Origin: Melioribacter sp. | Lineage (GTDB): Bacteria; Bacteroidota; Ignavibacteria; Ignavibacteriales; Melioribacteraceae | Direction: 5' to 3' | DNA length: 64,000 nucleotides | Assembly: GCA_026417975.1 (NCBI GenBank) | Contig: JAOACD010000015.1 | Location: 62,001 to 126,000 of the forward strand | The notes under the pieces: model-generated | What the model was told of the DNA's origin: nothing | What the model saw: only the letters and a program-made list of their open reading frames with translations | Database searches by the model: none | Shown here: positions 1 to 64,000 of the stretch, in pieces | How the letters are laid out: every line of letters starts with the position of its first letter | How positions within the stretch are numbered: position 1 is the first letter of the stretch | Translations under genes and position numbers: made by a program

Positions 1-136
1 TTTGAATTAAATTTTGTAACATTTTTTGATTGTGGATAGTTATTTTACAAGTTTTTAATAGAATACTTACAGCTGTTTTTGCAAAATAAGTTCCTAGCGC
101 TCTTAAAATTTTTTTTTGAAAGTTACTAAGCTTCAT
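1..136 (-). CDS. N-terminus of an acyltransferase-like protein (partial)
   Basis: An open frame starts with ATG at 136 on the minus strand and runs off the window start, giving about 45 codons without a stop. Its first bases overlap the last 11 bases of lpxB in another frame, which is typical of a tightly packed operon. The visible residues have a mixed hydrophobic stretch (FAKTAVSILL) followed by KTCKITIHNQ. This resembles the start of DUF374/lysophospholipid acyltransferase-type proteins, which often sit near lipid A genes. The identity rests on a short segment and on context, so it is tentative. That the frame is coding is more likely than the particular family. Confidence 0.45.
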   Translation of the reverse strand, partial: MKLSNFQKKILRALGTYFAKTAVSILLKTCKITIHNQKMLQNLIQ

Positions 137-1262
137 TTAGTACCGAATAAATTGCTTTAGCTGCTTTTTCAATAGCTCCAGTTTCACCCAATTTTGATTT
201 TATTAAAGAAAGTTTTTGCTTAATTTCATTATATTTTTTCTTATCTGATAAAATTTTATAACTTGTTGAATAAATATTACTGCAATTCATATCAGATTGA
301 ATTAATTCCTCAACAACTTTTTCTTCGAGTAAGATATTGACCATAGAAATATTTTCAACTTGAACAAGGAGTCGTCCTAACAAATATGTTAGATAGTTTG
401 TTGCATATACTACAATAAATGGTAGTTGAAAAATTCCAGCTTCAAGTGTAGAAGTACCAGACTTAATTATGCCAAAGTACGAATATTTAAATAAATCGTA
501 AGTGTGGCCTTTAATTATTTTATAATTTTTATAATCACTTAATTTATAGAAAATGTTTTCATTAATATTATCAGCACAAGCAACTACTATTTGAAGATTG
601 AACTCTTCAGCAAGTTTTTGAGAAGCTTTTAATGTTTCTGGAAATATTTTTTTAATCTCATGTTTTCTACTTCCCGGCAATAAAAGTAGAATTTCTTTTT
701 CTTTATTTAAGTTGAACTTTTCAAATAATTCCTCTCTAGAAAGAAAATTGTAGTTTTTGATATGTTCGATGAGAGGATGTCCTGTATAAACTACATCAAT
801 ATCATGTTCTTTATATATCTTTTCTTCAAATGGGAAAACAACAATCATTTTATCGACAAATTTTTTAATTTTTTTTATTCTATTTTTTCCCCAAGCCCAA
901 ATTTGTGGGGAAATATAGTAAATAATTTTCTTGTTAAGTTTTTTTAACTTTTTTGCCAATCGAAGATTAAAGCCGGGATAATCTACTAATATGATTGTAT
1001 TTATTTTTTCTGAGTTTACTGTATCAATTATTCTTTTTTGAACATATTTAATAAAGGGCAAATGTTTAATAATTTCAATGAAACCCAAAAAGGCCATTTC
1101 TTTTATATGAAAGATAGCATTAAATCCTACAGCAATCATTTTATCTCCACCTATTCCGCAAAATTCCAATGATGAATCAAGGTCTTTTAGTTTTTTAATT
1201 AATGCTGCTGCATGTAAATCGCCAGATGCTTCACCAGTGATGATCATTAGTTTATTTTTCAA
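126..1262 (-). CDS. lpxB: Lipid-A-disaccharide synthase LpxB
   Basis: LpxB is a GT19 glycosyltransferase. It joins UDP-2,3-diacylglucosamine to lipid X, releasing UDP, at the inner face of the cytoplasmic membrane. The 378 residues match the usual family length. The N-terminal GEASGD motif (about residues 10-15) is the family signature. A second half carries LLLPGSR and a late GTSTLE stretch that fits the UDP-sugar site. The start chosen is TTG at 1262, whose bases overlap the upstream gene's TGA (TTGA), which suggests translational coupling. An ATG five codons later at 1247 is the alternative. The other lipid A genes of this window (lpxA, lpxC, lpxD) are about 48 kb away, so the pathway is split over two operons. 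Confidence 0.95.
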   Translation of the reverse strand: MKNKLMIITGEASGDLHAAALIKKLKDLDSSLEFCGIGGDKMIAVGFNAIFHIKEMAFLGFIEIIKHLPFIKYVQKRIIDTVNSEKINTIILVDYPGFNLRLAKKLKKLNKKIIYYISPQIWAWGKNRIKKIKKFVDKMIVVFPFEEKIYKEHDIDVVYTGHPLIEHIKNYNFLSREELFEKFNLNKEKEILLLLPGSRKHEIKKIFPETLKASQKLAEEFNLQIVVACADNINENIFYKLSDYKNYKIIKGHTYDLFKYSYFGIIKSGTSTLEAGIFQLPFIVVYATNYLTYLLGRLLVQVENISMVNILLEEKVVEELIQSDMNCSNIYSTSYKILSDKKKYNEIKQKLSLIKSKLGETGAIEKAAKAIYSVLNEA

Positions 1263-1843
1263 TTTGTAACCAAGTAAAGTATTATTAGTAAAAATATTGT
1301 TATAGAAATTGCCTGAAGAGTTCTTTTTTCTGATTTTAATCCAGCTTTAAAATTAAAAGGAGGTTGTTCAATATTGTTGTTTTTATACTTTGTAAAAGTT
1401 GGGATCCATCGTGGTACAGAGTTAAAGTAGTCTTCATAATATTTCCCAAATTTATTTCTTAAAAAAGCTTCTTCTTCTTTAATAATTGTTTGATATTGCC
1501 ATATGAAAAAGATAATTGCTATGATTAATAAATATGGATATAAAGCCATCGACATTACACCAATGCCTGTGTAAATTAAAATATTGCCAAAGTATAAAGG
1601 GTTACGGACATGAGCAAAAGGCCCAGAAATTACAAGATAAGTTCCACCAACATTTCCAGTTGTTCTTGTTTCACTTCCAGCGTATGATACACCCCATAGT
1701 CTAAAAAATTCACCTATTAATACAATTATAAAACCTGTAATCATACTAATTATAGTAGCTTTCTGAAAGATTAACATTAATATTAAAAATGGTATAGGTG
1801 TATAACTTCTGTATTTAAATATTTTTTTTGCTATGTATGACAC
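1259..1843 (-). CDS. Isoprenylcysteine methyltransferase-like membrane protein
   Basis: This is a 194-residue integral membrane protein with about four to five hydrophobic segments. It contains the stretch GPFAHVRNPLYFGN, the RNPxY-type signature of the ICMT/PEMT (isoprenylcysteine or phospholipid methyltransferase) superfamily. The later EEEAFLRNKFGKYYEDY matches the conserved E-x-x-L-x-x-x-F-G-x-x-Y motif of the same fold. Such bacterial proteins are annotated as methyltransferases of unknown substrate. Genes of the lipid A group lie downstream, so a lipid substrate is possible but not shown. The start is GTG at 1843, with AAGGA just before it inside the end of the upstream gene. The stop overlaps the start of lpxB. 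Confidence 0.8.
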   Translation of the reverse strand: MSYIAKKIFKYRSYTPIPFLILMLIFQKATIISMITGFIIVLIGEFFRLWGVSYAGSETRTTGNVGGTYLVISGPFAHVRNPLYFGNILIYTGIGVMSMALYPYLLIIAIIFFIWQYQTIIKEEEAFLRNKFGKYYEDYFNSVPRWIPTFTKYKNNNIEQPPFNFKAGLKSEKRTLQAISITIFLLIILYLVTN

Positions 1844-1847
1844 TTTT

Positions 1848-2567
1848 TTATCCTTGAATGAAAATTTCTCTTCTTTTCAGTAAAGCTTGATATCTTTTTT
1901 TCAGTTTCTTTTTGTTTTTTAGTTCTTCTAACTTTATTATTATATCATTAAAATTAGAGTAAGGGAAATATGTTATTCTGTTGATTTCACAATATTTTAA
2001 TAATGATTTTTTAGCAAAAATAAAGTCACAGTATTGTGCAGGGCATATGTCCGAATAACCATCGCCTATGTAAATACTAAATTCTTCTTCACCGCTAAAA
2101 TTTAAAACATGGTTTCTTTTACAGTTAGCACATCTATTACATTCTTCGTCCGTATATGGGAAAAGAGGGATTAAATTACCATTTTCATCAAAAGTAAGTT
2201 TGTTTGAGTAAACTTCTAGTTCTGATAAATTTTCTTTTGTAAGAATTTTCTTTATATAATAATCCAAGCCATCACTTAGCACTCTTAATTCGTAATTATT
2301 TACTTTGCAATATTCTACAAATTTTTTAAAACTTTCATCAATCTCGGTTTTAAAAATAAATTCGTCAAATTCTTCTATATTCAAATTTTGTATAGTTTTA
2401 CAAAGCAAAAGCCAAGACTGACGAGCATTTATTTTTTCGTTAATCCAGTCGTTAACTATTTCTTTTGCTTTTTGTTCATCTCCGAATTTTAGAAACATCA
2501 ACTCGCCAATGTCTTCTTTTGTAATTGTGCCATCGAAATCGACGAATATTTTAAATTGTTTTTCCAT
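1848..2567 (-). CDS. HAD-superfamily phosphatase, MtnX/SerB-like
   Basis: The protein has 239 residues from the ATG at 2567, four bases after the smc stop. A longer frame reaches 2696 but only overlaps smc, and its extra residues precede the HAD motif, so the internal ATG is preferred. Motif I is VDFDGTITK, where the first Asp is the phosphorylated nucleophile. Motif II is VLSDG and motif III is YIGDGYSDICPA. A CNRCANCKRN segment in the cap region looks like the metal-type cysteine cluster seen in MtnX-like phosphatases (2-hydroxy-3-keto-5-methylthiopentenyl-1-phosphate phosphatase). No other methionine-salvage gene is in the window, so the substrate is open. It lies between smc and the methyltransferase, probably in one transcript. 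Confidence 0.8.
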   Translation of the reverse strand: MEKQFKIFVDFDGTITKEDIGELMFLKFGDEQKAKEIVNDWINEKINARQSWLLLCKTIQNLNIEEFDEFIFKTEIDESFKKFVEYCKVNNYELRVLSDGLDYYIKKILTKENLSELEVYSNKLTFDENGNLIPLFPYTDEECNRCANCKRNHVLNFSGEEEFSIYIGDGYSDICPAQYCDFIFAKKSLLKYCEINRITYFPYSNFNDIIIKLEELKNKKKLKKRYQALLKRREIFIQG

Positions 2568-2571
2568 AGGT

Positions 2572-5500
2572 TTAATCTTGATACTCTGGTATTTCTTCAA
2601 ATTTAACCCCAACCAATTTAGAAACGCCTTCTTCTTGCATTGTAACGCCATACATAGTTTCTGCTGCTTCCATTGTTCTTTTGTTATGTGTAACAATAAT
2701 AAATTGTGTATCCTTACTAAATTCTTTAAGTAATTTTGTGAATCTATCTATGTTAGCATCGTCAAGTGGGGCATCAACTTCATCAAGTATGCAAAAAGGA
2801 CTTGGCTTAACAAGATAAATTGCAAATAATAATGCTGTTGCAGTAAGTGTTTTTTCGCCACCAGAAAGCAATTCTATTGATGTAGGACGTTTTCCTTTTG
2901 GTTTAGCAACTATTTCAATTTTTGCTTCAAGAGGGTCTGCATTTTCTTCTAAGATTAAATCTGCTTCGTCTTCTGGATTGAAAAGTGTTTGAAAAATTTT
3001 TATGAAGTTTTTTCTTATTTGTTCAAAAGTGTCAAGGAACAATTTTTGAGCAGTTTCGTTGATTTCATTAATTGTTTTAATTAAATCTTTTTCTGACTCA
3101 ATTAAATCATCTCGCTGTTGATGTAGAAAATCTAATCTTTTTTTCTCTTCTTCATATTCAGAATATGCAAGTAAATTTACAGGTCCAAGATTTTTTAATT
3201 TTTCTTTTAAAGCGTGTACTTCTTTTGAAGTTTCTTCGTAGTTAAATGTTTCAAGGTCATCAAATTCTTTCAGTTCTAAATCTATATTGTAATTTTCGTT
3301 TATATGTTGTTTAATATTTTCTATTTTATAATTGTACTCATTAACTTTAATTTCAAGAGAATGGATCTTGTCGGAAACTTCTTGTCGTTTATTCCTAAGT
3401 TCTCTAAGTTGATTCTCAAATTTTGAAGCCTCTGATTTTATGGCAGCAAGTTGTTCTTCAATTTTTGATTCTTCAAGTTCAAGCAATGATTTTATCTCGG
3501 AGATTTTATTTAATTCTGTATTTAGGTTTGATAAAGAATTTTTTAAGTTCTCAGTTTCTTGCTGATTAATAATCAAATCGTTTTTTCTTTTTTCTATTCC
3601 GTTAGATGTATTTATGATTTCATTTTCATAGTGATTTATTGTATCAGAAATATTTTTTATACTACCTTTTAGTCTTTCGATTTCTAATTTTTTCTCGTTA
3701 AGTAGATTTAATGATGATGAATATACTTCTTCAATTTCTTTAAGATTTTTTTCAAACTCATCTACTTTCTTATCGATTTCTTCTCTCTTTTTATAAAGTG
3801 AATTGAGTAATTCTGTGGTTCCATTTAATTGGTTATCAAGTAAATTAGACTTCTCAGCCAACTCTTGAATTTCTTTTCTTGAGTTTTCTATTTCTTCGTC
3901 GGCTTTTTTCTTTTCATACTCAAGTTGCGAAATTTGTTTTTCAATATTTGCAATATCGTTTGCTATAAGCTTTTCTTTATCGCTTAGGTTTTTTAAGTCA
4001 ATGTTGTTTATTTCTTCTTCAATTTGATTAATTTCAGATTTTAGTTTTTCAAGTGTTAATTCAATTGTAGGATATTCGTTCTTTAGATTTTCAAGAAGTT
4101 GTTTTCTTCCAAATATTGTTTCTTCTTGTTTAGGAAGAGAACCAGCTTCAATAATTCCATTATTTTGAATAAAATCTCCTTCTAGTGTGACAAAACTAAA
4201 GTCAGGGTATTTTTTAAATAAGCTTAAGGCATTTTCAAAATTATTAACTAGTGCTACTTTAAAAAGTAATTGTTTGAAGTATAATTTCCACTGTTCAGTT
4301 GTTTCTACATAATTTACTGCCCATCCTATAAAAGATGGTTCTTTTTCTATTTTTCTAATTTTTTTTCTTAGCTTATATTGATTTATTTTATCAATTAATG
4401 ATGTTTTTTTGTATGTGCTGTTTGATACTATAAAAGATGCTTTGCCAAGTTCGTTTTCTTTAAGAAACTTTATTGCCTCTTTCAACTCGTCAAGGTTTTC
4501 TATAATGAGATTGTTTAATGCAAATTTTAGTGCAGCCTCTAGCGCAAAACGATATTTTTCTTGAGTATTACCTACATCAGCAAATATGCTTTTTTCTTTA
4601 GTTGTCCATTTTTTGTTTTCTAATAAAGCTTTAGAGCCACTAGATAAACCTTCTAGGTTGGCAATAAGTGTTTCCAAAAAATTTATTTTTTCTTTGATGC
4701 TTATAAGTACTGTTTTTTGTTCTATTTCTTTCTCTTTTAATTTATTTAATTCTTTTTCTAATCTACTTTTTTCATTTTCTCTTACAACGAATTCAGTACT
4801 TATTTCACTTAATTTCTTTTCTGCTTCTATTTTTTCGTTTGATAGCTCTTCTATATAACCAACAGTTTTCGCTATTCTAGTTGTTATATTCAGAATTTTT
4901 TGATTTAGTTTTTCAATTCTTTCATTATAATCTGAAATTTCTTTTTTCAATGTAGCTAAAAGATTTTCTTTAGCTGAAATTTCTTTAATAAGTGAGTATC
5001 TTTCTTCATTAATAGCTTTTAACTGTATTCTTTTTTCTTCTAGCAAATTTCTTTTTTCTGATACAAGTTTTTCATCTTTATTAGTTTCTAAGCTCTTATC
5101 ATTTAGAAGATTGTTTAGTTTATCGAGTTCTTTTTCAGCTTCCTCTTTTAAACTTGTAACTTTTTTAATATTCTCTTGGAATTCTTCAATTTCTTTCTCT
5201 ATTCTGTTGTAATTGTTAAATAGTGAATTTAGCTTTTCTTCTGTGACAGAAAATTGTTTTTGTAATTGATAAAGTTTATTTGAATTGTCTGCTATTTCAA
5301 GCCTTTTTTTCTGTAGCTCAGCTTCAATAGAATTAATATTATTGCGGTAAGTAATAAGTTCGTCTTCAATTGTTCTTATTTGTTTGTCAATCTCTTCTTT
5401 TTGTAAGCTAAGTTCCGCAATTTCTTTTAAGAATATTTCTTTTTCTTTATTGTAGAGAGAATATTCTCTTTCAGCAAGATTAATCTCTTTATCTTTTAGA

Positions 5501-6162
5501 ATAGATTGGATTTGAGTATATTGGTCTGCACGTTTAGCTTGTCGTTCAAGTGATCTTACATTTTTTTCAACCTCGGATACAATATCATTTACGCGAGTTA
5601 GGTCAGCCTTAATATCATCAAGTTTTTTTAAAGAGAGCCTTCTTCTTAGTTTATATTTATTGACACCAGCTGCTTCTTCGAACAATCTTCTCCTTTCATC
5701 AGCTTTATTACTTAAAATTGTTTCTACCATTTTTAGTTCGATTACAGAATAAGCATTGGCGCCAATACCAGTGTCCATGAATAAATTTGTTATGTCTTTT
5801 AATCGACAAATATTTTTGTTAAGAAGATATTCACTTTCTCCGGAACGGAAAATTCTTCTTGTTATAGTAACTTCAGAATACTCTGTAGGTAATATTCCTT
5901 TATCGTTAACAAGAGTAAGAGAAACCTCTGCCATCCCCATGGGTTTTTTTTCTCTAGTTCCATTGAATATAACATTTTCCATTTTGTCGCTTCTAAGAGT
6001 AGTAGATTTTTGTTCTCCTAAAACCCAGCGGATGGCATCTACGATATTTGTTTTGCCACACCCATTTGGACCGACAATACCAGTGATTCCTCTGTTGAAG
6101 TTTATTACAGTTTTATTTGCAAATGACTTAAAGCCAAATATTTCTAATTTTGATAGAAACAA
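2572..6162 (-). CDS. smc: Chromosome segregation ATPase SMC
   Basis: SMC is the ATPase subunit of the bacterial condensin that compacts and separates chromosomes, working with ScpA and ScpB, which are not in this window. The 1196-residue length is standard. The head is split as expected: Walker A GPNGCGKT lies near residue 32, and the C-terminal half carries LLSGGEKTLTATALL and the Walker B/D-loop segment ILDEVDAPLDDAN. Between them lie two long Glu/Lys-rich coiled-coil arms and a hinge around residues 500-650 containing a GDFIQNNGIIEAGS stretch. The start lies 8 bases after the stop of the GH2-like gene upstream. The HAD gene follows 4 bases downstream. Confidence 0.97.
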   Translation of the reverse strand: MFLSKLEIFGFKSFANKTVINFNRGITGIVGPNGCGKTNIVDAIRWVLGEQKSTTLRSDKMENVIFNGTREKKPMGMAEVSLTLVNDKGILPTEYSEVTITRRIFRSGESEYLLNKNICRLKDITNLFMDTGIGANAYSVIELKMVETILSNKADERRRLFEEAAGVNKYKLRRRLSLKKLDDIKADLTRVNDIVSEVEKNVRSLERQAKRADQYTQIQSILKDKEINLAEREYSLYNKEKEIFLKEIAELSLQKEEIDKQIRTIEDELITYRNNINSIEAELQKKRLEIADNSNKLYQLQKQFSVTEEKLNSLFNNYNRIEKEIEEFQENIKKVTSLKEEAEKELDKLNNLLNDKSLETNKDEKLVSEKRNLLEEKRIQLKAINEERYSLIKEISAKENLLATLKKEISDYNERIEKLNQKILNITTRIAKTVGYIEELSNEKIEAEKKLSEISTEFVVRENEKSRLEKELNKLKEKEIEQKTVLISIKEKINFLETLIANLEGLSSGSKALLENKKWTTKEKSIFADVGNTQEKYRFALEAALKFALNNLIIENLDELKEAIKFLKENELGKASFIVSNSTYKKTSLIDKINQYKLRKKIRKIEKEPSFIGWAVNYVETTEQWKLYFKQLLFKVALVNNFENALSLFKKYPDFSFVTLEGDFIQNNGIIEAGSLPKQEETIFGRKQLLENLKNEYPTIELTLEKLKSEINQIEEEINNIDLKNLSDKEKLIANDIANIEKQISQLEYEKKKADEEIENSRKEIQELAEKSNLLDNQLNGTTELLNSLYKKREEIDKKVDEFEKNLKEIEEVYSSSLNLLNEKKLEIERLKGSIKNISDTINHYENEIINTSNGIEKRKNDLIINQQETENLKNSLSNLNTELNKISEIKSLLELEESKIEEQLAAIKSEASKFENQLRELRNKRQEVSDKIHSLEIKVNEYNYKIENIKQHINENYNIDLELKEFDDLETFNYEETSKEVHALKEKLKNLGPVNLLAYSEYEEEKKRLDFLHQQRDDLIESEKDLIKTINEINETAQKLFLDTFEQIRKNFIKIFQTLFNPEDEADLILEENADPLEAKIEIVAKPKGKRPTSIELLSGGEKTLTATALLFAIYLVKPSPFCILDEVDAPLDDANIDRFTKLLKEFSKDTQFIIVTHNKRTMEAAETMYGVTMQEEGVSKLVGVKFEEIPEYQD

Positions 6163-6170
6163 TTTTTCCT

Positions 6171-8696
6171 CTACCGTAACATTAAGTTATATTGTTTTAT
6201 AGAATTGCTTATATAATAAATTGTCGAATTAGTAAAATGATAGTAAAGAATGACAATGCCTGCAAAAATTAAAATAAGAGAAATACCATAAAAATATACT
6301 TTCAAACGGTTCACTTCAAATAAAATATAAGTTCCTTTTAAAATTCTTAGATATATCCAAATAAGGGTTATAATAATTGTTATGATAATATAGATATTAA
6401 AGTTTTCTATCATTAGAATTCTGTATAAGATTAGCTCGGCTGGTAACAATAATGTTAAAGGTAACAAAGCCCATATAACATTAAAAAATATATTTGTAAT
6501 TCTTACTTTAGTTTGAATGGATGTCGAAAAGAGTTTAATAATTATACTTATAATGAAGATTTTTATTAAGAAAAATAAATACATAAAAATAAAACAGTAT
6601 TCAGGATTCCATGCCAAGAAGCTAACTAAATTTATTAACCACTCTTCTCCAAATGAAAGCAAAATTTTTTCTAAAAGTAGATTGGTTCTTAAATAAAATA
6701 AGATAATTGTAAAGAGTAAAGATATTGAGCCAATTTCAATCAACAATAAAATTATAGATGGAATTCCAGATAGTATTCGATTATCTCTTAAATCAGAAAA
6801 GAAATTATAAGTTCTAAACAAAGCTCTTGTACAATCTTCCTTAAATTTTTTGCTTGAATTAATTAGCACAGCTAGAATTAATGATAATCCTAATGCTATG
6901 AAAATAAAAAAAAGTTTACTTTCAGTTTTACTTGCACCAATAGGAATTGTAACATTTTGTTTTTTATTTAAAAAGGCATCAATTACTTTATACGATAGGG
7001 TGTTTAAATTCTGTCCACTTTTAATTAATCCAAGTTTGTAAATAATATCTCCGCCATACAACGATTTATAGTTTCCTTTATAATTAAAAAGAGTGTTAAT
7101 AAAAAATCCATTCAATTTGCTATTTGAAATTAAGCTTAAGAATTTTTCATAATACTTTGCTTGTGCTTCGGTAGAGTTTTTTACAAGATAACCTGATGAG
7201 CTCCCGAAGTAATCTGGATAATTTACTTCTGAAATAAAGTACTTATTCCTTTCTAAATTATTTAATGCACTTAAGCTATCAATTGGATGTGAATATAATT
7301 CTAAACCTATTAGATTCAGATTATAAAAATCAGGTGACGGAAGCCCAACAAAAGAAGCATATGTGATTATATCCTCATTAATATTTTTTAATAATCCATC
7401 AATAAATTTTTTTGTTGAGTAAGAATTAGGTAGTAATGAACTTCCCAAACCAAAGATTGTTGAATTAGAGAACTTTTTATATTGAGTTACAAAATCTTTG
7501 AATCTGTTTTGTGTTCTTATTTGAAACTCGTCTTGACTTAAAATTTCTTCTGGCACTGAATTTAGAGGTAATTCAATAAAAGCAAATAAGCCTAACTTTT
7601 GGCATAAATACAATGCATAAGGATGTGGAAATGCTTTAGCGAATCTTACTGAATTGAAGCCAGTTTTTTTAATTAAAGATAGATCATTGTAAATTTTTTG
7701 ATATGTTGATGTTGATAACTCTGACTCATTTAAATAGTAGGTAGTGCCTGCAAATGAAAATGGTTGATCATTTAGTAGTAGATTATTTTTTGTATTTAAA
7801 TTGTAAATGCATACTTCTCTTGTTATTTCATCAATTAGTTGATTTCCATTATATAAACTTATTTTTACTTTATAAAAGTTGGGCAACTCAGGTGACCATA
7901 AAACTGGATTTTCTATGATAAAATTATACTTTCTTGTTAATTCTATTTTATCATTAATTGAGAAGACAAAATTTTGAGTTTGAGTACCAATATTTGGTAT
8001 TAAGCTAAATTCTAATTTAATATCACTAGCTTCTTGAGATAATAATTGTAGATTTTTAATTCTAACATCTGCAGTAGCATAGACTTTTTTTTGATTTTCA
8101 GAGTATACAAAGTGAAAATTAAGGTCTTCAATAAATGTCTTTGGCAAAAATTCTATAAATAGGTCTCTTATTATTCCAGCTGAATATTTGGGAAATAAGA
8201 ATCCGCATTTAAGTGGAATTGTAGTTTCAGAATCGAGATTAGAAATAACTTTAAGTGTAATTAAATTATTGGCTTCGGGCTTAAGAATGTCTTCAGGCAA
8301 ATCAACTTCAAATGGTACTTCAGCCCCAATTTTTTTAAATATTGTATAATTATTAATTGATATTTCTACAGAGTTATTTATCCCTAAGAAATAAAGTTTT
8401 AATATGTGGTTTTGGATATCATTTTTTGAAAAGTAAATTTTTTTTTGAAAAATTAAGGAACTTGCTCCTTCGAAAGTGCAGGGAATAGAGGTTTTTATTT
8501 TTTTTTCTGGGTTTTCATTAGTAAAGACTTTCCAGTCATTATTTAAAACATATACTTTTCTAATAGAAGAACTTTGAACGAAATGATAATTATTTTCAAA
8601 ATCAGAAAAAAGAGATTTAATCCTAATTTCAGAAATTAAATTTGTATGAAAGGTAAAAATTATAAAAAGAAGTAAAATTTTGGGTTTAATACTCAT
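6171..8696 (-). CDS. GH2-like protein with six C-terminal membrane spans, likely inactive
   Basis: The 841-residue protein starts with a signal-like hydrophobic segment (residues 6-20). A glycoside hydrolase family 2 arrangement follows: a jelly-roll sugar-binding region (about 45-185), an immunoglobulin-like domain (about 190-300) and a TIM-barrel-like domain (about 305-585) containing FSFAGTTYYLNE and KKTGFNSVRFAKAFPHP. In active GH2 enzymes the acid/base Glu follows a W/G-x-GNE motif. Here the matching place reads FGLGSSLLPN (about 415-424), so Asn-Glu is replaced by Ser-Ser. The nucleophile position may be E490 in FISEVNYPDYF. Residues 595-820 hold about six membrane spans, which is unusual for GH2. 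The gene is likely cotranscribed with smc, 8 bases downstream. It is probably a sugar-binding or structural envelope protein, with substrate unknown. Confidence 0.7.
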   Translation of the reverse strand: MSIKPKILLLFIIFTFHTNLISEIRIKSLFSDFENNYHFVQSSSIRKVYVLNNDWKVFTNENPEKKIKTSIPCTFEGASSLIFQKKIYFSKNDIQNHILKLYFLGINNSVEISINNYTIFKKIGAEVPFEVDLPEDILKPEANNLITLKVISNLDSETTIPLKCGFLFPKYSAGIIRDLFIEFLPKTFIEDLNFHFVYSENQKKVYATADVRIKNLQLLSQEASDIKLEFSLIPNIGTQTQNFVFSINDKIELTRKYNFIIENPVLWSPELPNFYKVKISLYNGNQLIDEITREVCIYNLNTKNNLLLNDQPFSFAGTTYYLNESELSTSTYQKIYNDLSLIKKTGFNSVRFAKAFPHPYALYLCQKLGLFAFIELPLNSVPEEILSQDEFQIRTQNRFKDFVTQYKKFSNSTIFGLGSSLLPNSYSTKKFIDGLLKNINEDIITYASFVGLPSPDFYNLNLIGLELYSHPIDSLSALNNLERNKYFISEVNYPDYFGSSSGYLVKNSTEAQAKYYEKFLSLISNSKLNGFFINTLFNYKGNYKSLYGGDIIYKLGLIKSGQNLNTLSYKVIDAFLNKKQNVTIPIGASKTESKLFFIFIALGLSLILAVLINSSKKFKEDCTRALFRTYNFFSDLRDNRILSGIPSIILLLIEIGSISLLFTIILFYLRTNLLLEKILLSFGEEWLINLVSFLAWNPEYCFIFMYLFFLIKIFIISIIIKLFSTSIQTKVRITNIFFNVIWALLPLTLLLPAELILYRILMIENFNIYIIITIIITLIWIYLRILKGTYILFEVNRLKVYFYGISLILIFAGIVILYYHFTNSTIYYISNSIKQYNLMLR

Positions 8697-8772
8697 TTTT
8701 CAGAAAAAAATGTAATAAAATAAACCTTCAAATATATAAAAAAAGGGAGGGCATATCAATTTGCAAAAAAGC

Positions 8773-8806
8773 ATAGAGTCCGCTTTTTTTATTGAGCGGA
8801 CTCTAT
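8773..8806 (-). terminator. Rho-independent terminator of tpiA
   Basis: Inverted arms ATAGAGTCCGCT (8773-8784) and AGCGGACTCTAT (8795-8806) form a 12-bp stem. On the minus strand it is followed by a run of six T. The tpiA stop codon (8789-8791) lies in the loop. Confidence 0.85.
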
Positions 8807-9547
8807 AATTTTAATGAAAGAATCCGCAATTAAGCATGCACCACCAACAAGCGCACCATCAATATTTGGTTTGGACATTAAGTCCTTTGAATTTTCTGGC
8901 TTTACACTACCTCCATATTGGATAATTAAATTCTCTGCAAATTTTTGAGAGTATATTTTTGAAATTAAGTCTCTTATAAATAGATGTACTTCTTCAGCTT
9001 GTTCTGGAGTAGCATTTTTGCCTGTACCAATAGCCCATACAGGTTCGTAAGCAATAATTAAATCTGATAATTCTGTCTCTGAGATTCCTTGAAGACCTTC
9101 TCTTATTTGGGTTTCTACCACTTCAAATGTTTTACCTAATTCTCTTTCTTCTAAAGTTTCCCCAATGCAAAAGATCGGTTTTAGTCCATTATCTACAGCA
9201 GATTTTATTTTTTTATTAATTAGTTGATTAGTTTCACCAAAAATTGTTCTTCTTTCAGAATGCCCTAGTATAACATACTCGCATCCAACACTTTTTAACA
9301 TAAGAGGGGAAATTTCTCCTGTAAAAGCGCCGCTTTTTTCAAAGTACATATTTTGTGCACCAAGTTTAATAGGGGTGTTTTTAATTAATTCACTTGCTAT
9401 TGATAGGGAAGTAAAAGGAGGACAAATTACTACCTTTACATTCAATTCTTTTTGAGCTAAACCATTTTTAATATCGTTGATTAGAGTAATAGAAGAATTA
9501 ATATCATTATTCATTTTCCAGTTACCGGCAACTATTTTAGTGCGCAT
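8789..9547 (-). CDS. tpiA: Triosephosphate isomerase
   Basis: TpiA interconverts dihydroxyacetone phosphate and glyceraldehyde 3-phosphate in glycolysis. The 252 residues form the usual single TIM barrel. Visible active-site motifs are GNWKMN (the Asn and Lys at the N-terminus), ILGHSERR (the electrophile His), AYEPVWAIGTG (the catalytic Glu and loop 6) and YGGSVKPEN (phosphate binding). It is the last gene of a mrp-nfu-tpiA run, 35 bases after nfu. Its stop codon sits within the loop of the terminator hairpin, so transcription stops immediately after translation. Confidence 0.97.
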   Translation of the reverse strand: MRTKIVAGNWKMNNDINSSITLINDIKNGLAQKELNVKVVICPPFTSLSIASELIKNTPIKLGAQNMYFEKSGAFTGEISPLMLKSVGCEYVILGHSERRTIFGETNQLINKKIKSAVDNGLKPIFCIGETLEERELGKTFEVVETQIREGLQGISETELSDLIIAYEPVWAIGTGKNATPEQAEEVHLFIRDLISKIYSQKFAENLIIQYGGSVKPENSKDLMSKPNIDGALVGGACLIADSFIKIIESAQ

Positions 9548-9582
9548 TTTATCTCTCTATTTTATTAGTGGAAAATTCTTCT

Positions 9583-9816
9583 TTATACGGCTTCAACTCT
9601 GCGTATACCAGGAACTTCTCGGATTAATACTCTTTCTACTCCGGCTCTTAGAGTCATTTGGGACATAGGGCAGTCTATACAAGCACCAGTTAATTTAACT
9701 TCAACTATACCTTCTGGAGTAACTTTCACAAGTTCAACGTCTCCACCATCAGCTTTTAGATAGGGTCTGATAGTTTCTAAGGCTTTTTCCACTTTTTCTT
9801 TTAATGTATCGCTCAT
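9583..9816 (-). CDS. NifU C-terminal domain protein (Nfu-type Fe-S scaffold)
   Basis: This 77-residue protein consists only of the NifU C-terminal domain. That domain binds a labile [4Fe-4S] cluster through a CxxC pair, usually as a dimer, and passes it to apoproteins. The motif is seen in GACIDCPMSQMTLRAGVE, with cysteines three apart. The N-terminal part (IRPYLKADGGDVELVKV) is the standard family opening. It starts 12 bases after the stop of mrp, another Fe-S carrier, which supports a joint role in cluster delivery. The iron-uptake operon lies just beyond mrp on the opposite strand. Confidence 0.9.
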   Translation of the reverse strand: MSDTLKEKVEKALETIRPYLKADGGDVELVKVTPEGIVEVKLTGACIDCPMSQMTLRAGVERVLIREVPGIRRVEAV

Positions 9817-9827
9817 TTTTACCTCTT

Positions 9828-10925
9828 TTAGTTTCCTAAATCAATCTCGATTTTAGGAATATTTTCTACAAGGTTGTTTATACTTATTTGTGCAGCCAAA
9901 TTTTTACTTATTTCAAAAATCTTTTTTGATTCTTCGGATTCAGGTTCTTCAACCACAATGGGTTTGCCACTATCTCCTCCTTCGCGTATGTTTGGATTTA
10001 TAGGTATTTGTCCTAATAAAGGTACAGATAATTCTTTAGATAATTTTTCACCTCCACCATTTCCAAATATATCATATCTTTTTCCAGTATCTGGTGCTAT
10101 AAAATAACTCATATTTTCAATAACACCAAATATTGGGACATTTACTCTTTGAAACATCCTCATTGCTTTTTTAACGTCAATTAAAGCAACATCTTGAGGT
10201 GTAGTAACTACGACAGCACCAGTTAAAGGAATTGTTTGTACTAATGTTAGTTGTATGTCGCCAGTACCAGGGGGCAAATCAAAGATTAAGTAATCTAATT
10301 CACCCCAATTTACGTCTGACATAAATTGTTTAATAGCACTACTTGCCATTGGCCCACGCCATATTACAGGAGCATCTTCATCAAGAAAGAAACCAATTGA
10401 TATAACTTTTATACCATAAGTTTCAAGGGGCATCATTTTACCTGTTAAAGTATCTTGAAAAATTTTTGGTTTTGTCTTTATACCCAGCATTAAAGGTACG
10501 CTTGGCCCATATATATCTGCATCAATAAGACCAACTTTAGCTCCTAATTTAGAGAGCGCAACAGCAATATTAACAGCAACGGTACTTTTACCAACGCCCC
10601 CTTTTCCACTTGCAATAGCAACTGTATTTTTAACTTCTGGTAGAATTGATTTCATTGCAGTATTACTTTTTGACAAAACTGAAGAACTAATATTTATTGT
10701 TATGTCTTTTAGATTTGGATATGCTTTTTTAATTTCATTTATACAATCTTGTTTGATTTTATCCTTTAGTGGACAAGCAGGGGTTGTTAATTGGATGTCT
10801 ACAGTAACAGAGTTATCATTAAATTTTATATCTTTTACCATGTTAAGACTTACTATGTCGCGTTTTAGGTCAGGATCTATTACATTTTTCAAAGCTTCTT
10901 TAATGTTTTCTGTGGTTAAATTCAT
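9828..10925 (-). CDS. mrp: Mrp/ApbC-type Fe-S cluster carrier ATPase
   Basis: The protein is a P-loop ATPase of the Mrp/NBP35 group that carries Fe-S clusters. Residues 1-90 are a DUF59/MIP18-like domain ending in the TPACPLKDKI stretch. The ATPase part has the deviant Walker A ASGKGGVGKSTV and the LIDADIYGPS segment. Residues near LPPGTGD complete the nucleotide site. In many relatives a C-x-x-C or single Cys lies after ENMSYF, where it binds the cluster. Here the segment reads ENMSYFIAPDTG, with no Cys, so cluster binding must use other residues or differ. The gene heads the mrp-nfu-tpiA run and is divergent from the iron-uptake operon. Confidence 0.92.
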   Translation of the reverse strand: MNLTTENIKEALKNVIDPDLKRDIVSLNMVKDIKFNDNSVTVDIQLTTPACPLKDKIKQDCINEIKKAYPNLKDITINISSSVLSKSNTAMKSILPEVKNTVAIASGKGGVGKSTVAVNIAVALSKLGAKVGLIDADIYGPSVPLMLGIKTKPKIFQDTLTGKMMPLETYGIKVISIGFFLDEDAPVIWRGPMASSAIKQFMSDVNWGELDYLIFDLPPGTGDIQLTLVQTIPLTGAVVVTTPQDVALIDVKKAMRMFQRVNVPIFGVIENMSYFIAPDTGKRYDIFGNGGGEKLSKELSVPLLGQIPINPNIREGGDSGKPIVVEEPESEESKKIFEISKNLAAQISINNLVENIPKIEIDLGN

Positions 10926-11100
10926 AATTACTCCAAATATTAAAACAAAAATAATAATTTCTATTGTTACTACCTATAAAACGAGAAAAATTTCAAGTCG
11001 GTTCATAAATTTTTTCTCAAAATTCAAATAATAACGTAAAATTAGATAGAGGAAATTTAAAATGACTTAAAAATAATATTAAACATGCTTGATAATATTA

Positions 11101-11114
11101 TTAAGTATACTTAA
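11101..11114. promoter_or_regulatory. Palindrome, candidate DtxR-family operator
   Basis: TTAAGTATACTTAA is a perfect 14-bp palindrome ending 25 bases before the first DtxR-type gene. It resembles the TTAGG/CCTAA half-sites of metal-dependent DtxR/MntR regulators in layout but is more AT-rich. Just upstream, 9-bp AT-only arms (11072-11080 and 11094-11102) form a second inverted repeat. Autoregulation of the iron operon is inferred from position. Confidence 0.5.
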
Positions 11115-11139
11115 CTTTAAATAAAATTTAGAGAAAGTT

Positions 11140-11811
11140 ATGTCTTCTATTTCAAAAGAAAATTATTTGAAATTAATTTATACTCATAATATTAAGGGTG
11201 GGACTGGTGCTTCTACATCTCAAATAGCAAAAAGACTTTCGATTTCTAATTCAGCTATAAGTGATATGGCAAAAAAATTAGCTAAAGAAGGTTTAATCTG
11301 TTATACAAAATATAGAGGGATGAAATTAACAAAAGAAGGGGAAAGGGTTGCTTTGGGAATAATTAGAAAACACCGTTTGTGGGAATTGTTTTTACTTGAA
11401 GTTTTAAAAGTACCATGGAGTGAAATACATGACGAAGCAGAAAAATTAGAACATTATACATCAGACTTTTTGATTGACAGGATAGAAGAATATCTAGGTT
11501 TTCCTGAATTTGATCCACATGGACATCCTATACCTCGCAAAGATGGAACATTTCCTAAAGTGCCTAAGCTTATTCCAATGAATAATTGCGAAGAAGGAAA
11601 AATGTATGAAATTTTTCAAGTTGATGATACTAATCAACAATTGATAAGATATTTATCTAAACTTGGATTAATATTAAATACACCTTTTGAAGTTACTGAT
11701 GTAGTTTCATTTGATAAATCATTAATTATTAAATATGGAGGTAAAACGGCAACAATTAGTGAGCAAACAGCTAAAAATATTATGGTGAAGTTTATTAGAA
11801 AGTTGAGGTAA
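11140..11811 (+). CDS. DtxR-family metal-dependent transcriptional regulator
   Basis: This is a 223-residue iron- or manganese-sensing repressor. The N-terminal winged helix (about 1-65) carries SKENYLKLIY and STSQIAKRLSISNSAISDMA, typical of the DtxR DNA-binding domain. The dimerisation and metal-binding domain follows, with RKHRLWELFLLEVL, a HDEAEKLEH segment and the FDPHGHPIP motif that supplies metal ligands. The last 75 residues look like the SH3/FeoA-type domain found in longer family members. It is the first gene of the feo operon and is followed after 2 bases by a second DtxR-like protein. A palindrome just upstream may be its operator. Confidence 0.9.
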   Translation: MSSISKENYLKLIYTHNIKGGTGASTSQIAKRLSISNSAISDMAKKLAKEGLICYTKYRGMKLTKEGERVALGIIRKHRLWELFLLEVLKVPWSEIHDEAEKLEHYTSDFLIDRIEEYLGFPEFDPHGHPIPRKDGTFPKVPKLIPMNNCEEGKMYEIFQVDDTNQQLIRYLSKLGLILNTPFEVTDVVSFDKSLIIKYGGKTATISEQTAKNIMVKFIRKLR

Positions 11812-11813
11812 GC

Positions 11814-12803
11814 ATGAGTACCATAATAATTATTTTATCTCTTTTAATTGTCTTTATTTTTTTTCTTTATAAAAACAAAGCTTTTTATTTGATGAAAAAA
11901 AACGTTAAAGAGAAAGAAAAAATAGAGGATTCACTTAAATACCTATATGATTGTGAATATAATCAGAGACCATGTACAATAAAAAGCTTAAGTAAAAAAT
12001 TATCAATTAGCTTTATCGAAACTACACAACTTATAAATAAGCTTGTAGAGCTAGGGTTGGTTACTGAAAAAAGCGATGAATTATTTTTAACAGCCGAAGG
12101 AAGACAAAATGCACTTCAAATTATTCGAATACATCGCTTACTTGAAAAATACTTTGCAGAAAATACAAGCATTGTTGAATCAAGATGGCATAAGTTAGCT
12201 GAAATAAAGGAACATCAATTAAATGTTGAAGAGGCTAATCAAATAGCATCTAATCTTGGTAATCCATTGATAGATCCTCATGGGGATCCAATTCCAAGTG
12301 TAGATGGAACTATATTATTAGAAAATACAATTAAACTTACAGAATTAAATGAAGGTTTAACAGCCGAAATAATTCATATTGAAGATGAGCCAGAAGAAAT
12401 ATTTTCTTTAATTAATTCATTAAAACTTTATCCAGGTATGCAATTAAAAGTCAAAAGTATAGATAAAGAAAATGTTTTAATTGAAATAGAGGGAAGAATA
12501 ATTTCTTTGAAAAAAGATGTTGCTGATAATATAAATGTTAAGGAAATTAAAAATGAGATTTTAATTAAAAATTTTAATAGAACTCTTTCATCGCTCAAAG
12601 CTGGGGAAAGTGCTATTGTTGTTGGATTATCTAAAGCATTAAGAGGACAACAGAGAAGAAGATTGCTTGATTTAGGAATTGTACCTGGTACGAAAATTAA
12701 AGCAGTTCTTGAAAGTATAGGTAAAGACCCAGTTGCATATGAAGTTAGAGGAACTTTGATAGCCCTTCGCAAAAATCAATCTGATTATATTTTTATTCAA
12801 TAA
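11814..12803 (+). CDS. Membrane-anchored DtxR-like protein fused to FeoA
   Basis: The 329-residue protein opens with a single hydrophobic helix (about residues 3-18, IIIILSLLIVFIFFLY) followed by Lys-rich sequence. This suggests an N-terminal anchor with the rest in the cytoplasm. A DtxR-like winged helix (about 38-80, KSLSKKLSISFIETTQLINK) and a DtxR metal-domain segment with LRIHRLL-type and NPLIDPHGDPIP motifs follow. The last 75 residues are a FeoA/SH3 domain (SLKAGESAIVVGL, RRRLLDLGIVPGT). FeoA normally is a small separate partner of FeoB. Lying between a soluble DtxR and FeoB-N, the protein may link metal sensing to the transporter at the membrane rather than act as an ordinary repressor. 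That is inference. Confidence 0.8.
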   Translation: MSTIIIILSLLIVFIFFLYKNKAFYLMKKNVKEKEKIEDSLKYLYDCEYNQRPCTIKSLSKKLSISFIETTQLINKLVELGLVTEKSDELFLTAEGRQNALQIIRIHRLLEKYFAENTSIVESRWHKLAEIKEHQLNVEEANQIASNLGNPLIDPHGDPIPSVDGTILLENTIKLTELNEGLTAEIIHIEDEPEEIFSLINSLKLYPGMQLKVKSIDKENVLIEIEGRIISLKKDVADNINVKEIKNEILIKNFNRTLSSLKAGESAIVVGLSKALRGQQRRRLLDLGIVPGTKIKAVLESIGKDPVAYEVRGTLIALRKNQSDYIFIQ

Positions 12804-12820
12804 TATGGATTGAGGATACT

Positions 12821-13615
12821 ATGCAAGAAAAAATTATTGAAAAGTGTGCTAATTGCCCTGCACATAATCTTAATCATCTTATTAGACTAGGCATTGATAT
12901 GACAGACTATGATTATGTTATAGCATTAGCAGGGAATCCAAATACAGGCAAAAGTACTGTATTTAATAACTTAACTGGTTTGAAACAACATACCGGAAAT
13001 TGGCCAGGCAAAACTGTAAGTAGAGCAGAAGGTGGTTTTATTTACGCAAACAAAAGATTTAAAGTTGTTGATTTGCCGGGAACATATTCTTTGCTTTCAA
13101 CAAGTACAGATGAGGAAATAGCTAGAGATTTCATATTATTTGGACAGCCTGATGTAACTGTTATTGTTGTAGATTCTACAAGGTTAGAAAGAAACCTTAA
13201 TCTCGTGCTACAAGTTCTTGAGATAACCGATAGGGCTGTTTTATGTCTTAATTTAATAGATGAAGCAGAGAGGCATCAAATTCAAATTGATGATAAATTA
13301 TTATCGAAAAAATTGGGTATCCCAGTTATTCCTGCAGCAGCGAGAGAGAAAAAAGGAATGAAAGAATTGCTCCAGAGTATTTTTGAAGTGGCAACAGGGC
13401 AATATATATGTAAACCATATAGAATTAGTAATGATTTTAAAGAACTTACATTTGCTGTAGATGAATTAGAAGCACAGATAAAAAAATGTTTTCCAAATTT
13501 GAATAATGCTAGATGGATAGCATTTAGATTGCTTGAAGGCGACCAAAAAATAATAGATGCTGTACGAAGCGGAGAAATTGGAAAAATAAAATTACAAGAA
13601 GAAATTCTAGAATAA
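12821..13615 (+). CDS. feoB: FeoB N-terminal GTPase domain protein
   Basis: The 264-residue protein is the cytosolic G-domain of the ferrous iron transporter FeoB, encoded as its own gene. It shows G1 GNPNTGKST, the G3 motif DLPGTYSL, and NLID as the G4 NxxD. A guanine-nucleotide-dissociation-inhibitor-like helical part follows at the C-terminus. Near the N-terminus a CANCPAH segment adds a small Cys/His cluster not needed for GTP binding. The frame ends at a TAA (13613-13615). Only six sense codons separate this stop from the ATG of the membrane part in the same frame. It follows the DtxR-FeoA gene by 17 bases. Confidence 0.9.
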   Translation: MQEKIIEKCANCPAHNLNHLIRLGIDMTDYDYVIALAGNPNTGKSTVFNNLTGLKQHTGNWPGKTVSRAEGGFIYANKRFKVVDLPGTYSLLSTSTDEEIARDFILFGQPDVTVIVVDSTRLERNLNLVLQVLEITDRAVLCLNLIDEAERHQIQIDDKLLSKKLGIPVIPAAAREKKGMKELLQSIFEVATGQYICKPYRISNDFKELTFAVDELEAQIKKCFPNLNNARWIAFRLLEGDQKIIDAVRSGEIGKIKLQEEILE

Positions 13616-13633
13616 TTTGTTAAAGGGAAGCAG

Positions 13634-15061
13634 ATGGAAAAGGAACTAAAACAGAGAGAATTACTATTAGAAGTAGCTAATAAGTTGAGGTGGAAAATTG
13701 GAGAAAATGTTCATGATTTAATTCTTGAATCTATATACAAGCATGCAGAAGAGATAGCAAGTGCTGTTACTAAGAGAAAAGTAGGTGTGCAAAAATTTGA
13801 TTTTGATAGTTTCATAGATAGAATTGTTACAAACAAATGGACAGGTTTTCCTATTATGTTTTTACTTTTGGCTATTGTTTTTTGGTTAACGATTGTAGGG
13901 GCAAACTATCCTTCAAGTGCTTTGTCTTTTTTACTTGTTGATACAATACACCCATTATTAAGAAAAGTTGCAGAATACTTTTATTTCCCATGGTGGTTGA
14001 AAGGTATTTTAATTGATGGGGCATATTTATCAATGGCTTGGGTTATAAGTGTTATGCTTCCTCCAATGGCTATTTTTTTTCCACTATTTACATTCTTAGA
14101 AGATTTTGGATATTTGCCACGCGTTGCATTTAACATGGATGCAATTTATAAAAAGGTAGGGGCTCATGGCAAACAAGCATTAACTATGAGTATGGGTTTT
14201 GGATGTAACGCGGCAGGTGTTATTGCTGCAAGGATAATCGATAGTCCACGAGAAAGATTAATAGCTATTATTACAAACAATTTTTCTTTGTGCAATGGTA
14301 GATGGCCTACACAAATTTTGATTTCAACTATTTTTATAGGAAGTTTAGTGCCTTCGTATCTTGCAGGTTTGATTTCTGCTGGTGTTGTTGTAGGTGTAGC
14401 TATATTAGGCGTTTTATTTAGCCTAATTGTTTCATGGTTTTTATCAAGAACATTATTAAAAGGTGAGCCCTCAGCATTTAGTCTTGAATTACCTCCTTAT
14501 AGGCCACCTAAAATTTTACAAATACTTTATACTTCTTTAATTGATAGGACTTTATTAGTTTTATGGCGAGCAGTTGTTTTTGCATTTCCAGCTGGTGCAG
14601 TAATATGGCTTGTGGCAAATGTCAATATAAATAATTTAAGTATAGCCGAGCATTTTATAAGATGGATTAATCCTTCAGCGGTATTCATTGGATTAAATGG
14701 AGTTATAATTCTTGCCTATATTATTGCAATACCTGCAAATGAAATAGTTATACCAACTATTTTAATGCTTACAGTTTTAACAACAAAACTAACTGGATTT
14801 GGTGCTGGTGCTGGGGTAATGTTTGAACTTGAAAATATTTCTGATATTGAATATTTGTTGAAAGCTGGAGGATGGACTACATTAACAGGCATAAACTTAA
14901 TGCTTTTTAGTTTACTTCATAATCCTTGTTCAACTACTATATTTACGATATATAAAGAAACAAAAAGTTTTAAATGGACAGCTATTGCAACTTTTCTACC
15001 AATAGTGTTAGGTATTTTAGTTTGTTTCTTAGTTACAAGATTATGGTACATTTTATTTTGA
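13634..15061 (+). CDS. feoB: FeoB C-terminal membrane permease part
   Basis: This is the 475-residue membrane portion of a ferrous iron transporter, with two Gate-type (nucleoside recognition) segments and about ten hydrophobic helices. [16 protein letters not shown] corresponds to the FeoB GFGCNVPAI motif but with NAAG in place of NVPA. The second half has [15 protein letters not shown], matching the conserved Cys segment of the second Gate domain. The ATG at 13634 is preceded by AAAGGGA with good spacing, so independent translation is plausible. The frame is the same as the GTPase gene upstream, with only one stop between. The operon ends here. The convergent ppk1 gene ends 42 bases on. Confidence 0.9.
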
Positions 15062-15102
15062 AAAAATTAAGACTAAACTTAATTAACAACAGTTTTGTAA
15101 TA

Positions 15103-17232
15103 TTACTTTTTATTCAACTCTTTAACCATAGTCTTTTTAGAGCTGTTGATAGCATATTGCATTAGATAGTTTTGGTGATCTATTAAGGGCTCGTTATAGA
15201 CAGGATGATTAAAAACGTATTTACCTGTTGGTAATAATACTCTTGCTTTTACATTGTCTTTTAAACATGTTTCAAGCAGATGTTCTTTTAGGAATGCTTT
15301 GTGTTCAGGATCTTTTATCGGAAAAGTTATTTCAACACGTCTATCAAGATTTCTTTGCATTAAGTCTGCACTACTTAAGTAGATTTCTTCTTCACCATTA
15401 TTATAGAAGTAATAAATTCTGCTGTGCTCTAAAAATCTACCTACAATACTAATAACTCTAATATTTTCACTTAAGCCAGGAACTAGAGGTACTAAGCAAC
15501 AGATACCTCTAACTATTAAATCAATTTTTACTCCTTGTCTCGAAGCTTCATATAACGAAGCAATCAAGTAGGGATCTACTAATGAATTTAATTTGAAAAT
15601 AAGATGTCCTTTTCCATATTGTTTTACATTTTTAATTTCTCTTTCGATTAGTTCAAGGAATTTTTGTCTTTTGTTTATTGGCGCTACAGATAACTTTCGA
15701 TATTCTTTTTTTTCTGAGTAACCTGTCAAGTAATTAAAAATTTCTGATACATCAGCACATATTTCTTCATCGGTTGTGAATAACCCAATGTCTGTGTATA
15801 TTTTTGCTGTTTCAATATTGTAGTTACCTGTACTCAGATGTACATAGCGCTTTACCCCATCAATTTCTTTTCTGACTACTAAGGTCATTTTAGCATGAGT
15901 TTTTAGTCCTACTAACCCATAAACTACATGGACCCCTGCTTTTTCAAGCTCTCTTGCCCAATAAATATTATTTTCTTCATCAAATCTTGCTTTTAGTTCA
16001 ACTAAAACAGCTACTTGCTTTTTTCTTTCTGCAGCTTCAATCAAATATTTTACAATAGGTGAATCTTGACCAATACGATAGAGAGTTTGTTTAATTGCAA
16101 GAACGTCTGGGTCTAGAGATGCTTGTTTGATAAAATCAACAACGGGGGCAAATGATTCGTACGGATGATAAATTAATATATCTTTCTTATTTATTAGAGA
16201 AAAAATATTTTCCTCTTCAAAAATAGGAGGTGTAACAGGATAAAAAGGCTTTTCTTTCAAATGAGGGTAAGGTAGATTATGAAGTAACATTACATCGCTT
16301 AAGCCTAAATTACCATCAATTATATGTAAATCGCTGTGAGTTATTTCTAAGTTTTCAATAAGAGTATCAATCATGTAATCTGGCATTAGTTTTTCAACTT
16401 CTAATCTTACAACCGAACCAAATTTACGTTGCCTAATATTTTCTTCAATTAATTGCAATAGATCGTCAGCTTCATCTTCCTGAATTTCAAGATCTGTATC
16501 TCTAGTTATTCTGAATTGATATGCTTCAATTACTTCAAGACCTGGGAATAATAAATCTAAGTTAGATTTAATTAGATCTTCAATCCATACAAATTTGACT
16601 GCTCCATTTGTATTGCAATTTTTTGGTTTTACTATATTATCGATCTGAAGTAAACGAGGTAAAATATTTGGAACTTTAACCCTTGCAAAATGTTTTTCTC
16701 CGTTATTTTTTTTTATTAAGATTGCAAAACTAAGGCTTAAGTTAGAAATGTAAGGAAAAGGTCTACCTGGGTCAAATGCTAATGGGGTTAATACTGGATA
16801 GATTTCTTTTAAAAAATATTTATTTAGTCCATCTAATTCTTCTTTTGATAGTTCATTCAAGTTGCATATATAAATTTTATTTTTTCTTAATTCAGGTATT
16901 ATGTAATTGTTCCAATACTCATAAATCTGGTTGTTCATTGGTTTTACTGTATTTTCAATTTGTTCAAGTACTTCATAGGGTGTAAGTCCATCTATCGAAC
17001 TTTCAAAGATGTTTGCGCGTAATTGTTCTTTAAGTCCGGAGACACGAATCATATAAAATTCATCAAGGTTAGAAAAATAGATAGAGACAAATTTAACTTT
17101 TTCTAATAGTGGTAATTTTGGGTTAAGTGCTTCTTCTAATACTCTTCTATTAAATTCAAGCCAACTTAGATCTCTATTAAAAAAATACTGTGGCTTGAAA
17201 TATTTTTGAAGATTATCTTTAATATTTTTCAT
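15103..17232 (-). CDS. ppk1: Polyphosphate kinase 1
   Basis: Ppk1 reversibly builds long-chain polyphosphate from ATP. The 709-residue length and the order of the four domains (N, head, C1, C2) fit the family. FFNRDLSWLEFNRRVLEEA is the standard N-terminal opening. THAKMTLVVRK holds the first active-site His (the autophosphorylated residue in the family), and FLEHSRIYYF holds the second. The segments YHPYESFAPVVDFI and LKARFDEENNI also belong to the catalytic core. It is a single gene between the iron operon, which is convergent, and the deaminase gene, which lies upstream on the same strand. Confidence 0.96.
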   Translation of the reverse strand: MKNIKDNLQKYFKPQYFFNRDLSWLEFNRRVLEEALNPKLPLLEKVKFVSIYFSNLDEFYMIRVSGLKEQLRANIFESSIDGLTPYEVLEQIENTVKPMNNQIYEYWNNYIIPELRKNKIYICNLNELSKEELDGLNKYFLKEIYPVLTPLAFDPGRPFPYISNLSLSFAILIKKNNGEKHFARVKVPNILPRLLQIDNIVKPKNCNTNGAVKFVWIEDLIKSNLDLLFPGLEVIEAYQFRITRDTDLEIQEDEADDLLQLIEENIRQRKFGSVVRLEVEKLMPDYMIDTLIENLEITHSDLHIIDGNLGLSDVMLLHNLPYPHLKEKPFYPVTPPIFEEENIFSLINKKDILIYHPYESFAPVVDFIKQASLDPDVLAIKQTLYRIGQDSPIVKYLIEAAERKKQVAVLVELKARFDEENNIYWARELEKAGVHVVYGLVGLKTHAKMTLVVRKEIDGVKRYVHLSTGNYNIETAKIYTDIGLFTTDEEICADVSEIFNYLTGYSEKKEYRKLSVAPINKRQKFLELIEREIKNVKQYGKGHLIFKLNSLVDPYLIASLYEASRQGVKIDLIVRGICCLVPLVPGLSENIRVISIVGRFLEHSRIYYFYNNGEEEIYLSSADLMQRNLDRRVEITFPIKDPEHKAFLKEHLLETCLKDNVKARVLLPTGKYVFNHPVYNEPLIDHQNYLMQYAINSSKKTMVKELNKK

Positions 17233-17284
17233 ATTGTAATCAAATTTTGCTCAAAAATAATATTTTTGTTGATTTATTTGTTAC

Positions 17285-17779
17285 TTATTGTTGTTTTTTT
17301 GCTGATGTATAATTTTCTAAATCGTAATTGATATTTTTATCGGGCATAGGTAGTCTTTTAATATTGACTTTTGCTTTAGCAAAAAATTCTTCTGCTAAAG
17401 TATCGTGATATTCCGAGAAAATAACTATTTCTTTAATACCAGCAGCAATTAATGCTTTAGCACAATTTGTACAGGGCATGTTTGTAATATAGGCAGTTGC
17501 ACCTAATGTACTAACTCCATGCAATGCGCATTGAAGCAATGCATTCATTTCAGCATGTATTGTCCTCACACAATGGTTATCAATAATCATGCATCCTACA
17601 TCTTCACAATGAACGTCACCAGGGATAGAACCATTATATCCAGTTGATAAAATCTGCTTATCTTTGACAATTACACAACCACAATGCATACGTGGACAAG
17701 TAGCTCTTTCTGAAACGAGCATAGCTAATTTTAAAAAGTATTCATCCCATGAAGGTCTCTTTTTATTAGAGTTATTCAT
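17285..17779 (-). CDS. Deoxycytidylate (dCMP) deaminase
   Basis: The enzyme converts dCMP to dUMP, feeding thymidylate synthesis. The 164-residue protein has the zinc-binding deaminase motifs HAEMNALL (His ligand and catalytic Glu) and PCTNCAKAL (two Cys ligands). Additional residues CPRMHCGCVIV and a HCEDVGCMI segment match the ComEB/dCMP deaminase type rather than cytidine deaminase. The start at ATG 17779 is preceded by GGAG at good spacing. A longer frame up to 17827 would have to start inside AT-rich leader. The region upstream (17838-17950) holds a promoter, a structured RNA and a terminator, so expression may depend on readthrough of that terminator. Confidence 0.92.
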   Translation of the reverse strand: MNNSNKKRPSWDEYFLKLAMLVSERATCPRMHCGCVIVKDKQILSTGYNGSIPGDVHCEDVGCMIIDNHCVRTIHAEMNALLQCALHGVSTLGATAYITNMPCTNCAKALIAAGIKEIVIFSEYHDTLAEEFFAKAKVNIKRLPMPDKNINYDLENYTSAKKQQ

Positions 17780-17837
17780 TAAAGTCTCCAAAACAGTGAG
17801 AAGATAAATAATTTTTAAAAATAACATCTCTAAAGAT

Positions 17838-17878
17838 AAAAAAAAACTGGTATGGCTGAGGGCGACACCATACCAGTT
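17838..17878 (-). terminator. Intrinsic terminator at the end of the small RNA
   Basis: Arms AACTGGTATGG (17845-17855) and CCATACCAGTT (17868-17878) form a perfect 11-bp stem with a 12-nt loop. On the minus strand the stem runs into nine T (counting two paired ones), a strong rho-independent terminator. The dCMP deaminase start lies 58 bases further along. Confidence 0.88.
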
Positions 17879-17950
17879 CGATATGCTACTATTAGGAGGG
17901 TTTTAGACACTCAGGAACGAGGGCAATTCCTTCGTGTCAAGGGATATTTC
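17838..17950 (-). ncRNA. Candidate structured small RNA or attenuated leader
   Basis: This stretch is clearly richer in GC than the flanking intergenic DNA and has no plausible reading frame. On the minus strand it begins about 7 bases after an exact Bacteroidota-type promoter and ends in a strong terminator hairpin with a T-run, giving about 113 nt. The first stem-loop has arms GACAC/GTGTC and AGGAA/TTCCT, separated by opposing GA steps that could form tandem G-A pairs, with a 9-nt loop TTGCCCTCG. The linker contains CCCTCCT, which resembles an anti-Shine-Dalgarno sequence. The terminator loop again shows GCCCTC. Three exposed C-rich motifs recall trans-acting sRNAs that mask ribosome binding sites. 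Alternatively it is a leader controlling the dCMP deaminase gene 58 bases downstream. I do not recognise a known family. Confidence 0.65.
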
Positions 17951-17956
17951 TTACTA

Positions 17957-17987
17957 CAAATATATATAAACAAAGAATAAAAACAAA
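17957..17987 (-). promoter_or_regulatory. Bacteroidota-type promoter of the small RNA
   Basis: On the minus strand TTTG (17984-17987) is followed after exactly 19 bases by TATATTTG (17957-17964). This matches the known Bacteroidota -33/-7 consensus (TTTG, 19 bases, TAnnTTTG). The start of transcription would fall at about 17950, just before the structured region. Confidence 0.7.
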
Positions 17988-18077
17988 GTAAAAATTTTTC
18001 TCTTTAAAATAATTTAAATGATTTATTATTCTTTAATATGATAAGTTTAAAAAACTTTTTGATTTATTAAAGCTGTT

Positions 18078-19289
18078 TTATTTTTTCAATAATATTCTAA
18101 ACGTAGTTACTTTATTTGGAATTGATTCTTTTAAGTATATCTTGCCGTTGTGGTAATTTTCGATTATTCTTTTAGATAAGCTTAAGCCTAATCCCCATCC
18201 TCTTTTTTTAGTGGAATAACCGGGCTTAAAAATCTCCTTTTTTTTGTTTTGTTCTATTCCTTTGCCAGTATCTGTTATTTCAATAGCTATAAATTTTTTT
18301 GTAGAACTTATAATAAAATCAATTTTGCCTTCTTTTGTCTCTATTGCATCTAATGAATTCTTTATTAAGTTTTCTATTACCCATTCAAATAATTCTGAAT
18401 TAATTTTTGCTTTTACATCTTTTTCACCTGAAATGGAAATTGACACGTTTTTCCCAATTTGTGGGATTCTTCTTTCAAAATAATGAACTACTTTTTGTAT
18501 TATTTCATAAGGAGATTCTTCTTTTAGCTCTGGCTGGGAACCTATTTTAGAAAAGCGTTTCGTTATTTTATTTAACCTATTTAAATCATTTTGAATTTCT
18601 TCTGATATATCTAAAACTTTATCTGGATTGTTATAATTCATTCTTAATATTTCATTCCATCCAAGCAAGCTTGAAATAGGGGTTCCTAACTGATGTGCAG
18701 TTTCCTTTGACATACCAACCCATATGCTACTTTGTTCGTTTTTTCGGATGTAATTGAAACTTGTATATGCAATAAGTAAAAAGAATATTGCAAATATAAT
18801 TTGTAAATATGGGTAATATTTTAATTTTTCAATTATTTCAGAATCACCATAGTATAAATATTGTATAATTTTACCATCTGGAGTTTTAACAGCAATGGGG
18901 GTATGTTGTTTAGATAATTCGTCAAGCTTTTTATTTAGAATGCTAAGAATTTGTTTTTTTGATAATCCCTTTTTTAACTTAATATTTTTATAGCCAATAC
19001 CATCTTCTGTAGAAACTATTTGATGGTTTTGATCAGTCAAAATTAGTGGAAAGTCAATTCTTTGAATTATATTTTGGAAAATGAATGTAAGATCAGTTTC
19101 AACAGTTGTAGTGCTACCAGTTATGTATTCAAGGCTTTTAGCGTAAAGTTCGACTATTTCTTTTTCACGTTTTTGTAGTTTGTTTACAATGTTTTGAGTA
19201 TAAAACCAGGTACCCAAAGCTATTATTGAGCCAATACACAATAGTATAAGTTTGAGTTTCAGATTTAGTGAACTTTTAAAAATTTTCAT
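18078..19289 (-). CDS. Orphan membrane sensor histidine kinase
   Basis: The 403-residue protein has two membrane helices (about 13-29 and 161-180) around a periplasmic sensor of about 130 residues, in which LILTDQNHQIVS has a PAS-like look. The cytoplasmic part carries the H-box SKETAHQLGTPISSLLG with the phosphorylated His near 199. The ATPase domain follows with N-box ENLIKNSLDAIE, G1 DTGKGIE, F-box IFKPGYSTK and G2 GWGLGLSLSKRI. No response regulator gene lies next to it, so its partner is elsewhere. purA lies 18 bases upstream on the same strand and may share its transcript. The sensed signal is unknown. Confidence 0.9.
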   Translation of the reverse strand: MKIFKSSLNLKLKLILLCIGSIIALGTWFYTQNIVNKLQKREKEIVELYAKSLEYITGSTTTVETDLTFIFQNIIQRIDFPLILTDQNHQIVSTEDGIGYKNIKLKKGLSKKQILSILNKKLDELSKQHTPIAVKTPDGKIIQYLYYGDSEIIEKLKYYPYLQIIFAIFFLLIAYTSFNYIRKNEQSSIWVGMSKETAHQLGTPISSLLGWNEILRMNYNNPDKVLDISEEIQNDLNRLNKITKRFSKIGSQPELKEESPYEIIQKVVHYFERRIPQIGKNVSISISGEKDVKAKINSELFEWVIENLIKNSLDAIETKEGKIDFIISSTKKFIAIEITDTGKGIEQNKKKEIFKPGYSTKKRGWGLGLSLSKRIIENYHNGKIYLKESIPNKVTTFRILLKK

Positions 19290-19307
19290 TTTGAACTTAA
19301 AGCCTGC

Positions 19308-20579
<1,272 letters not shown>

Positions 20580-20607
20580 TTAACTCCGGTAAATATTAGG
20601 AAGGGAA

Positions 20608-20630
20608 AACTCCGGATAGAATCCGGAGTT
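20608..20630 (-). terminator. Terminator after the STAS gene
   Basis: Arms AACTCCGGAT (20608-20617) and ATCCGGAGTT (20621-20630) form a 10-bp stem with a 3-base loop. On the minus strand it is followed by a short run of T. A further copy of AACTCCGG lies at 20582-20589, close to the purA start. Confidence 0.75.
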
Positions 20631-20633
20631 ACT

Positions 20634-20978
20634 TTAATTTTTGCTATAACTATTTACAGCTTCTTCAACAGAATTATAATGTTCAAAAATTGTTATTAAT
20701 TTTGTTATAACTAGAAGACTTTCTATTTTTTCAGTTGCGTTTGCTAACTTAAGATTACCTCCACCATTCTTCATTGTAGTGTAACCACTTATTAACATTC
20801 CTAACCCGGAGCTATTCATAAATTTACATTCTGATAAATCAACAACAATGTTTTTCTTCCCTTCATCTAAAAGCTTGTGAAGTAAATCGCTGAATTTTTG
20901 AGCATCAGGTCCGCCCATAACATTGCCTTTTAGCTCAATAACTACAGCGTTATACTTTTCATAGTGTTTTATAGTCAT
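20634..20978 (-). CDS. STAS-domain anti-sigma factor antagonist
   Basis: The 114-residue protein is a single STAS domain of the SpoIIAA/RsbV type. These bind an anti-sigma kinase when unphosphorylated and are switched off by phosphorylation of a conserved Ser. The expected segment is visible as DLSECKFMNSSGLGMLISGY, with the acceptor Ser in NSSGLG. It is monocistronic, with a terminator directly behind it, and is divergent from the ECF sigma gene. A second STAS protein is encoded at 25075, and the kinase and phosphatases that would act on both lie in the same plus-strand cluster. Confidence 0.9.
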   Translation of the reverse strand: MTIKHYEKYNAVVIELKGNVMGGPDAQKFSDLLHKLLDEGKKNIVVDLSECKFMNSSGLGMLISGYTTMKNGGGNLKLANATEKIESLLVITKLITIFEHYNSVEEAVNSYSKN

Positions 20979-21112
20979 AAAAACTCCATAGATTATTAAT
21001 TAACCATTTTCAATATAAATAATTATTGAATATTATAAAAAACTTTAGTGTTAAGTTTTTATACTTTGTAGATATAATCGCTAATAAATATTTATATTAA
21101 TAAGTAACTTTA

Positions 21113-21144
21113 TTGACATCTAATGTAAAAATAAAATAATTTTA
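21113..21144 (+). promoter_or_regulatory. Putative promoter of the ECF sigma gene
   Basis: TTGACA (21113-21118) is followed after 18 bases by TAATTTTA (21137-21144), close to the TAnnTTTG -7 element of Bacteroidota. It lies about 50 bases before the sigma factor start. The call is based on pattern alone. Confidence 0.4.
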
Positions 21145-21195
21145 ATTCCTAAAATAGAGCTTTTGAATTTTTTATAAAAAAGGAACCAAAGTATT

Positions 21196-21810
21196 TTGTC
21201 TACGTCTAAAATAATGGATGGTATTGAAAGTAAAACTATTGCCAATGTAGATAGTTTGGATATTCAAGATGAGGATTTTGATTTGATTAAGAAGTTTATT
21301 GATGGGGATGAGTCTACATTTAAGACATTAATTATTAAACATAGAGAAAAAGTGAGAAATCTTGTATTTATCACATTAGGAGATACTGAAAATATTGATG
21401 ATATTTCTCAGGATGTTTTTATAAGTGTATACCATAAGCTAAGGGACTTTAGGTTTGAATCTAAATTTACAACATGGCTTTATAGAATTACTATTAATAA
21501 ATGTAGGGATTATTTAAGAAAGAAAAAAATTCGAAGTGTTTTTGTTCCACTCAGTGACTCCGATAAAGATTATCCTGATAAACCTTTTTCTGAGGATATA
21601 GATTTATCGCAAATAGTTCGTAATGCAATTAGTAAATTACCAGAAAAATTAAAAATTCCATTAATACTTAGAGATATTGATGGATTAAGCTATAAAGAAA
21701 TTGCAGAACAGCTAGGTACTGAAGTAGGCACTATAAAATCAAGAATATTTAGGGCACGCGAAGCACTCAAAATAATTTTGGAGCCTTATCAAAAAGAATT
21801 AAAATACTAA
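21196..21810 (+). CDS. ECF-type RNA polymerase sigma factor
   Basis: This 204-residue sigma-70 family protein has only regions 2 and 4, as in extracytoplasmic-function sigma factors. Region 2 contains the sequence DDISQDVFISVYHKLRDF and the -10 recognition part TWLYRITINKCRDYLRK. Region 4 contains LPEKLKIPLILRDIDGLSY and the helix-turn-helix EIAEQLGTEVGTIKSRIFRA. The start is placed at TTG 21196, with AAGGA upstream. An ATG at 21214 is the alternative. No standard anti-sigma gene follows. Instead a broken membrane protein gene and a partner-switching module lie directly downstream, which may control this or another sigma factor. Confidence 0.9.
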   Translation: MSTSKIMDGIESKTIANVDSLDIQDEDFDLIKKFIDGDESTFKTLIIKHREKVRNLVFITLGDTENIDDISQDVFISVYHKLRDFRFESKFTTWLYRITINKCRDYLRKKKIRSVFVPLSDSDKDYPDKPFSEDIDLSQIVRNAISKLPEKLKIPLILRDIDGLSYKEIAEQLGTEVGTIKSRIFRAREALKIILEPYQKELKY

Positions 21811-21820
21811 AAGCCCATAT

Positions 21821-22971
21821 ATGAATAATAAAATTAATATTGAAAAATATTATCCTATTGTACCGATTATTTTACTAACTATTTTTTTGATGATTATTTC
21901 CCATTATAATAAAGAAAACGTAAATAAATTAATTCAGAATAGTAAGAATGATATTATAACTTATGTGGAAAACTTAGTCCCTTTGATTTCTTCCACACAA
22001 TTAGATAATGAGGATATTATTAATTTTGCTTTTTACGAAATAATACCTATAGATAAGCAAACTAATAAAATCTTAATTATTAATAATGAGCCTAGTAATA
22101 TTCAAATACATGAGCTTGAAAATTTACCTTTTAACAAAGAAACTAAAAATTATAAAAGATTAATAAACTATTTTGAGTTAAACAATAAAGAGAAAGTGTT
22201 ACTTGATTCAATTCTTAATTTTTATAAAAAAGAACTTTCACTTTCAATCCTTAGCAATAATAATAGCACAATTGCTATTAACCCAAAACTTCTTGAGCTT
22301 CAGAAGGTTATTCAAGTTGACTTGATTTATTATTTAATGAATGTGAATGGGGAGAGAGTTTTCAAGTTTTTTGGTGATAAAAAGCAATTGCTCAGCGGAA
22401 TTAATTTATCAGAGTTCATTTCTAATTTTAAAAGTGTCCCCTTTAATGAATACATTTTTATTTCCTCTGATACAGTATTCAGAAAGACTTTTACAATAGA
22501 TACGACTAAGTTTAATAAAAAAATAAAAACAGCAAGGCAAGAAATGCAGGAAAAATTAGATAAAATTGATATTAAAATTTCTTTTGAGAAATTTAAGAAT
22601 AATGATTCAAAGTACAATTTTAGAATAGATTCTAATTTTATATAACTTGATGTATCTTTGCCGTTAGAAGAACTTATACCAGAAATGACAGATGATTTTG
22701 TAATTAAGTTTGGTAATTTAGATTCTTTATTTAACGATAAGGATGTAAAGCCTGAATTTAATGATTATAAAAAGAAAAAATTTTTTGATAAAAAAATACA
22801 ATTAGGTTTTCAGAATCCATTGAAATTATAAAAAAAATTAGTGTTGATAGAGAAACAAAAGGACTGGAAGAATTTACAAAGAAAAAAGACTCAATTTCTA
22901 GTGAGTATGAGAAAAATATATCTGATTCAATTATGAAGAAAGTTAGAAATAAAAATTCATTCATTAAATAA
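21821..22971 (+). pseudogene. Decayed gene for a single-span membrane protein
   Basis: A readable frame starts with ATG at 21821, 10 bases after the sigma factor, and codes for 274 residues. It has one N-terminal membrane helix (about residues 12-28) and a large, probably periplasmic part. It stops at TAA 22643-22645. The same frame then continues as coding-like sequence for about 60 codons (starting LDVSLPLEELIPEM). After a shift in the A-rich tract near 22770-22790, the next frame codes a further 55 or so codons (FSESIEIIKKISVDRETKG) ending at 22971. One stop and one frameshift therefore split what looks like a gene of about 380 codons. I recognise no family. It may have been the sensor or regulator partner of the ECF sigma factor. 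Real decay and sequencing error cannot be separated here. Confidence 0.65.
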
Positions 22972-22986
22972 AAGTTGATTTCAACT

Positions 22987-25014
22987 ATGAAGTTTAGTGA
23001 TATAAAGTTGGCACACAAACTCGAAAATTCAATACTAATTTCTATACTACTAATTGTATATAACTTGGTTTTTCCAGTTCGGTCTACATTAGTACTTTTT
23101 TTAATAAATGAATTTTTGGTTTTTGGAGTTTTATATTTTTTATTCAATTACATGAATATTTTTGTGGAGTCTAAAAAGGAATTCCCTTTATCTCTTATCT
23201 TAAAAGTTGGGGTCTTGTCGGCTGTTATGTTTTTTATCAGTTCGTTTATGAATTCTTTTTTGAGAAATAACCAGCAAGAAAATTTTCAGACAAATATATT
23301 TAACTCATTAATATCAATTTTAATGAATTATGTGTTTATAGTAGTTGTTATATACATTCTTTCGACTTTTAGAATTCTCTTTTTTTTACGTCAGACAAAA
23401 GATCGGTCCACCTACTTTAATACAATGATTATTTTTTTTTGTTTAACTTTTTTTTCTGATTTCTCTCGTATTAATTTATCGTTGGATTATGCTCACGATG
23501 CTTTTTATGTAGTTTCTATTGTTTTGATTTGTTTAAATTCTTTGAAAGTTTCTTGGATAGCTTTTCTTACTAAACGACAAAAAACTTATTTACTTTTTAT
23601 TTCTATTGTTCTTTCCGTACTATTTATGGTGAACTATTCGTTAATTAGCGAGAGTAATTCTTTAAGAACTTCATTAAATTCGTTTTCATCCGGATTTTAT
23701 TCTGTTTATAGTTTAGTAATGATTTATGGTATAATTTATTTTGGAATTATATTTTTTACTACCTTATTTCACTTGCCCACAGCAGAAGCCTTCGATAGAA
23801 AATCCGAAGAAGTTTCATCACTTATTGATTTAACAAACCTTATTACTCAAGTTTTTGATTTTAAGGAATTAGCAGATTCAGTCACTTCTATAACTACTAA
23901 AGTTTGTAATTCATATGCAGCATGGCTAGTTACGAAAAAAGGGAATGACTATGAATTGAATTCTGTTAAAAATATAGCATATGTAGATGCAGATAAAATT
24001 GTAAAAAATGTTATCCAAAATGAAAAGTTGTTAGATAACGTTTATATACTTAATTATGATGAGTTAAAGAAAGATTTTAATATTAATAGCATTGACTTTA
24101 GGTCTATTGCTATTGCTCCACTTAAGGTTCATGGAGAAGTTAAAGGCTTTTTATTTGCAGCAAGAAAACATGATGTAAATTTTGATGAAGAAGAGAAACG
24201 CTCAATTCAAGCTTTTGCTTATTATGCAGCAGTAGCTCTTGAAAATGCAAAATTAATTGCCGAATCTATAGAAAAAGAAAGACTTGAAAAAGAACTTGAT
24301 GTCGCGAGAGATATTCAAAGGAGAATACTCCCAAATAAAATTCCTTCTTCTCAACAATTAGAAATATCTGCATTATTTATACCTGCTTTTGAAGTTGGAG
24401 GGGATTACTATGATTTTTTTGAATTAGATGAGAACAAACTGGGTTTTGTAGTAGCTGATGTTTCTGGTAAAGGGATTACAGCAGCCTTTATTATGGCAGA
24501 GATTAAGGGAATATTTGAATCGCTATCTAAAATATTCTTGAAGCCTTCTGAATTATTGACAAATGTAAATAACGTACTAAAAAATAGTTTAGACAAAAAA
24601 AGTTTTGTAACAGCAGTATATGGTGTCATTGATAAACAAAATGGTATTCTAAACTTTGTAAGAGCTGGTCATCCACCAGTAATTTACTGTTCACAGAATA
24701 AAGTTGTACGTCTATTACCATCAGGACTTGGATTAGGATTAGACTATTCGCTTAATTATTTCCAGACATTAAAAGAAGAGCAAATACAGTTAAAAAAGGG
24801 TGACATTATTGTAGTTTATTCTGATGGAATTCCAGAGGCAAAAAATGCTAATTACGAAGACTTTGGTTATGAACGTTTTGAAAAAATTATACAAAGAAAT
24901 TGCAATAAAACGCTTGACGAAATTTCAAATGAAATTATCAAGGAATTAACAATATTTTCAAAAGACAATACTCAACATGACGATATTACTTTGGTTTTAT
25001 TTAGATGGAAATAA
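22987..25014 (+). CDS. Membrane PP2C (SpoIIE/RsbU-type) phosphatase with GAF domain
   Basis: The protein has about 675 residues from ATG 22987; a TTG at 22975 is also possible. The first 265 residues hold around eight membrane helices. A GAF domain (about 280-430) follows, then a short helix with ERLEKELDVARDIQRRILP, the usual linker to PP2C, and the phosphatase domain (about 455-675). Metal-binding motifs are GGDYYDFF, ADVSGKG, RAGHPP, YSDGIPEA and QHDDITLV. Such enzymes dephosphorylate STAS antagonists in partner-switching pathways. The natural substrate here is probably the STAS protein encoded 60 bases downstream. The membrane part and GAF domain would sense an unknown envelope or cytoplasmic signal. 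Confidence 0.9.
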   Translation: MKFSDIKLAHKLENSILISILLIVYNLVFPVRSTLVLFLINEFLVFGVLYFLFNYMNIFVESKKEFPLSLILKVGVLSAVMFFISSFMNSFLRNNQQENFQTNIFNSLISILMNYVFIVVVIYILSTFRILFFLRQTKDRSTYFNTMIIFFCLTFFSDFSRINLSLDYAHDAFYVVSIVLICLNSLKVSWIAFLTKRQKTYLLFISIVLSVLFMVNYSLISESNSLRTSLNSFSSGFYSVYSLVMIYGIIYFGIIFFTTLFHLPTAEAFDRKSEEVSSLIDLTNLITQVFDFKELADSVTSITTKVCNSYAAWLVTKKGNDYELNSVKNIAYVDADKIVKNVIQNEKLLDNVYILNYDELKKDFNINSIDFRSIAIAPLKVHGEVKGFLFAARKHDVNFDEEEKRSIQAFAYYAAVALENAKLIAESIEKERLEKELDVARDIQRRILPNKIPSSQQLEISALFIPAFEVGGDYYDFFELDENKLGFVVADVSGKGITAAFIMAEIKGIFESLSKIFLKPSELLTNVNNVLKNSLDKKSFVTAVYGVIDKQNGILNFVRAGHPPVIYCSQNKVVRLLPSGLGLGLDYSLNYFQTLKEEQIQLKKGDIIVVYSDGIPEAKNANYEDFGYERFEKIIQRNCNKTLDEISNEIIKELTIFSKDNTQHDDITLVLFRWK

Positions 25015-25074
25015 AATTAATATTGTGTCTATAAAATACTGTTAGTGATAACAAAAATTTAAATGAGGTAATTA

Positions 25075-25434
25075 ATGACAGATTTTAATGTAAATCTTAG
25101 GCAAGTTAAAAATGTAAGCATAATTGATCTTAGAGGTTACTTAGATGCCCATACCGCACCCGAATTGGAAAATATTTTTAATAAACTTCTTGAACAAAAG
25201 AAATTTCGGGTCGTAGTTAATTTCAATGATCTTAATTATATAAGTAGCGCTGGTCTTGGAGTTTTTATGGCATATATTGAAATAATGCGTCAGAATAATG
25301 GAGATATCAAGTTTACTAACTTGAAAGAAAATGTTTATAATATTTTTGATTTACTTGGATTCCCTTTATTATATGAGTTTTACAAGGATGAACAGGAAGC
25401 AATTAATAAATTTATTACACAGGAAAACTCTTGA
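25075..25434 (+). CDS. STAS-domain anti-sigma factor antagonist (RsbV-like)
   Basis: A 119-residue single STAS domain. VNFNDLNYISSAGLGVFMAY contains the conserved phosphorylatable Ser in SSAGLG. Its last bases overlap the start of the RsbW-like kinase gene (TTGA), so antagonist and kinase are probably made in fixed ratio by translational coupling. Membrane PP2C phosphatase upstream and soluble PP2C phosphatase downstream complete a partner-switching unit. The sequence differs clearly from the other STAS protein of the window (20634-20978), so they may respond to different signals while sharing the kinase. Confidence 0.92.
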   Translation: MTDFNVNLRQVKNVSIIDLRGYLDAHTAPELENIFNKLLEQKKFRVVVNFNDLNYISSAGLGVFMAYIEIMRQNNGDIKFTNLKENVYNIFDLLGFPLLYEFYKDEQEAINKFITQENS

Positions 25435-25868
25435 ACGAAATAAATAAAAAATTTGAAAAACATCTTACTGTTAAAAGTACTACAGAAAATCTCATAAAAG
25501 TGAGAGAATTTGCAAGAACAGCAGCAGAGGAATGCTTATTCCACGAAGAAGATGTTGAAAAAATAGTTCTTGCAGTCGACGAGGCATGCACAAATATTAT
25601 TAAACATGCATATAACTATTCTCCCGAGGGAATTATAGATATTTCTATTTTTGTTGATAACAATAAATTCGTTATATCTATTGTTGATAATGGAGAAAGT
25701 TTTAATCCAAACATTGTTCCTGAACCTGATATACGTGAATTTTATAAACAGAAAAAAGTAGGTGGTTTGGGTATGTATTTAATGAAGAAGTTAATGGATG
25801 AAGTAAAATATTCAACTGTTAGTGATAATAAAAATCAAGTTATGCTAATTAAGTATTTATATCGTTAA
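25431..25868 (+). CDS. RsbW-like anti-sigma factor serine kinase
   Basis: This 145-residue protein is a GHKL ATPase of the RsbW/SpoIIAB type. It binds a client (usually a sigma factor) and phosphorylates STAS antagonists. The N-box is AVDEACTNIIKHAYNYSPEG, the G1 box is IVDNGESFNP and the G2 box is VGGLGMYLMKKL. The start is TTG at 25431, overlapping the TGA of the STAS gene. The client is not known. The ECF sigma factor at 21196 is nearest, but classical RsbW clients are sigma-B type, and many such kinases in this phylum have non-sigma clients. Confidence 0.9.
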   Translation: MNEINKKFEKHLTVKSTTENLIKVREFARTAAEECLFHEEDVEKIVLAVDEACTNIIKHAYNYSPEGIIDISIFVDNNKFVISIVDNGESFNPNIVPEPDIREFYKQKKVGGLGMYLMKKLMDEVKYSTVSDNKNQVMLIKYLYR

Positions 25869-25870
25869 AA

Positions 25871-27550
25871 ATGCAGAATCTTGATAATTATGCGGCCTTA
25901 AGAAATCTTGCTGCTTTGGTAGATTTTAGTAACCTTATTAATTCTACTTTAGATATTAATTTCGCTCTCAATAATATCCTTCTTACTTGTCTTGGAAAAT
26001 TTCATACTTCTAAAGGATTAATTGCATTATTAGACGAAAATATGTTTTTCCAAGTCAAAGCATACAAGGGGGTACAGAAAGAAGTTATTGATAATTTCCC
26101 AAAAGTTAGTTTAGAAGACTTTTCTACAAATGAAAGATTAAAAGAATTTATTGAAAAAAACAATTTTGAAGTATTAGAAATAATAAAGTCTACTGGAGGA
26201 ATAAAAGGAATATTGTTACTTGGTAAAAGATTGATTAATAAATCATATGAAGAAAATGATATAAGTTTCTTAAAAACGATTTTGAACATAGGAGCAACAG
26301 CAATTGAAAATTCATTAATTGTTGAAAAATTGAAGAAAACAAACCGCGAACTTGATTCAAAGATTAATCAACTTAAATCTCTTTTTGAGTTAAGTAAAGA
26401 GTTTAGTGGAATAATTCAGCCTGATGCAATAGGTAAATTATTAGCATTTACGTTAATGGGACAACTATTTACTTCGAAATATGCAATTATAGTTTGTGAT
26501 AAAAATAATTTTTATTTCTTAGAAAATAGTTTTGATGAGGCTCTTTTAAATTTGGCACTGAAAGAATGTAATGTTAATAATTTTGTTAAACCAATTTCTG
26601 TTGAGGAAATTGCACTTACTTATAAGAGTCTTTTTGATGTAGGAGTAGAATTAATAATTCCTATGCAAATTAAAACAGAAACAAAAGGCTTAATATTATT
26701 AGGTAAGAGGAATAACAATTTATCTTATTCTAATACTGATATTGAGTTCATTTACTCACTAGGTAGTATGGCAATAATATCGATTGAGAATGCAAAATTA
26801 TTTAAGGAGATGCTTGAAAAACAGAGAATGGAAAAAGATTTGGAAACTGCTCGTAACATTCAAAATAATTTGCTCCCTAAATTTATTCCAGAATTATCAA
26901 ACTTAAGTTTGGCTGCCTATAATAATTCAGCTAAAATAGTAGGGGGCGATTATTATGATTTAATAAAACTTGATAATGATAATCTTCTAATAGCCATAGC
27001 AGATGTTTCGGGTAAAGGTGTTCCTGCAGCATTATTGATGGCAAATCTACAAGCCTTCTTAAAATCTATATGTAAGCAAATGCTACCGTTGAACGAGGCA
27101 ACTAATATTATTAACGACTTAGTAGTAGAAAATACAACAATGGGAAGTTTTATAACTTTTTTTTGGTGTATTTTTAATGATTCAACTAAAGAATTAACTT
27201 ATGTTAATGCTGGTCATAATCCTCCTATGCTAATAAGAAATAATGTTATTTATAAGTTAAAAAAGGGGGGGATGGTATTAGGATTTTTACCAACGTCGGT
27301 TCCTTATATTTCAGAAACAATCAAACTTCAAAAAGGTGATGTTATTATTTTATATACGGATGGTATAACAGAAGCAATGAATAAAAATTTTGAGGAGTAT
27401 ACTGATGAACGTTTTGAACAATTAGTTCTTAATAATTCTTTATATGAGCCAAATACTATATTAGAGCAAATAAGAAAGAGTGTAGAAGAATTTATTAATG
27501 GGGCCGAGCAAAGCGACGATATAACATGTATAGTTATGAAAGTTAAGTAA
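25871..27550 (+). CDS. PP2C phosphatase with tandem GAF-like domains
   Basis: This 559-residue protein has no membrane segment. Residues 10-155 and about 165-315 look like two GAF domains. A helix with MEKDLETARNIQNNLLPKF leads to a PP2C/SpoIIE domain (about 330-559). The metal-binding motifs are GGDYYDLI, ADVSGKG, NAGHNPP, YTDGITEA and QSDDITCIV. It begins 2 bases after the kinase gene, so the STAS, kinase and phosphatase genes form one unit. With the membrane phosphatase upstream, the module has two input branches onto the same STAS/kinase pair, one membrane and one soluble. Confidence 0.9.
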   Translation: MQNLDNYAALRNLAALVDFSNLINSTLDINFALNNILLTCLGKFHTSKGLIALLDENMFFQVKAYKGVQKEVIDNFPKVSLEDFSTNERLKEFIEKNNFEVLEIIKSTGGIKGILLLGKRLINKSYEENDISFLKTILNIGATAIENSLIVEKLKKTNRELDSKINQLKSLFELSKEFSGIIQPDAIGKLLAFTLMGQLFTSKYAIIVCDKNNFYFLENSFDEALLNLALKECNVNNFVKPISVEEIALTYKSLFDVGVELIIPMQIKTETKGLILLGKRNNNLSYSNTDIEFIYSLGSMAIISIENAKLFKEMLEKQRMEKDLETARNIQNNLLPKFIPELSNLSLAAYNNSAKIVGGDYYDLIKLDNDNLLIAIADVSGKGVPAALLMANLQAFLKSICKQMLPLNEATNIINDLVVENTTMGSFITFFWCIFNDSTKELTYVNAGHNPPMLIRNNVIYKLKKGGMVLGFLPTSVPYISETIKLQKGDVIILYTDGITEAMNKNFEEYTDERFEQLVLNNSLYEPNTILEQIRKSVEEFINGAEQSDDITCIVMKVK

Positions 27551-27553
27551 AAT

Positions 27554-27579
27554 AAAAAACCCCACCATTTTAGGCAGGG
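27554..27579 (-). terminator. Terminator after secF
   Basis: On the minus strand CCCTGCC (27573-27579) can pair with GGTGGGG (27560-27566), using two G-U pairs, across a 6-base loop. Six T follow. It lies between the convergent secF and PP2C genes and fits the minus strand better than the plus strand. Confidence 0.6.
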
Positions 27580-27653
27580 CAAATTTTAAATAATATTTTA
27601 GCTAACTTTCAAAACCTTTTAGCCGCGGAATGACTTTTATAAAATCCAAGTTT

Positions 27654-28793
27654 TTAGAATTCTATTTTTTTATTTGTTCTATTTGCTACCTCAAGAACGA
27701 ATGCACTTGCAATAAATATTGAGGAATAAGTACCTGTAATCATTCCAATAAGTAGAGCAAATGCAAAGCCACGTAATACTTCTCCACCAAATATTAAGAG
27801 TACTATAATAGCTAAAATTGTTGTGAAAACTGTTATTAAAGTTCTGCTCATTGTCTTATTAATAGCATTATTCATATTTTCTTCTAGCGGTAAGGATTTG
27901 TGTAATTTCATATGTTCTCTAACTCTATCAAATACAATCACAGTGTCATTAATAGAATAACCTACAAGAGTTAAAAAAGCAGCAACAACGCTAATACTAA
28001 TTTCTAGGTTTAGTCCTGGAATTAGTCCATAGAATATAGCAAACAATCCAAGAGTAATTAAAATATCATGAAATAAGGCAATTACAGCACCTACAGCGAA
28101 AACAAACTTAAACCTAAATCCAAGGTAAATTAAAATGACACTAAGTGAAAGCATTACAGCAATGATTGCATCGGTTTTTAGTTCTTTACCTACTTTAGGA
28201 CCCACTTTATCTTCTTTTAGTACATTAAAAGGATTATCGGGAAATCTTTCAGCAAGATTTTCTTTAATCCAGTCGGAGATACCAAGTCTTACTATAACTG
28301 CAGTATTGGTTGCTTCTTCAGATAATTTAGATGTTTGGAAACCAGCTTCAAACAGCTTATTGTTTATTATTTCTGCCGCAGAAGGTTCTGGGAAATTATA
28401 AGTTATAGAATTGTAAGTAGAATCAATAACTTGTTTACTAATACCAGGCAAAGTATTTCCAATTATTGATTCAATTTTTGCTTTTACTTTTGGAATTACA
28501 TTAGCAGGTATTTCTTGAAGCTCGGTTCTCAATAATACACCTGTAGAGCCACCAAAAGTTTTTACTTCGACATTGCCAAGTCCTATTTTATTAACTTCGT
28601 TTCTAATTTTTGCAATATCTATAGGTTTTTCAAATTGTATTGCTACTTCAGTGCCACCTTTAAAGTCGATTCCGAATTGTAAACCTCTAATAAGAATATT
28701 TAATAGTCCAATTAACAATACAATGGAAGAAACAACATAGAATGTTGTTCTTTTACTCATAAAATTTACATTGAGATTCTCGAAGAGTCGCAT
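27654..28793 (-). CDS. secF: Protein translocase subunit SecF
   Basis: SecF partners SecD in the accessory translocon complex that uses the proton gradient to help pull proteins through SecYEG. The 379 residues include an N-terminal helix (VVSSIVLLIGLLNILIRGL), the GIDFKGGTEV motif that opens the first periplasmic domain, and a cluster of five helices in the C-terminal half with VVAAFLTLVGYSINDTVIVFDR and a late GMITGTYSSIFIASA, both typical of SecF. It starts 19 bases downstream of secD. The two-gene arrangement, instead of a SecDF fusion, is common outside Bacteroidia. Confidence 0.96.
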   Translation of the reverse strand: MRLFENLNVNFMSKRTTFYVVSSIVLLIGLLNILIRGLQFGIDFKGGTEVAIQFEKPIDIAKIRNEVNKIGLGNVEVKTFGGSTGVLLRTELQEIPANVIPKVKAKIESIIGNTLPGISKQVIDSTYNSITYNFPEPSAAEIINNKLFEAGFQTSKLSEEATNTAVIVRLGISDWIKENLAERFPDNPFNVLKEDKVGPKVGKELKTDAIIAVMLSLSVILIYLGFRFKFVFAVGAVIALFHDILITLGLFAIFYGLIPGLNLEISISVVAAFLTLVGYSINDTVIVFDRVREHMKLHKSLPLEENMNNAINKTMSRTLITVFTTILAIIVLLIFGGEVLRGFAFALLIGMITGTYSSIFIASAFVLEVANRTNKKIEF

Positions 28794-28812
28794 TTATTTA
28801 ATTTCTCCTTTG

Positions 28813-30720
28813 TTAGCCTACATTAATTTTATAACCTTTAGAAATCATATAGTCGAATATCATTCTTACTAGTATTAGAGCTGAAAATAAGCTAGCTATA
28901 ATTCCTATCATAAGTGTTAAAGCAAAACCTTGAACCGGACCACTTCCAAATTGGTAAAGAATAATTCCTGTAAAGAATGTAGTTATATTGGAGTCGAAAA
29001 TAGCTGCGAAAGAGTTTTTAAAGCCTGCATCTACTGCAGCACGGTCTGTTTTACCAGTTTTAAGTTCTTCTCTAATTCTTTCATAAATAATAACATTAGC
29101 ATCAACAGCCATTCCCATAGTAAGAACTATACCTGCAATGCCTGGTAATGTTAATGTAGCTTGAAAGCCTGCAAGAACACCTAATATTAATAGGACAGTA
29201 ATAACAAGCCCAAAATCTGCAATTGTACCTGCTTTTCTATAGTAAAATGCCATGAACAGTGCAACAAGTAAATAACCGAACAAAACAGAATTAGACCCTT
29301 GCTTAATTGAGTCTTGTCCTAAAGAAGGACCTACACTTCTTTGTTCAATAATATCAACGGGTGCGGGTAATGCACCAGCTTTTAAGACTATTTCAAGTAG
29401 CTTAGCTTCTTCTAAATTTGGTATCCCAGTTATTTGTGAATTCCCAGATGGAATTTTATTTTGGATTACGGGAGCAGAGTAGACAACACCATCAAGAACA
29501 ATTGCACATCTTTTTCCAATATTCGAGCCTGTTATTCTAGCCCATTCTCTAGAGCCTTCGGCATTCATTTGCATTGTAACAATTGGGGCGGAAGTTGTTG
29601 GGTCAATGTTAGATTTTGCATCAACAATAACACCACCTGTTAATTCAGGATTTTTATTAAGCATATACAAACGATAATAGTTTTGCCCGTCAGAGCCTCT
29701 TTCTGGTTTTGCATCATAAAGAAATTCAACATTATCTGGAATGACTTTTTTTACTTCTGGTCTTTCAAGGTAAGCATTAAGCTTAACTCTATCTGATTCT
29801 TTTACAAAGGCATCAGCAACTCTACCTTGGGGATCGATTAGTCTTGCAATAGCAAAAAATGGATGCTCTTTAGCAAATTGTTCTTCTGTAAGATTTTCTT
29901 GTTTAGTAGTATCTTTTTTGGCTGTTTTAGTTGTATCACTAAAAGATGTATCACCTTTTAATGAAGCTGCTAGAACTTCATCAATTCTTTTCATTATAGG
30001 GATAGCAAACTCTGGGTCTTTTACTAACTTAAATTCAAGTAAAGCTCTTCCCTGGAGAAGTCTTTTTGCTTCTTCTTCTCGAGCTATACCAGGTAATTCA
30101 ATTACAATTCTTCTTGAGCCTTGTTTTTGTATATTTGGTTCAGAAACACCATATTGGTCAACTCTATTACGAATGATTTCAATAGCACGAGTAACAGCGT
30201 CTGCTTCTTGCTCTAAAAGTCTTGAAATAATTTTATCGTCATCCTCCCTTATTGAACCAAAATATCTACTTAAGCGTATCCCTTTTTCTTTCATTTTACG
30301 AGCAAGGATAGCAACCACATTTTCGTTTGAAGTTCTGGATTCAATTTCTGCTTGCTTAAGTATTTCGTTGAACTGCTCGTCTGGGTCTTTAGCTAATTTT
30401 TCGAGTAGCTTTGCAGTATTAACTTCCATTACTAAGTACATTCCACCTTGCAAGTCAAGGCCAAGTTTTATTCTTTTTTCGCGTGCCGAGCGATAATCAG
30501 GATTAGTTGATAAAATGCTATCTCTTTTATTGTTGATGAATTCTTTGATTTGAATTACTGGTAAATTAGGATTGCTCTTTTTAATACTGTCTTCTAATTT
30601 TTCTAATTGTTTTGTTACAGTTTTAGTGTTTAAGTAATCTTTGTAGGTGGGTATTAAAAGATAGATAGAAAGAGCAATTGCGCCTAATACTAGGAAGAGT
30701 CTAAATCTTATTTCTTTCAT
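28813..30720 (-). CDS. secD: Protein translocase subunit SecD
   Basis: The 635-residue partner of SecF. An N-terminal helix (about 8-25) is followed by KLGLDLQGGMYLVMEV, the signature of the first periplasmic (P1) domain, with a large P1 domain of about 430 residues. The C-terminal half has six helices, with GIAGIVLTMGMAVDANVIIYERIREELK containing the conserved Asp of the proton path. The P1 domain contains a Thr/Lys-rich insert (near TKTAKKDTTKQ) that looks like a linker. The gene follows the rplI terminator and is the head of secDF. Confidence 0.96.
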   Translation of the reverse strand: MKEIRFRLFLVLGAIALSIYLLIPTYKDYLNTKTVTKQLEKLEDSIKKSNPNLPVIQIKEFINNKRDSILSTNPDYRSAREKRIKLGLDLQGGMYLVMEVNTAKLLEKLAKDPDEQFNEILKQAEIESRTSNENVVAILARKMKEKGIRLSRYFGSIREDDDKIISRLLEQEADAVTRAIEIIRNRVDQYGVSEPNIQKQGSRRIVIELPGIAREEEAKRLLQGRALLEFKLVKDPEFAIPIMKRIDEVLAASLKGDTSFSDTTKTAKKDTTKQENLTEEQFAKEHPFFAIARLIDPQGRVADAFVKESDRVKLNAYLERPEVKKVIPDNVEFLYDAKPERGSDGQNYYRLYMLNKNPELTGGVIVDAKSNIDPTTSAPIVTMQMNAEGSREWARITGSNIGKRCAIVLDGVVYSAPVIQNKIPSGNSQITGIPNLEEAKLLEIVLKAGALPAPVDIIEQRSVGPSLGQDSIKQGSNSVLFGYLLVALFMAFYYRKAGTIADFGLVITVLLILGVLAGFQATLTLPGIAGIVLTMGMAVDANVIIYERIREELKTGKTDRAAVDAGFKNSFAAIFDSNITTFFTGIILYQFGSGPVQGFALTLMIGIIASLFSALILVRMIFDYMISKGYKINVG

Positions 30721-30770
30721 TACATATCTTACAGATTAGTTAATGAATTAGTTAGTTGTTAAAAGGCAAT

Positions 30771-30801
30771 AAAAAGCCGGTCTTAAGAAGACCGGCTTTT
30801 T
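30771..30801 (-). terminator. Terminator of the rpsF-rplI operon
   Basis: Perfect arms AAAAAGCCGGTCTT (30771-30784) and AAGACCGGCTTTTT (30788-30801) with a 3-base loop. It ends in T on either strand. It lies directly behind rplI and before secD, so it ends the ribosomal protein operon. Confidence 0.9.
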
Positions 30802-30807
30802 CAAAAA

Positions 30808-31251
30808 TTATTCTCTTACAACCCAGGTTTTAACTGTTGCAATAACACTGGGGTGAAGTTTTATAGAAACACTATAAATTCCTAAAGATTTAATTGGTTC
30901 AGTAATTTCTATTTTTCTCTTATCAACATCAAATCCTTTTTCTTTAAGTGCATCAGCAATCATCTGGTTAGTTACAGTACCAAAAATCTTTTCTTCTTCT
31001 CCAACTTTAACTGGAATTGTTATGGATACTTTTTCGAGTTCAGAAGCTAAAGCTTGAGCAGCTTCAAGTTCTTTAGCTTCTCTTTTTATAATTAACTTTT
31101 TTTCTTCTTCAAAAGCTCGGATATTTCCTTTGGTTGCTTGATAAGCAATTTGACGAGGAATTAAGTAATTAAGAGCATAACCGTCTTTTACATTAACAAT
31201 ATCCCCAACTTTGCCAAGTTGCTCGAAATTTTTTCTTAAGATAACTTTCAT
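30808..31251 (-). CDS. rplI: 50S ribosomal protein bL9
   Basis: Ribosomal protein L9 of the large subunit. From ATG 31251 it has 147 residues and opens MKVILRKNFEQLGKVGDIV, the expected N-terminus. A GTG two codons earlier is in frame, but AAGGAG lies five bases before the ATG and directly touches that GTG, so the ATG is the right start. The N-terminal RNA-binding domain and the long central helix (around residues 45-75, Glu/Lys/Ala-rich) are clear. It is the last gene of rpsF-ssb-rpsR-rplI. Confidence 0.96.
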   Translation of the reverse strand: MKVILRKNFEQLGKVGDIVNVKDGYALNYLIPRQIAYQATKGNIRAFEEEKKLIIKREAKELEAAQALASELEKVSITIPVKVGEEEKIFGTVTNQMIADALKEKGFDVDKRKIEITEPIKSLGIYSVSIKLHPSVIATVKTWVVRE

Positions 31252-31262
31252 AAGCACTCCTT

Positions 31263-31472
31263 CTACTTAATTGCTTCTGCAACATAGGGTAAAATAGCTA
31301 AATGGCGGGCTCTTTTAATAGCCCTAACTAATTGCCTATGTTGCTTTGCACTTAAACCAGTAATACGGCGGGGAATTATCTTCCCCTGGTCCGTAATAAA
31401 TTTCTGGAGTTGTTTTGCGTCTTTATAGTCTATATAACCTTCAATTACTCTTTTAATTTTTTTTGTCTTCAT
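31263..31472 (-). CDS. rpsR: 30S ribosomal protein bS18
   Basis: S18 of the small subunit, which forms a heterodimer with S6. The 69 residues contain the family motif [20 protein letters not shown] and a C-terminal basic stretch with [14 protein letters not shown]. It lies between ssb and rplI in the common bacterial order. The rpsF leader upstream may be sensed by the S6:S18 pair. Confidence 0.97.
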
Positions 31473-31486
31473 ATAATTCTCATTTA

Positions 31487-31972
31487 TTATGAGTTATCTT
31501 TCATCAAATCAGATTCTTCATCTGTCAGAAATTTATCGAAAGAATTATCTTCGTAATCAGAGTCATCACTTTCAGAGACAACGTCGTTATTATTATTAGT
31601 AGATTCGCCGTTGCCCTGAGTTTTATTGAATTTGTTTAAAAATTGAATTCTTTTTGCTTTAATTTCAACAATTGTTCTGTTTTTCCCGTCTTCTGTTTTG
31701 AAAGTTCTACTTTGTAGTTCGCCATCAATAAGAACAGCACTACCTTTTTTAAGGCGATCTCGGCAACTATCTGCAAGTTTGTTCCATGCTACTACTCCTA
31801 CATAGCAAACATCTTCTTGCCATTGATTGTTGCTATCTTTGTATCTCCTGTTTGCAGCAATATGGAAATTTACAACAGGAGTATTGTTAGAAGTTTGTCT
31901 GAAGACAGGATCTTTTGTTAAGTTTCCTGCTACTATTACACTGTTTAGTTCTGGCATCTTTAATTCAGCCAT
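31487..31972 (-). CDS. ssb: Single-stranded DNA-binding protein
   Basis: SSB coats single-stranded DNA in replication and repair. From ATG 31972, which has GGAGGT upstream, the protein has 161 residues; an in-frame codon at 31984 would add four. The OB-fold covers about residues 5-110, with [33 protein letters not shown] and [14 protein letters not shown] disordered, Asn/Ser/Asp-rich tail follows. The usual acidic tip DDDIPF, which recruits partner proteins, is absent: the protein ends [10 protein letters not shown] second SSB elsewhere or a different partner site is possible. Confidence 0.95.
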
Positions 31973-31998
31973 CGTAACCTCCATCTTAACTTAGTTTG

Positions 31999-32394
31999 TT
32001 ATTCTGTACTTTCATTATTATTGTTTGTATTTGAATTTTCTACTGAAGATTGCTCTTCAGATTTAGAAGATTCTTTTTGTTTTTTTAGTGCTTCTAGAGC
32101 AAACTTGTCTAAAACTACAGTTAAGTAGCGTATTATATTTTCGTCTAATCTAAAATTTCTTTCTAAAACACTTATAAGGTTTGTTGGGGCATTATAGCGG
32201 AAAATAACATAATAACCACTCTTAGCTTTTTGAATAGGGTAAGCTAAACGTTTGCGTCCCCATTTGTCGATGTCAAATATTTCGCCTCCGTGTGTTGTTA
32301 TAAATTCTTGTAATTTTGAGATTATATTTTCTATTTGTTCATCTTCAAGTGCTGCATTAATAATTACAACACTTTCATAGCTTTTGATACGCAT
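31999..32394 (-). CDS. rpsF: 30S ribosomal protein bS6
   Basis: S6 of the small subunit, and the partner of S18. The 131 residues have the standard opening YESVVIINAALEDEQIE and the conserved WGRKRLAYPIQKAKSGYYVIF stretch. The C-terminal 30 residues are a low-complexity Ser/Glu/Asn tail. It heads the operon. Its ribosome binding site GGGAGG overlaps a leader hairpin (32401-32449), which suggests autoregulation. Confidence 0.96.
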   Translation of the reverse strand: MRIKSYESVVIINAALEDEQIENIISKLQEFITTHGGEIFDIDKWGRKRLAYPIQKAKSGYYVIFRYNAPTNLISVLERNFRLDENIIRYLTVVLDKFALEALKKQKESSKSEEQSSVENSNTNNNNESTE

Positions 32395-32400
32395 TTATCA

Positions 32401-32449
32401 CCTCCCTTTGGACTTATGGCTCCTTCATCCTATAATTGAAGGAACAGGG
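32401..32449 (-). promoter_or_regulatory. rpsF leader hairpin, possible S6:S18 autoregulatory element
   Basis: The leader on the minus strand can fold into a stem TCCTTCA/TGAAGGA (arms at 32421-32427 and 32437-32443) enclosed by CCCT/AGGG (32404-32407 and 32446-32449). The outer arm overlaps the GGGAGG ribosome binding site of rpsF (32401-32406). Rpl/rps leaders bound by S6:S18 are known in other bacteria. Identity with that family is not proven here. Confidence 0.45.
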
Positions 32450-32474
32450 TTAAAAAATTATTTTAATTAGGTCT

Positions 32475-32505
32475 CAAAAATAAAATTATTTTATAAGTAG
32501 TGCAA
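32475..32505 (-). promoter_or_regulatory. Promoter of the rpsF operon
   Basis: On the minus strand TTG (32503-32505) is followed after 20 bases by TATTTTTG (32475-32482). This fits the Bacteroidota -33/-7 pattern and lies about 80 bases before the rpsF start, just upstream of the leader hairpin. Confidence 0.55.
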
Positions 32506-32568
32506 TAATTTTTGTTATTCTTATTTTTATTACTTAAAATATAAATAAATTTTAAGTATGTAGAAAAT

Positions 32569-33147
32569 TTATTTTTTTTCGAGCAAATTATTTTTACTAA
32601 AGTAATCTGTCATTAGTTTATAACCGCCTTGTATAAATTTTTCAATTAATTCAATTGAGAAGTTTGTTTTCTCTTTTAGTATGTTCATTTCATCTTCAGA
32701 GAACTTGCTTAGAACATAATCCGCCATTTCTCCTTTATTAAATTTATTTCCTATGCCAAATCTTAAGCGTGGGAATGAATTGCTCCCTAAATTATTAATA
32801 ATTGATCTAAGCCCATTATGACCTCCATCGCTACCAGATTTTCTTAGCCTAATAGTTCCAAATGGCAAGTTGATATCATCAAAAACTACAAGCATATTTT
32901 CTAAATTAATTTTATAATACGACAAAAATTCCTGAACTGCAATTCCACTTAAATTCATATATGTTGTAGGTTTTAACAAAAAAAATGTGGAAGACTCTAA
33001 TGACCCTTCCACATATTGATAATTTTTTTTTGATTTAAATTGAAGGTTATGCTTTAATGCAAATTCATTTAGAAGAATGAATCCAACATTGTGCCTTGTA
33101 TATTCGTATTTTTTCCCTGGATTACCCAAGCCTACTACAAGATACAA
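32569..33147 (-). CDS. pth: Peptidyl-tRNA hydrolase
   Basis: Pth frees tRNA from peptidyl-tRNA that drops off the ribosome. The 192 residues start VVGLGNPGKKYEYTRHNVGF, holding the catalytic His of the family, and later show LLKPTTYMNLSG, LVVFDDINLPFG and GGHNGLRSIINNLGS, all conserved in bacterial Pth. It follows rplY by 7 bases, so rplY-pth are probably cotranscribed with prs upstream. The rpsF operon starts downstream with its own promoter. Confidence 0.97.
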   Translation of the reverse strand: MYLVVGLGNPGKKYEYTRHNVGFILLNEFALKHNLQFKSKKNYQYVEGSLESSTFFLLKPTTYMNLSGIAVQEFLSYYKINLENMLVVFDDINLPFGTIRLRKSGSDGGHNGLRSIINNLGSNSFPRLRFGIGNKFNKGEMADYVLSKFSEDEMNILKEKTNFSIELIEKFIQGGYKLMTDYFSKNNLLEKK

Positions 33148-33154
33148 GACTTAC

Positions 33155-33793
33155 TTATTCCTCTTCTTCAACTTTTCCTTTTGAAATTACTTCAGGTTCT
33201 TTTTGAACTTCTTCACCTTCTGCAGGAGCAGCTGTAACTTCAGCACCTCGTTGATGAATTATAGAAGCAATAATGACATCATCATTATGAAGTATTTTAA
33301 TGTTTTCTAATTTTAAATCTTTCACATGAATTGATTCACCAATTTTTAAGTTGCTAATATCAACAACAATATGTTCTGGTATATTGGTTGGCATACACTC
33401 TACTTTGAGCTTATGCATTTGGTGTTGTAATAATCCACCTTCTCTTATTCCAATAGCTGTACCTTGTAGAACTACTGGAACTTCGATTTCAATCTTTTCA
33501 TCAAGTGAAATTCCCATAAAATCGCAGTGAATTATTCTATCGGTTACTGGGTCAAACTGAACATCTTTTAGTACTGATTTTTTGGGCTCTGAGTCGTCAA
33601 TGATTAAATTAACTATATGAGTTTCGGAAGTATAAACTAAAGGTCTTAATGATAGCTCTGGTAAATAAATTGGAATAGGTTCACTACCTTTTGCGTAATA
33701 AATACCAGGTACATTCCCTTGTTTTCTTAATTTATTAACCACGCTTTTGGTTGATATGGTTCTTCTTTTGGCATTAATATTTAGTTCTGACAT
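33155..33793 (-). CDS. rplY: 50S ribosomal protein bL25 (CTC-type)
   Basis: A 5S rRNA-binding protein with the longer, general-stress (CTC) form: an N-terminal L25 domain (about 1-95, with RKQGNVPGIYYAKGSEPIPI and VLKDVQFDPVTDRIIHCDF) and a C-terminal beta domain (about 100-190) ending in an acidic tail. The 212 residues match the long family type. It sits between prs and pth, a conserved order in many bacteria. Confidence 0.95.
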   Translation of the reverse strand: MSELNINAKRRTISTKSVVNKLRKQGNVPGIYYAKGSEPIPIYLPELSLRPLVYTSETHIVNLIIDDSEPKKSVLKDVQFDPVTDRIIHCDFMGISLDEKIEIEVPVVLQGTAIGIREGGLLQHQMHKLKVECMPTNIPEHIVVDISNLKIGESIHVKDLKLENIKILHNDDVIIASIIHQRGAEVTAAPAEGEEVQKEPEVISKGKVEEEE

Positions 33794-33818
33794 TTTAATT
33801 AACTCCTATTATACTTGA

Positions 33819-34763
33819 CTAAATTTTATCTTTATCTATATCAAATAATGAACTTATAGATTGATTCTTGTTCGACCTAATGATAGCTTCTGCAAGTAAT
33901 GATGATGCAGATTTAATAACAATTTTTTTTGACGGTCGTTTTAATGGTATACTATCGGTTACATATAATTTTGTTATTTGTGAATTATCAATTTTTTCTA
34001 TAGCATCTCCTGAAAAGAGTGGATGAGTTATAGCTCCATAAATTTCTTTTGCACCATTTTCTTTTAGTTTTTCTACTGCTTTGACAATTGTACCACCTGT
34101 ATCAATCAAATCATCAACAATTAAAACATTTTTACCTTCTACGTCTCCAATAAGATTCATTTCTTCGACTTCATTATGTTTTGACCTTCTTTTATCAATA
34201 ACTACCAATCCTGCATTTAATCTATTGGCATAGGAACGTGCCAATTTAATTCCCCCAACATCTGGAGAAGCTACAACAAGATTTTTAATTTTACCTTTGA
34301 ATAAAGGTGTAAAAATTGGTGATGCATATAAGTGATCAAAAGGAATATCAAAGAACCCTTGAATTTGAGCAGCATGTAAATCCATTGTAATTACTCTATC
34401 TGCCCCAGCTACTGTAATTAAATTAGCTACGAGTTTAGCTGTAATAGATACACGAGGTTGATCTTTTCTATCCTGTCTTGCATATCCAAAATATGGAAGA
34501 ACAGCAGTAACTCGTTTTGCTGATGCTCTTTTTGCAGCATCAAGCATTATTAGTAATTCCATTAAATTTTCAGCTGGAGGATGTGTAGGTTGAACTATAT
34601 AAACATCCTGTCCGCGTACATTGTCAATGAACTTAGTCCAAATTTCGCCGTCATTAAATCTTTTTATGTATACTTTTCCTTCTGGGAGTTTTAAATATTT
34701 ACAAATTTTTTTTGTTAATTCAGGATTAGCACTTCCAGAAAAAATTAATGGCTGTGTGTCCAA
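33819..34763 (-). CDS. prs: Ribose-phosphate pyrophosphokinase
   Basis: Prs makes phosphoribosyl pyrophosphate from ribose 5-phosphate and ATP, feeding purine, pyrimidine, histidine and NAD synthesis. The 314 residues match the family. Landmarks are GQDVYIVQPTHPPAENLMEL, YFGYARQDRKDQPRVSITA, VITMDLHAAQIQGFFDIP, and VLIVDDLIDTGGTIVKA, the PRPP-binding loop. It heads a prs-rplY-pth run. About 96 AT-rich bases lie between it and the lipoprotein gene upstream. Confidence 0.97.
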   Translation of the reverse strand: MDTQPLIFSGSANPELTKKICKYLKLPEGKVYIKRFNDGEIWTKFIDNVRGQDVYIVQPTHPPAENLMELLIMLDAAKRASAKRVTAVLPYFGYARQDRKDQPRVSITAKLVANLITVAGADRVITMDLHAAQIQGFFDIPFDHLYASPIFTPLFKGKIKNLVVASPDVGGIKLARSYANRLNAGLVVIDKRRSKHNEVEEMNLIGDVEGKNVLIVDDLIDTGGTIVKAVEKLKENGAKEIYGAITHPLFSGDAIEKIDNSQITKLYVTDSIPLKRPSKKIVIKSASSLLAEAIIRSNKNQSISSLFDIDKDKI

Positions 34764-34859
34764 TTTTGTTAATAATTAATTAAAAAATTGCTGCCAAATA
34801 TAATTAAATCAAAAAGGTTAGTCAAACTTGTTGTTTTTTTACTTTTAATACTTAATATC

Positions 34860-35516
34860 TCATTTTACTCGCTTTGTAAATAGAAATACTATTACAACTG
34901 TTAATACGAATAACGCTGCTATATAAATCCAAATAGGTGTTTCTTTCAATCTAAATGGTCTATATGTAGCTGTAATGTATTTTCCTGTACCAATTTCATC
35001 TAGTGTATATTTCCATGTCAATTTATTCCTAGAGATTTCGGTTGCATTGTGTTCAAGAATTTGTCCAGGTAAGTAATAAATAAAAGTCAAAGAAAAATTT
35101 TTGCTTTCAAATCCAAAACCAGTTGCTATTGGTTTTATAAATTGCGAAAATATTTTAGTGTTTTTCTCTCCATCCTTAATTGACAATTTTGAATTTCGAA
35201 AGAATGGGGTAGAGTTCAATGAATCAAGGCTATTAAATTCTAACTCTACTTTTGCATGAATTGTACTATCTTCGTAATCTCTGTAAACTTCAACGTTTGT
35301 TATTGTGCTGTACTGGGATAAAAATTCTTTATAAACAGAATCTTTGTTAAATAGTCCGAGTTGTTCAACTATTATAGAATCTCTTGGATTTGTCCATTTC
35401 ATCCAGTAATGAATAAACATGTTGCCGCTACCGTCCTTTTTGATGGTAGTAACTTGCATATAGTTGAGGCATCCACTCAACAATATTGTGATAATTAATA
35501 AAATTTTTGTTTTCAT
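34860..35516 (-). CDS. Putative lipoprotein with C-terminal membrane helix, unknown function
   Basis: The protein has 218 residues from ATG 35516. A lipoprotein signal is clear (MKTKILLIITILLSGC, with the lipobox Cys at residue 16). The middle is mostly beta-type with no motif I recognise. A C-terminal helix (IWIYIAALFVLTVVIVFLF) ends in basic residues, giving a protein anchored at both ends. It lies alone between prs and the divergent FmdB-type gene. I cannot assign a function. Confidence 0.8.
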   Translation of the reverse strand: MKTKILLIITILLSGCLNYMQVTTIKKDGSGNMFIHYWMKWTNPRDSIIVEQLGLFNKDSVYKEFLSQYSTITNVEVYRDYEDSTIHAKVELEFNSLDSLNSTPFFRNSKLSIKDGEKNTKIFSQFIKPIATGFGFESKNFSLTFIYYLPGQILEHNATEISRNKLTWKYTLDEIGTGKYITATYRPFRLKETPIWIYIAALFVLTVVIVFLFTKRVK

Positions 35517-35650
35517 AAACAGGGAAAATTTTCTTATTTCAATATGCAAAAAAAGATTAAAATAACATTAGTGTTTTTAATTTTTACTATCACTATTTTT
35601 GTAAATTACATTTTTTGATTCTTGTGTTTAAGAATAAAAGGGAGGTAAAA

Positions 35651-35893
35651 ATGCCAACTTATGATTATAAGTGTTTAAGCTGTGGTTATATTTTTGAAGA
35701 ATATCAAAGTATAACAGATAGTCCTTTAACCGAGTGTCCTAAGTGCAAAGGACAGCTAAAAAGACTGATTGGTTCTGGAGCCGGACCAATTTTTAAGGGT
35801 TCTGGATTTTATCATACTGATTATAAATTAAAATCCAACAATTCTACTAATAATAATTCTTCGAAGAAGGGGGAAAATACTGATAAGAAGTAA
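35651..35893 (+). CDS. FmdB-family zinc-ribbon protein
   Basis: This 80-residue protein starts MPTYDYKCLSCGYIFEEYQS, the standard FmdB/putative regulatory zinc-ribbon opening, with a second Cys pair in CPKCKGQLKRLIGSG. The C-terminal 25 residues are low-complexity Ser/Asn/Lys. The ATG at 35651 has GGGAGG seven bases upstream and is chosen over an earlier in-frame start at 35615. The family's role is not settled. It is single and is followed by its own terminator. Confidence 0.9.
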   Translation: MPTYDYKCLSCGYIFEEYQSITDSPLTECPKCKGQLKRLIGSGAGPIFKGSGFYHTDYKLKSNNSTNNNSSKKGENTDKK

Positions 35894-35908
35894 TATTTGT
35901 TTTTATAT

Positions 35909-35980
35909 GAACACTGATAACATCAGTTTCTGCTTATATTAATAGAACTTAATTAGGCTGAGTTATCAGTGTTCTTTTTT
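35909..35980 (+). terminator. Terminator after the FmdB-family gene
   Basis: Perfect 13-base arms GAACACTGATAAC (35909-35921) and GTTATCAGTGTTC (35962-35974) enclose about 40 bases, and six T follow on the plus strand. The T-run ends at 35980, touching the stop of the convergent gene (35979). Confidence 0.75.
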
Positions 35981-38900
35981 AGAAGTCCATTCCAATAGAA
36001 ATGTAGTATCTTGGTTTTGAAAATTTATCTAAGTCCCATTTCCAAGCTACATCAATTTTCCATAAGAAAAGCATATAAATTCTAAAGCCAAAGCCAGTAC
36101 CTATTAATAAGTCATTAGTAACAATGGTATTGTTTTGGTTTCTTCCAAAAAGTTTTAATTTTTGGGTATCGTTCCATGCAGAGCCTGCATCAAGAAATGC
36201 TACACCAAGAATGTTCTGAAAGAAAAGTGGCAAAGGTCCTGTAAGAAGATATCTAATTAAAGGCATTCTTAATTCTAAGTTAAGCAGTGAATATTTAGTT
36301 CCTATTTTTTCAGCATAGTCGTAACCACGTAGTGGCATAGCAGGGGATAGGAATGCAAAATCAGAAGCATTTTCTATAGGAACATCTTGAGTTGCAAAAT
36401 TACGATTAATCCAGTTTTCAGTTCCTCCTATAAAAAATCTTTGAGGATTAGCCCCTCCAGAATAACCGCCAGAAATTCTAAAAGCAAGTGAATTGTCAAA
36501 TAAGAATCTAAGGTATGTTCTGTAATCTGCGTTGAGAGAATAAAAACTTTGTTTTTTTCTAAAAATTCCAGGGTCGCCAAAAATAGTCAAAGCATATCTA
36601 GTTCCTTCAATTGGTGAAGTGTAACCATCAAGTGTATTATCATGAACAAAGCTGAATGCAGGGACAAAATAGGTTGCTTTGTCAATGGGTTCGTAAATAT
36701 TATCAAGATTTTCAGCTGTAACACTCATTAAGCTTAGTGAGCCATCTACTCTGTAAAATCTGTTAAAAGGATAGCTAGCAGAAGTAATCAAACCAAAATT
36801 TCTGAAGCGATACAAGTCGTATCCAAAGAAGGAAGTTCGATATAAAAATCTTGCGGTATGAAAAGCTTCGATTCCAAAATCCAATCTACGTTCTAAATTA
36901 TAATAAGCTAGGCCATAATCACTGTTTTTTATATCTATTTGCAAACTAGTAATTCCTATTAGTCTATGATTCCCTAAAACATCACTAAAAGCAAGAATTG
37001 TAGTGCCCTGAAGTCCATAAAGTGTACTATAGCCAGCGTTAGCATAAATTAAGTCGGGAGAAAAATTTACTTTATAACGATTTACTAAGAAGTTTCCTTT
37101 TTCATCTAATTTTTCGCTAAAGAGTTCTCTTCTTTTTATTATTCTTGCACTATCACTTTCTTGGCTATTTATTGAACCAAAAATGTATCGACTATAATCT
37201 GTTTTAACTGAGTCGCTTTTTGGTTCAGATTTAGCTATGTATTGTCCTACAAAAATTTTTCTTTCTTTAGTTTGTGTGGAGTCTTTTTTTTCTTCAGTTG
37301 ATATATTTAGTATTTCTTCTTTGGCAGTATCTTTTTTCGAAGCGAATAGGGGCAGCTCTTCATTTCTTGTTTGAAGTATAGTCATATATTTTGTCGGTTG
37401 GAGTGAATCTGAAATGGCTTTTATTTCGAATGGATTGTTTATTAAAAAGATGTTATAGCCAAGTTTATATAAAGAAGTAAATACTAATTTTTTCCCATCG
37501 TAAGAAATTGAAGGCTGACTTATTTCACTTAGAGAATTTGTAATTGGGTAAGCTTTATTTTTAATTAGTGGATTATTTTCATTATCTGGCACTATTGACT
37601 TTTTATAGATATTATTAATCCCGTTTTTATCCGATATAAATAATATTTCTTTTCCATCAGGTGAAACCACTGGATATCTTTCGTTGCTTAAATTCCAATC
37701 TGTTAGTCGTTGAATTTCTTTTGTTTCAAAGTCAATAATATACAAATCTAATTGTTTGTAATTATGCTTACTCATCATAAAGTCATTAGTTAAAGAAGAA
37801 GGAGTTAAATAATTTTCTCTATCTGAGGCAAAAATTATTTTTTTAGAGTCTGGGCTCCATACAGGGTCAGTATCGCTAAAGATATCGTTAGTTAAATTAG
37901 TTACTTGATTAGTTTTGAAGTTATAAACATAAATATCTGATTGAGTTGAATTATGTGCATTAAATACTAAATAATTTCCATCGTGTGACCAATTAACCGA
38001 TTCTATACCATCGAATTTAAATGGGAGTTCGTAGCTTTCTTCGCTATTAGTGTTAATTATGGTAATAACATCGTAACCTTCTCTTTTAGATGAAAGGGCG
38101 ATTCTAATATTGTCTGGTGCCCAAGTTATTGAAGGATGTAGAACGGTAAGCTCTTCGAAGTCTGTTGTCTTTCCACTTTCGACAACTTTTTTGATTACTT
38201 TTCCAGAAATAGCATCCATAATATAAACATCTAAATAAATATCCCTATCTGAAATAAAGGCGATTTTATCTCCTTGTGGTGATATGGCAGGACTTGTATT
38301 ATAGAAGCCATAGTTTTTTTTGTTGTCAGTAAGTCTTTTAGCAAATTCGTCTGGGTCTTGGTATTTGGCAATATCTGGCCAATATTCTTTTTTAAGACTT
38401 TTTTTCCATCTTTCATTTAGTTCTTCAATATCGATTCCAATAGAAGATTTTAATGCAGATTCAAGCGAGCCTAATCCTTGTATCTTGTTAATTATTTCGC
38501 CTAGTTTTTGTCTTCCATAAGTGTCGGCAATATATTTAAATACTGATTGTCCACCTCTATAACCAAGATAGCCTGTTAGTTGATTGATATCAGGTAGAGA
38601 TTCACTAATAATTGCATTACGTATGAACATATCGGTGTAAGTTTCCCAACCTTGTGAAAAATATTCTGCGCTTCCTTCCATGAACCAATGCGGGAGCTGT
38701 AGAGTAATTCCTTTTGATATTACATTTTGAATTGAACCTCCAAAATACATGTCTTGCATTACAGCATGAACAAGTTCGTGATGAATTACGTGACGGAATT
38801 TTTCATATGAGCCTTCAAAAGGGAAGACAACTCTATTTTTAAATGGTTCTGTAAATCCTCCTACACCTTGACCTAAATATTCATCTGTAATATTTGTTTC

Positions 38901-39173
38901 CTGAAAGTCGTTATGAGAGTTATAGACCACAAGTGTAATTCTATTGTTAATTTCGTAATTAAAATCTTGCTGTAGTTTAGCGAGTGCTTCTTCTGCAACA
39001 GCTGCTGTAAATTCAGCAATTTTTTCTCCACCTTTTGAAAAATATATATCAAAATGTTTTGTTTGTATGTAGAACCATTCGTATTTTTTATACTGAACTC
39101 TGTTCTGACCGAATTGTCCAAACAGAAAACAGGTGTAAACAAAATAAATAATTAAACAAATTCTTTTTGTCAT
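35979..39173 (-). CDS. Gluzincin peptidase/PD40 propeller/outer-membrane barrel fusion
   Basis: The 1064-residue protein has a signal peptide (1-20) and then a metallopeptidase-like domain with HHELVHAVMQ (HExxH at about 132-136) and a downstream PHWFMEGSAEYFSQGW, whose Glu fits a third zinc ligand. Residues 290-600 hold repeats of the TolB/PD40 type (for example NKIAFISDRDIYLDVYIM, KKIIFASDRENY, GKEILFISDKNG). A linker rich in charged residues follows. The last 350 residues look like a BamA/TamA-type beta-barrel (surface antigen family) ending in YYISIGMDF, with a C-terminal aromatic. It is likely an outer-membrane protein with periplasmic propeller and peptidase parts. Similar fusions are found in this phylum, and their substrates are not known. 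It ends the envelope operon. Confidence 0.85.
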   Translation of the reverse strand: MTKRICLIIYFVYTCFLFGQFGQNRVQYKKYEWFYIQTKHFDIYFSKGGEKIAEFTAAVAEEALAKLQQDFNYEINNRITLVVYNSHNDFQETNITDEYLGQGVGGFTEPFKNRVVFPFEGSYEKFRHVIHHELVHAVMQDMYFGGSIQNVISKGITLQLPHWFMEGSAEYFSQGWETYTDMFIRNAIISESLPDINQLTGYLGYRGGQSVFKYIADTYGRQKLGEIINKIQGLGSLESALKSSIGIDIEELNERWKKSLKKEYWPDIAKYQDPDEFAKRLTDNKKNYGFYNTSPAISPQGDKIAFISDRDIYLDVYIMDAISGKVIKKVVESGKTTDFEELTVLHPSITWAPDNIRIALSSKREGYDVITIINTNSEESYELPFKFDGIESVNWSHDGNYLVFNAHNSTQSDIYVYNFKTNQVTNLTNDIFSDTDPVWSPDSKKIIFASDRENYLTPSSLTNDFMMSKHNYKQLDLYIIDFETKEIQRLTDWNLSNERYPVVSPDGKEILFISDKNGINNIYKKSIVPDNENNPLIKNKAYPITNSLSEISQPSISYDGKKLVFTSLYKLGYNIFLINNPFEIKAISDSLQPTKYMTILQTRNEELPLFASKKDTAKEEILNISTEEKKDSTQTKERKIFVGQYIAKSEPKSDSVKTDYSRYIFGSINSQESDSARIIKRRELFSEKLDEKGNFLVNRYKVNFSPDLIYANAGYSTLYGLQGTTILAFSDVLGNHRLIGITSLQIDIKNSDYGLAYYNLERRLDFGIEAFHTARFLYRTSFFGYDLYRFRNFGLITSASYPFNRFYRVDGSLSLMSVTAENLDNIYEPIDKATYFVPAFSFVHDNTLDGYTSPIEGTRYALTIFGDPGIFRKKQSFYSLNADYRTYLRFLFDNSLAFRISGGYSGGANPQRFFIGGTENWINRNFATQDVPIENASDFAFLSPAMPLRGYDYAEKIGTKYSLLNLELRMPLIRYLLTGPLPLFFQNILGVAFLDAGSAWNDTQKLKLFGRNQNNTIVTNDLLIGTGFGFRIYMLFLWKIDVAWKWDLDKFSKPRYYISIGMDF

Positions 39174-39193
39174 TTTTACCTCGTTAAATTAAT

Positions 39194-41290
39194 TTAACTA
39201 GTCAGAACGAAATCGAGTTCTCTTTTTTCTTCATCTACTCGAATTAATTTTACACTAATTTTATCGCCTAAGCGAATTCTTCTGCCAGTTTTCCTACCAG
39301 TAATTGAATAATTCTTTTCATCGTAGATATAATAATCGTCTTCCATATCACGGTAGCGTATCAAACCTTCTGCAAGAGTTTGACTTAGCTCAACAAATAT
39401 TCCAAAGTTTGTTATTCCAGAAACAACTGCGTGAAACTCTTGTCCAACTTTATTTTTAAGATATTCAATTTGTTTAATTTTTACTGAAGTTCTTTCTGCT
39501 TCAACAGCATTTCTTTCTCTTTCAGATGCATGTTCGCAAATTTCTTCTAATTCTTCAATGTTATATTTTTTCTCTGAGTTATTTTGTATGAAATTGTAAA
39601 TTAAGTTATGGACAATTAGATCTGGGAAACGTCTAATAGGAGATGTAAAATGAGTATAATATTTAAATCCTAGTCCATAATGTCCAATGTTTTTTGTTGA
39701 ATAAATAGCTTTTGCCATTGAACGAATTGCGATTTCGTTTATTACTGCTTCTTCTTCTGTTCCTTTTACACTATCAAGTAATTTTTGAAATTCTTTGGAT
39801 TTATTCGCACTGTTAATATCAAAGGAGTAACCCAAGGAATTAACAAATCTAGCAAATTCTTTTATTTTTTCTGTTTCTGGCTTGTCGTGAACACGGTAAA
39901 CAAAAGGATATATTTCTTTCCCTTTTTTTGGTTGAACATGTGTGGCAATTATTTGGTTTGCCATTAGCATTAATTCTTCTATTAAATTATGGCTTTCTCC
40001 AACTTTTTTAATGTTTATTTCCAAAGGTTTTCCATTTTTATCTAATTTAAAGACAACTTCTGGCGAAAAAAAGTTTATGCTTCCTTTTTTAATTCTTTTT
40101 TGTCTTAAAATTTTTGCAATATTATTAAGTAGAGAAATTTCCTCGTAAAATTCTCCTTTGCCATCATCAATTATTTTTTGAACTTCTTCGTAAGTAAATC
40201 TTCTTTTGCTGTTAATAACAGATTTACAAATTTTATAGTTAACAATTCTTCCCAATGGAGTTAACTCAACAATAACTGAGAAAGTTAATCTATCTTTTCC
40301 TGGGACAAGTGAACAGACGATATTCGATAATTTTTCCGGTAACATAGGAATAACTTTTCCAACTAAATAAACACTTGTCCCTCTTTTAAGAGCCTCTTTA
40401 TATATATGAGAATTTTCTTTTACGTAATGACTAACATCTGCAATGTGAAGACCAAAGAGTAAATTGACATTATCTAATTTTTCAACAGATACCGCATCAT
40501 CAAAATCTTTTGCATCTTCAGGGTCGATAGTGAAAACTATTTTATCTCTTAAGTCAAGCCTCTTTTTAATTTCACTTTCAGGGATTTCTTCAGAAATTTT
40601 TTCAGCCTCTTTTAAAACAGATTTTGGGAATTTATATGATAAACCAAATTCGTGTGCTATTGATGCTATTTCAGCGTCATAAGAACCAGCCTTGCCTAGT
40701 GTTTCAATTATTTTACCTTCAGGATTTAAACTGGGCGATTTCCATTCTATATCACTAATAATTACTTTGTCCCCCGGCTTTGCATTTGCAAGATTTTTTT
40801 GAGAGACATAGATATTGCGATGAATTTTTTTATCGTCTGGAACTACAAAGTAGAAAGAATTACTTTTTTGAAGTGTACCTGTAATTTCTTTTCTACTTCT
40901 TTCAACTATATTTACAATTGTTCCTTCTAAGTTTTTACCTTTTCTTTTTTCAAGTAGCTTGACTTCAACAATATCTCCATCAAATGCGGTGTTTAAGTTT
41001 CTACCAGCAATAAAAACATCTTTAAGATTTTTATTATTTAGAACAACAAATCCAAAATTACCTTCGGATAATACCTGAAGAACCCCTATTAATTTGTCGC
41101 TAGCATTTTGACTAATTCGGTATCGTTTACCCGATTTCTCAAGAAAACCTTCTTCCGTAAGTTGATGTAGGTAATACTTAAGTTCTGCATATTCATATTC
41201 ATTGAATATGCCTAAACTTTCTGCTATTTCTTTTGCTTTTAATCTAAGAGCAGGATTGTTTTTAAAGAAAGCTTTAATTTTTTTCTTCAT
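39194..41290 (-). CDS. rnr: Ribonuclease R
   Basis: RNase R is a processive 3'-5' exonuclease that degrades structured RNA. The 698 residues show an N-terminal winged helix (about 1-65), cold-shock domains (about 65-220), the RNB catalytic domain with FTIDPEDAKDFDDAVSVEKL (the acidic metal-binding Asp cluster), and a C-terminal S1 domain (about 615-698). The ATG overlaps the stop of tamB (TAATG). It lies between tamB and the peptidase/PD40/barrel gene in the envelope operon, where it has no clear functional tie. Confidence 0.96.
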   Translation of the reverse strand: MKKKIKAFFKNNPALRLKAKEIAESLGIFNEYEYAELKYYLHQLTEEGFLEKSGKRYRISQNASDKLIGVLQVLSEGNFGFVVLNNKNLKDVFIAGRNLNTAFDGDIVEVKLLEKRKGKNLEGTIVNIVERSRKEITGTLQKSNSFYFVVPDDKKIHRNIYVSQKNLANAKPGDKVIISDIEWKSPSLNPEGKIIETLGKAGSYDAEIASIAHEFGLSYKFPKSVLKEAEKISEEIPESEIKKRLDLRDKIVFTIDPEDAKDFDDAVSVEKLDNVNLLFGLHIADVSHYVKENSHIYKEALKRGTSVYLVGKVIPMLPEKLSNIVCSLVPGKDRLTFSVIVELTPLGRIVNYKICKSVINSKRRFTYEEVQKIIDDGKGEFYEEISLLNNIAKILRQKRIKKGSINFFSPEVVFKLDKNGKPLEINIKKVGESHNLIEELMLMANQIIATHVQPKKGKEIYPFVYRVHDKPETEKIKEFARFVNSLGYSFDINSANKSKEFQKLLDSVKGTEEEAVINEIAIRSMAKAIYSTKNIGHYGLGFKYYTHFTSPIRRFPDLIVHNLIYNFIQNNSEKKYNIEELEEICEHASERERNAVEAERTSVKIKQIEYLKNKVGQEFHAVVSGITNFGIFVELSQTLAEGLIRYRDMEDDYYIYDEKNYSITGRKTGRRIRLGDKISVKLIRVDEEKRELDFVLTS

Positions 41291-44200
41291 TAGAAAATAA
41301 ACCTATATTTAAGTGCTAATTCATTTATTTTTTCGTCGAAACTATATTTTTGAACAACAGGGTCTTTTCTTTCTACTCTAATTAAAAAATTAGGGTTAAA
41401 TGGATACTCAATTTTTATATTTGCTTTATTTATATTCTGAAATATTTCAGTTGTTCCACCAATGCTATATCGAAGATTTTGAATTCTACCAGAAAAGCTA
41501 AATTTTGTATATTCTCCAATTCTACTTATTTGAATGTTATTAACTAAATCACCAACAGCTGAGTTCACAAAGCTTGTAAGCATTGACCCTAAGAAAGAAG
41601 TTGCTGTACTTTGAACGTCGGTTATAAGACTTGCGGTTTCTGCTCTATCTTGGGCAGTTAAGTCGTCTTTAAATTTTCCAAGTAGTATAAAGGAGAATGC
41701 ATCAGAGTAATCATATCGAGTATCTTTAATGTTATTCTGTATGTTTTTGCTGCCTACATAAACGCCAATACTTTCTGGATTATTTGCTAAATTTTTCCCT
41801 AAATCTGAAAGAGGACCATTAATTTTTATTTTTATTGCAACTTCTTGTGGTGTAGGGTTATTTTCTCGTGGATTTATATAATCACTTGTGTAGGTTGCAA
41901 TAATATCTAGGTAAGGATTGGTAATACTACTTTCAAATCTAATAATGCCTTCTGCATCAAATGTTTTAAAAAATTCTAACTTAGAGCCTTTAATCAATTG
42001 GAAATATCCTTGAGCTCTTGTTATTCCTTCTATGTGTTCATACTTAAGCTCACCTGTTGTTTCAACAAATAATTTTTGATTTGCAGCTTGTGATAATATA
42101 AAAGTCATCCTTGCAGTATTATCTACCTTTATTCCTATTTCATAATCGAACTTAGTTTCTTTTTCAAAATTTTCTTTTTGCTTCTGAAGATTTCTTTCGG
42201 CTGCTAATATTTTGTTAAATCTTAGTATTTCTTTATCTATTTTGGTCGAGTCAGTAACATATGTTATTTGAAAGTTTGTGTTAGTTGTTTGATAATTTTC
42301 GCTATTAACAACGTAAGTTAAATCAACCTGTTTTAAGAGAATATTTCCTTTGAAATATAATCTGTTCTCTTTCCAAGTAATTTGCCATTCTGGATTTGTT
42401 TCAATGAAAAGGTCGCCATAAATTAATGGATTACTAGCTCGAGAAAGTTCACTTAATATTGCTAGAGAGCCATTCATATTTATTGTGATATCCTGAATTG
42501 AAAAACCATCGTAAAGTATTTCACCTTTACCAAATATCTTTCCAATGTATTTTGTTCCTCCATTGTTTGCTATAAATAAGCTATCAACGGATATAATATT
42601 TTTATCTAATTTTAGTTTTATTGCACAAGAATATGTAAGGTTGTTGTAAGTTAGTTTAAAGTTAGCATTTTTTAGATTTACAAAACCTGTATATATTGGT
42701 TTTTCTAACGGGCCTGTAATAGAGATATCAGCTTTTAATATACCTTGCTGGTCAATTATATTTGGGAGTAAATTGCCAAGGGAATTTATATTAAAATCAT
42801 TAGTTCTTACTTTTAAATCAATCTCTTCATTTTTAATTGTTCTGTTTTCAACAGATTCAAAACTTAAATCTATTGGTATAGTCCCGTTTACTGTAAGCAT
42901 TGCATTGCTATAAGTAGAATCTAGGAATTTAAATTCTGTTAAAACTTTTTTGTTTTCATAATAAAGCTTTCCTTCTAAGTTACCTAGTTTTCTTTTAGCA
43001 TAAGAAATTTGATTCATATTAATATTTGCTGAGATGATTGGATTTTTGAATTCGCCATTAATATTTACATCAATTATACAATCTGTTTTTAGGAAAGGGT
43101 TTATTGAACCCAACAGATAATTACTTAATATTTCACCAGAAAGATTATTTGCATTTAGTTTTAACTTTTGTTTCCCATTGGCTTCTATTAATCCACTTAT
43201 AGTAATTGAAGAAGTATCGTGTAGAAGGGCAAAGTTTTCAATTTTGAAGTAATTGGGATTAAATAAAATTTTTAAAGTATCGTTGTTACTCCATTTAATA
43301 TTCTTATAATCAATAACTAAGTTGTTTAAAAGTAATTTTTGTTCGGCTGGTTCAATTAAAACAATTCCTTCGGCAGATGATTTAATTATGTTTTCAATTT
43401 CTGCAGAAGCGCTAAAAAATAATTTACTTTGATTAAATACAATATCAGCTTCAATGTTTTTTATATTCCCACTATTATAAAATCTTTTTCCTGTTATCGA
43501 AGCAGAACCGAATAGTTTGTTGAAGGATATAAAATTATTATTACGAGTAAAATTTATATTAGTTTCAAAATTAGATATATATATAGTTCCGCTTTTTTGC
43601 GTTAGCACAAGATAATCTAGATTTAATGAAGCATTAATTGTGAAAATAGAAGAAATATTTTTAATAGTACCTTTTCCTGAACCAGACATATCTAATTTTT
43701 CATTATGTAAAATAGAAGCTAATAAACTAAAATCTTTAAGCTTAAAATCAAACTTGAATTCTAAGTTCTTTTTAGCAATTTCTGGTAGAGAAATTTCTAA
43801 TGTATCTGACTTTGATTCTTTTGAAATGATATTTAAAGGGTTTAACTGATTAATTTTATCTGAAATGATTTTAGAAATAGTTTTTGATTCGTAACTCAAT
43901 AGTTCAATAGCTTGACTTAGAGAGAAATCACCTTCTATATTAAAATCAATAAAGTCTGAGACAATATTAATTATTCTATGTTTGTTATATTTTTTTAGTA
44001 TTAAGTCTATGTTTGAATATTTTATATTGGTATTTCTAAGCTTTGATGAATCAATTCCAAATGAAAATGTCCCAACAATTTTGTCTGGGTCTATGTGTTG
44101 ACCTTCTGCACTAAAGTAGAAATTTAAATTGCTTTTATCTTTATCGTTTTTTGTAAACTCAGAAAGGTCAAGGTGCTTTAAACTACCTACAATGCTATAA

Positions 44201-45768
44201 AGAGGAAGGGTATCATTTTCAAAAATTATATCTCCTACAAAAACTGCTTCGGTTGATTTGGAATAGCCTTCGATATCAATATGAACATTTTTATCAGCTC
44301 CATTTGCAGAAACAGAAAATTTATCTATTGGGATTTCATTAACTAAGGAGTTTTCAGATGTAAACTTAAATTCACTCTTAAATTCTGATGGTCTAAATCC
44401 AGTTCCAACTAAATACCCTTCTGAATTAAGTCTTGTTTTAAACCCTATTAGAGGCTCTAAGTTAAGATTGCCAGTTTTAAATTTGATTGAATAAGAAGCA
44501 GGCTTCGATTTTAAATTAAGCGTGCAATCAAAAGATAATTTGCCATCATCGATATTTCCATTAAATTTTGTTTTAAAGTTAGCCGGTTCACCCTTGAATT
44601 CTACGTTGACTGAAGAAACAGATAATTTAGCAAATTTGGGTAGTTTCAGTTCCGGTAATAGGGAAATAACATCCTTATAGTTTATATCTGTATTAATAAT
44701 TTTTGCATCTATAAAAAGTTTTTCTGGTTTGTTGAGGTTTAGTAGTCTTCCAGTGATTTCGAAATGTGAATTTTTGTAATCCAAAGAAAGCTTTTGGATT
44801 TTAAAATCTCCAAATTTTCCTTTAGCATTTAATTTTAAAGAAGGATTTCCTTTTAAGAACTCAGTACCTTTAATAAACGAAGATAAATCTGAAAAGCTAA
44901 AAGATTTGACATACAGGTCAAGTGATACAGGGCAATTTTTAAATCTATCAAGTTGTATGTTATTAAAGAGATTAAGACTATCGAGTTTGATGTTTAGACT
45001 AATATTACTGCTATCTGTTTTAAAATTAAAATTAGAAATACTAACGAAATTATCTGTTATTGCAAAGTTTCCTGAAATGTTGTTAACCTTGAAACTTGTT
45101 AAGTTTGGTCTAAAAGAAAGTTCATTTAGAAGTAGTAAGTAATCCGAATTAGATATATCTACGAATGCTTGTGCTGAAAGATTCAAATTATAAATTTGTA
45201 AATCATCAAAGTTAATTGTGGGGTAAGATTTTTTTGATTTAACATTATTAAAAGATTGTTTTACAAAATTGATGTTATTAAACTTTATGTTATTAACTTG
45301 GATAAAAAATGGGAATTTAGATTTAATAGTATCTTTTGGTTTAGGTTTTAGTAGTTTTTCAAAATTCCAACTTCCGTCTTTAATTTGAAAAAAGTTAATA
45401 TTTGCGTTTTCTATGAGAATTTTTCTTATGTAAATTCTTTTAAGAAAGAGCTGAAGTGGACTTGTTTTTATTTCAATTTTATTAGCTGAAAAGAGAGTAT
45501 CGTTATCGATGGTAATTGAAGTGTTACGTAAAAAGAGGGAAGTTAATATTGTTCCGTCAATCTTTTTGATATCTAATTTACCGTTAATTTCATTGTTTAC
45601 TAGTTCAATAATTTTTTTACGAAAGATTTCTCGAAAAGTTCTTGTTTGAGAAAACCCAATAAATACAACAATCAGAAAAATTATAATTAAAAAAAATGCA
45701 ATGAATGTATTAATAATTTTTCTGAATAAAGAGCGTTTTGCTTTTGATTTTGTTAATTCTTCTGCCAT
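41290..45768 (-). CDS. tamB: TamB-like (AsmA/DUF490) envelope protein
   Basis: The 1492-residue protein has one N-terminal membrane helix (about 16-40) and then a very long beta-rich periplasmic part of repeating AsmA-like segments. The last 350 residues form the TamB/DUF490 domain, with GFVNLKNANFKL-type repeats and a segment about SRIGEYTKFSFSGRIQNLRY near the end. Such proteins bridge the two membranes and carry phospholipid, or assist outer-membrane insertion with a BamA-type partner. Three bases separate it from rfaE2 upstream. Its stop overlaps the rnr start. Confidence 0.88.
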   Translation of the reverse strand: MAEELTKSKAKRSLFRKIINTFIAFFLIIIFLIVVFIGFSQTRTFREIFRKKIIELVNNEINGKLDIKKIDGTILTSLFLRNTSITIDNDTLFSANKIEIKTSPLQLFLKRIYIRKILIENANINFFQIKDGSWNFEKLLKPKPKDTIKSKFPFFIQVNNIKFNNINFVKQSFNNVKSKKSYPTINFDDLQIYNLNLSAQAFVDISNSDYLLLLNELSFRPNLTSFKVNNISGNFAITDNFVSISNFNFKTDSSNISLNIKLDSLNLFNNIQLDRFKNCPVSLDLYVKSFSFSDLSSFIKGTEFLKGNPSLKLNAKGKFGDFKIQKLSLDYKNSHFEITGRLLNLNKPEKLFIDAKIINTDINYKDVISLLPELKLPKFAKLSVSSVNVEFKGEPANFKTKFNGNIDDGKLSFDCTLNLKSKPASYSIKFKTGNLNLEPLIGFKTRLNSEGYLVGTGFRPSEFKSEFKFTSENSLVNEIPIDKFSVSANGADKNVHIDIEGYSKSTEAVFVGDIIFENDTLPLYSIVGSLKHLDLSEFTKNDKDKSNLNFYFSAEGQHIDPDKIVGTFSFGIDSSKLRNTNIKYSNIDLILKKYNKHRIINIVSDFIDFNIEGDFSLSQAIELLSYESKTISKIISDKINQLNPLNIISKESKSDTLEISLPEIAKKNLEFKFDFKLKDFSLLASILHNEKLDMSGSGKGTIKNISSIFTINASLNLDYLVLTQKSGTIYISNFETNINFTRNNNFISFNKLFGSASITGKRFYNSGNIKNIEADIVFNQSKLFFSASAEIENIIKSSAEGIVLIEPAEQKLLLNNLVIDYKNIKWSNNDTLKILFNPNYFKIENFALLHDTSSITISGLIEANGKQKLKLNANNLSGEILSNYLLGSINPFLKTDCIIDVNINGEFKNPIISANINMNQISYAKRKLGNLEGKLYYENKKVLTEFKFLDSTYSNAMLTVNGTIPIDLSFESVENRTIKNEEIDLKVRTNDFNINSLGNLLPNIIDQQGILKADISITGPLEKPIYTGFVNLKNANFKLTYNNLTYSCAIKLKLDKNIISVDSLFIANNGGTKYIGKIFGKGEILYDGFSIQDITINMNGSLAILSELSRASNPLIYGDLFIETNPEWQITWKENRLYFKGNILLKQVDLTYVVNSENYQTTNTNFQITYVTDSTKIDKEILRFNKILAAERNLQKQKENFEKETKFDYEIGIKVDNTARMTFILSQAANQKLFVETTGELKYEHIEGITRAQGYFQLIKGSKLEFFKTFDAEGIIRFESSITNPYLDIIATYTSDYINPRENNPTPQEVAIKIKINGPLSDLGKNLANNPESIGVYVGSKNIQNNIKDTRYDYSDAFSFILLGKFKDDLTAQDRAETASLITDVQSTATSFLGSMLTSFVNSAVGDLVNNIQISRIGEYTKFSFSGRIQNLRYSIGGTTEIFQNINKANIKIEYPFNPNFLIRVERKDPVVQKYSFDEKINELALKYRFIF

Positions 45769-45771
45769 TTG

Positions 45772-46248
45772 TTATTTGAACTTTTCGAGTATAGTATTAA
45801 TTATGTTTGTTGTTGATTGAAAATTAACAAATTCAATTGTTTCTACTTTTCCGCCAGAAGCTTCTACAATATCAGAACCTACAATTTTTTCTTTTGGCCA
45901 ATCAGCTCCTTTAACAAGCACATCGGGAATAAGTTTTTTTATTATTTCATAAGGAGTTTCTTCTTCGAATATTGTGACAAAATCAACAGCTTTTAGATTT
46001 GAAATTATAAAAGCTCTTTCGTTTTGAGGAACTATTGGTCTTTTGTCCCCTTTAATTTTTTTTACTGAAGCGTCTGAATTTATAGCAACTATTAAAACAT
46101 CACCTAGTGCTTTTGCTTTGTTAAGGTAATCAACATGCCCTGCGTGAAGAATATCAAAACACCCATTAGTGAATACAACTATTTTATTTTGATTTTTAAG
46201 TTGATTTCTAATTTGAATTAGTTCTTCAATTGGTTTAATTCTTTCCAT
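45772..46248 (-). CDS. rfaE2: Heptose 1-phosphate adenylyltransferase (RfaE2/HldE C-terminal type)
   Basis: This 158-residue nucleotidyltransferase activates D-glycero-beta-D-manno-heptose 1-phosphate with ATP to give ADP-heptose. FTNGCFDILHAGHVDYL carries the GxFDxxHxGH motif, and VAINSDASVKKIKG is the substrate loop. The late VETIEFVNFQSTTNII is also family-like. It is a separate gene, unlike the fused HldE of E. coli, and overlaps rfaE1 as TAATG. With rfaE1 it supplies the last steps to ADP-heptose for lipopolysaccharide core. Confidence 0.95.
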   Translation of the reverse strand: MERIKPIEELIQIRNQLKNQNKIVVFTNGCFDILHAGHVDYLNKAKALGDVLIVAINSDASVKKIKGDKRPIVPQNERAFIISNLKAVDFVTIFEEETPYEIIKKLIPDVLVKGADWPKEKIVGSDIVEASGGKVETIEFVNFQSTTNIINTILEKFK

Positions 46249-47243
46249 TATTTAATTTCTTCTATTACTTCATTAAATAGTTTATCGATAGAGATAGGGA
46301 CAATACCAACTTCTTCACAAACAAGTCCCCCTGCAAAATTAGCTAGGTAAGCAGCATCATAAATATTGGCTCCAGCTGCAAGTGCAATTGTAATTGTTGA
46401 AATAACCGTATCACCAGCACCAGAAACGTCTGCTACTTTTCTTGCTTTAGTAGGAATTTTTCTTTCTACTTTTCCATTTTCAAATAATGCAACTCCTTGT
46501 TCTCCTAGAGTTAATAAAACGTATTTAGCTTTCAATTTTTCCATTAAGATATTTCCAGCCTTTGTAATATCTTCTTCACTTTTTATTTTAATACCAAGAA
46601 CATCTTCGGTTTCTTTTCTATTTGGTTTAAAAACAGTTACATTTTTATATGTAAAAAAGTTATTGAATTTTGGGTCAACTGTAATAATTTTTTTTGCTTC
46701 GTTTGCAATGGAAATAATTTCTTCAATTAATTTGCTTGTAAGTACTCCTTTGTTATAATCTTCAAGTATAATGGCATCGATATTTTTAAGGTTTCTTTTA
46801 AGTATGTCTATAATCTTTTTTTCAATTTTAGAATTGATTGGGTTAGTAGATTCTTTATCAATTCTTACAACATGTTGATTATGAGCAATTACCCTTGTTT
46901 TAGTAGTTGTAGGTCTGCTTTTATCAATTATTATGTAAGAATCATCTATATTTGCTTTTTTCATTAATGAAAGCAATATTTTCCCGTCGTTGTCATTTCC
47001 AATAACTCCAATAGGTAAAGGGATTCCACCAAGAGTTAAAATATTATGAGCTACATTCATTGCACCACCAAATCGAGCAAATTCATTTTCAACTGCTACA
47101 ACAGGAACAGGAGCTTCTGGAGAAATTCTACTAACTTCTCCCCAATAATAACAATCGAGCATCATATCGCCAATAACTGCAATTTTTTTATTATAAAATT
47201 TTTTCTTTAGTGCATTTAATTTTTTGAGAGTAGTGTTCAACAT
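46248..47243 (-). CDS. rfaE1: Heptose 7-phosphate kinase (RfaE1/HldE N-terminal type)
   Basis: The 331-residue PfkB-family sugar kinase phosphorylates D-glycero-D-manno-heptose 7-phosphate at C1. AVIGDMMLDCYYWGEVSRIS and EAPVPVVAVENEFARFGGAMN are the N-terminal signatures. DVSGAGDTVISTI holds the GAGD catalytic Asp. The start is ATG 47243, which has GGAG 8 bases upstream and lies 4 bases after the stop of the propeller gene. A start at 47264 would overlap that gene more. It is in one unit with rfaE2. Confidence 0.95.
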   Translation of the reverse strand: MLNTTLKKLNALKKKFYNKKIAVIGDMMLDCYYWGEVSRISPEAPVPVVAVENEFARFGGAMNVAHNILTLGGIPLPIGVIGNDNDGKILLSLMKKANIDDSYIIIDKSRPTTTKTRVIAHNQHVVRIDKESTNPINSKIEKKIIDILKRNLKNIDAIILEDYNKGVLTSKLIEEIISIANEAKKIITVDPKFNNFFTYKNVTVFKPNRKETEDVLGIKIKSEEDITKAGNILMEKLKAKYVLLTLGEQGVALFENGKVERKIPTKARKVADVSGAGDTVISTITIALAAGANIYDAAYLANFAGGLVCEEVGIVPISIDKLFNEVIEEIK

Positions 47244-47247
47244 TTTT

Positions 47248-48306
47248 TTATCTCCATTGTGCAAGTTTATTAAAAAAATTTATTTTTATTAGTCCATTTT
47301 CTGTTCCAAGCCACACGTAAGAACCATCAAAAAAGATTTTATTGACAGTTTTAGGGATACGTTCGTCATTTATGGGAATTACTTTGTTATTTAATCTATT
47401 AATTAAAACCATTCCTCTTCCATACATTTCTTTTGTTTCTTTGCCAAATTGATATAGTGAAGCCCATATGTAGTTGCCTGTTCTTTCTAAATCATAAATT
47501 CCGTTTCCTGGTAATCCTTTTGAGTTATCAAATCTTACCCAGTCATTTCGGCGGTTATATTTATATAAACCACCAATATTGAACTCTGGACGCTCCTTGG
47601 TAATAAATTCATCTAGTCCAATCCAGATAAAATTTCTTTCTAATAAAATTGATGATACTGATACTTGTTCTCCCTCGCCATTAAAATAGTTATATCTGTT
47701 GTCAAAAAATGTTATTGCTCCAGGTTCATTTAAATCTTTCGACTTATCGTATTTATGTAATCCTGCTTCTGTTCCAAACCATACAATACTATCTCCATCG
47801 ATTTGAATAGTCTTAATTGTATTTGTTTTTTCATTATTGTTGATAGTTAAGTTATAGTCGATGAATCTTTTACTTTTTAAATCGTATTTTGTTAAATATT
47901 GAAATCTCCCTATCCAAACTACTTTTTCATATTTGTCGTAGGCAATTGAACGAATCCAGTTTGCAAGCTGACCTCCTAAAGCAAATTTTCTTTTTGTCCA
48001 GCTATTTCTTTTTTTGTCATAAATAAATAGACCGTCTATCGAACCTACCCATACAAAGTCTTCGTTTGCAGTAATGCAGTAAAAAAAATCATGTTGTAAA
48101 TTCCCTTTTGATGTAGAAAATTGTTCCCATTTGTCTTGTGATGGAATATATTTAAAAACCCCTGAACCATTTGTAGCGATCCATATATTTTTCCCGTCAT
48201 TACAAATGTCTGTAACTGAAGTACCTTTTAAATAATATTCGAATTCATCGATTTGTGAAAAAACAAATGAATTAGCAATAAAAAACAAGAGAAGTAATTT
48301 TTTCAT
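47248..48306 (-). CDS. Secreted beta-propeller protein, unknown function
   Basis: The 352-residue protein has a signal peptide (MKKLLLLFFIANSFVFSQ) and then repeats of the form IWIATNGSGVFKY, VWVGSIDGLFIYDKKRNSW, VWFGTEAGLHKYDK and VWLGTENGLIK. These are the blades of the ligand-binding (two-component regulator) propeller family. There is no kinase or regulator domain attached. It is probably periplasmic or outer-membrane bound. It lies between the heptose kinase and the lipoate/octanoate transferase. Its role in this operon is not evident. Confidence 0.82.
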   Translation of the reverse strand: MKKLLLLFFIANSFVFSQIDEFEYYLKGTSVTDICNDGKNIWIATNGSGVFKYIPSQDKWEQFSTSKGNLQHDFFYCITANEDFVWVGSIDGLFIYDKKRNSWTKRKFALGGQLANWIRSIAYDKYEKVVWIGRFQYLTKYDLKSKRFIDYNLTINNNEKTNTIKTIQIDGDSIVWFGTEAGLHKYDKSKDLNEPGAITFFDNRYNYFNGEGEQVSVSSILLERNFIWIGLDEFITKERPEFNIGGLYKYNRRNDWVRFDNSKGLPGNGIYDLERTGNYIWASLYQFGKETKEMYGRGMVLINRLNNKVIPINDERIPKTVNKIFFDGSYVWLGTENGLIKINFFNKLAQWR

Positions 48307-48390
48307 ATTTAAAATCTGAAATAATTATGAATTACAAATAGAAAAATAACATTAAGATTCTTTTGATGGAAATGAAAATAGGTAATTATA

Positions 48391-49140
48391 TTAGAATGCT
48401 AAATTAAAATTTGCGTGTTCAAATTTTATATCCAATGATTTTTTAAAACCTTCTATTAAGCAGTAAGAAAGCTCTAAATAGTCAACTTGTTTTCCAATTA
48501 TTGTTTCTATTTCAATTGTTTTTTCTGTTATTTCTTTTTTAAGTAATAATTTATTTTGCTCATCCAAATTTATGTAATCGATTAATTTTTGGTGGAATTT
48601 ACCGCAAAGTATCGAACCATGTTGTAAAATTGAAGAATTTAGTTTTCTCTGAGCACTACCGATAAGTTTTTTTCCATGAAATTTTACTTCGTTTTTTGCT
48701 GTACTTGCAAAGCATAAAATACCACTTGGTTTATTAAGAATATTTTGAAACTGTGGCTGCAAATTTTCTAACTCGAGATTTGCAAGTAAAGGGTGGTAAA
48801 TTTTTAGACCTTCAATTAATGCGATGGAAATTTTTTGGTAAACTTCTTTAGCACTTTGAATTTTAGAATAGGGGATAATTACCGAATAAGTAATTTCTTC
48901 AGCATGGAGTATAGCTCTGCCTCCAGTAGGTCTTTTAACTACGTCAATTCCATCATGTTTAGCTTTTTGGAGATTAATATCTTCGAACTTTTGATGAGCG
49001 CCAATAGAAATACAATATGGTTCCCATTTATAGAGTCTAAGGTAAGCAGTATTATTAGAACATATTTGAGCTAATCTAAGGTCTAAATCCATGTTAAACT
49101 TGCCTGAAGAAGCTCCAGTATCGATAAAGAACCATTTCAT
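48391..49140 (-). CDS. Lipoate/octanoate transferase (LplA/LipM family)
   Basis: This 249-residue protein of the BPL/LplA/LipB superfamily has VVKRPTGGRAILHAEEITY (substrate loop) and EVKFHGKKLIGSAQRK with the catalytic Lys. GILCFASTAKNE has a Cys at the place used by LipM-type octanoyltransferases. It may therefore transfer octanoyl from acyl carrier protein to GcvH or E2 proteins rather than attach free lipoate. The start overlaps the end of lpxA (ATGA). Its presence among lipid A genes may reflect a shared acyl-ACP pool, but that is inference. Confidence 0.8.
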   Translation of the reverse strand: MKWFFIDTGASSGKFNMDLDLRLAQICSNNTAYLRLYKWEPYCISIGAHQKFEDINLQKAKHDGIDVVKRPTGGRAILHAEEITYSVIIPYSKIQSAKEVYQKISIALIEGLKIYHPLLANLELENLQPQFQNILNKPSGILCFASTAKNEVKFHGKKLIGSAQRKLNSSILQHGSILCGKFHQKLIDYINLDEQNKLLLKKEITEKTIEIETIIGKQVDYLELSYCLIEGFKKSLDIKFEHANFNLAF

Positions 49141-49913
49141 CTTCTTACAACACCGCGTTCAGATGTTTCAATAAATTCAATAACATTTTTAACGAGAGGA
49201 TGCTCGGAGAATTTTTCCTTTAATATTATTAAAGCTTGAGAGTGATTTAATCCCGAATTATAAAAAATTCTATAAGCTTCTTTAAGAGTATTTATATCTT
49301 CGTTTGAAAAATTTCTTCTACGTAATCCGACAATATTTAATCCCATAAATCTTGCAGGATAGCCACTAACTAAAGCATAAGGTGGAATGTCTGTTCCTAC
49401 CATTCCACCTCCACCAACCATTGCATGTTGACCTATTTTACAGAATTGATGAATTGCTCCTTGTCCACCAATTACAACAACATCTTCTATATGAACGTGT
49501 CCTGCAACTTGTGTAGCATTTGAAATTATAACTTTGTTACCAATGTAACAATCGTGCGCAATATGAACGTAAGCCATAAGTAGGCATCCACTACCTATTA
49601 CAGTTTTTCCAGTAGCTGCTGTTCCTTTATGGAGAGTAGCAAATTCTCTAATTACTGTGTCATCGCCTATATACAAAAAAGTTTCTTCTCCAGCATACTT
49701 TAAATCTTGCGGCAAATTAGAAATTGAAGCACCCTGAAATATTTTTACTCTTTTACCTATTCTGGCCCCATTATAGATACCAACATGAGGACCAATTTTG
49801 CAATCATCTCCAATTTCTACATCGTCTTGGATGATTGCGTAAGGACCTATTTCAATATTATTGCCTAATTTAGCTTTTGGACTTACAATTGCGGTTGGAT
49901 GTATATTATTCAT
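49137..49913 (-). CDS. lpxA: UDP-N-acetylglucosamine acyltransferase LpxA
   Basis: LpxA adds a 3-hydroxyacyl chain from ACP to UDP-GlcNAc, the first step of lipid A synthesis. The 258 residues start IHPTAIVSPKAKLGNNIEIG, and the hexapeptide repeats form the left-handed beta-helix. AYVHIAHDCYIG carries the catalytic His, and GAIHQFCKIGQHAMVGGGG the rest of the active site. It lies 11 bases after lpxC-fabZ, and the transferase gene overlaps its end. Confidence 0.97.
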   Translation of the reverse strand: MNNIHPTAIVSPKAKLGNNIEIGPYAIIQDDVEIGDDCKIGPHVGIYNGARIGKRVKIFQGASISNLPQDLKYAGEETFLYIGDDTVIREFATLHKGTAATGKTVIGSGCLLMAYVHIAHDCYIGNKVIISNATQVAGHVHIEDVVVIGGQGAIHQFCKIGQHAMVGGGGMVGTDIPPYALVSGYPARFMGLNIVGLRRRNFSNEDINTLKEAYRIFYNSGLNHSQALIILKEKFSEHPLVKNVIEFIETSERGVVRR

Positions 49914-49924
49914 AACAATAAAAA

Positions 49925-51337
49925 TTAGTTTTGAGATTTGTTTTCTTTATCTACAATAGCACCCATAAATTCAGCTTCTGCTACTAAATTACCATCGACA
50001 TATGCAGTACCTTTAATTGAAAAATATTTTTTCTTTTTAGAAATTATTTCTGCCTCGAGAATTAATTGGTCGCCAGGCACAACAGGTTTTCTAAATTTAG
50101 CATTATTTATACTCATAAAATACACTAGATGATTAGATGGGTCTATGAATGAATTTAGAACAAGAATCCCACCTACTTGAGCCATTGCTTCAATTATTAG
50201 AACCCCAGGCATAATTGGTTGCCCTGGAAAGTGACCGGGAAAAAATGGTTCATTTATTGTAACACATTTAACGCCAACGACCTTTTTATCGAGTTCAAGA
50301 TCGATTATTTTATCTACAAGTAGGAAAGGGTAGCGGTGTGGTAGAATTCTTTGAATTGCATTTGCATCGAAAACTACACCTTCTTTTTTTACAAGCTGGT
50401 ATTTTTTTACTAATTTTTTCTGTTGATATAGAGAACGAATTTTCTTAGCAAATTCTACATTTGCTTTATGACCTGGGCGAGCTGCAAGTATTTGTGCTTT
50501 TATAGGAACACCAATTAATGCTAAATCGCCCATCATGTCAAGCAGTTTATGACGAACTGGTTCGTTTTTAAAGCGTAATTTATTATTACTTAAAAATCCT
50601 TCGTGAGTTACAGAAATATCTTCATCTAAGTTTAATTTTTCTTTTAATCTTTTTAATCCTGCTTCGTCTATTTCTTTATCAACAATTACGACAGCATTAT
50701 TTATATTACCACCTTTAATCAAGCCTTGGTCTGCAAGCATTTCAACTTCGCTTAAGAAGCAAAAAGTTCTTGCAGGGGCAAATTCTGTAATGAATTCTTT
50801 TTCTAAATTAAATAAGCCAGTATGTTGACTTCCTAAAGCTGGGTTTTGATAATCAACCATTATCGTAATTCTGTAATCATTAAGTGGTAAAGCAACTATG
50901 TCAATATTTTTTTCTTCGTCGTGATATGATACTGTTTGGTCTATAACAAGATAGTCTTTTGGGCTATTTTGAGTGACAAAACCAGCTTCAAGTAGTTTTT
51001 CGACGAATGGCATTGCACTGCCATCTCCAACTGGGGGTTCAATACCATCTATTTCGATGATGATATTGTCTATTTGAAGGCCAACAATTGCAGCTAATAC
51101 ATGCTCAACTGTATGGACTTTGGCATCTCCAATGCCAAGTGTTGTACCTCTTGATAAATCAACAACATAATCTACGTTAGCAGGAATCTCGGGGCTTCCG
51201 CCTAAATCTACTCTAATGAATTTGATTCCGTAATTTTCGGGAGCAGGTTTAAAAGTTATGGTACAAGGTGTACCTGTATGTAATCCAATGCCAGATAAAG
51301 AAACTGGCTTTGCAATTGTTCTTTGTAATTCTAACAT
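49925..51337 (-). CDS. lpxC: LpxC-FabZ fusion: UDP-acyl-GlcNAc deacetylase and 3-hydroxyacyl-ACP dehydratase
   Basis: The 470-residue protein joins two enzymes. Residues 1-315 are LpxC: QRTIAKPVSLSGIGLHTG opens the domain, HTVEHVLAAI holds a zinc His, and VRHKLLDMMGDLALIG a further zinc region. Residues 325-470 are FabZ: RILPHRYPFLLVDKI has the catalytic His, and FFPGHFPGQPIMPGVLIIE the catalytic Glu and substrate tunnel. LpxC makes the committed step of lipid A, and FabZ the dehydration in fatty acid synthesis, so the fusion balances the use of 3-hydroxyacyl-ACP. This fusion is characteristic of the Bacteroidota/Chlorobi group. The start overlaps the end of lpxD (TAATG). Confidence 0.97.
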   Translation of the reverse strand: MLELQRTIAKPVSLSGIGLHTGTPCTITFKPAPENYGIKFIRVDLGGSPEIPANVDYVVDLSRGTTLGIGDAKVHTVEHVLAAIVGLQIDNIIIEIDGIEPPVGDGSAMPFVEKLLEAGFVTQNSPKDYLVIDQTVSYHDEEKNIDIVALPLNDYRITIMVDYQNPALGSQHTGLFNLEKEFITEFAPARTFCFLSEVEMLADQGLIKGGNINNAVVIVDKEIDEAGLKRLKEKLNLDEDISVTHEGFLSNNKLRFKNEPVRHKLLDMMGDLALIGVPIKAQILAARPGHKANVEFAKKIRSLYQQKKLVKKYQLVKKEGVVFDANAIQRILPHRYPFLLVDKIIDLELDKKVVGVKCVTINEPFFPGHFPGQPIMPGVLIIEAMAQVGGILVLNSFIDPSNHLVYFMSINNAKFRKPVVPGDQLILEAEIISKKKKYFSIKGTAYVDGNLVAEAEFMGAIVDKENKSQN

Positions 51338-52398
51338 TAATTACCCTTCTTTTCTGTTAGTTCAAAAATTTTGTTTTCCAAAAATGCAATTTTTTCTTCT
51401 AATTTTTTAATTCTTTCTAAGTATGTAGGTAAATTTCTGATATGAGCTTCTAGTCTTAATTGGGTTGACATTTCTTCGGCAGGGCTTCCTCTGTATTTGC
51501 CAGCTTTTTTTATAGATTTTGATACGCCTGCTTGAGCTCCAATTATTGTCCCATCAGCAATTTCTATATGACCAACAAAACCAGATTGGCCGGCAATCAT
51601 ACAATGCTTGCCTATTTTTGTACTGCCAGAAATTCCAGCCTGTGCTGCAATAGCTGTATGCTCGCCAATTATAACATTATGGGCAACCTGAACAAGATTG
51701 TCTATTTTAACTCCTCTTTTTATTAAAGTTGAGCCAAATGCTGCTCTATCTATAGATACGTTTGAGCCAATTTCAACATCATCTTCAATTACAACATTAC
51801 CTATTTGTGGAATTTTTTCATATTCATTTTTTTCATTTAAAACATACCCAAAGCCGTCGGAACCAATACATGTATTTGAATGAATTATAACATTATTCCC
51901 TATAACACAATTTTCTCTTATGGTTACATTGGGGTATATTAAAGTATTAGTTCCAATTTTAACATTCTCCATAATTACAGTATTGTGATATATATAGGTA
52001 TTTTTTCCTATTTCACAGTTTTCGGAAATTACAACGTTTTTTCCAATTGCAACATTTTCACCAATTTTTGCAGTTGGATGAATAAAAGCAGAAGAATCTA
52101 TCCCTTTTAATTTTAATTCTGGTTTAAGAAAAGTTGTAATGATTTTTTGAAAAGCAACTTGTGGGTTTTGGACTTCAATGTAGCTTAAATCTGTTCTAGT
52201 TTTTTTAAAGTTTGGGCTTATAATAACAGCGGAGGCTTTAGTTGTTGCAAGATATTTTTCGTAAGCAGGTAAATACAGAAACGTAAGGTCACCTTCTTTT
52301 GCTTCTTCGATTTTTGCTATGTTTGTAATTTCAAGCTCTGGATTGCCAATAACGATACCGCCGACAAAGTCGGCGGCATCTTTTAATTTTATTTTCAT
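51337..52398 (-). CDS. lpxD: UDP-3-O-acylglucosamine N-acyltransferase LpxD
   Basis: LpxD adds the second hydroxyacyl chain in lipid A synthesis. The 353 residues have an N-terminal uridine-binding domain (1-100) and a hexapeptide beta-helix (about 105-320), seen in [17 protein letters not shown] and [15 protein letters not shown], with the catalytic His. A C-terminal helix ([19 protein letters not shown]) closes the trimer. It is followed by lpxC-fabZ in an overlapping unit and lies 7 bases after the second ompH gene. Confidence 0.96.
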
Positions 52399-52405
52399 AA
52401 ATTGC

Positions 52406-52906
52406 TCATTTTAGTTTTTCTAAGACTAAGTTTGTTACATCATATTCTTCTTTAGCATAGAGAAATAATATATCACCACTTCTATCAAATATAAAATCGT
52501 AGTTATTTTCTTTTGCAACATCTTTAATTGCATTAAAGATTCTGTTTAGAATAGGTTTATTAAGTTCTTCTTGTTTTTGAAAAAGCTCGCCACGTACACC
52601 GAATTTTTCTTGACGGAACTTTGAAATTTGCTCTTCTAATTGAACAAGTTCTTTTTCAATTTGAACTCTTCTTTGATCGCTTAAAATTAGTTTACGTTTT
52701 TCATAATCGTCGTATTTAGCTTTCCATTCTTTTTCCATTTTACTTAATTCTTCTTGCCATTCTTTAATAATTGCATCTAATTTTTTTTGAGCATCTTGAT
52801 ATTCAGGTAATTGTTTCATAATTGCGTCACTATCAACATAACCAATCTTTAGTTGGGCAAAAGAAATAGATGTAAATAAAAATAAAACCAAGCCAATTTT
52901 TTTCAT
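52406..52906 (-). CDS. ompH: OmpH/Skp-type periplasmic chaperone (second copy)
   Basis: The 166-residue protein has a signal peptide ([18 protein letters not shown]) and an OmpH/Skp domain with [19 protein letters not shown] at the start, a long coiled-coil middle (Glu/Lys-rich, about 45-100) and the closing [13 protein letters not shown]. Skp holds unfolded outer-membrane proteins for the Bam complex. Two tandem copies follow bamA here. This copy lacks the Gln-rich early part of the other. Confidence 0.92.
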
Positions 52907-52921
52907 GATTTAATTCCGTTT

Positions 52922-53452
52922 TTATTTGCCTCTTTTTAGACGGTCAAGAACTTTAAAAGTAATATCAAATGCTGGGTCTGCATAAAGAACTACTACTTCT
53001 CCTGCTTTGTCGAGAACATAATGCATACCTTCTTCTTTGGCAACATCTTCAATTGCTTTGAAAATTTTCTTTTTAACTGGAGCCATTAGTTGTTCTTGTT
53101 TTACAAAATATTCTCCATTAGGTTGACTAAATTTTTGTTCTCTATATTGCTGTAATTTTTGTTCTTTCTCAATTATTTTTTGTTGAGCTTCTCGTTGTTT
53201 TTCTTGGGTCATTGTTTGAGCTTGTTTTTGGTATTCTGCATAAGCATTTTGGAGTTCTGTGGCCATGCTATCGGCTTCTTTTCTCCATTTAGATACAAGT
53301 GCTTCTAAATCGCTTTTAGCTTTTATAGCTTCTGGAAATTGTGCTAAAATTATTTCTGAATCAACATAACCAATTTTTTGTTGTTGTGTTGATTGTTGTG
53401 TTTGTGCATATAAAGTTGCAGCAATTAAAACAAAAAATAGTATTCTTTTCAC
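52922..53452 (-). CDS. ompH: OmpH/Skp-type periplasmic chaperone (first copy)
   Basis: From GTG at 53452 the protein has 176 residues and begins with a signal peptide (VKRILFFVLIAATLYAQ). GAGGT is found just before this codon, while a longer frame reaching 53527 would overlap bamA by 53 bases, so the GTG is preferred. The OmpH part opens QKIGYVDSEIILAQFPEAI and continues as a coiled coil with a Gln-rich helix and MHYVLDKAGEVVVLY near the end. It lies between bamA and the second copy. Confidence 0.9.
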   Translation of the reverse strand: MKRILFFVLIAATLYAQTQQSTQQQKIGYVDSEIILAQFPEAIKAKSDLEALVSKWRKEADSMATELQNAYAEYQKQAQTMTQEKQREAQQKIIEKEQKLQQYREQKFSQPNGEYFVKQEQLMAPVKKKIFKAIEDVAKEEGMHYVLDKAGEVVVLYADPAFDITFKVLDRLKRGK

Positions 53453-53474
53453 TTTTACCTCGTTTTTATTTATG

Positions 53475-55970
53475 TTAAAAACCTTTGCCAAATTGAAAAT
53501 GGAATAACCATTGTGGATTTTTGCCATCTACACTTTTACGGTCAAATCCATACCCATAGTCAAATCCAAGTAATCCTATAGGATTGATTAGGACTCTTGC
53601 ACCTACTCCAACGGACCTTTTCAAATCAAAAAAATTTGCTTCTTTGATATCAAAATATACATTACCTGCTTCTGCAAATGCAAGTACATAAATTGGGATT
53701 GGTTCTAATGCTAATGCAGCTCGTAATTCAAATGTATATTTTACCATTACGCGACTACCGATTACATTTCCGCTTACATCGACAATACCAAGGCTTCTAT
53801 CTTCGTAACCACGCAATGGGACAGTAGCTATAATCATTCCATTACCGCCCATGTAGTAAAAATCAAATGGGTCAATGTTTTTTAAGTCTCCAAGGTTATG
53901 AATGTAACCATGATTTGTATTTGCATAAAGGACAATTCTATTTGTATTGAATAATGATTTATACCACTCAGTTGTAAGATCGAATTTATAATAATCTACA
54001 TTACCTGGCAAAAAAGGTCCGCCAGAAAATTCTGCATTAAATGCTAATTTAGAACCGCGCGAAGGAAATATTGGATTATCGATATCTGTTCTTGAAATAG
54101 CAGTTCCTAGTGTATATTGCCTTGTTTTACCTATGTTATAGAAGCCACCACCATCAATAATATCATTGTATTGAAATCTAAAGGAACCTTGGACATAGAA
54201 GAAATCGTCAGGCCAGGTTAATCTTCTTCCAAGTCTAAATGAAATTCCAGATTTTCTCATGTCGTAAACGTAACGCTGTCGTGTATCAAACAAGTCAAAA
54301 CCTACAGAAGTTGGAGTATCCATAAGCCACGGTTCTGTAAATCCGAGTGAAAAGGTTCTATAATAATTTCCTACACCAAATTGCCAATTAAAGTTTAGGA
54401 TTTGTCCACCTCCCATCTGAAATGGTTCTGTAATTGAGAAATTTGTTAATGTAAATCCAATGGCTCCACTAAAACCAAAAGCACCGCTATAACCAACCGA
54501 GGCATTTAAATAATCACTCGATTTTTCTTCTACTTTATAAATTAAATTTACTGTACTATCATTAACAGGCCTGTAATCGATACCAGATTTATAAAGGCTT
54601 TCTGTATTAAAGTATTGTAGATTAGCAAGTTGCTGAAGACTTCTTAAAATTAAACCTCTACTAAAATAGTAGCCAGGTACAGTATAAAGTTCTCTTCTTA
54701 TAACTTTATCTTTTGTTTTTGTATTTCCTTGAATATCTACTTTTCCTATTTTGAATCTATTTCCTTCATTTACTCGAATAATAATATCAATTGAATCATC
54801 TGCAACTTTTACTTCTTTTGTATCTAAAGAAAAAGCTAGGTAGCCATTATCTTGATAGAGTGAAGATACATCAGATTGTTTTTCGTTATAGTGTAAATTT
54901 TGATTAAACCTTTCATAATCATAAATATCACCTTTTTTGAAATTTAACCTGTTAGTAAGTTCTTCATCTGAATAAACTGAATTACCTTCCCAAACAATAT
55001 TTCTAATTTTATATTGTTTTCCTTCATAAACATCAATTATTAAATCAACGTATTTTTTGTCTTGAGAATAGATTAAAGTATCTTTCAATATTACGAAATC
55101 TCTAAAGCCATTTTTTCTGTAGAACTTTTCTAAAAGTTCTTTATCTTTTTCGAATTTATCCTTTTTGAAATTTGCTGATGACCAAAATTTCCACCATTTT
55201 TTTTCCTTTGTATCATCAAAAACACCTTTTAATTTGCCATCATCAAAAGCACTGTTACCATTAAAAACAATACTTCTTATTTTAACTTCATTACCTTCAT
55301 TTATTTTGAGCATTACAAGAACTCTTTCTTTTATTCTTGCAACTGAATTAAATGCTACAGCTTTTTTTAGTTCATATTTTGTTTTGTACTCTTCTGAAAA
55401 ATCTTTTTCGTTTACCCATGTTACAGTTACTTCATTTTTATTTGTATCAGCTTTTGAAAAGATGAAATAAGTGGGAATTATACTTGCATTTAAAAAACCT
55501 TCTTCGATGTAAAGGTCTTTTATTTTTTGAACTATTCTAGCTACTTCTTGGGGCTTTAATGTTTGACCACGAACTATTGTAATTTTTTTATTGATATCAT
55601 CAGTACTAACTTCATCATTCCCTTTGATTACGAATTGTTCGAGCCGCGGATATTCTTTTACTTTTATTTTTAGAAAAATTCCATCATCAATTTTTTTCTC
55701 AATTAGAATCTGTATGTCTTGAAATATTCCAAGATTCCATAATCTTTGGATAGCATTATTAGTTTGATCGCTTGGGATTGATATTTCATCGCCGGTTTTT
55801 AATCCAGTATTTGCAATTATAGTACTTGCATCTGCTGTTTTATTACCCTCAACCGATATCCCGAGAATTTTATAAGTAGCTTTTTGATACTGAGAATAAA
55901 AATTTTGATTTAAAAATAGTACAAGTGTTATTATTATTAACAAGAATTCTTTAAGATTATGTTTATGCAT
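53475..55970 (-). CDS. bamA: Outer-membrane protein assembly factor BamA
   Basis: BamA inserts beta-barrel proteins into the outer membrane. The 831 residues have a signal peptide (about 1-27), a set of POTRA repeats (about 30-440, for example GISVEGNKTADASTIIANTG and IRNIVWEGNSVYSDEELTNR), and a C-terminal barrel. The barrel shows the family RGYEDRSLGIVD motif, corresponding to the VRGF/RGY loop, and ends WLFHFQFGKGF, with the aromatic C-terminus. It lies 4 bases after uppS and is followed by the two Skp-type genes. Confidence 0.96.
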   Translation of the reverse strand: MHKHNLKEFLLIIITLVLFLNQNFYSQYQKATYKILGISVEGNKTADASTIIANTGLKTGDEISIPSDQTNNAIQRLWNLGIFQDIQILIEKKIDDGIFLKIKVKEYPRLEQFVIKGNDEVSTDDINKKITIVRGQTLKPQEVARIVQKIKDLYIEEGFLNASIIPTYFIFSKADTNKNEVTVTWVNEKDFSEEYKTKYELKKAVAFNSVARIKERVLVMLKINEGNEVKIRSIVFNGNSAFDDGKLKGVFDDTKEKKWWKFWSSANFKKDKFEKDKELLEKFYRKNGFRDFVILKDTLIYSQDKKYVDLIIDVYEGKQYKIRNIVWEGNSVYSDEELTNRLNFKKGDIYDYERFNQNLHYNEKQSDVSSLYQDNGYLAFSLDTKEVKVADDSIDIIIRVNEGNRFKIGKVDIQGNTKTKDKVIRRELYTVPGYYFSRGLILRSLQQLANLQYFNTESLYKSGIDYRPVNDSTVNLIYKVEEKSSDYLNASVGYSGAFGFSGAIGFTLTNFSITEPFQMGGGQILNFNWQFGVGNYYRTFSLGFTEPWLMDTPTSVGFDLFDTRQRYVYDMRKSGISFRLGRRLTWPDDFFYVQGSFRFQYNDIIDGGGFYNIGKTRQYTLGTAISRTDIDNPIFPSRGSKLAFNAEFSGGPFLPGNVDYYKFDLTTEWYKSLFNTNRIVLYANTNHGYIHNLGDLKNIDPFDFYYMGGNGMIIATVPLRGYEDRSLGIVDVSGNVIGSRVMVKYTFELRAALALEPIPIYVLAFAEAGNVYFDIKEANFFDLKRSVGVGARVLINPIGLLGFDYGYGFDRKSVDGKNPQWLFHFQFGKGF

Positions 55971-55973
55971 TTT

Positions 55974-56759
55974 TTACTTCTTAAAATTTTTTGACAATTG
56001 TTCACTAACTAAACCAAATCTTCTTTCTCTTTTTTGATAATCTTTTATTGCTTCAAGCAAATGCTTGCAGTTGAAATCGGGCCATAAGGTATCTGTAACG
56101 TAAATTTCTGAGTAAGCAATTTGCCATAAAAGAAAATTACTAATTCTAAATTCACCACCACTTCGTATTAATAAATCTGGGTTTGGAAGTTCGGCAGTAG
56201 TTAAGTTTTTTGAAATCAATTCTTCATTGATATCGCTCAAAGAAATTTTACCTGCAGCAACTTGTGCACTTATATTTTTTACGGCTTCTACAAGTTCCCA
56301 TCTACCTCCATAACTAATGGCTAAGTTTAAAATCATTTTTGAGTTTTTAGAAGTTTTTTCAATAGCATTATCTAATTCTTTTTGAACAATTTCCGGCAGT
56401 GAATTTTTATCACCTATTGTTGTTAATTTTATATTGTTTTTATTTAATTCATCAGTTTCTTTTTTAAGACTTTTAACAATTAATCTCATTAATGTAGATA
56501 CTTCTTCTTTGGGTCTTTTCCAATTTTCTGTTGAAAAAGTATAAAGTGTTAATACCTCTACTCCTAATCCAACACAAGCTTCTACAATTTCTCTAACAAT
56601 TTCAACACCTTTTTGATGTCCCGCAACTCGAGGTAAATTTCTTTTCTTAGCCCATCTTCCATTGCCATCCATAATAATTGCAATGTGCTTGGGAATATTT
56701 CCTTTAGCTTTAACTTCCTCAATGGCCTTTCGATCTTTTTCTGTTAGTCTTACTTTCAA
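55974..56759 (-). CDS. uppS: Undecaprenyl diphosphate synthase
   Basis: UppS makes the C55 lipid carrier for peptidoglycan and O-antigen from farnesyl diphosphate and isopentenyl diphosphate. The 261 residues contain the motif HIAIIMDGNGRWAKKRNLPR with the catalytic Asp, then GHQKGVEIVREIVEAC and TLYTFSTENWKRPKEEV. The late LIRSGGEFRISNFLLWQ and ELYFT-like AYSEIYVTDTLWPDF are also diagnostic. It is the first gene of the envelope operon and has a likely promoter at 56793-56821. Confidence 0.96.
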   Translation of the reverse strand: MKVRLTEKDRKAIEEVKAKGNIPKHIAIIMDGNGRWAKKRNLPRVAGHQKGVEIVREIVEACVGLGVEVLTLYTFSTENWKRPKEEVSTLMRLIVKSLKKETDELNKNNIKLTTIGDKNSLPEIVQKELDNAIEKTSKNSKMILNLAISYGGRWELVEAVKNISAQVAAGKISLSDINEELISKNLTTAELPNPDLLIRSGGEFRISNFLLWQIAYSEIYVTDTLWPDFNCKHLLEAIKDYQKRERRFGLVSEQLSKNFKK

Positions 56760-56792
56760 TGTAAAGTTGTTTTATTCATTTTTAGGCTTGAA

Positions 56793-56821
56793 AAAATACT
56801 TTGCCATGCAGTAAATGTCAA
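56793..56821 (-). promoter_or_regulatory. Promoter of the uppS-bamA envelope operon
   Basis: On the minus strand TTGACA (56816-56821) is followed after 17 bases by TATTTT (56793-56798). Counted from the G of TTG the gap is 20 bases, as in the other promoters seen here. The uppS start lies about 30 bases downstream. Confidence 0.5.
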
Positions 56822-56909
56822 GGAAGTAATGAAATTAGAGATTTGACACTTTTGTGAATAGTAATATTTTTTCCAAAGAGTTTTTAATTCCATCCAATTT
56901 ATAACAAAA

Positions 56910-56940
56910 TTGAAAAATCTCGAGTGTAAAATTATATTTG
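56910..56940 (+). promoter_or_regulatory. Promoter of the uronate/fucoside operon
   Basis: TTG (56910-56912) is followed after 20 bases by TATATTTG (56933-56940), a Bacteroidota-type -33/-7 pair. It leaves a leader of about 105 bases before the SDR gene, which contains an inverted repeat (56956-57015). Confidence 0.5.
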
Positions 56941-56955
56941 GGGTAAGAAAATTTT

Positions 56956-57015
56956 AGCTCGTTTGTAGTTATTGTAGCTTCTTTAAAGCATATCAACTAA
57001 GATCATCAACGAGCT
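56956..57015 (+). repeat. Inverted repeat in the leader of the uronate operon
   Basis: Arms AGCTCGTT (56956-56963) and AACGAGCT (57008-57015) enclose 44 bases. They could form a leader hairpin, or two half-sites for a regulator. No known family is recognised. Confidence 0.35.
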
Positions 57016-57051
57016 GCTTATAATAGTTCCACAAATTAAAGGTAACTTAAA

Positions 57052-57876
57052 ATGGATTTTTTAGAAAAACTTTTTAATATAAAAAATAAAGTTGTAGTTA
57101 TTACAGGAGGTTCGGGAGTTTTAGGTGGTCAAATGGCAGAAGGATTTTTAAATGCAGGGGCAAAAGTTATATTGATAGGAAGGAACGAAGAAAAGTTAAA
57201 TAAAAAAGTTAAAGAGCTAAATCGTACTAAAGAAGAACTAATAGCAATTAAGTGCGATGTGCTTTTAGAAGAAGATATCATTAGAGCTAAAGAAGAAATA
57301 ATTAGTAAATTTGACAGAATTGATGTGTTAGTTAACGCAGCAGGTGGTAATATGCCAGGAGCTACAGTTAATTTGAATGAAACAGTCTTTGATTTGAAGT
57401 TTGAAGAATTTAAAAAAGTTGTTGATTTGAATTTCTACGGTACAGTTTTACCAACATTTATTTTTGGTAAAACAATGGCAGAAAATAAAGCTGGTTCTAT
57501 TATAAATATTTCTTCAATGGCAGCACAGAGAGCAATTACAAGAGTTGTTGGATACTCAGCAGCAAAATCTGCAATAGAAAATTTTACTAGGTGGATGGCA
57601 GTTGAATTAGCAACAAAGTATGGTGATAAAATTAGAGTAAATGCAATTGCCCCTGGATTTTTTATTACAGAGCAGAATAAGAGTTTGTTATTAAACAATG
57701 ATGGCTCAATTACAGAAAGAGGGAAATCAATTATTAATATGACCCCTTTTAAAAGATTTGGGTACCCCGAAGAAGTTGTTGGAGCTGTTTTATGGCTTGC
57801 TTCAGATGCATCTAAGTTTGTTACTGGTACAGTTATACCTATTGATGGAGGATTTAGTATTTTTAGTGGAGTTTAA
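57052..57876 (+). CDS. SDR-family oxidoreductase, probable D-mannonate oxidoreductase
   Basis: This 274-residue short-chain dehydrogenase has the NAD(P)-binding motif VVITGGSGVLGGQMAEG, NAAGGN, and the catalytic triad Ser (ISSMAAQR) with YSAAK (Tyr and Lys). The C-terminal part GYPEEVVGAVLWLASD and VIPIDGGF is typical of the family. It is directly followed by uxuA (31 bases), so it likely interconverts fructuronate and mannonate, in place of the unrelated UxuB of E. coli. SDR-type mannonate oxidoreductases are known. The assignment depends on the context. Confidence 0.8.
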   Translation: MDFLEKLFNIKNKVVVITGGSGVLGGQMAEGFLNAGAKVILIGRNEEKLNKKVKELNRTKEELIAIKCDVLLEEDIIRAKEEIISKFDRIDVLVNAAGGNMPGATVNLNETVFDLKFEEFKKVVDLNFYGTVLPTFIFGKTMAENKAGSIINISSMAAQRAITRVVGYSAAKSAIENFTRWMAVELATKYGDKIRVNAIAPGFFITEQNKSLLLNNDGSITERGKSIINMTPFKRFGYPEEVVGAVLWLASDASKFVTGTVIPIDGGFSIFSGV

Positions 57877-57907
57877 ATTTCTATAAGAAAAAAAAGGAAT
57901 TATATAT

Positions 57908-59104
57908 ATGGCTTTCGAAGAAACATGGAGATGGTTTGGTCCTAACGACCCAATCACTTTGAAGGAAGTAAAACAAACTGGAGCTACTGGCGTAGTAACA
58001 GCATTGCATCAAATACCAGTAGGAGAAATTTGGACAGTTGATGAAATAAGTAAAAGAAAAATGTTAATAGAATCGGAAGGCCTGAAATGGTCTGTTGTAG
58101 AAAGTCTACCTGTGCATGAAGATATAAAGAAGAGAAAAGGTAATTACAAGAAATATATTGATAATTATAAAATTTCATTGCAGAATTTAGGAAAGTGTGG
58201 CATAGATACAGTATGCTATAATTTTATGCCAGTTCTTGATTGGTCAAGAACAGATTTAGAAACAATTTATGAAGATGGTTCAATAACAAGTAAGTTTGAA
58301 ATAAAAGCTTTTGCAGCATTTGATTTGTTTATATTAAAAAGAAAAAATGCTGAAAAAGATTACACAGAAACTCAAATTAAAGAAGCAAAGGATTATTTTG
58401 AAAAATTAAATGATTTCGAAAAAGAAAAATTAACAAATACAATTTTATTTGCTCTTCCAGGTTCATGGGAAAAGTATTCTTTAGAACAATTTAAAGTGCT
58501 TCTTAACGACTATGCAGATATCACTGATAATGAACTTAGAAATAACCTTATTGAATTTCTTAAAGAAATAATTCCTGTTGCAGAAGAATCAAATATTTTT
58601 ATGGTAATTCATCCAGATGACCCACCAAGGTCCTTACTTGGGCTTCCAAGAATTGTTAGCACTAAAAATGATGTCGAAAAAATTCTAAATGCTGTTGATT
58701 CTTTTTCCAATGGACTTACTTTATGTACTGGCTCTTTTGGAGCTGGATTGAATAATAACGTAATTGATATAGCAAATACTTTTGCAAGTAGGATAAATTT
58801 TTTACATCTTAGAAATGTGAGAAAAAATCCTAATGGCGATTTTATGGAATCAGACCACCTTTATGGCGATGTAGATTTATATCAAGTCATGAAAATACTT
58901 TTACTTGAACAAAAAAGAAGAATAGAAGCAGGAAGAAAAGATATAAGAATGCCAATGCGTCCAGATCATGGTAGATTAATGATTCCAGATCAACATAAAA
59001 AAGGTATTTATCCAGGTTACTCTTTATTTGGAAGGATGAGGGCGTTGGCTGAGTTAAGAGGATTAGAATTAGGTATTATCAATTCACTAGAATTAAAAAC
59101 TTAA
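57908..59104 (+). CDS. uxuA: Mannonate dehydratase
   Basis: UxuA dehydrates D-mannonate to 2-keto-3-deoxygluconate in glucuronate breakdown. The 398-residue length matches. The protein opens with WRWFGPNDPITLKEVKQTGA and has VVESLPVHEDIK, CYNFMPVLDWSRTDL, MVIHPDDPPRSLLGLPRIVS and MRPDHGRLM, all characteristic metal-binding and active-site segments of UxuA. It follows the SDR gene and is followed by the fucosidase gene after 12 bases. Confidence 0.96.
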   Translation: MAFEETWRWFGPNDPITLKEVKQTGATGVVTALHQIPVGEIWTVDEISKRKMLIESEGLKWSVVESLPVHEDIKKRKGNYKKYIDNYKISLQNLGKCGIDTVCYNFMPVLDWSRTDLETIYEDGSITSKFEIKAFAAFDLFILKRKNAEKDYTETQIKEAKDYFEKLNDFEKEKLTNTILFALPGSWEKYSLEQFKVLLNDYADITDNELRNNLIEFLKEIIPVAEESNIFMVIHPDDPPRSLLGLPRIVSTKNDVEKILNAVDSFSNGLTLCTGSFGAGLNNNVIDIANTFASRINFLHLRNVRKNPNGDFMESDHLYGDVDLYQVMKILLLEQKRRIEAGRKDIRMPMRPDHGRLMIPDQHKKGIYPGYSLFGRMRALAELRGLELGIINSLELKT

Positions 59105-59116
59105 TTTAATAGATTT

Positions 59117-60427
59117 ATGAAAACCAACATTATAAAATTATTTATTCATTTTTTAATATTTTTTGTTATTTACCACTCAAATCTTTTTTCTCAAGAAAAC
59201 TATATACCTTCGCAAGAAAATATTAAAAACCGTCAATGGTTTCAGGATGCAAAGTTTGGCTTATTTATTCATTGGGGAGTTTATAGCGTACTGGGCGATG
59301 GTGAATGGGTAATGCAAAATAAAAAAATTGATAAAAAAACTTATGAAAGATTAGCAGAGTTTTTCAATCCTATTAGTTTCGATCCTACAGAGTGGGTTTC
59401 CTTGGCAAAAGATGCTGGTATGAGATATATTACTATTACTACCAGACATCACGATGGCTTTTCTATGTTTAATACAAAGGCAAGTAAATGGAATATTGTT
59501 GAAAGAACACCTTACAAAAAAGATATAATAAAAATGCTTGCAGATGAATGTCATAAACAAGGAATTAAAATATTTTTTTATTACTCGTTGGTAGATTGGT
59601 ATCATGATGATTATTTCCCGAGAGGAATGACTGGTCAATACTCTGGAAGAAAAGATAGTGGCGATTGGAATAATTATATCAATTTCATGAAAACACAAAT
59701 TACTGAATTACTTACGAATTATGGTCAAATAGGAGGAATTTGGTTTGATGGTTTATGGGATAAGAAAAATGCTGATTGGAAACTTAATGAGATTTATAAA
59801 TTGATTCATCAACTTCAGCCCGGTTGTTTAATAGGGAATAACCACCATGTGGCTCCTCTTGAAGGCGAAGACTTTCAGATGTTTGAAAAAGATTTGCCTG
59901 GGAAAAATACTTCTGGATTTAACAGTGAATCCAAAATTGGTGACTTGCCTTTGGAAACATGCGAGACAATAAACAACTCGTGGGGATTTAATCTTCTTGA
60001 TAAAAACTATAAATCTTCAAAGGAACTAATTCAGTATTTAGTAAAAGCTGCAGGTAATAATGCAAATTTTTTGTTGAATGTAGGTCCAATGCCAGATGGT
60101 AAAATTCAATCAGAGTTTGTAGACAGATTAAAAGAAATAGGGAATTGGTTAAAGAAATATGGTGAAACAATATATGGAACAAGAGGAGGTCCAATTTCAG
60201 AAAAAAGTTGGGGAGTTACTACTCAAAAAGAAAATAAAGTTTTTGTTCATTTACTAAATTATGAAAATAATAATTTATTACTTCCAGATTTTGGTAAGAA
60301 AATAAAGTCAGTTAAGTTATTTGATGGGACAAAACTTATTTACAAGCAAGATTCTTTTGGAATAGGCATAAAGATTCCCCCAGAAAAAGTAGACCCGGTT
60401 GATACAATAATTATTTTAGAGTATTAA
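59117..60427 (+). CDS. GH29 alpha-L-fucosidase
   Basis: The 436-residue secreted enzyme removes alpha-linked L-fucose from glycans. A signal peptide (about 1-25) is followed by QWFQDAKFGLFIHWGVYSV, the usual GH29 opening. RYITITTRHHDGFSMF and GGIWFDGLWD are seen, the latter carrying the catalytic Asp nucleophile. GNNANFLLNVGPMPDGKI is another conserved GH29 stretch. A short C-terminal beta domain follows. No sorting tail is present, so the enzyme may act in the periplasm. It is the last gene of the uronate/fucoside unit. No fucose catabolism gene is in the window. Confidence 0.93.
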   Translation: MKTNIIKLFIHFLIFFVIYHSNLFSQENYIPSQENIKNRQWFQDAKFGLFIHWGVYSVLGDGEWVMQNKKIDKKTYERLAEFFNPISFDPTEWVSLAKDAGMRYITITTRHHDGFSMFNTKASKWNIVERTPYKKDIIKMLADECHKQGIKIFFYYSLVDWYHDDYFPRGMTGQYSGRKDSGDWNNYINFMKTQITELLTNYGQIGGIWFDGLWDKKNADWKLNEIYKLIHQLQPGCLIGNNHHVAPLEGEDFQMFEKDLPGKNTSGFNSESKIGDLPLETCETINNSWGFNLLDKNYKSSKELIQYLVKAAGNNANFLLNVGPMPDGKIQSEFVDRLKEIGNWLKKYGETIYGTRGGPISEKSWGVTTQKENKVFVHLLNYENNNLLLPDFGKKIKSVKLFDGTKLIYKQDSFGIGIKIPPEKVDPVDTIIILEY

Positions 60428-60543
60428 AGATAATTAACTTTTTAAAATCGTATTTAAAAATTTATTTGCTGTACTGTTGTTTTAATTTCAAATTGTATTT
60501 TAGACTTTCAAGTTTAGTGATGTAAGATTAAACAAATTAAGTA

Positions 60544-60570
60544 GCCGGAGTTAAAAATTTTAACTCCGGC
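60544..60570. terminator. Bidirectional terminator between fucosidase and the T9SS protein
   Basis: Arms GCCGGAGTTAAAA (60544-60556) and TTTTAACTCCGGC (60558-60570) are perfect over 13 bases with one base at the centre. It lies between two convergent genes. There is no long T-run outside, so the terminator would rely on the stem's own T-rich part. Confidence 0.6.
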
Positions 60571-60583
60571 TTAGGAAATAAAA

Positions 60584-61651
60584 TTATTTAATTAAAATCA
60601 TTTTCTTTGTTATAGATTGATTTTCAGTTTCCAACTTGTAAAAATATATTCCACTTGGCAAGCCGTGGGAATTAAATGAAGTTATATATATTCCAGGATT
60701 TCTGATGCCATCAACAATAGTTGCTATTTTATTCCCCATCAAATCGTAAATTGTAAGTTTAACATGTGTTTTTTTGTCGATGGAATATGAAATTTTAGTA
60801 GTTGGATTAAAAGGATTAGGATAATTTTGCATAAGTTCAAATTTGTAAGATAAAAATGGATGTTCATTAACAACATTAGTTATAGGTGACGAGACATCTT
60901 TCCATGTAGTTCCAAGTCTTATTTCATCTACTGCCATCGTCATACCAACACCTTCTCCACCAAAGTGGACTACAATTCTATTGAAACCTTTTGGTAGCTT
61001 CCAGTTACCACGAGCATCTGCCATATTTGTGTCGGGTTCACCGCCGTTTGGGTCAGGGCTAACCCAAAGATGGACTCTAGCGGTAGAATCGCCAGACATT
61101 TTAATTCTTGCTACAAGCCATTGAGGACCATCTTTAGTCATATATGGTGAATGACCTTCATCGTTGTAAGTTGCAATTCCAATCCAATCGTTTCCCCATT
61201 CATGTCCTACACCAGCAAGTTCTTTTGTACTATCATAGACGCTTACCAGTGCCCAACCATTATCTGTGAATCTTTCAAGTTGGTATGCGCAACTCAACCA
61301 ATAAATTGCATTAGCTTTTTGAGGCCATCTTTGTGCAAGGTATCTACCATATCTTTGATAGCCCCAGGCAGTTTTATTTGCACCCTTAATGTGATGACCT
61401 GTATTATAAATAGGAAAATTAATTTTATCGTTATAAGAAAAGCCTGTATCGGATACAATAAATACATTGTAATGCTTTGCCCAAGAAGAATCGAATAAAA
61501 TCCATGGGCCTCCCCAGCCGTCTTTTGCTTCCCCTTTATTATCGAGATAGGTGCCTAAAGGATAATTAAATGATTCTCGAACAGCACTTTGTGAGTATAC
61601 CTGAGTTATTCCAAATAAAAATATAATTAGTATAGAGTTTAATAACTTCAT
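60584..61651 (-). CDS. Secreted jelly-roll-like protein with type IX sorting tail
   Basis: The 355-residue protein has a signal peptide (MKLLNSILIIFLFGITQVYS). Residues 25-255 are beta-rich, with aromatic residues in a concanavalin-like (LamG/jelly-roll) style, for example ESFNYPLGTYLDN, TRIKM-like strands and MTMAVDEIRLG near the end. The last 80 residues are a type IX secretion C-terminal domain: MQNYPNPFNPTTKISYSI, IYDLMGNKIAT and LPSGIYFYKLE ending KKMILIK. It is therefore exported across the outer membrane and may be anchored to the cell surface. It probably binds a polysaccharide. A catalytic role cannot be shown. A LacI-type palindrome precedes it. Confidence 0.85.
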   Translation of the reverse strand: MKLLNSILIIFLFGITQVYSQSAVRESFNYPLGTYLDNKGEAKDGWGGPWILFDSSWAKHYNVFIVSDTGFSYNDKINFPIYNTGHHIKGANKTAWGYQRYGRYLAQRWPQKANAIYWLSCAYQLERFTDNGWALVSVYDSTKELAGVGHEWGNDWIGIATYNDEGHSPYMTKDGPQWLVARIKMSGDSTARVHLWVSPDPNGGEPDTNMADARGNWKLPKGFNRIVVHFGGEGVGMTMAVDEIRLGTTWKDVSSPITNVVNEHPFLSYKFELMQNYPNPFNPTTKISYSIDKKTHVKLTIYDLMGNKIATIVDGIRNPGIYITSFNSHGLPSGIYFYKLETENQSITKKMILIK

Positions 61652-61701
61652 AATTTTTTCCTCCTATTAAATTAAAAAAGAGAAAGAGTGCAAACATTAC
61701 C

Positions 61702-61713
61702 GCAAACCTTTGC
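61702..61713. promoter_or_regulatory. LacI-type operator candidate upstream of the T9SS protein gene
   Basis: GCAAACCTTTGC is a near-perfect 12-bp palindrome 50 bases before the start of the minus-strand gene. It resembles the AAACGTTT-core sites at 62029 and 62083, near the lacI-family gene. A further GCAAAC half-site lies at 61690-61695. Confidence 0.45.
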
Positions 61714-62028
61714 ATATTGTTTTAAAAAAATTTTTTAATTATGAATAACAATTTTTCTATCAATTTATGTACCCTAATTTTTTTTCATAAGTATGGTGAA
61801 TGTTTTAAGTAGAGTTTACTAAGTTTATATAATATTGATATATTTTAGATCAATAGTTTATATCAAAATTATAATAATTTTTTAGTTAATATTTTATTTC
61901 TTATGAAAAATAACTGGTATATTTTTAACGTTAAAGAGTTTAACTTATTTAGGAAGATTAAGAACTATTTGAGAAAGAAATAATAAACAGCTCAAGTTAA
62001 ACTTATAAGTTGATAAAATTTTATATGT

Positions 62029-62040
62029 TCAAACGTTTGA
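62029..62040. promoter_or_regulatory. LacI-type operator candidate 1
   Basis: TCAAACGTTTGA is a perfect 12-bp palindrome with a central CG, as in LacI-family operators. It lies 84 bases before the regulator's start codon, so autoregulation is likely. Confidence 0.55.
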
Positions 62041-62082
62041 TTTTAGTTTAATAATAAGATATTTTTGTGAATTGAAAAACCA

Positions 62083-62096
62083 TTAAACCGTTTTAA
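62083..62096. promoter_or_regulatory. LacI-type operator candidate 2
   Basis: TTAAACCGTTTTAA is a near-perfect 14-bp palindrome with a CG near the centre, only 28 bases before the regulator's start. It shares the core AAAC-x-GTTT with the site at 62029. Confidence 0.5.
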
Positions 62097-62124
62097 TTGA
62101 CCAATTTTTTTGTTGGAGCTTTTG

Positions 62125-63159
62125 ATGAAAAGAATTACAATAGTTGATGTAGCTAAAAAGGCAGGTGTATCAAAAGGAACTGTTTCAGCTGTAATTAATG
62201 GGAAAAACACAGTAAAGCCTGAAACGCGTGAACATATTTTGAAAGTGATGAAGGAGATGAATTTTAGGCCTAAAGGAGTAGCTAGGAATTTAAAAAATGG
62301 TCATCAAGATAAGAGTATTGGGATTATAATTAAAGATATCAATTACCCATTTTACACAGCCATAGCTACAGGTGTTAAAGAATATGCAAGTAGTAAAGGT
62401 TATTCTGTGATTATTACTAGCTCAGAAAATAATCATGAAAGTGAAAAAAAATTTTCACATTTGTTTTCCACTAAGGATATAAAGGGTGCAATTATAGCAC
62501 CTATTGTTGAAGGGACTGCAGAAATAGAGCATCTATTTAACTTAAAGATGTTGAATTTTCCTTTTGTATTGCTTGAAGATGTTAAAGGTATACAAGCCAA
62601 TGTTGTTGCTATTGATAATCTGAAAGCCATTAAACGAGCTGTTAAGTACTTAATGGATTGTGGGCATACTAAAATTGTACATTTTGCTGGTCCTCCTCAT
62701 TCCTCTCACACTCAAGAAAGAATTGAAGGTTTTCGGCATGCATTTAGTGAAAGTACTCTTGTCTTTCATCCAGATATGATAGTACAAATTGGCAGCGACT
62801 ATGAAGAGAGCTACAAGAAAACTATAGAGTATTTTAAAAAACTAAATAAAGAAGATTACCCAACGGCTATAGTATGCTTTAATGACCTCCAAGCTCTTTC
62901 TGTAATGTTAGCATTAAAAGAACTAAATATTCGAGTCCCAGATGATATATCAATTATTGGTAATGATGATATTTTTTATGCTAAAATTTATCCAGTTCCA
63001 CTTACAACAATAAGAGCACCTCAAAGAGAAATTGGTAAAAAAGCTGCAGAAATTTTAATAAAAAATATTGAGTCTTCTACATTGCTTCCTGTTGAAAAAG
63101 TAGTATTAGAAACTGAACTTGTTATTAGAGAATCTACTAAGGTATTAGTAAGAAATTAA
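62125..63159 (+). CDS. LacI-family transcriptional regulator
   Basis: The 344-residue regulator has an N-terminal LacI DNA-binding domain, with TIVDVAKKAGVSKGTVSAVI (helix-turn-helix) and the hinge MNFRPKGVARNLKNG. The C-terminal 280 residues form the periplasmic-binding-protein-like sugar domain with SIGIIIKDINYPFYTAIATG and SIIGNDDIFYAKIYPVPLTT. The start is ATG 62125, with GGAG six bases upstream. A TTG 15 bases earlier is in frame but unlikely. Two palindromic operators lie upstream of the gene, and the transporter gene and T9SS gene are its likely targets. The effector sugar is unknown. Confidence 0.93.
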   Translation: MKRITIVDVAKKAGVSKGTVSAVINGKNTVKPETREHILKVMKEMNFRPKGVARNLKNGHQDKSIGIIIKDINYPFYTAIATGVKEYASSKGYSVIITSSENNHESEKKFSHLFSTKDIKGAIIAPIVEGTAEIEHLFNLKMLNFPFVLLEDVKGIQANVVAIDNLKAIKRAVKYLMDCGHTKIVHFAGPPHSSHTQERIEGFRHAFSESTLVFHPDMIVQIGSDYEESYKKTIEYFKKLNKEDYPTAIVCFNDLQALSVMLALKELNIRVPDDISIIGNDDIFYAKIYPVPLTTIRAPQREIGKKAAEILIKNIESSTLLPVEKVVLETELVIRESTKVLVRN

Positions 63160-63172
63160 GCTCTTTTGAAAC

Positions 63173-63194
63173 TTAAAAAGCGTTATCTTTTTAA
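63173..63194 (+). terminator. Weak terminator-like hairpin after the LacI-family gene
   Basis: Arms TTAAAAAG (63173-63180) and CTTTTTAA (63187-63194) with a six-base loop. The stem is almost all A/T, so it is only a weak candidate. Confidence 0.3.
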
Positions 63195-63232
63195 TTTATC
63201 CTTCAAATGTTCCTCTCTAAAATAATTTCATA

Positions 63233-63264
63233 TTGACATTTAGAAAAAATGTTTCTTATATTTA
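63233..63264 (+). promoter_or_regulatory. Promoter candidate of the transporter gene
   Basis: TTGACA (63233-63238) is followed after 18 bases by TATATTTA (63257-63264), close to TAnnTTTG. It touches the inverted repeat at 63265-63290. Confidence 0.5.
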
Positions 63265-63290
63265 ATCGGTTCAATTAATGTTGAACTGAT
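63265..63290 (+). promoter_or_regulatory. Operator-like inverted repeat at the transporter promoter
   Basis: ATCGGTTCAA (63265-63274) and TTGAACTGAT (63281-63290) match in 9 of 10 positions around a 6-base centre. The position, immediately behind the -7 element, fits a repressor site. It does not share the CG-centred core of the LacI-type palindromes, so a different regulator may bind. Confidence 0.5.
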
Positions 63291-63466
63291 AAAACATAAT
63301 TGAAAATTTTATGGACTCAAAAATTCAAATACCTACCTATACAATTAGTATTCTGAGACAATCAGTCCTTCTACAAAATTGGAAATTTGAGAAAATGATT
63401 ATAATAAAGTTTATTATACACATTTCTTCGATAAAAAATTCTTAAAAAATAAACTTGAGGTAAAAA

Positions 63467-64000
63467 GTGCAAGCTGTTGAAGAAAAACTTTCGTTAAAAG
63501 AAAAAATTGGATATAGTTTGGGAGATACTGCATCGAATTTGTACTTCCAAACTTTCATGCTCTTTTTAATGTACTTTTATACTGATGTGTTTGGGTTGCC
63601 AGCCGCTGCTGTTGGAACTATGTTTTTAGTAACAAGGATTTGGGATACTATAAATGATCCTATAATGGGTACTATAGCAGATAGGACAAATACTAAATGG
63701 GGAAAGTTTCGTCCATATTTAATTTGGGCTGCAATTCCATTTGGAATTTTTGGTGTTCTTACATTTACTACCCCAAACTTTGATACAACTGGCAAATTAA
63801 TTTATGCATATATTACTTATAATTTATTGATGATGTCTTATACTGCCGTCAATGTTCCTTACTCAGCTTTAATGGGAGTTATTACACCTAACTCACTAGA
63901 AAGAACAGAAATTTCATCCTTTCGATTTGTTGCTGCTTTTATTGGTGGTTTGATAGTTCAAGCCTCTGTAATGTCATTAGTAAAATATTTTGGTAAAGGA
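63467..64000 (+). CDS. GPH-family sugar:cation symporter (partial, N-terminal part)
   Basis: The frame starts with GTG 63467, preceded by GAGG at good spacing, and runs off the window end, giving 178 codons without a stop. EKIGYSLGDTASNLYFQ and LVTRIWDTINDPIMGTIADR are hallmark N-terminal segments of the glycoside-pentoside-hexuronide (GPH) cation symporter family of the major facilitator superfamily, as in MelB. KWGKFRPYLIW and NVPYSALMGVITPN follow. At least five membrane helices are visible. It likely imports a uronate or glycoside for the locus. The substrate is not shown. Confidence 0.88.
   Translation, partial: MQAVEEKLSLKEKIGYSLGDTASNLYFQTFMLFLMYFYTDVFGLPAAAVGTMFLVTRIWDTINDPIMGTIADRTNTKWGKFRPYLIWAAIPFGIFGVLTFTTPNFDTTGKLIYAYITYNLLMMSYTAVNVPYSALMGVITPNSLERTEISSFRFVAAFIGGLIVQASVMSLVKYFGKG

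Follow-up and report, generated by a model that had tools for sequence, protein, structure and literature searches.

What does a DtxR-like protein do when it begins with a hydrophobic helix, ends in FeoA sequence and is encoded directly before feoB? The question is raised by a 329-aa protein encoded at 11814-12803 of a 64,000-nucleotide stretch of a Melioribacter sp. genome (assembly GCA_026417975.1, contig JAOACD010000015.1, positions 62,001 to 126,000), which is called the window below. A preliminary description had read the protein as an N-terminal membrane helix, a DtxR-like winged helix and metal domain and a C-terminal FeoA domain, and had proposed two possible roles: metal-sensing control of transport from the cytoplasm, or continued DNA binding from the membrane. 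We computed directly the predicted fold, the anchor, the conservation of the metal ligands, the loss of the DNA surface, the gene order and an upstream palindrome. The protein is labelled T here, and the ordinary DtxR-type protein encoded upstream of it is labelled D.

The operon and the domains of T

D, T and the GTPase and membrane parts of FeoB are encoded in this tight order on the + strand, with the T start two bases past the D stop codon; the gene after FeoB-C lies on the opposite strand. The operon features, in window coordinates, are as follows.

11101-11114, no strand assigned: palindrome TTAAGTATACTTAA, a DtxR-type putative operator, 26 bases before the D start codon
11140-11811, + strand: D, an ordinary DtxR/MntR-type regulator with an intact HTH, 223 aa
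11814-12803, + strand: T, a membrane-anchored DtxR-like predicted metal sensor with two FeoA domains, 329 aa (ORF list, Pfam, model)
12821-13615, + strand: FeoB-N, the GTPase part of FeoB, 264 aa (Pfam FeoB_N, 206 bits), with an N-terminal CxxC leader at 12845-12856
13634-15061, + strand: FeoB-C, the membrane part of FeoB, 475 aa (Pfam Gate, 85.5 bits, and FeoB_C, 52.7 bits)

Pfam recognised D by Fe_dep_repress (51.3 bits), Fe_dep_repr_C (107.9 bits) and FeoA/SH3 (49.2 bits) matches. The ORF of T opens with ATG, has no alternative in-frame start further upstream, and encodes the following parts.

11814-11873, + strand: membrane helix, residues 1-20, the start of a continuous helix over residues 2-49 (hydropathy, model secondary structure, conservation)
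11913-12089, + strand: winged helix (residues 34-92) whose recognition helix and wing lack conservation; ligand position D39 is encoded at 11928-11930
12090-12296, + strand: DtxR metal-binding/dimerisation domain, residues 93-161, holding H107, E111, H126, E130, E133, H134, D154 and H156 (Pfam PF02742, ligand columns)
12333-12542, + strand: first FeoA/SH3 domain, in which H188 and D191 are invariant and E192 is nearly so
12582-12800, + strand: second FeoA domain, basic, with invariant R281, R283, D286 and R319

The C-terminal FeoA domain of the preliminary description is present, but it is one of two: the Pfam FeoA match (90.6 bits) is split over two stretches, and a six-frame FeoA search placed FeoA-type domains at both 12333-12542 and 12582-12800. 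The second carries a mean net charge of +4.5 across the family. Fe_dep_repr_C (PF02742) matched residues 93-161 with 63.8 bits; the DtxR HTH model reached only 17.3 bits against a cut-off of 26. Across the family, PF02742 and PF04023 were each found in 105 of 105 T proteins. No FeoC model appeared among the Pfam and NCBIfam profile matches.

An AlphaFold model of T built with 105 family members had a mean pLDDT of 93.9 and a pTM of 0.85. In it a single helix spans residues 2-49, so that the membrane segment runs on into the first helix of the winged helix, which bears D39. The top PDB match of residues 36-245 was 5zr6_B (Z 22.5, rmsd 1.6 over 206 residues), the IdeR-DNA complex 1u8r_A matched with Z 20.1 (rmsd 4.3 over 210 residues), and Foldseek agreed with the Mn/Fe repressor match. 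As modelled, T has the winged helix-turn-helix and metal/dimerisation domain of the DtxR/MntR fold, as the preliminary description had it. Fold likeness alone says nothing of the function of T. We treat T as a DtxR-fold relative and do not file it as a DtxR repressor, because the DNA-recognition helix and wing of such a repressor are not kept (see below); automatic pipelines probably annotate these genes as transcription factors.

Distribution, membrane anchor and phylogeny of T

A search for the same architecture in related feo loci, suggested in the preliminary description, returned at least 122 T loci from at least 11 named phyla. These totals are lower bounds, one of the scans having contributed its best 80 matches, and at least four contigs are counted twice (L016/L052, L021/L053, L042/L058 and L034/L100, kept in the counts of 117, 120 and 122). 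Three loci in which a full T is absent (L103, L123 and L128) were dropped. A phylum is given for 75 of the 77 named-record loci: Bacteroidota and Chloroflexota contribute at least 20 each, Ignavibacteriota, Gemmatimonadota and Acidobacteriota at least 8 each, Verrucomicrobiota at least 4, Calditrichota and Planctomycetota at least 2 each, and Balneolota, Myxococcota and Chlorobiota at least one each, although many records are single metagenome bins, some of which may be misplaced through binning errors. The window's own family and order contain many full-length orthologues, and the isolates Maribacter, Tamlana and Arenibacter are among the matches listed. With orthologues across many genomes, T is not the lone odd gene of one genome. 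The preliminary description had missed the putative operator before D, the wide distribution of T and its second FeoA domain.

Residues 1-19 of T have a Kyte-Doolittle mean of 2.79 (19-residue window) and are followed by K/R-rich sequence; the membrane-helix call is based on hydropathy, charge pattern and conservation. The helix is found in 43 of the 45 orthologues L005-L049, the two exceptions being L044, which lies at a contig edge, and L041, whose frame is broken. In the wider set an N-terminal segment scoring at least 1.6 is present in 112 of 117 T proteins, compared with 1 of 67 neighbouring D proteins, once broken, contig-edge and mis-started frames (L041, L044, L074, L125 and L080) had been left out of the helix count and the joint alignment. 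L120 scores 1.51, just under this threshold, and four of the 117 (L093, L098, L116 and L118, starts and frames inspected) have no membrane helix, so the anchor is not essential. These helix-less members nest inside T on the tree, where the trait needs three changes, and the anchor therefore reads as ancestral. A chance hydrophobic start or a mis-called start codon is ruled out by conservation. A signal peptide with a periplasmic T was also rejected, the positive residues coming after the hydrophobic helix and not before it, a pattern that predicts an N-out, C-in orientation. The preliminary description would have fallen had the first helix not been a membrane segment or had the domain lacked the DtxR fold; neither outcome was observed.

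On a tree made by a quick method, with SH-aLRT support and no bootstrap, T (76 rows) and D (30 rows) are split by one branch (SH-aLRT 100), and the split holds with the second FeoA domain and the recognition-helix and wing columns removed. Long branches were seen for L034, L098 and L118 in the full tree and for L034 and L118 in the reduced-column tree. A recent local duplication of D as the origin of T is not supported, since the two lie on opposite sides of this branch. The nearest named relative of the window T belongs to Melioribacteraceae.

Metal ligands, DNA-contacting surface and operator

The D proteins encoded at the same loci served as the control for T, and 61 loci with both genes were compared (repeat loci L052, L053 and L100 were left out of this paired test and of the operator count below). 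Fifteen recognition-helix and wing columns, chosen after the per-column table had been seen and taken by us to be DNA-contacting from the general position of these elements in winged helices, carried 1.44 bits in T vs 3.13 bits in D. The corresponding values for the remaining 43 winged-helix columns were 2.49 vs 2.33 bits, for the metal domain 2.98 vs 2.95 bits, and for ten metal-ligand columns 4.20 vs 4.09 bits. The drop in conservation is confined to the DNA-contacting stretch (p = 4.8e-7 vs the rest of the winged helix, an indicative value given the non-independence of columns and sequences). The winged helix has a net charge of -3.74 in T and +1.85 in D, and at E<=0.01 Pfam detects an HTH in 17 of 105 T proteins vs 61 of 61 D proteins. 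Scores against an HMM of the D HTH do not overlap (66.2 to 101.7 for D and -0.8 to 33.0 for T, repeat loci L052, L053, L058 and L100 left out), the scores of D being favoured by its members having built the HMM.

Twelve ligand positions were followed through the 105 T proteins. Eight are invariant (H107, E111, H126, E133, H134, D154, H188 and D191), and the others are kept in 81-98%: D39 in 101, H156 in 103, E192 in 100 and E130 in 85, the last being the variable position (85 E, 9 D, 4 Q, 3 H, 2 C and 2 N). By these comparisons T retains its predicted metal-ligand set and has apparently lost a repressor-type DNA surface; it no longer looks able to bind DNA.

The palindrome TTAAGTATACTTAA before D is the sole match in the window, where 0.42 would be expected by chance. 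A DtxR-type palindrome was found near the D start in 51 of 60 D loci examined, a count that is not blind, the operator patterns having been written after 17 upstream regions had been viewed, and for which the background count is the control: TTAAGnnnnCTTAA lies near the D start in 30 of the 60 loci and occurs 0 times in 378,133 bases elsewhere in these loci. None of the 122 loci has it within 120 bases upstream of T. Its position at the D start suggests that transcription of the operon is regulated by D. A scan of the window's own genome gave 7 operator sites vs 9 in the reversed control, so no own-genome regulon is claimed, and promoter-like sites were at chance level (22 vs 23.5).

D lies within 250 bases upstream of T in 64 of the 122 loci, and a further 54 have at least 150 bases upstream without an adjacent D; the remaining four have too little upstream sequence. 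A DtxR-type palindrome occurs upstream of T in 12 of these 54 (0.30 expected; L061, L062, L073, L075-L077, L101, L107, L111, L113, L117 and L119), and a DNA role for T is for this reason conceivable at D-less loci. The T proteins at the 12 loci are less acidic (mean -0.42) but score 0.8 to 18.1 against the D-HTH HMM and so have no HTH resembling that of D; the likeliest reader of their palindromes is an unlinked DtxR protein. That T might generally be a membrane-tethered transcription factor, controlling the feo operon by binding DNA from the membrane or after proteolytic release, is in our judgement improbable. The complete DtxR fold of the model and the 12 palindromes would agree with it, as would PgMntR, a protein with the same domains that binds DNA and for which no anchor is reported in the available text of PMC4805248. 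Yet the recognition helix and wing of T lack both conservation and positive charge, its HTH scores are 33 or lower against 66 or higher for D, the 12 palindrome loci included, and where D is present it is D that the palindrome precedes.

Pairing with FeoB, proposed role and known systems

The preliminary description placed T inside the feo operon next to FeoB, and this arrangement proved general: feoB directly follows T in 121 of 122 loci, 120 of them found by script and one (L061) in which the FeoB frame overlaps T. In the remaining locus (L046) the contig ends 99 bases downstream of T. No stand-alone FeoA frame was found in 75 of the 77 named-record loci, so T is the only FeoA at hand. The two exceptions are L104, with a minus-strand FeoA beside a second FeoB, and L083, with a separate feo-like operon; the latter (396-3750 of that locus, about 2 kb upstream of the T operon) comprises a DtxR, a FeoA-like frame and weakly matching FeoB-N and FeoB-C.

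The FeoB of the window (12821-15061) is made as two proteins, cut inside the FeoB_Cyto helical domain, positions 5-48 of which match FeoB-N and positions 49-90 match FeoB-C weakly (E 0.069). A separate FeoB N-terminal frame was seen in 97 of 120 T loci, a few of them cut by contig ends, and a single FeoB frame in 23 of 120. A CxxC leader, often CxxCPxHN, precedes the FeoB P-loop in 113 of 120 and is a possible Fe or Fe-S site. The T-FeoB system is not the only one of its genome, as another contig (C2, about 89467-91324) encodes a further, canonical pair made up of a 77-aa FeoA frame and a FeoB of about 675 aa; that pair has neither a DtxR-like partner nor a CxxC leader.

Of the two options in the preliminary description, the metal-sensing cytoplasmic regulator of transport is favoured over DNA binding from the membrane, because T retains the metal ligands without a conserved DNA-contacting stretch, and because its gene stays beside feoB. 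Gene order strongly suggests that T is a subunit of FeoB, and we infer that T also places FeoB under metal control. Our reading, which we hold to be fairly probable, is that T serves this FeoB as its FeoA subunit and adjusts transport through a cytosolic metal sensor of its own, with transcriptional control left to D. T would derive from a DtxR-type metalloregulator; its membrane helix would keep it beside FeoB with all other parts cytoplasmic, and its C-terminal FeoA domain would dock onto the GTPase part. The DtxR core would dimerise, and its metal sites, to which the winged helix, the metal domain and the first FeoA/SH3 domain each contribute, would fill at high cytosolic Fe2+ (or Mn2+). 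Because the membrane helix runs on into a helix bearing one ligand and the same core carries the second FeoA domain, metal binding would move FeoA relative to FeoB and affect either the GTPase or the pore, most probably so as to reduce uptake. In the part of PMC8980893 available, the FeoA-NFeoB contact of the B. fragilis fusion is nucleotide-dependent and slows GTP hydrolysis; were the second FeoA domain of T to act likewise, a metal-driven shift of the DtxR core would reposition FeoA on FeoB-N. D would control transcription separately, via the palindrome ahead of the operon.

FeoC is a winged helix that contacts NFeoB, and the adjacency of T and feoB would fit equally well with T as a scaffold or stability factor of FeoB, its DtxR core being a dimerising platform or FeoC-like winged helix and any bound metal structural. 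FeoA of V. cholerae is needed for FeoB pore assembly (PMC8749426), and FeoB is shielded by FeoC from FtsH proteolysis (PMC10710835). A full sensor site would be needless in such a factor, yet the twelve ligand positions of T are conserved as in D (4.20 vs 4.09 bits), and we consider a scaffold unlikely.

FeoB families are mostly Fe2+ importers, and MntR-like sites do not settle specificity. The mechanism proposed for T could nevertheless operate with Mn2+ as substrate and signal in place of Fe2+, a tentative variant to which we give less than an even chance and which overlaps our reading of T and is not counted against it. The top structural match, 5zr6_B, is a Mn repressor, and the genome has a second, canonical FeoAB. 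D39/E130/E133/H134 of T resemble D8/E99/E102/H103 of B. subtilis MntR as quoted in PMC4805248, in which PgMntR is encoded with the Mn transporter FB2 but also binds two Fe2+.

If T is a sensor of this kind, the importer could read the cell's metal level directly, and two DtxR-type proteins would respond to one metal, each at its own level. What FeoA and FeoC do has been called unclear (PMC8749426, in the text available). Fusion of FeoA to a complete predicted metal sensor leads to the prediction that FeoA is a control handle on the FeoB GTPase through which cytosolic metal acts. It would also be a case of a repressor fold taken over for a transporter, with its gene kept next to feoB across eleven named phyla. 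We give even odds to a broader proposal covering at least 11 phyla: in a single conversion, a transcriptional metalloregulator became a membrane component of FeoB, detecting in the cytosol the metal that has been imported and gating the transporter post-translationally, with transcription remaining under D. Since isolates of Maribacter, Tamlana and Arenibacter carry T, these proposals are testable in culture. Direct metal feedback is listed for several other metal transporters in PMC10710835; for FeoB the available part of that source lists FeoC-linked proteolysis and names no metal-sensing FeoB subunit.

The DtxR core with twin FeoA domains is known already from the soluble, DNA-binding PgMntR of Porphyromonas gingivalis (PMC4805248, from which the following is drawn as far as its text was available). 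Like T, PgMntR has a DtxR winged helix-turn-helix, a metal/dimerisation domain and two C-terminal FeoA domains, the second of them basic (pI 11.36, compared with the mean charge of +4.5 in T), and shares an operon with a FeoB-type transporter. Its metal ligands, among them an H..D-E group of FeoA domain one, are comparable to those of T, whose ligands were matched to the listed PgMntR positions by spacing and not by alignment; Cys108 of PgMntR corresponds to a position that is mostly Glu (E130) in T. PgMntR binds Mn2+ and Fe2+. Unlike T, it is a highly soluble recombinant protein for which no membrane segment is mentioned, and it binds promoter DNA. T does not appear to be a soluble DNA binder of this type, given its membrane helix (112/117) and its apparently lost DNA surface. 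A search of 98 genomes for PgMntR relatives returned seven DtxR proteins, and the profile used detected no second FeoA domain in them.

Among the titles and abstract openings of the open-access journal papers surveyed, we recognised no description of a membrane-anchored DtxR-FeoA protein, and the available text of PMC8749426 does not contain the term 'DtxR'. Nor did we find described there a membrane anchor of this kind, a DNA surface apparently lost while the metal sites persist, a constant association with feoB or so wide a distribution. The IdeR/DtxR/MntR repressors (PDB 5zr6, 1u8r) share with T the fold over residues 36-245 and the metal-ligand layout, but they are soluble and their recognition helix and wing are basic, whereas T has a membrane helix, a DNA surface that appears lost and an extra FeoA domain. 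FeoC is largely gammaproteobacterial. It is a small accessory regulator of FeoB (PMC8749426, PMC10710835), as T is proposed to be, but it has neither a DtxR metal domain nor a FeoA domain. FeoA and the FeoAB fusions resemble T in having an SH3-type FeoA domain beside or fused with FeoB, and differ from it, in the part of PMC8980893 available, in that their FeoA lacks a metal sensor and a membrane helix of its own and, in the fusions, is joined to FeoB instead of a DtxR core. T supplies the sole FeoA of its operon and is in this respect comparable to the FeoA of FeoAB systems.

What the first reader, a model, noticed from the sequence alone, without database searches (positions are those of the whole stretch)
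17838..17950. Undescribed structured small RNA with its own promoter and terminator
The stretch has an exact Bacteroidota promoter, a GC-rich non-coding body and a strong terminator, so an RNA of about 113 nt is very likely made. Its three unpaired segments are C-rich: GCCCTC in both loops and CCCTCCT in the linker. The linker segment resembles the 16S rRNA anti-Shine-Dalgarno sequence. That pattern is known from sRNAs that block ribosome binding sites in other phyla, but I know of no such RNA for this group. Opposing GA steps in the first stem suggest tandem G-A pairs.
Basis: partly seen in the sequence, partly recalled or inferred. Interest (0 to 1): 0.75.

Follow-up and report, generated by a model that had tools for sequence, protein, structure and literature searches.

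The report
Conserved C-rich small RNA of Ignavibacteria
The stretch is a real small-RNA gene, one member of a previously undescribed family carried by most sequenced members of a whole bacterial order; most relatives switch it on through the specialised sigma-54 system, and its constant C-rich loops look built to cover the ribosome-landing sites of messenger RNAs, but no target is known yet.

Summary
The RNA folds far better than shuffles (z -5.05). A covariance model of its linker and terminator finds relatives in 117 of 164 genomes of its order (Ignavibacteriales) and in one further family of the class Ignavibacteria. It matches no Rfam family. All 12 terminator-stem pairs change on both sides in some relatives and 97% of cells stay paired, while the loop stays GCCCTC in 91 of 94 copies. 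The linker CCCTCC is kept in 62 of 94.

New here: two thirds of the relatives have a textbook sigma-54 promoter (TGGYAY-N5-TTG) just upstream, plus a conserved upstream motif. The window's own genus has a Bacteroidota housekeeping promoter instead. The gene usually follows a histidine-kinase gene.

Two details did not hold. The 5' hairpin with the second GCCCTC loop is almost confined to the window's genus, and the tandem G-A pairs are not conserved.

Most likely it is a base-pairing sRNA that masks Shine-Dalgarno sites, which Ignavibacteria use for a minority of genes. No conserved target was found, so the mechanism is inferred. It works like rhizobial alpha-r14 and staphylococcal Rsa RNAs but belongs to neither.

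The parts
17957..17987 (-). Bacteroidota-type housekeeping promoter: TTTG (17987-17984), 19 nt, TATATTTG (17964-17957)
   Evidence: Read directly; same layout in both congeners and absent from most lineages that carry a sigma-54 promoter
17838..17950 (-). sRNA gene, about 113 nt, start near 17953-17950, end in the T tract
   Evidence: Fold z -5.05; relatives in 117 of 164 genomes of the order; no Rfam match
17906..17938 (-). 5' hairpin with internal GA/GA steps; variable outside the genus
   Evidence: Fold; three congeners only, AA/GA in G001
17919..17924 (-). GCCCTC in the 5' hairpin loop
   Evidence: Direct; present in the genus, GCCCT at a similar place in only two other copies
17894..17900 (-). 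CCCTCCT in the single-stranded linker, anti-Shine-Dalgarno-like
   Evidence: CCCTCC in 62 of 94 relatives
17845..17878 (-). Terminator hairpin, stem AACTGGTATGG / CCATACCAGTT
   Evidence: 12 of 12 pairs of the modelled helix with two-sided changes, 97% of cells paired
17858..17863 (-). Nearly invariant GCCCTC in the terminator loop
   Evidence: 91 of 94 relatives, with 61 different 5' stem arms
17838..17846 (-). T9 tract of the intrinsic terminator
   Evidence: Direct
18078..19289 (-). Histidine kinase gene, conserved upstream neighbour (associated, not part of the RNA)
   Evidence: Pfam HATPase_c and HisKA; homologue is the upstream neighbour at 57 of about 94 loci

Best explanation
It is a trans-acting small RNA of a family found in Ignavibacteria. 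Its unpaired C-rich segments (GCCCUC in the terminator loop, CCCUCCU in the linker, and in this genus a second GCCCUC loop) pair with G-rich Shine-Dalgarno regions of messenger RNAs and block translation initiation. In most relatives transcription needs sigma-54 and an activator bound about 75 bp upstream of the -24 box, so the RNA is made on a signal. In the window's genus the promoter is a housekeeping one instead. Shown by computation: the gene, its conservation, the stem covariation, the nearly invariant loop, the sigma-54 promoter sequences and the synteny. Inferred: transcription, activator binding, pairing to Shine-Dalgarno sites, translational repression, and any link to the neighbouring histidine kinase.
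For: Structure z -5.05. CM hits in 117/164 genomes and 53/68 genera of the order and in a second family of the class. Covariation at 12/12 pairs, score 0.65 vs 0.27 shuffled and at most 0.17 when slid. GCCCTC loop in 91/94 with 61 distinct stem arms; CCCTCC linker in 62/94. CCCT occurs 2.0 times per RNA and AGGG never; unpaired C:G is 963:250. Sigma-54 boxes in 48/76 against 0.34 expected, in one fixed interval, with the sixth position always a pyrimidine although the search left it free. Upstream TTCYC motif in 26/63 at one fixed distance against 1.5 expected. In Ignavibacteriaceae it often lies between a divergent nadA-like gene and a convergent gene, so it cannot be a leader there. The class uses Shine-Dalgarno sites: G rises to 38% at -9, GGAG in 20% of starts vs 4% in control, and PMC10783764 reports 32%.
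Against: No conserved target: AGGAGGG near ATG is only modestly enriched over the reversed control in the genus (15 vs 11, 30 vs 16, 22 vs 13), and the cysD site is not kept in congeners. Hfq was not found in 8 genomes, so no classical chaperone is known. Many copies (g18 tandem genes, for example) lack CCCTCC in the linker. No expression data were available.
Confidence: 0.6

Rival explanations
1. A protein-titrating RNA: the repeated CCCUC segments, presented in loops, bind and sequester an RNA-binding protein, as CsrB-type or CrcZ-type RNAs do.
For: Two to three repeats of a short motif in unpaired segments, sigma-54 control as known for CrcZ (own knowledge), tandem copies in genus g18.
Against: Only about two motifs per RNA, fewer than typical sponges; no known C-rich-binding regulator in this group; the linker motif resembles the anti-Shine-Dalgarno core.
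Confidence: 0.17
2. A sponge RNA that pairs with another, G-rich small RNA or 3' UTR fragment rather than with Shine-Dalgarno sites.
For: Short constant C-rich seeds in a terminator loop would fit; sponge RNAs are known for RoxS in Bacillus and in Caulobacter (abstracts listed).
Against: No G-rich partner RNA is known in the group; not searched for systematically here.
Confidence: 0.1
3. A cis element only: terminator of the histidine kinase transcript or a leader/attenuator of the downstream dCMP deaminase gene.
For: In Melioribacteraceae it often lies between these two co-directional genes.
Against: It has its own promoter in both promoter classes, and in Ignavibacteriaceae the neighbours are divergent or convergent and differ.
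Confidence: 0.04
4. A chance hairpin plus terminator without function.
For: Terminators are common; the phylum-wide hits outside the class that were read are generic terminators.
Against: Family-wide covariation, nearly invariant loop, and promoter and synteny features that were not in the search model.
Confidence: 0.01

Closest known systems
alpha-r14 sRNAs of Rhizobiales (NfeR1/NfeR2, SmelA075/SmelA099)
   Same: Loops carry a near-identical C-rich anti-Shine-Dalgarno motif while the stems diverge (PMC3927594, PMC10746234). Same logic as seen here.
   Different: Motif there is CCUCCUCCC in three or four hairpins; here GCCCUC in the terminator loop and CCCUCC in a linker. NfeR1 lacks a sigma-54 signature and NtrC represses it. 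No sequence relationship found.
Staphylococcus aureus Rsa RNAs and RNAIII (UCCC motif)
   Same: Accessible C-rich boxes aimed at ribosome binding sites (PMC3861533).
   Different: Different motif, phylum and promoters; no homology detected.
Pxr of Myxobacteria
   Same: sRNA behind an apparent sigma-54 promoter, next to a regulator gene, with tandem paralogues in some species (PMC5568312).
   Different: Neighbour is a sigma-54-dependent response regulator, here a histidine kinase; Pxr is described as a triple stem-loop. The sequences were not compared directly.
Qrr sRNAs of Vibrio
   Same: Sigma-54-driven, about 100 nt, multiple copies (own knowledge; copies noted in PMC5568312).
   Different: Hfq-dependent, LuxO-controlled (own knowledge); no Rfam match here, and no Hfq found in 8 Ignavibacteria genomes.

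Membership tests
Any Rfam 15 family | Match at or above the gathering score | tested here: not met
   No match in the window or 20 loci of relatives; best sub-threshold psRNA6 16.5 bits vs 60
alpha-r14 sRNAs | CCUCCUCCC motif in the loop of each of three or four hairpins | tested here: not met
   Motif is GCCCTC/CCCTCC and sits in one or two loops plus a linker
alpha-r14 sRNAs | Constant C-rich unpaired motif with variable stems | tested here: met
   GCCCTC in 91/94 with 61 different stem arms; 12/12 covarying pairs
Staphylococcal Rsa / UCCC RNAs | Accessible UCCC motif | tested here: not met
   The conserved motifs are GCCCUC and CCCUCC, not UCCC (A3 rows)
Sigma-54-dependent sRNAs (functional class) | -24/-12 promoter TGGCAY-N5-TTG upstream | tested here: met
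   48/76 strict, 54/76 allowing CGG. Not met in the window's own genus, which has a TTTG...TAnnTTTG promoter
Sigma-54-dependent sRNAs (functional class) | rpoN present in the genome | tested here: met
   158/164 genomes of the order, including the window's
Qrr sRNAs | Homology to the Rfam Qrr model | tested here: not met
   No Rfam match
Anti-Shine-Dalgarno base-pairing sRNAs (functional class) | Demonstrated pairing to target ribosome binding sites | tested here: inconclusive
   Candidate sites exist but none shown to be conserved beyond two species
Hfq-dependent sRNAs | Host has Hfq | tested here: not met
   0 of 8 genomes; positive control genomes ring

The most novel reading that the evidence does not exclude
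A sigma-54-controlled, apparently Hfq-independent riboregulator, conserved across the class Ignavibacteria, that represses the minority of genes led by a Shine-Dalgarno site. It would be a global translational switch in a lineage beside Bacteroidia, where such sites are barely used, and its control would have been rewired between sigma-54 and housekeeping promoters several times.
Probability: 0.3. Interest if true: 0.8.

Novelty: new variant of a known kind. Interest (0 to 1): 0.63.

Why it matters
No riboregulator turned up for Ignavibacteria in the searches made here. This family gives the class a defined, testable regulatory RNA present in most genomes of its main order. It links sigma-54 signalling to translation in a group where the Shine-Dalgarno mechanism is only partly used and Hfq was not found. 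The different promoter types on one conserved RNA are a natural experiment in how sRNA genes change their controller.

Tried and rejected
Rfam membership: none; psRNA6 sub-threshold hit rejected. Viral contigs: no match to the terminator pattern. Phylum-wide CM hits outside the class: those read were rejected as generic terminators lacking the loop. Loss of rpoN as the reason for the promoter difference: rejected, since rpoN is present in the window's genome and both congeners. Targets: the AGGAGGG-N2-14-ATG scan of the genus gave a mix of real starts and chance sites. cysD was dropped because the site is not kept in congeners. A small GYD-like protein (named from its sequence, not by a family search) keeps AGGAGGG in the two congeners where it was found and has the strongest predicted duplex (-30.0 kcal/mol), but the start of its third homologue (52% identity) was not located, so it stays a lead. 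Duplex energies of candidates overlap the upper tail of ordinary gene starts (best null -25.9), so they are not evidence. Attenuator or terminator-only model: rejected from neighbour layout.

Full report
Observation. The 113-nt RNA folds at -33.2 kcal/mol against -17.95 +/- 3.02 for shuffles, z -5.05. The promoter TTTG-N19-TATATTTG ends at 17957. The gene is intergenic, between a histidine kinase gene and a dCMP deaminase gene. No Rfam family matches.

Relatives. BLAST found 90-93% copies in two congeners and short matches in other genera. These kept the linker CCCTCCT and the GCCCTC terminator loop. A covariance model of linker plus terminator (R1, six sequences) found copies across the order. 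A second model from 76 copies (R2) gives 117 of 164 genomes, 87 of 109 good-quality genomes and 53 of 68 genera at E <= 0.001. In the class it adds one more family (f13); three of its genomes also carry a second paralogue, a CCTCCT / CCCTCC variant. Across the phylum, the matches outside the class that I read were generic terminators. Named genomes with the terminator pattern are nearly all labelled Ignavibacteria, Ignavibacteriales, Ignavibacteriaceae, Stygiobacter or Melioribacter; a few carry only the label Bacteroidetes bacterium.

Structure. Over 95 distinct rows the terminator helix has two-sided changes at all 12 pairs, 96.9% of cells paired, covariation score 0.638 vs 0.250 +/- 0.011 shuffled and at most 0.164 when slid; the cleaner set of 76 gives the same picture. 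Despite 61 different 5' stem arms, GCCCTC stays in 91 of 94 loops, and CCCTCC is in 62 of 94 linkers. Because the model was trained on these motifs and on this helix, the counts alone lean towards them. Features outside the model support the copies independently: promoter, neighbours, and a TTTAAA just after the terminator in 54 of 94. The 5' hairpin differs between lineages; essentially only the window's genus has the second GCCCTC loop in it, and the G-A steps vary.

Promoters. Upstream of the core, 48 of 76 copies have TGG[CT]AN-N5-TT[GT] within one 55-nt interval; the mean for shuffles is 0.34, and other upstream intervals have 0-2. In the matches the position left free is always C or T, and the last position always G, as in sigma-54 promoters. 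Around 75 bp further upstream a TTCYC motif occurs in 26 of 63 (1.5 expected), and eight copies have GTAA-N3-TTAC there; these look like activator sites. The window's genus and some other lineages use housekeeping-type promoters instead, although rpoN is present in the window's genome.

Neighbours. A histidine kinase homologue is the upstream neighbour at 57 loci, dCMP deaminase the downstream one at 39, and at 20 loci the upstream neighbour is a divergent nadA-like gene (nadA named from its sequence, not by a family search). The differing and divergent neighbours make it a free-standing gene.

Mechanism. Unpaired residues in sigma-54-type copies are C-rich (963 C, 250 G); CCCT occurs twice per RNA on average and AGGG never. 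The class uses Shine-Dalgarno sites in part: G enrichment at -12 to -5 and GGAG in 20% of starts against 4% in control (starts were taken as the first ATG, so this is approximate); PMC10783764 gives 32% with antiSD CCUCCUUU. The linker of many copies contains CCTCCT(T). This is the pattern of alpha-r14 RNAs, where an ultraconserved aSD loop sits on diverging stems (PMC10746234; PMC3927594), and of UCCC RNAs in Staphylococcus (PMC3861533). I therefore favour translational repression by pairing to Shine-Dalgarno sites, at about 0.6. Target search was inconclusive. Hfq was not found in eight genomes, so any chaperone is unknown.

Verdict. A real and, as far as the searches here show, undescribed sRNA family; the kind of action is known from elsewhere, while the lineage, motif arrangement and sigma-54 control are new.

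Noticed in passing
L101 (G097 C33), L083, L102, L107, L118: Genus g18 has two to three tandem copies of the RNA gene plus dispersed ones (up to eight matches in G042), with GCCCTC loops but mostly no CCCTCC linker and a CTTCCCT tail.
   Followed up: partly
L028 (G001 C2:491276-491313): A congener has a second, partial copy with GCCCTC and AACCCTCCTAATAA but without the terminator hairpin; possibly a decayed paralogue.
   Followed up: partly
Upstream of most relatives, e.g. L052, L067, L071, L111: About 75 bp upstream of the sigma-54 -24 box a conserved TTCTC/TTCCC arm, or GTAA-N3-TTAC in some genera, suggests an activator site.
   Followed up: partly
3' of the terminator in 54 of 94 copies: TTTAAA follows the terminator T tract in many copies; meaning unknown.
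   Followed up: no
G019 (g18): A 99%-complete genome with the RNA has no detectable sigma-54 DNA-binding domain; no sigma-54 promoter was seen at its copies.
   Followed up: no
window 20634-27550: STAS protein, ECF-type sigma factor and two SpoIIE phosphatases close together, a likely partner-switching cluster.
   Followed up: no
L169-L171: A second paralogue in family f13 carries CCTCCT twice and a CCCTCC loop, without a recognisable sigma-54 promoter in the stretch read.
   Followed up: partly
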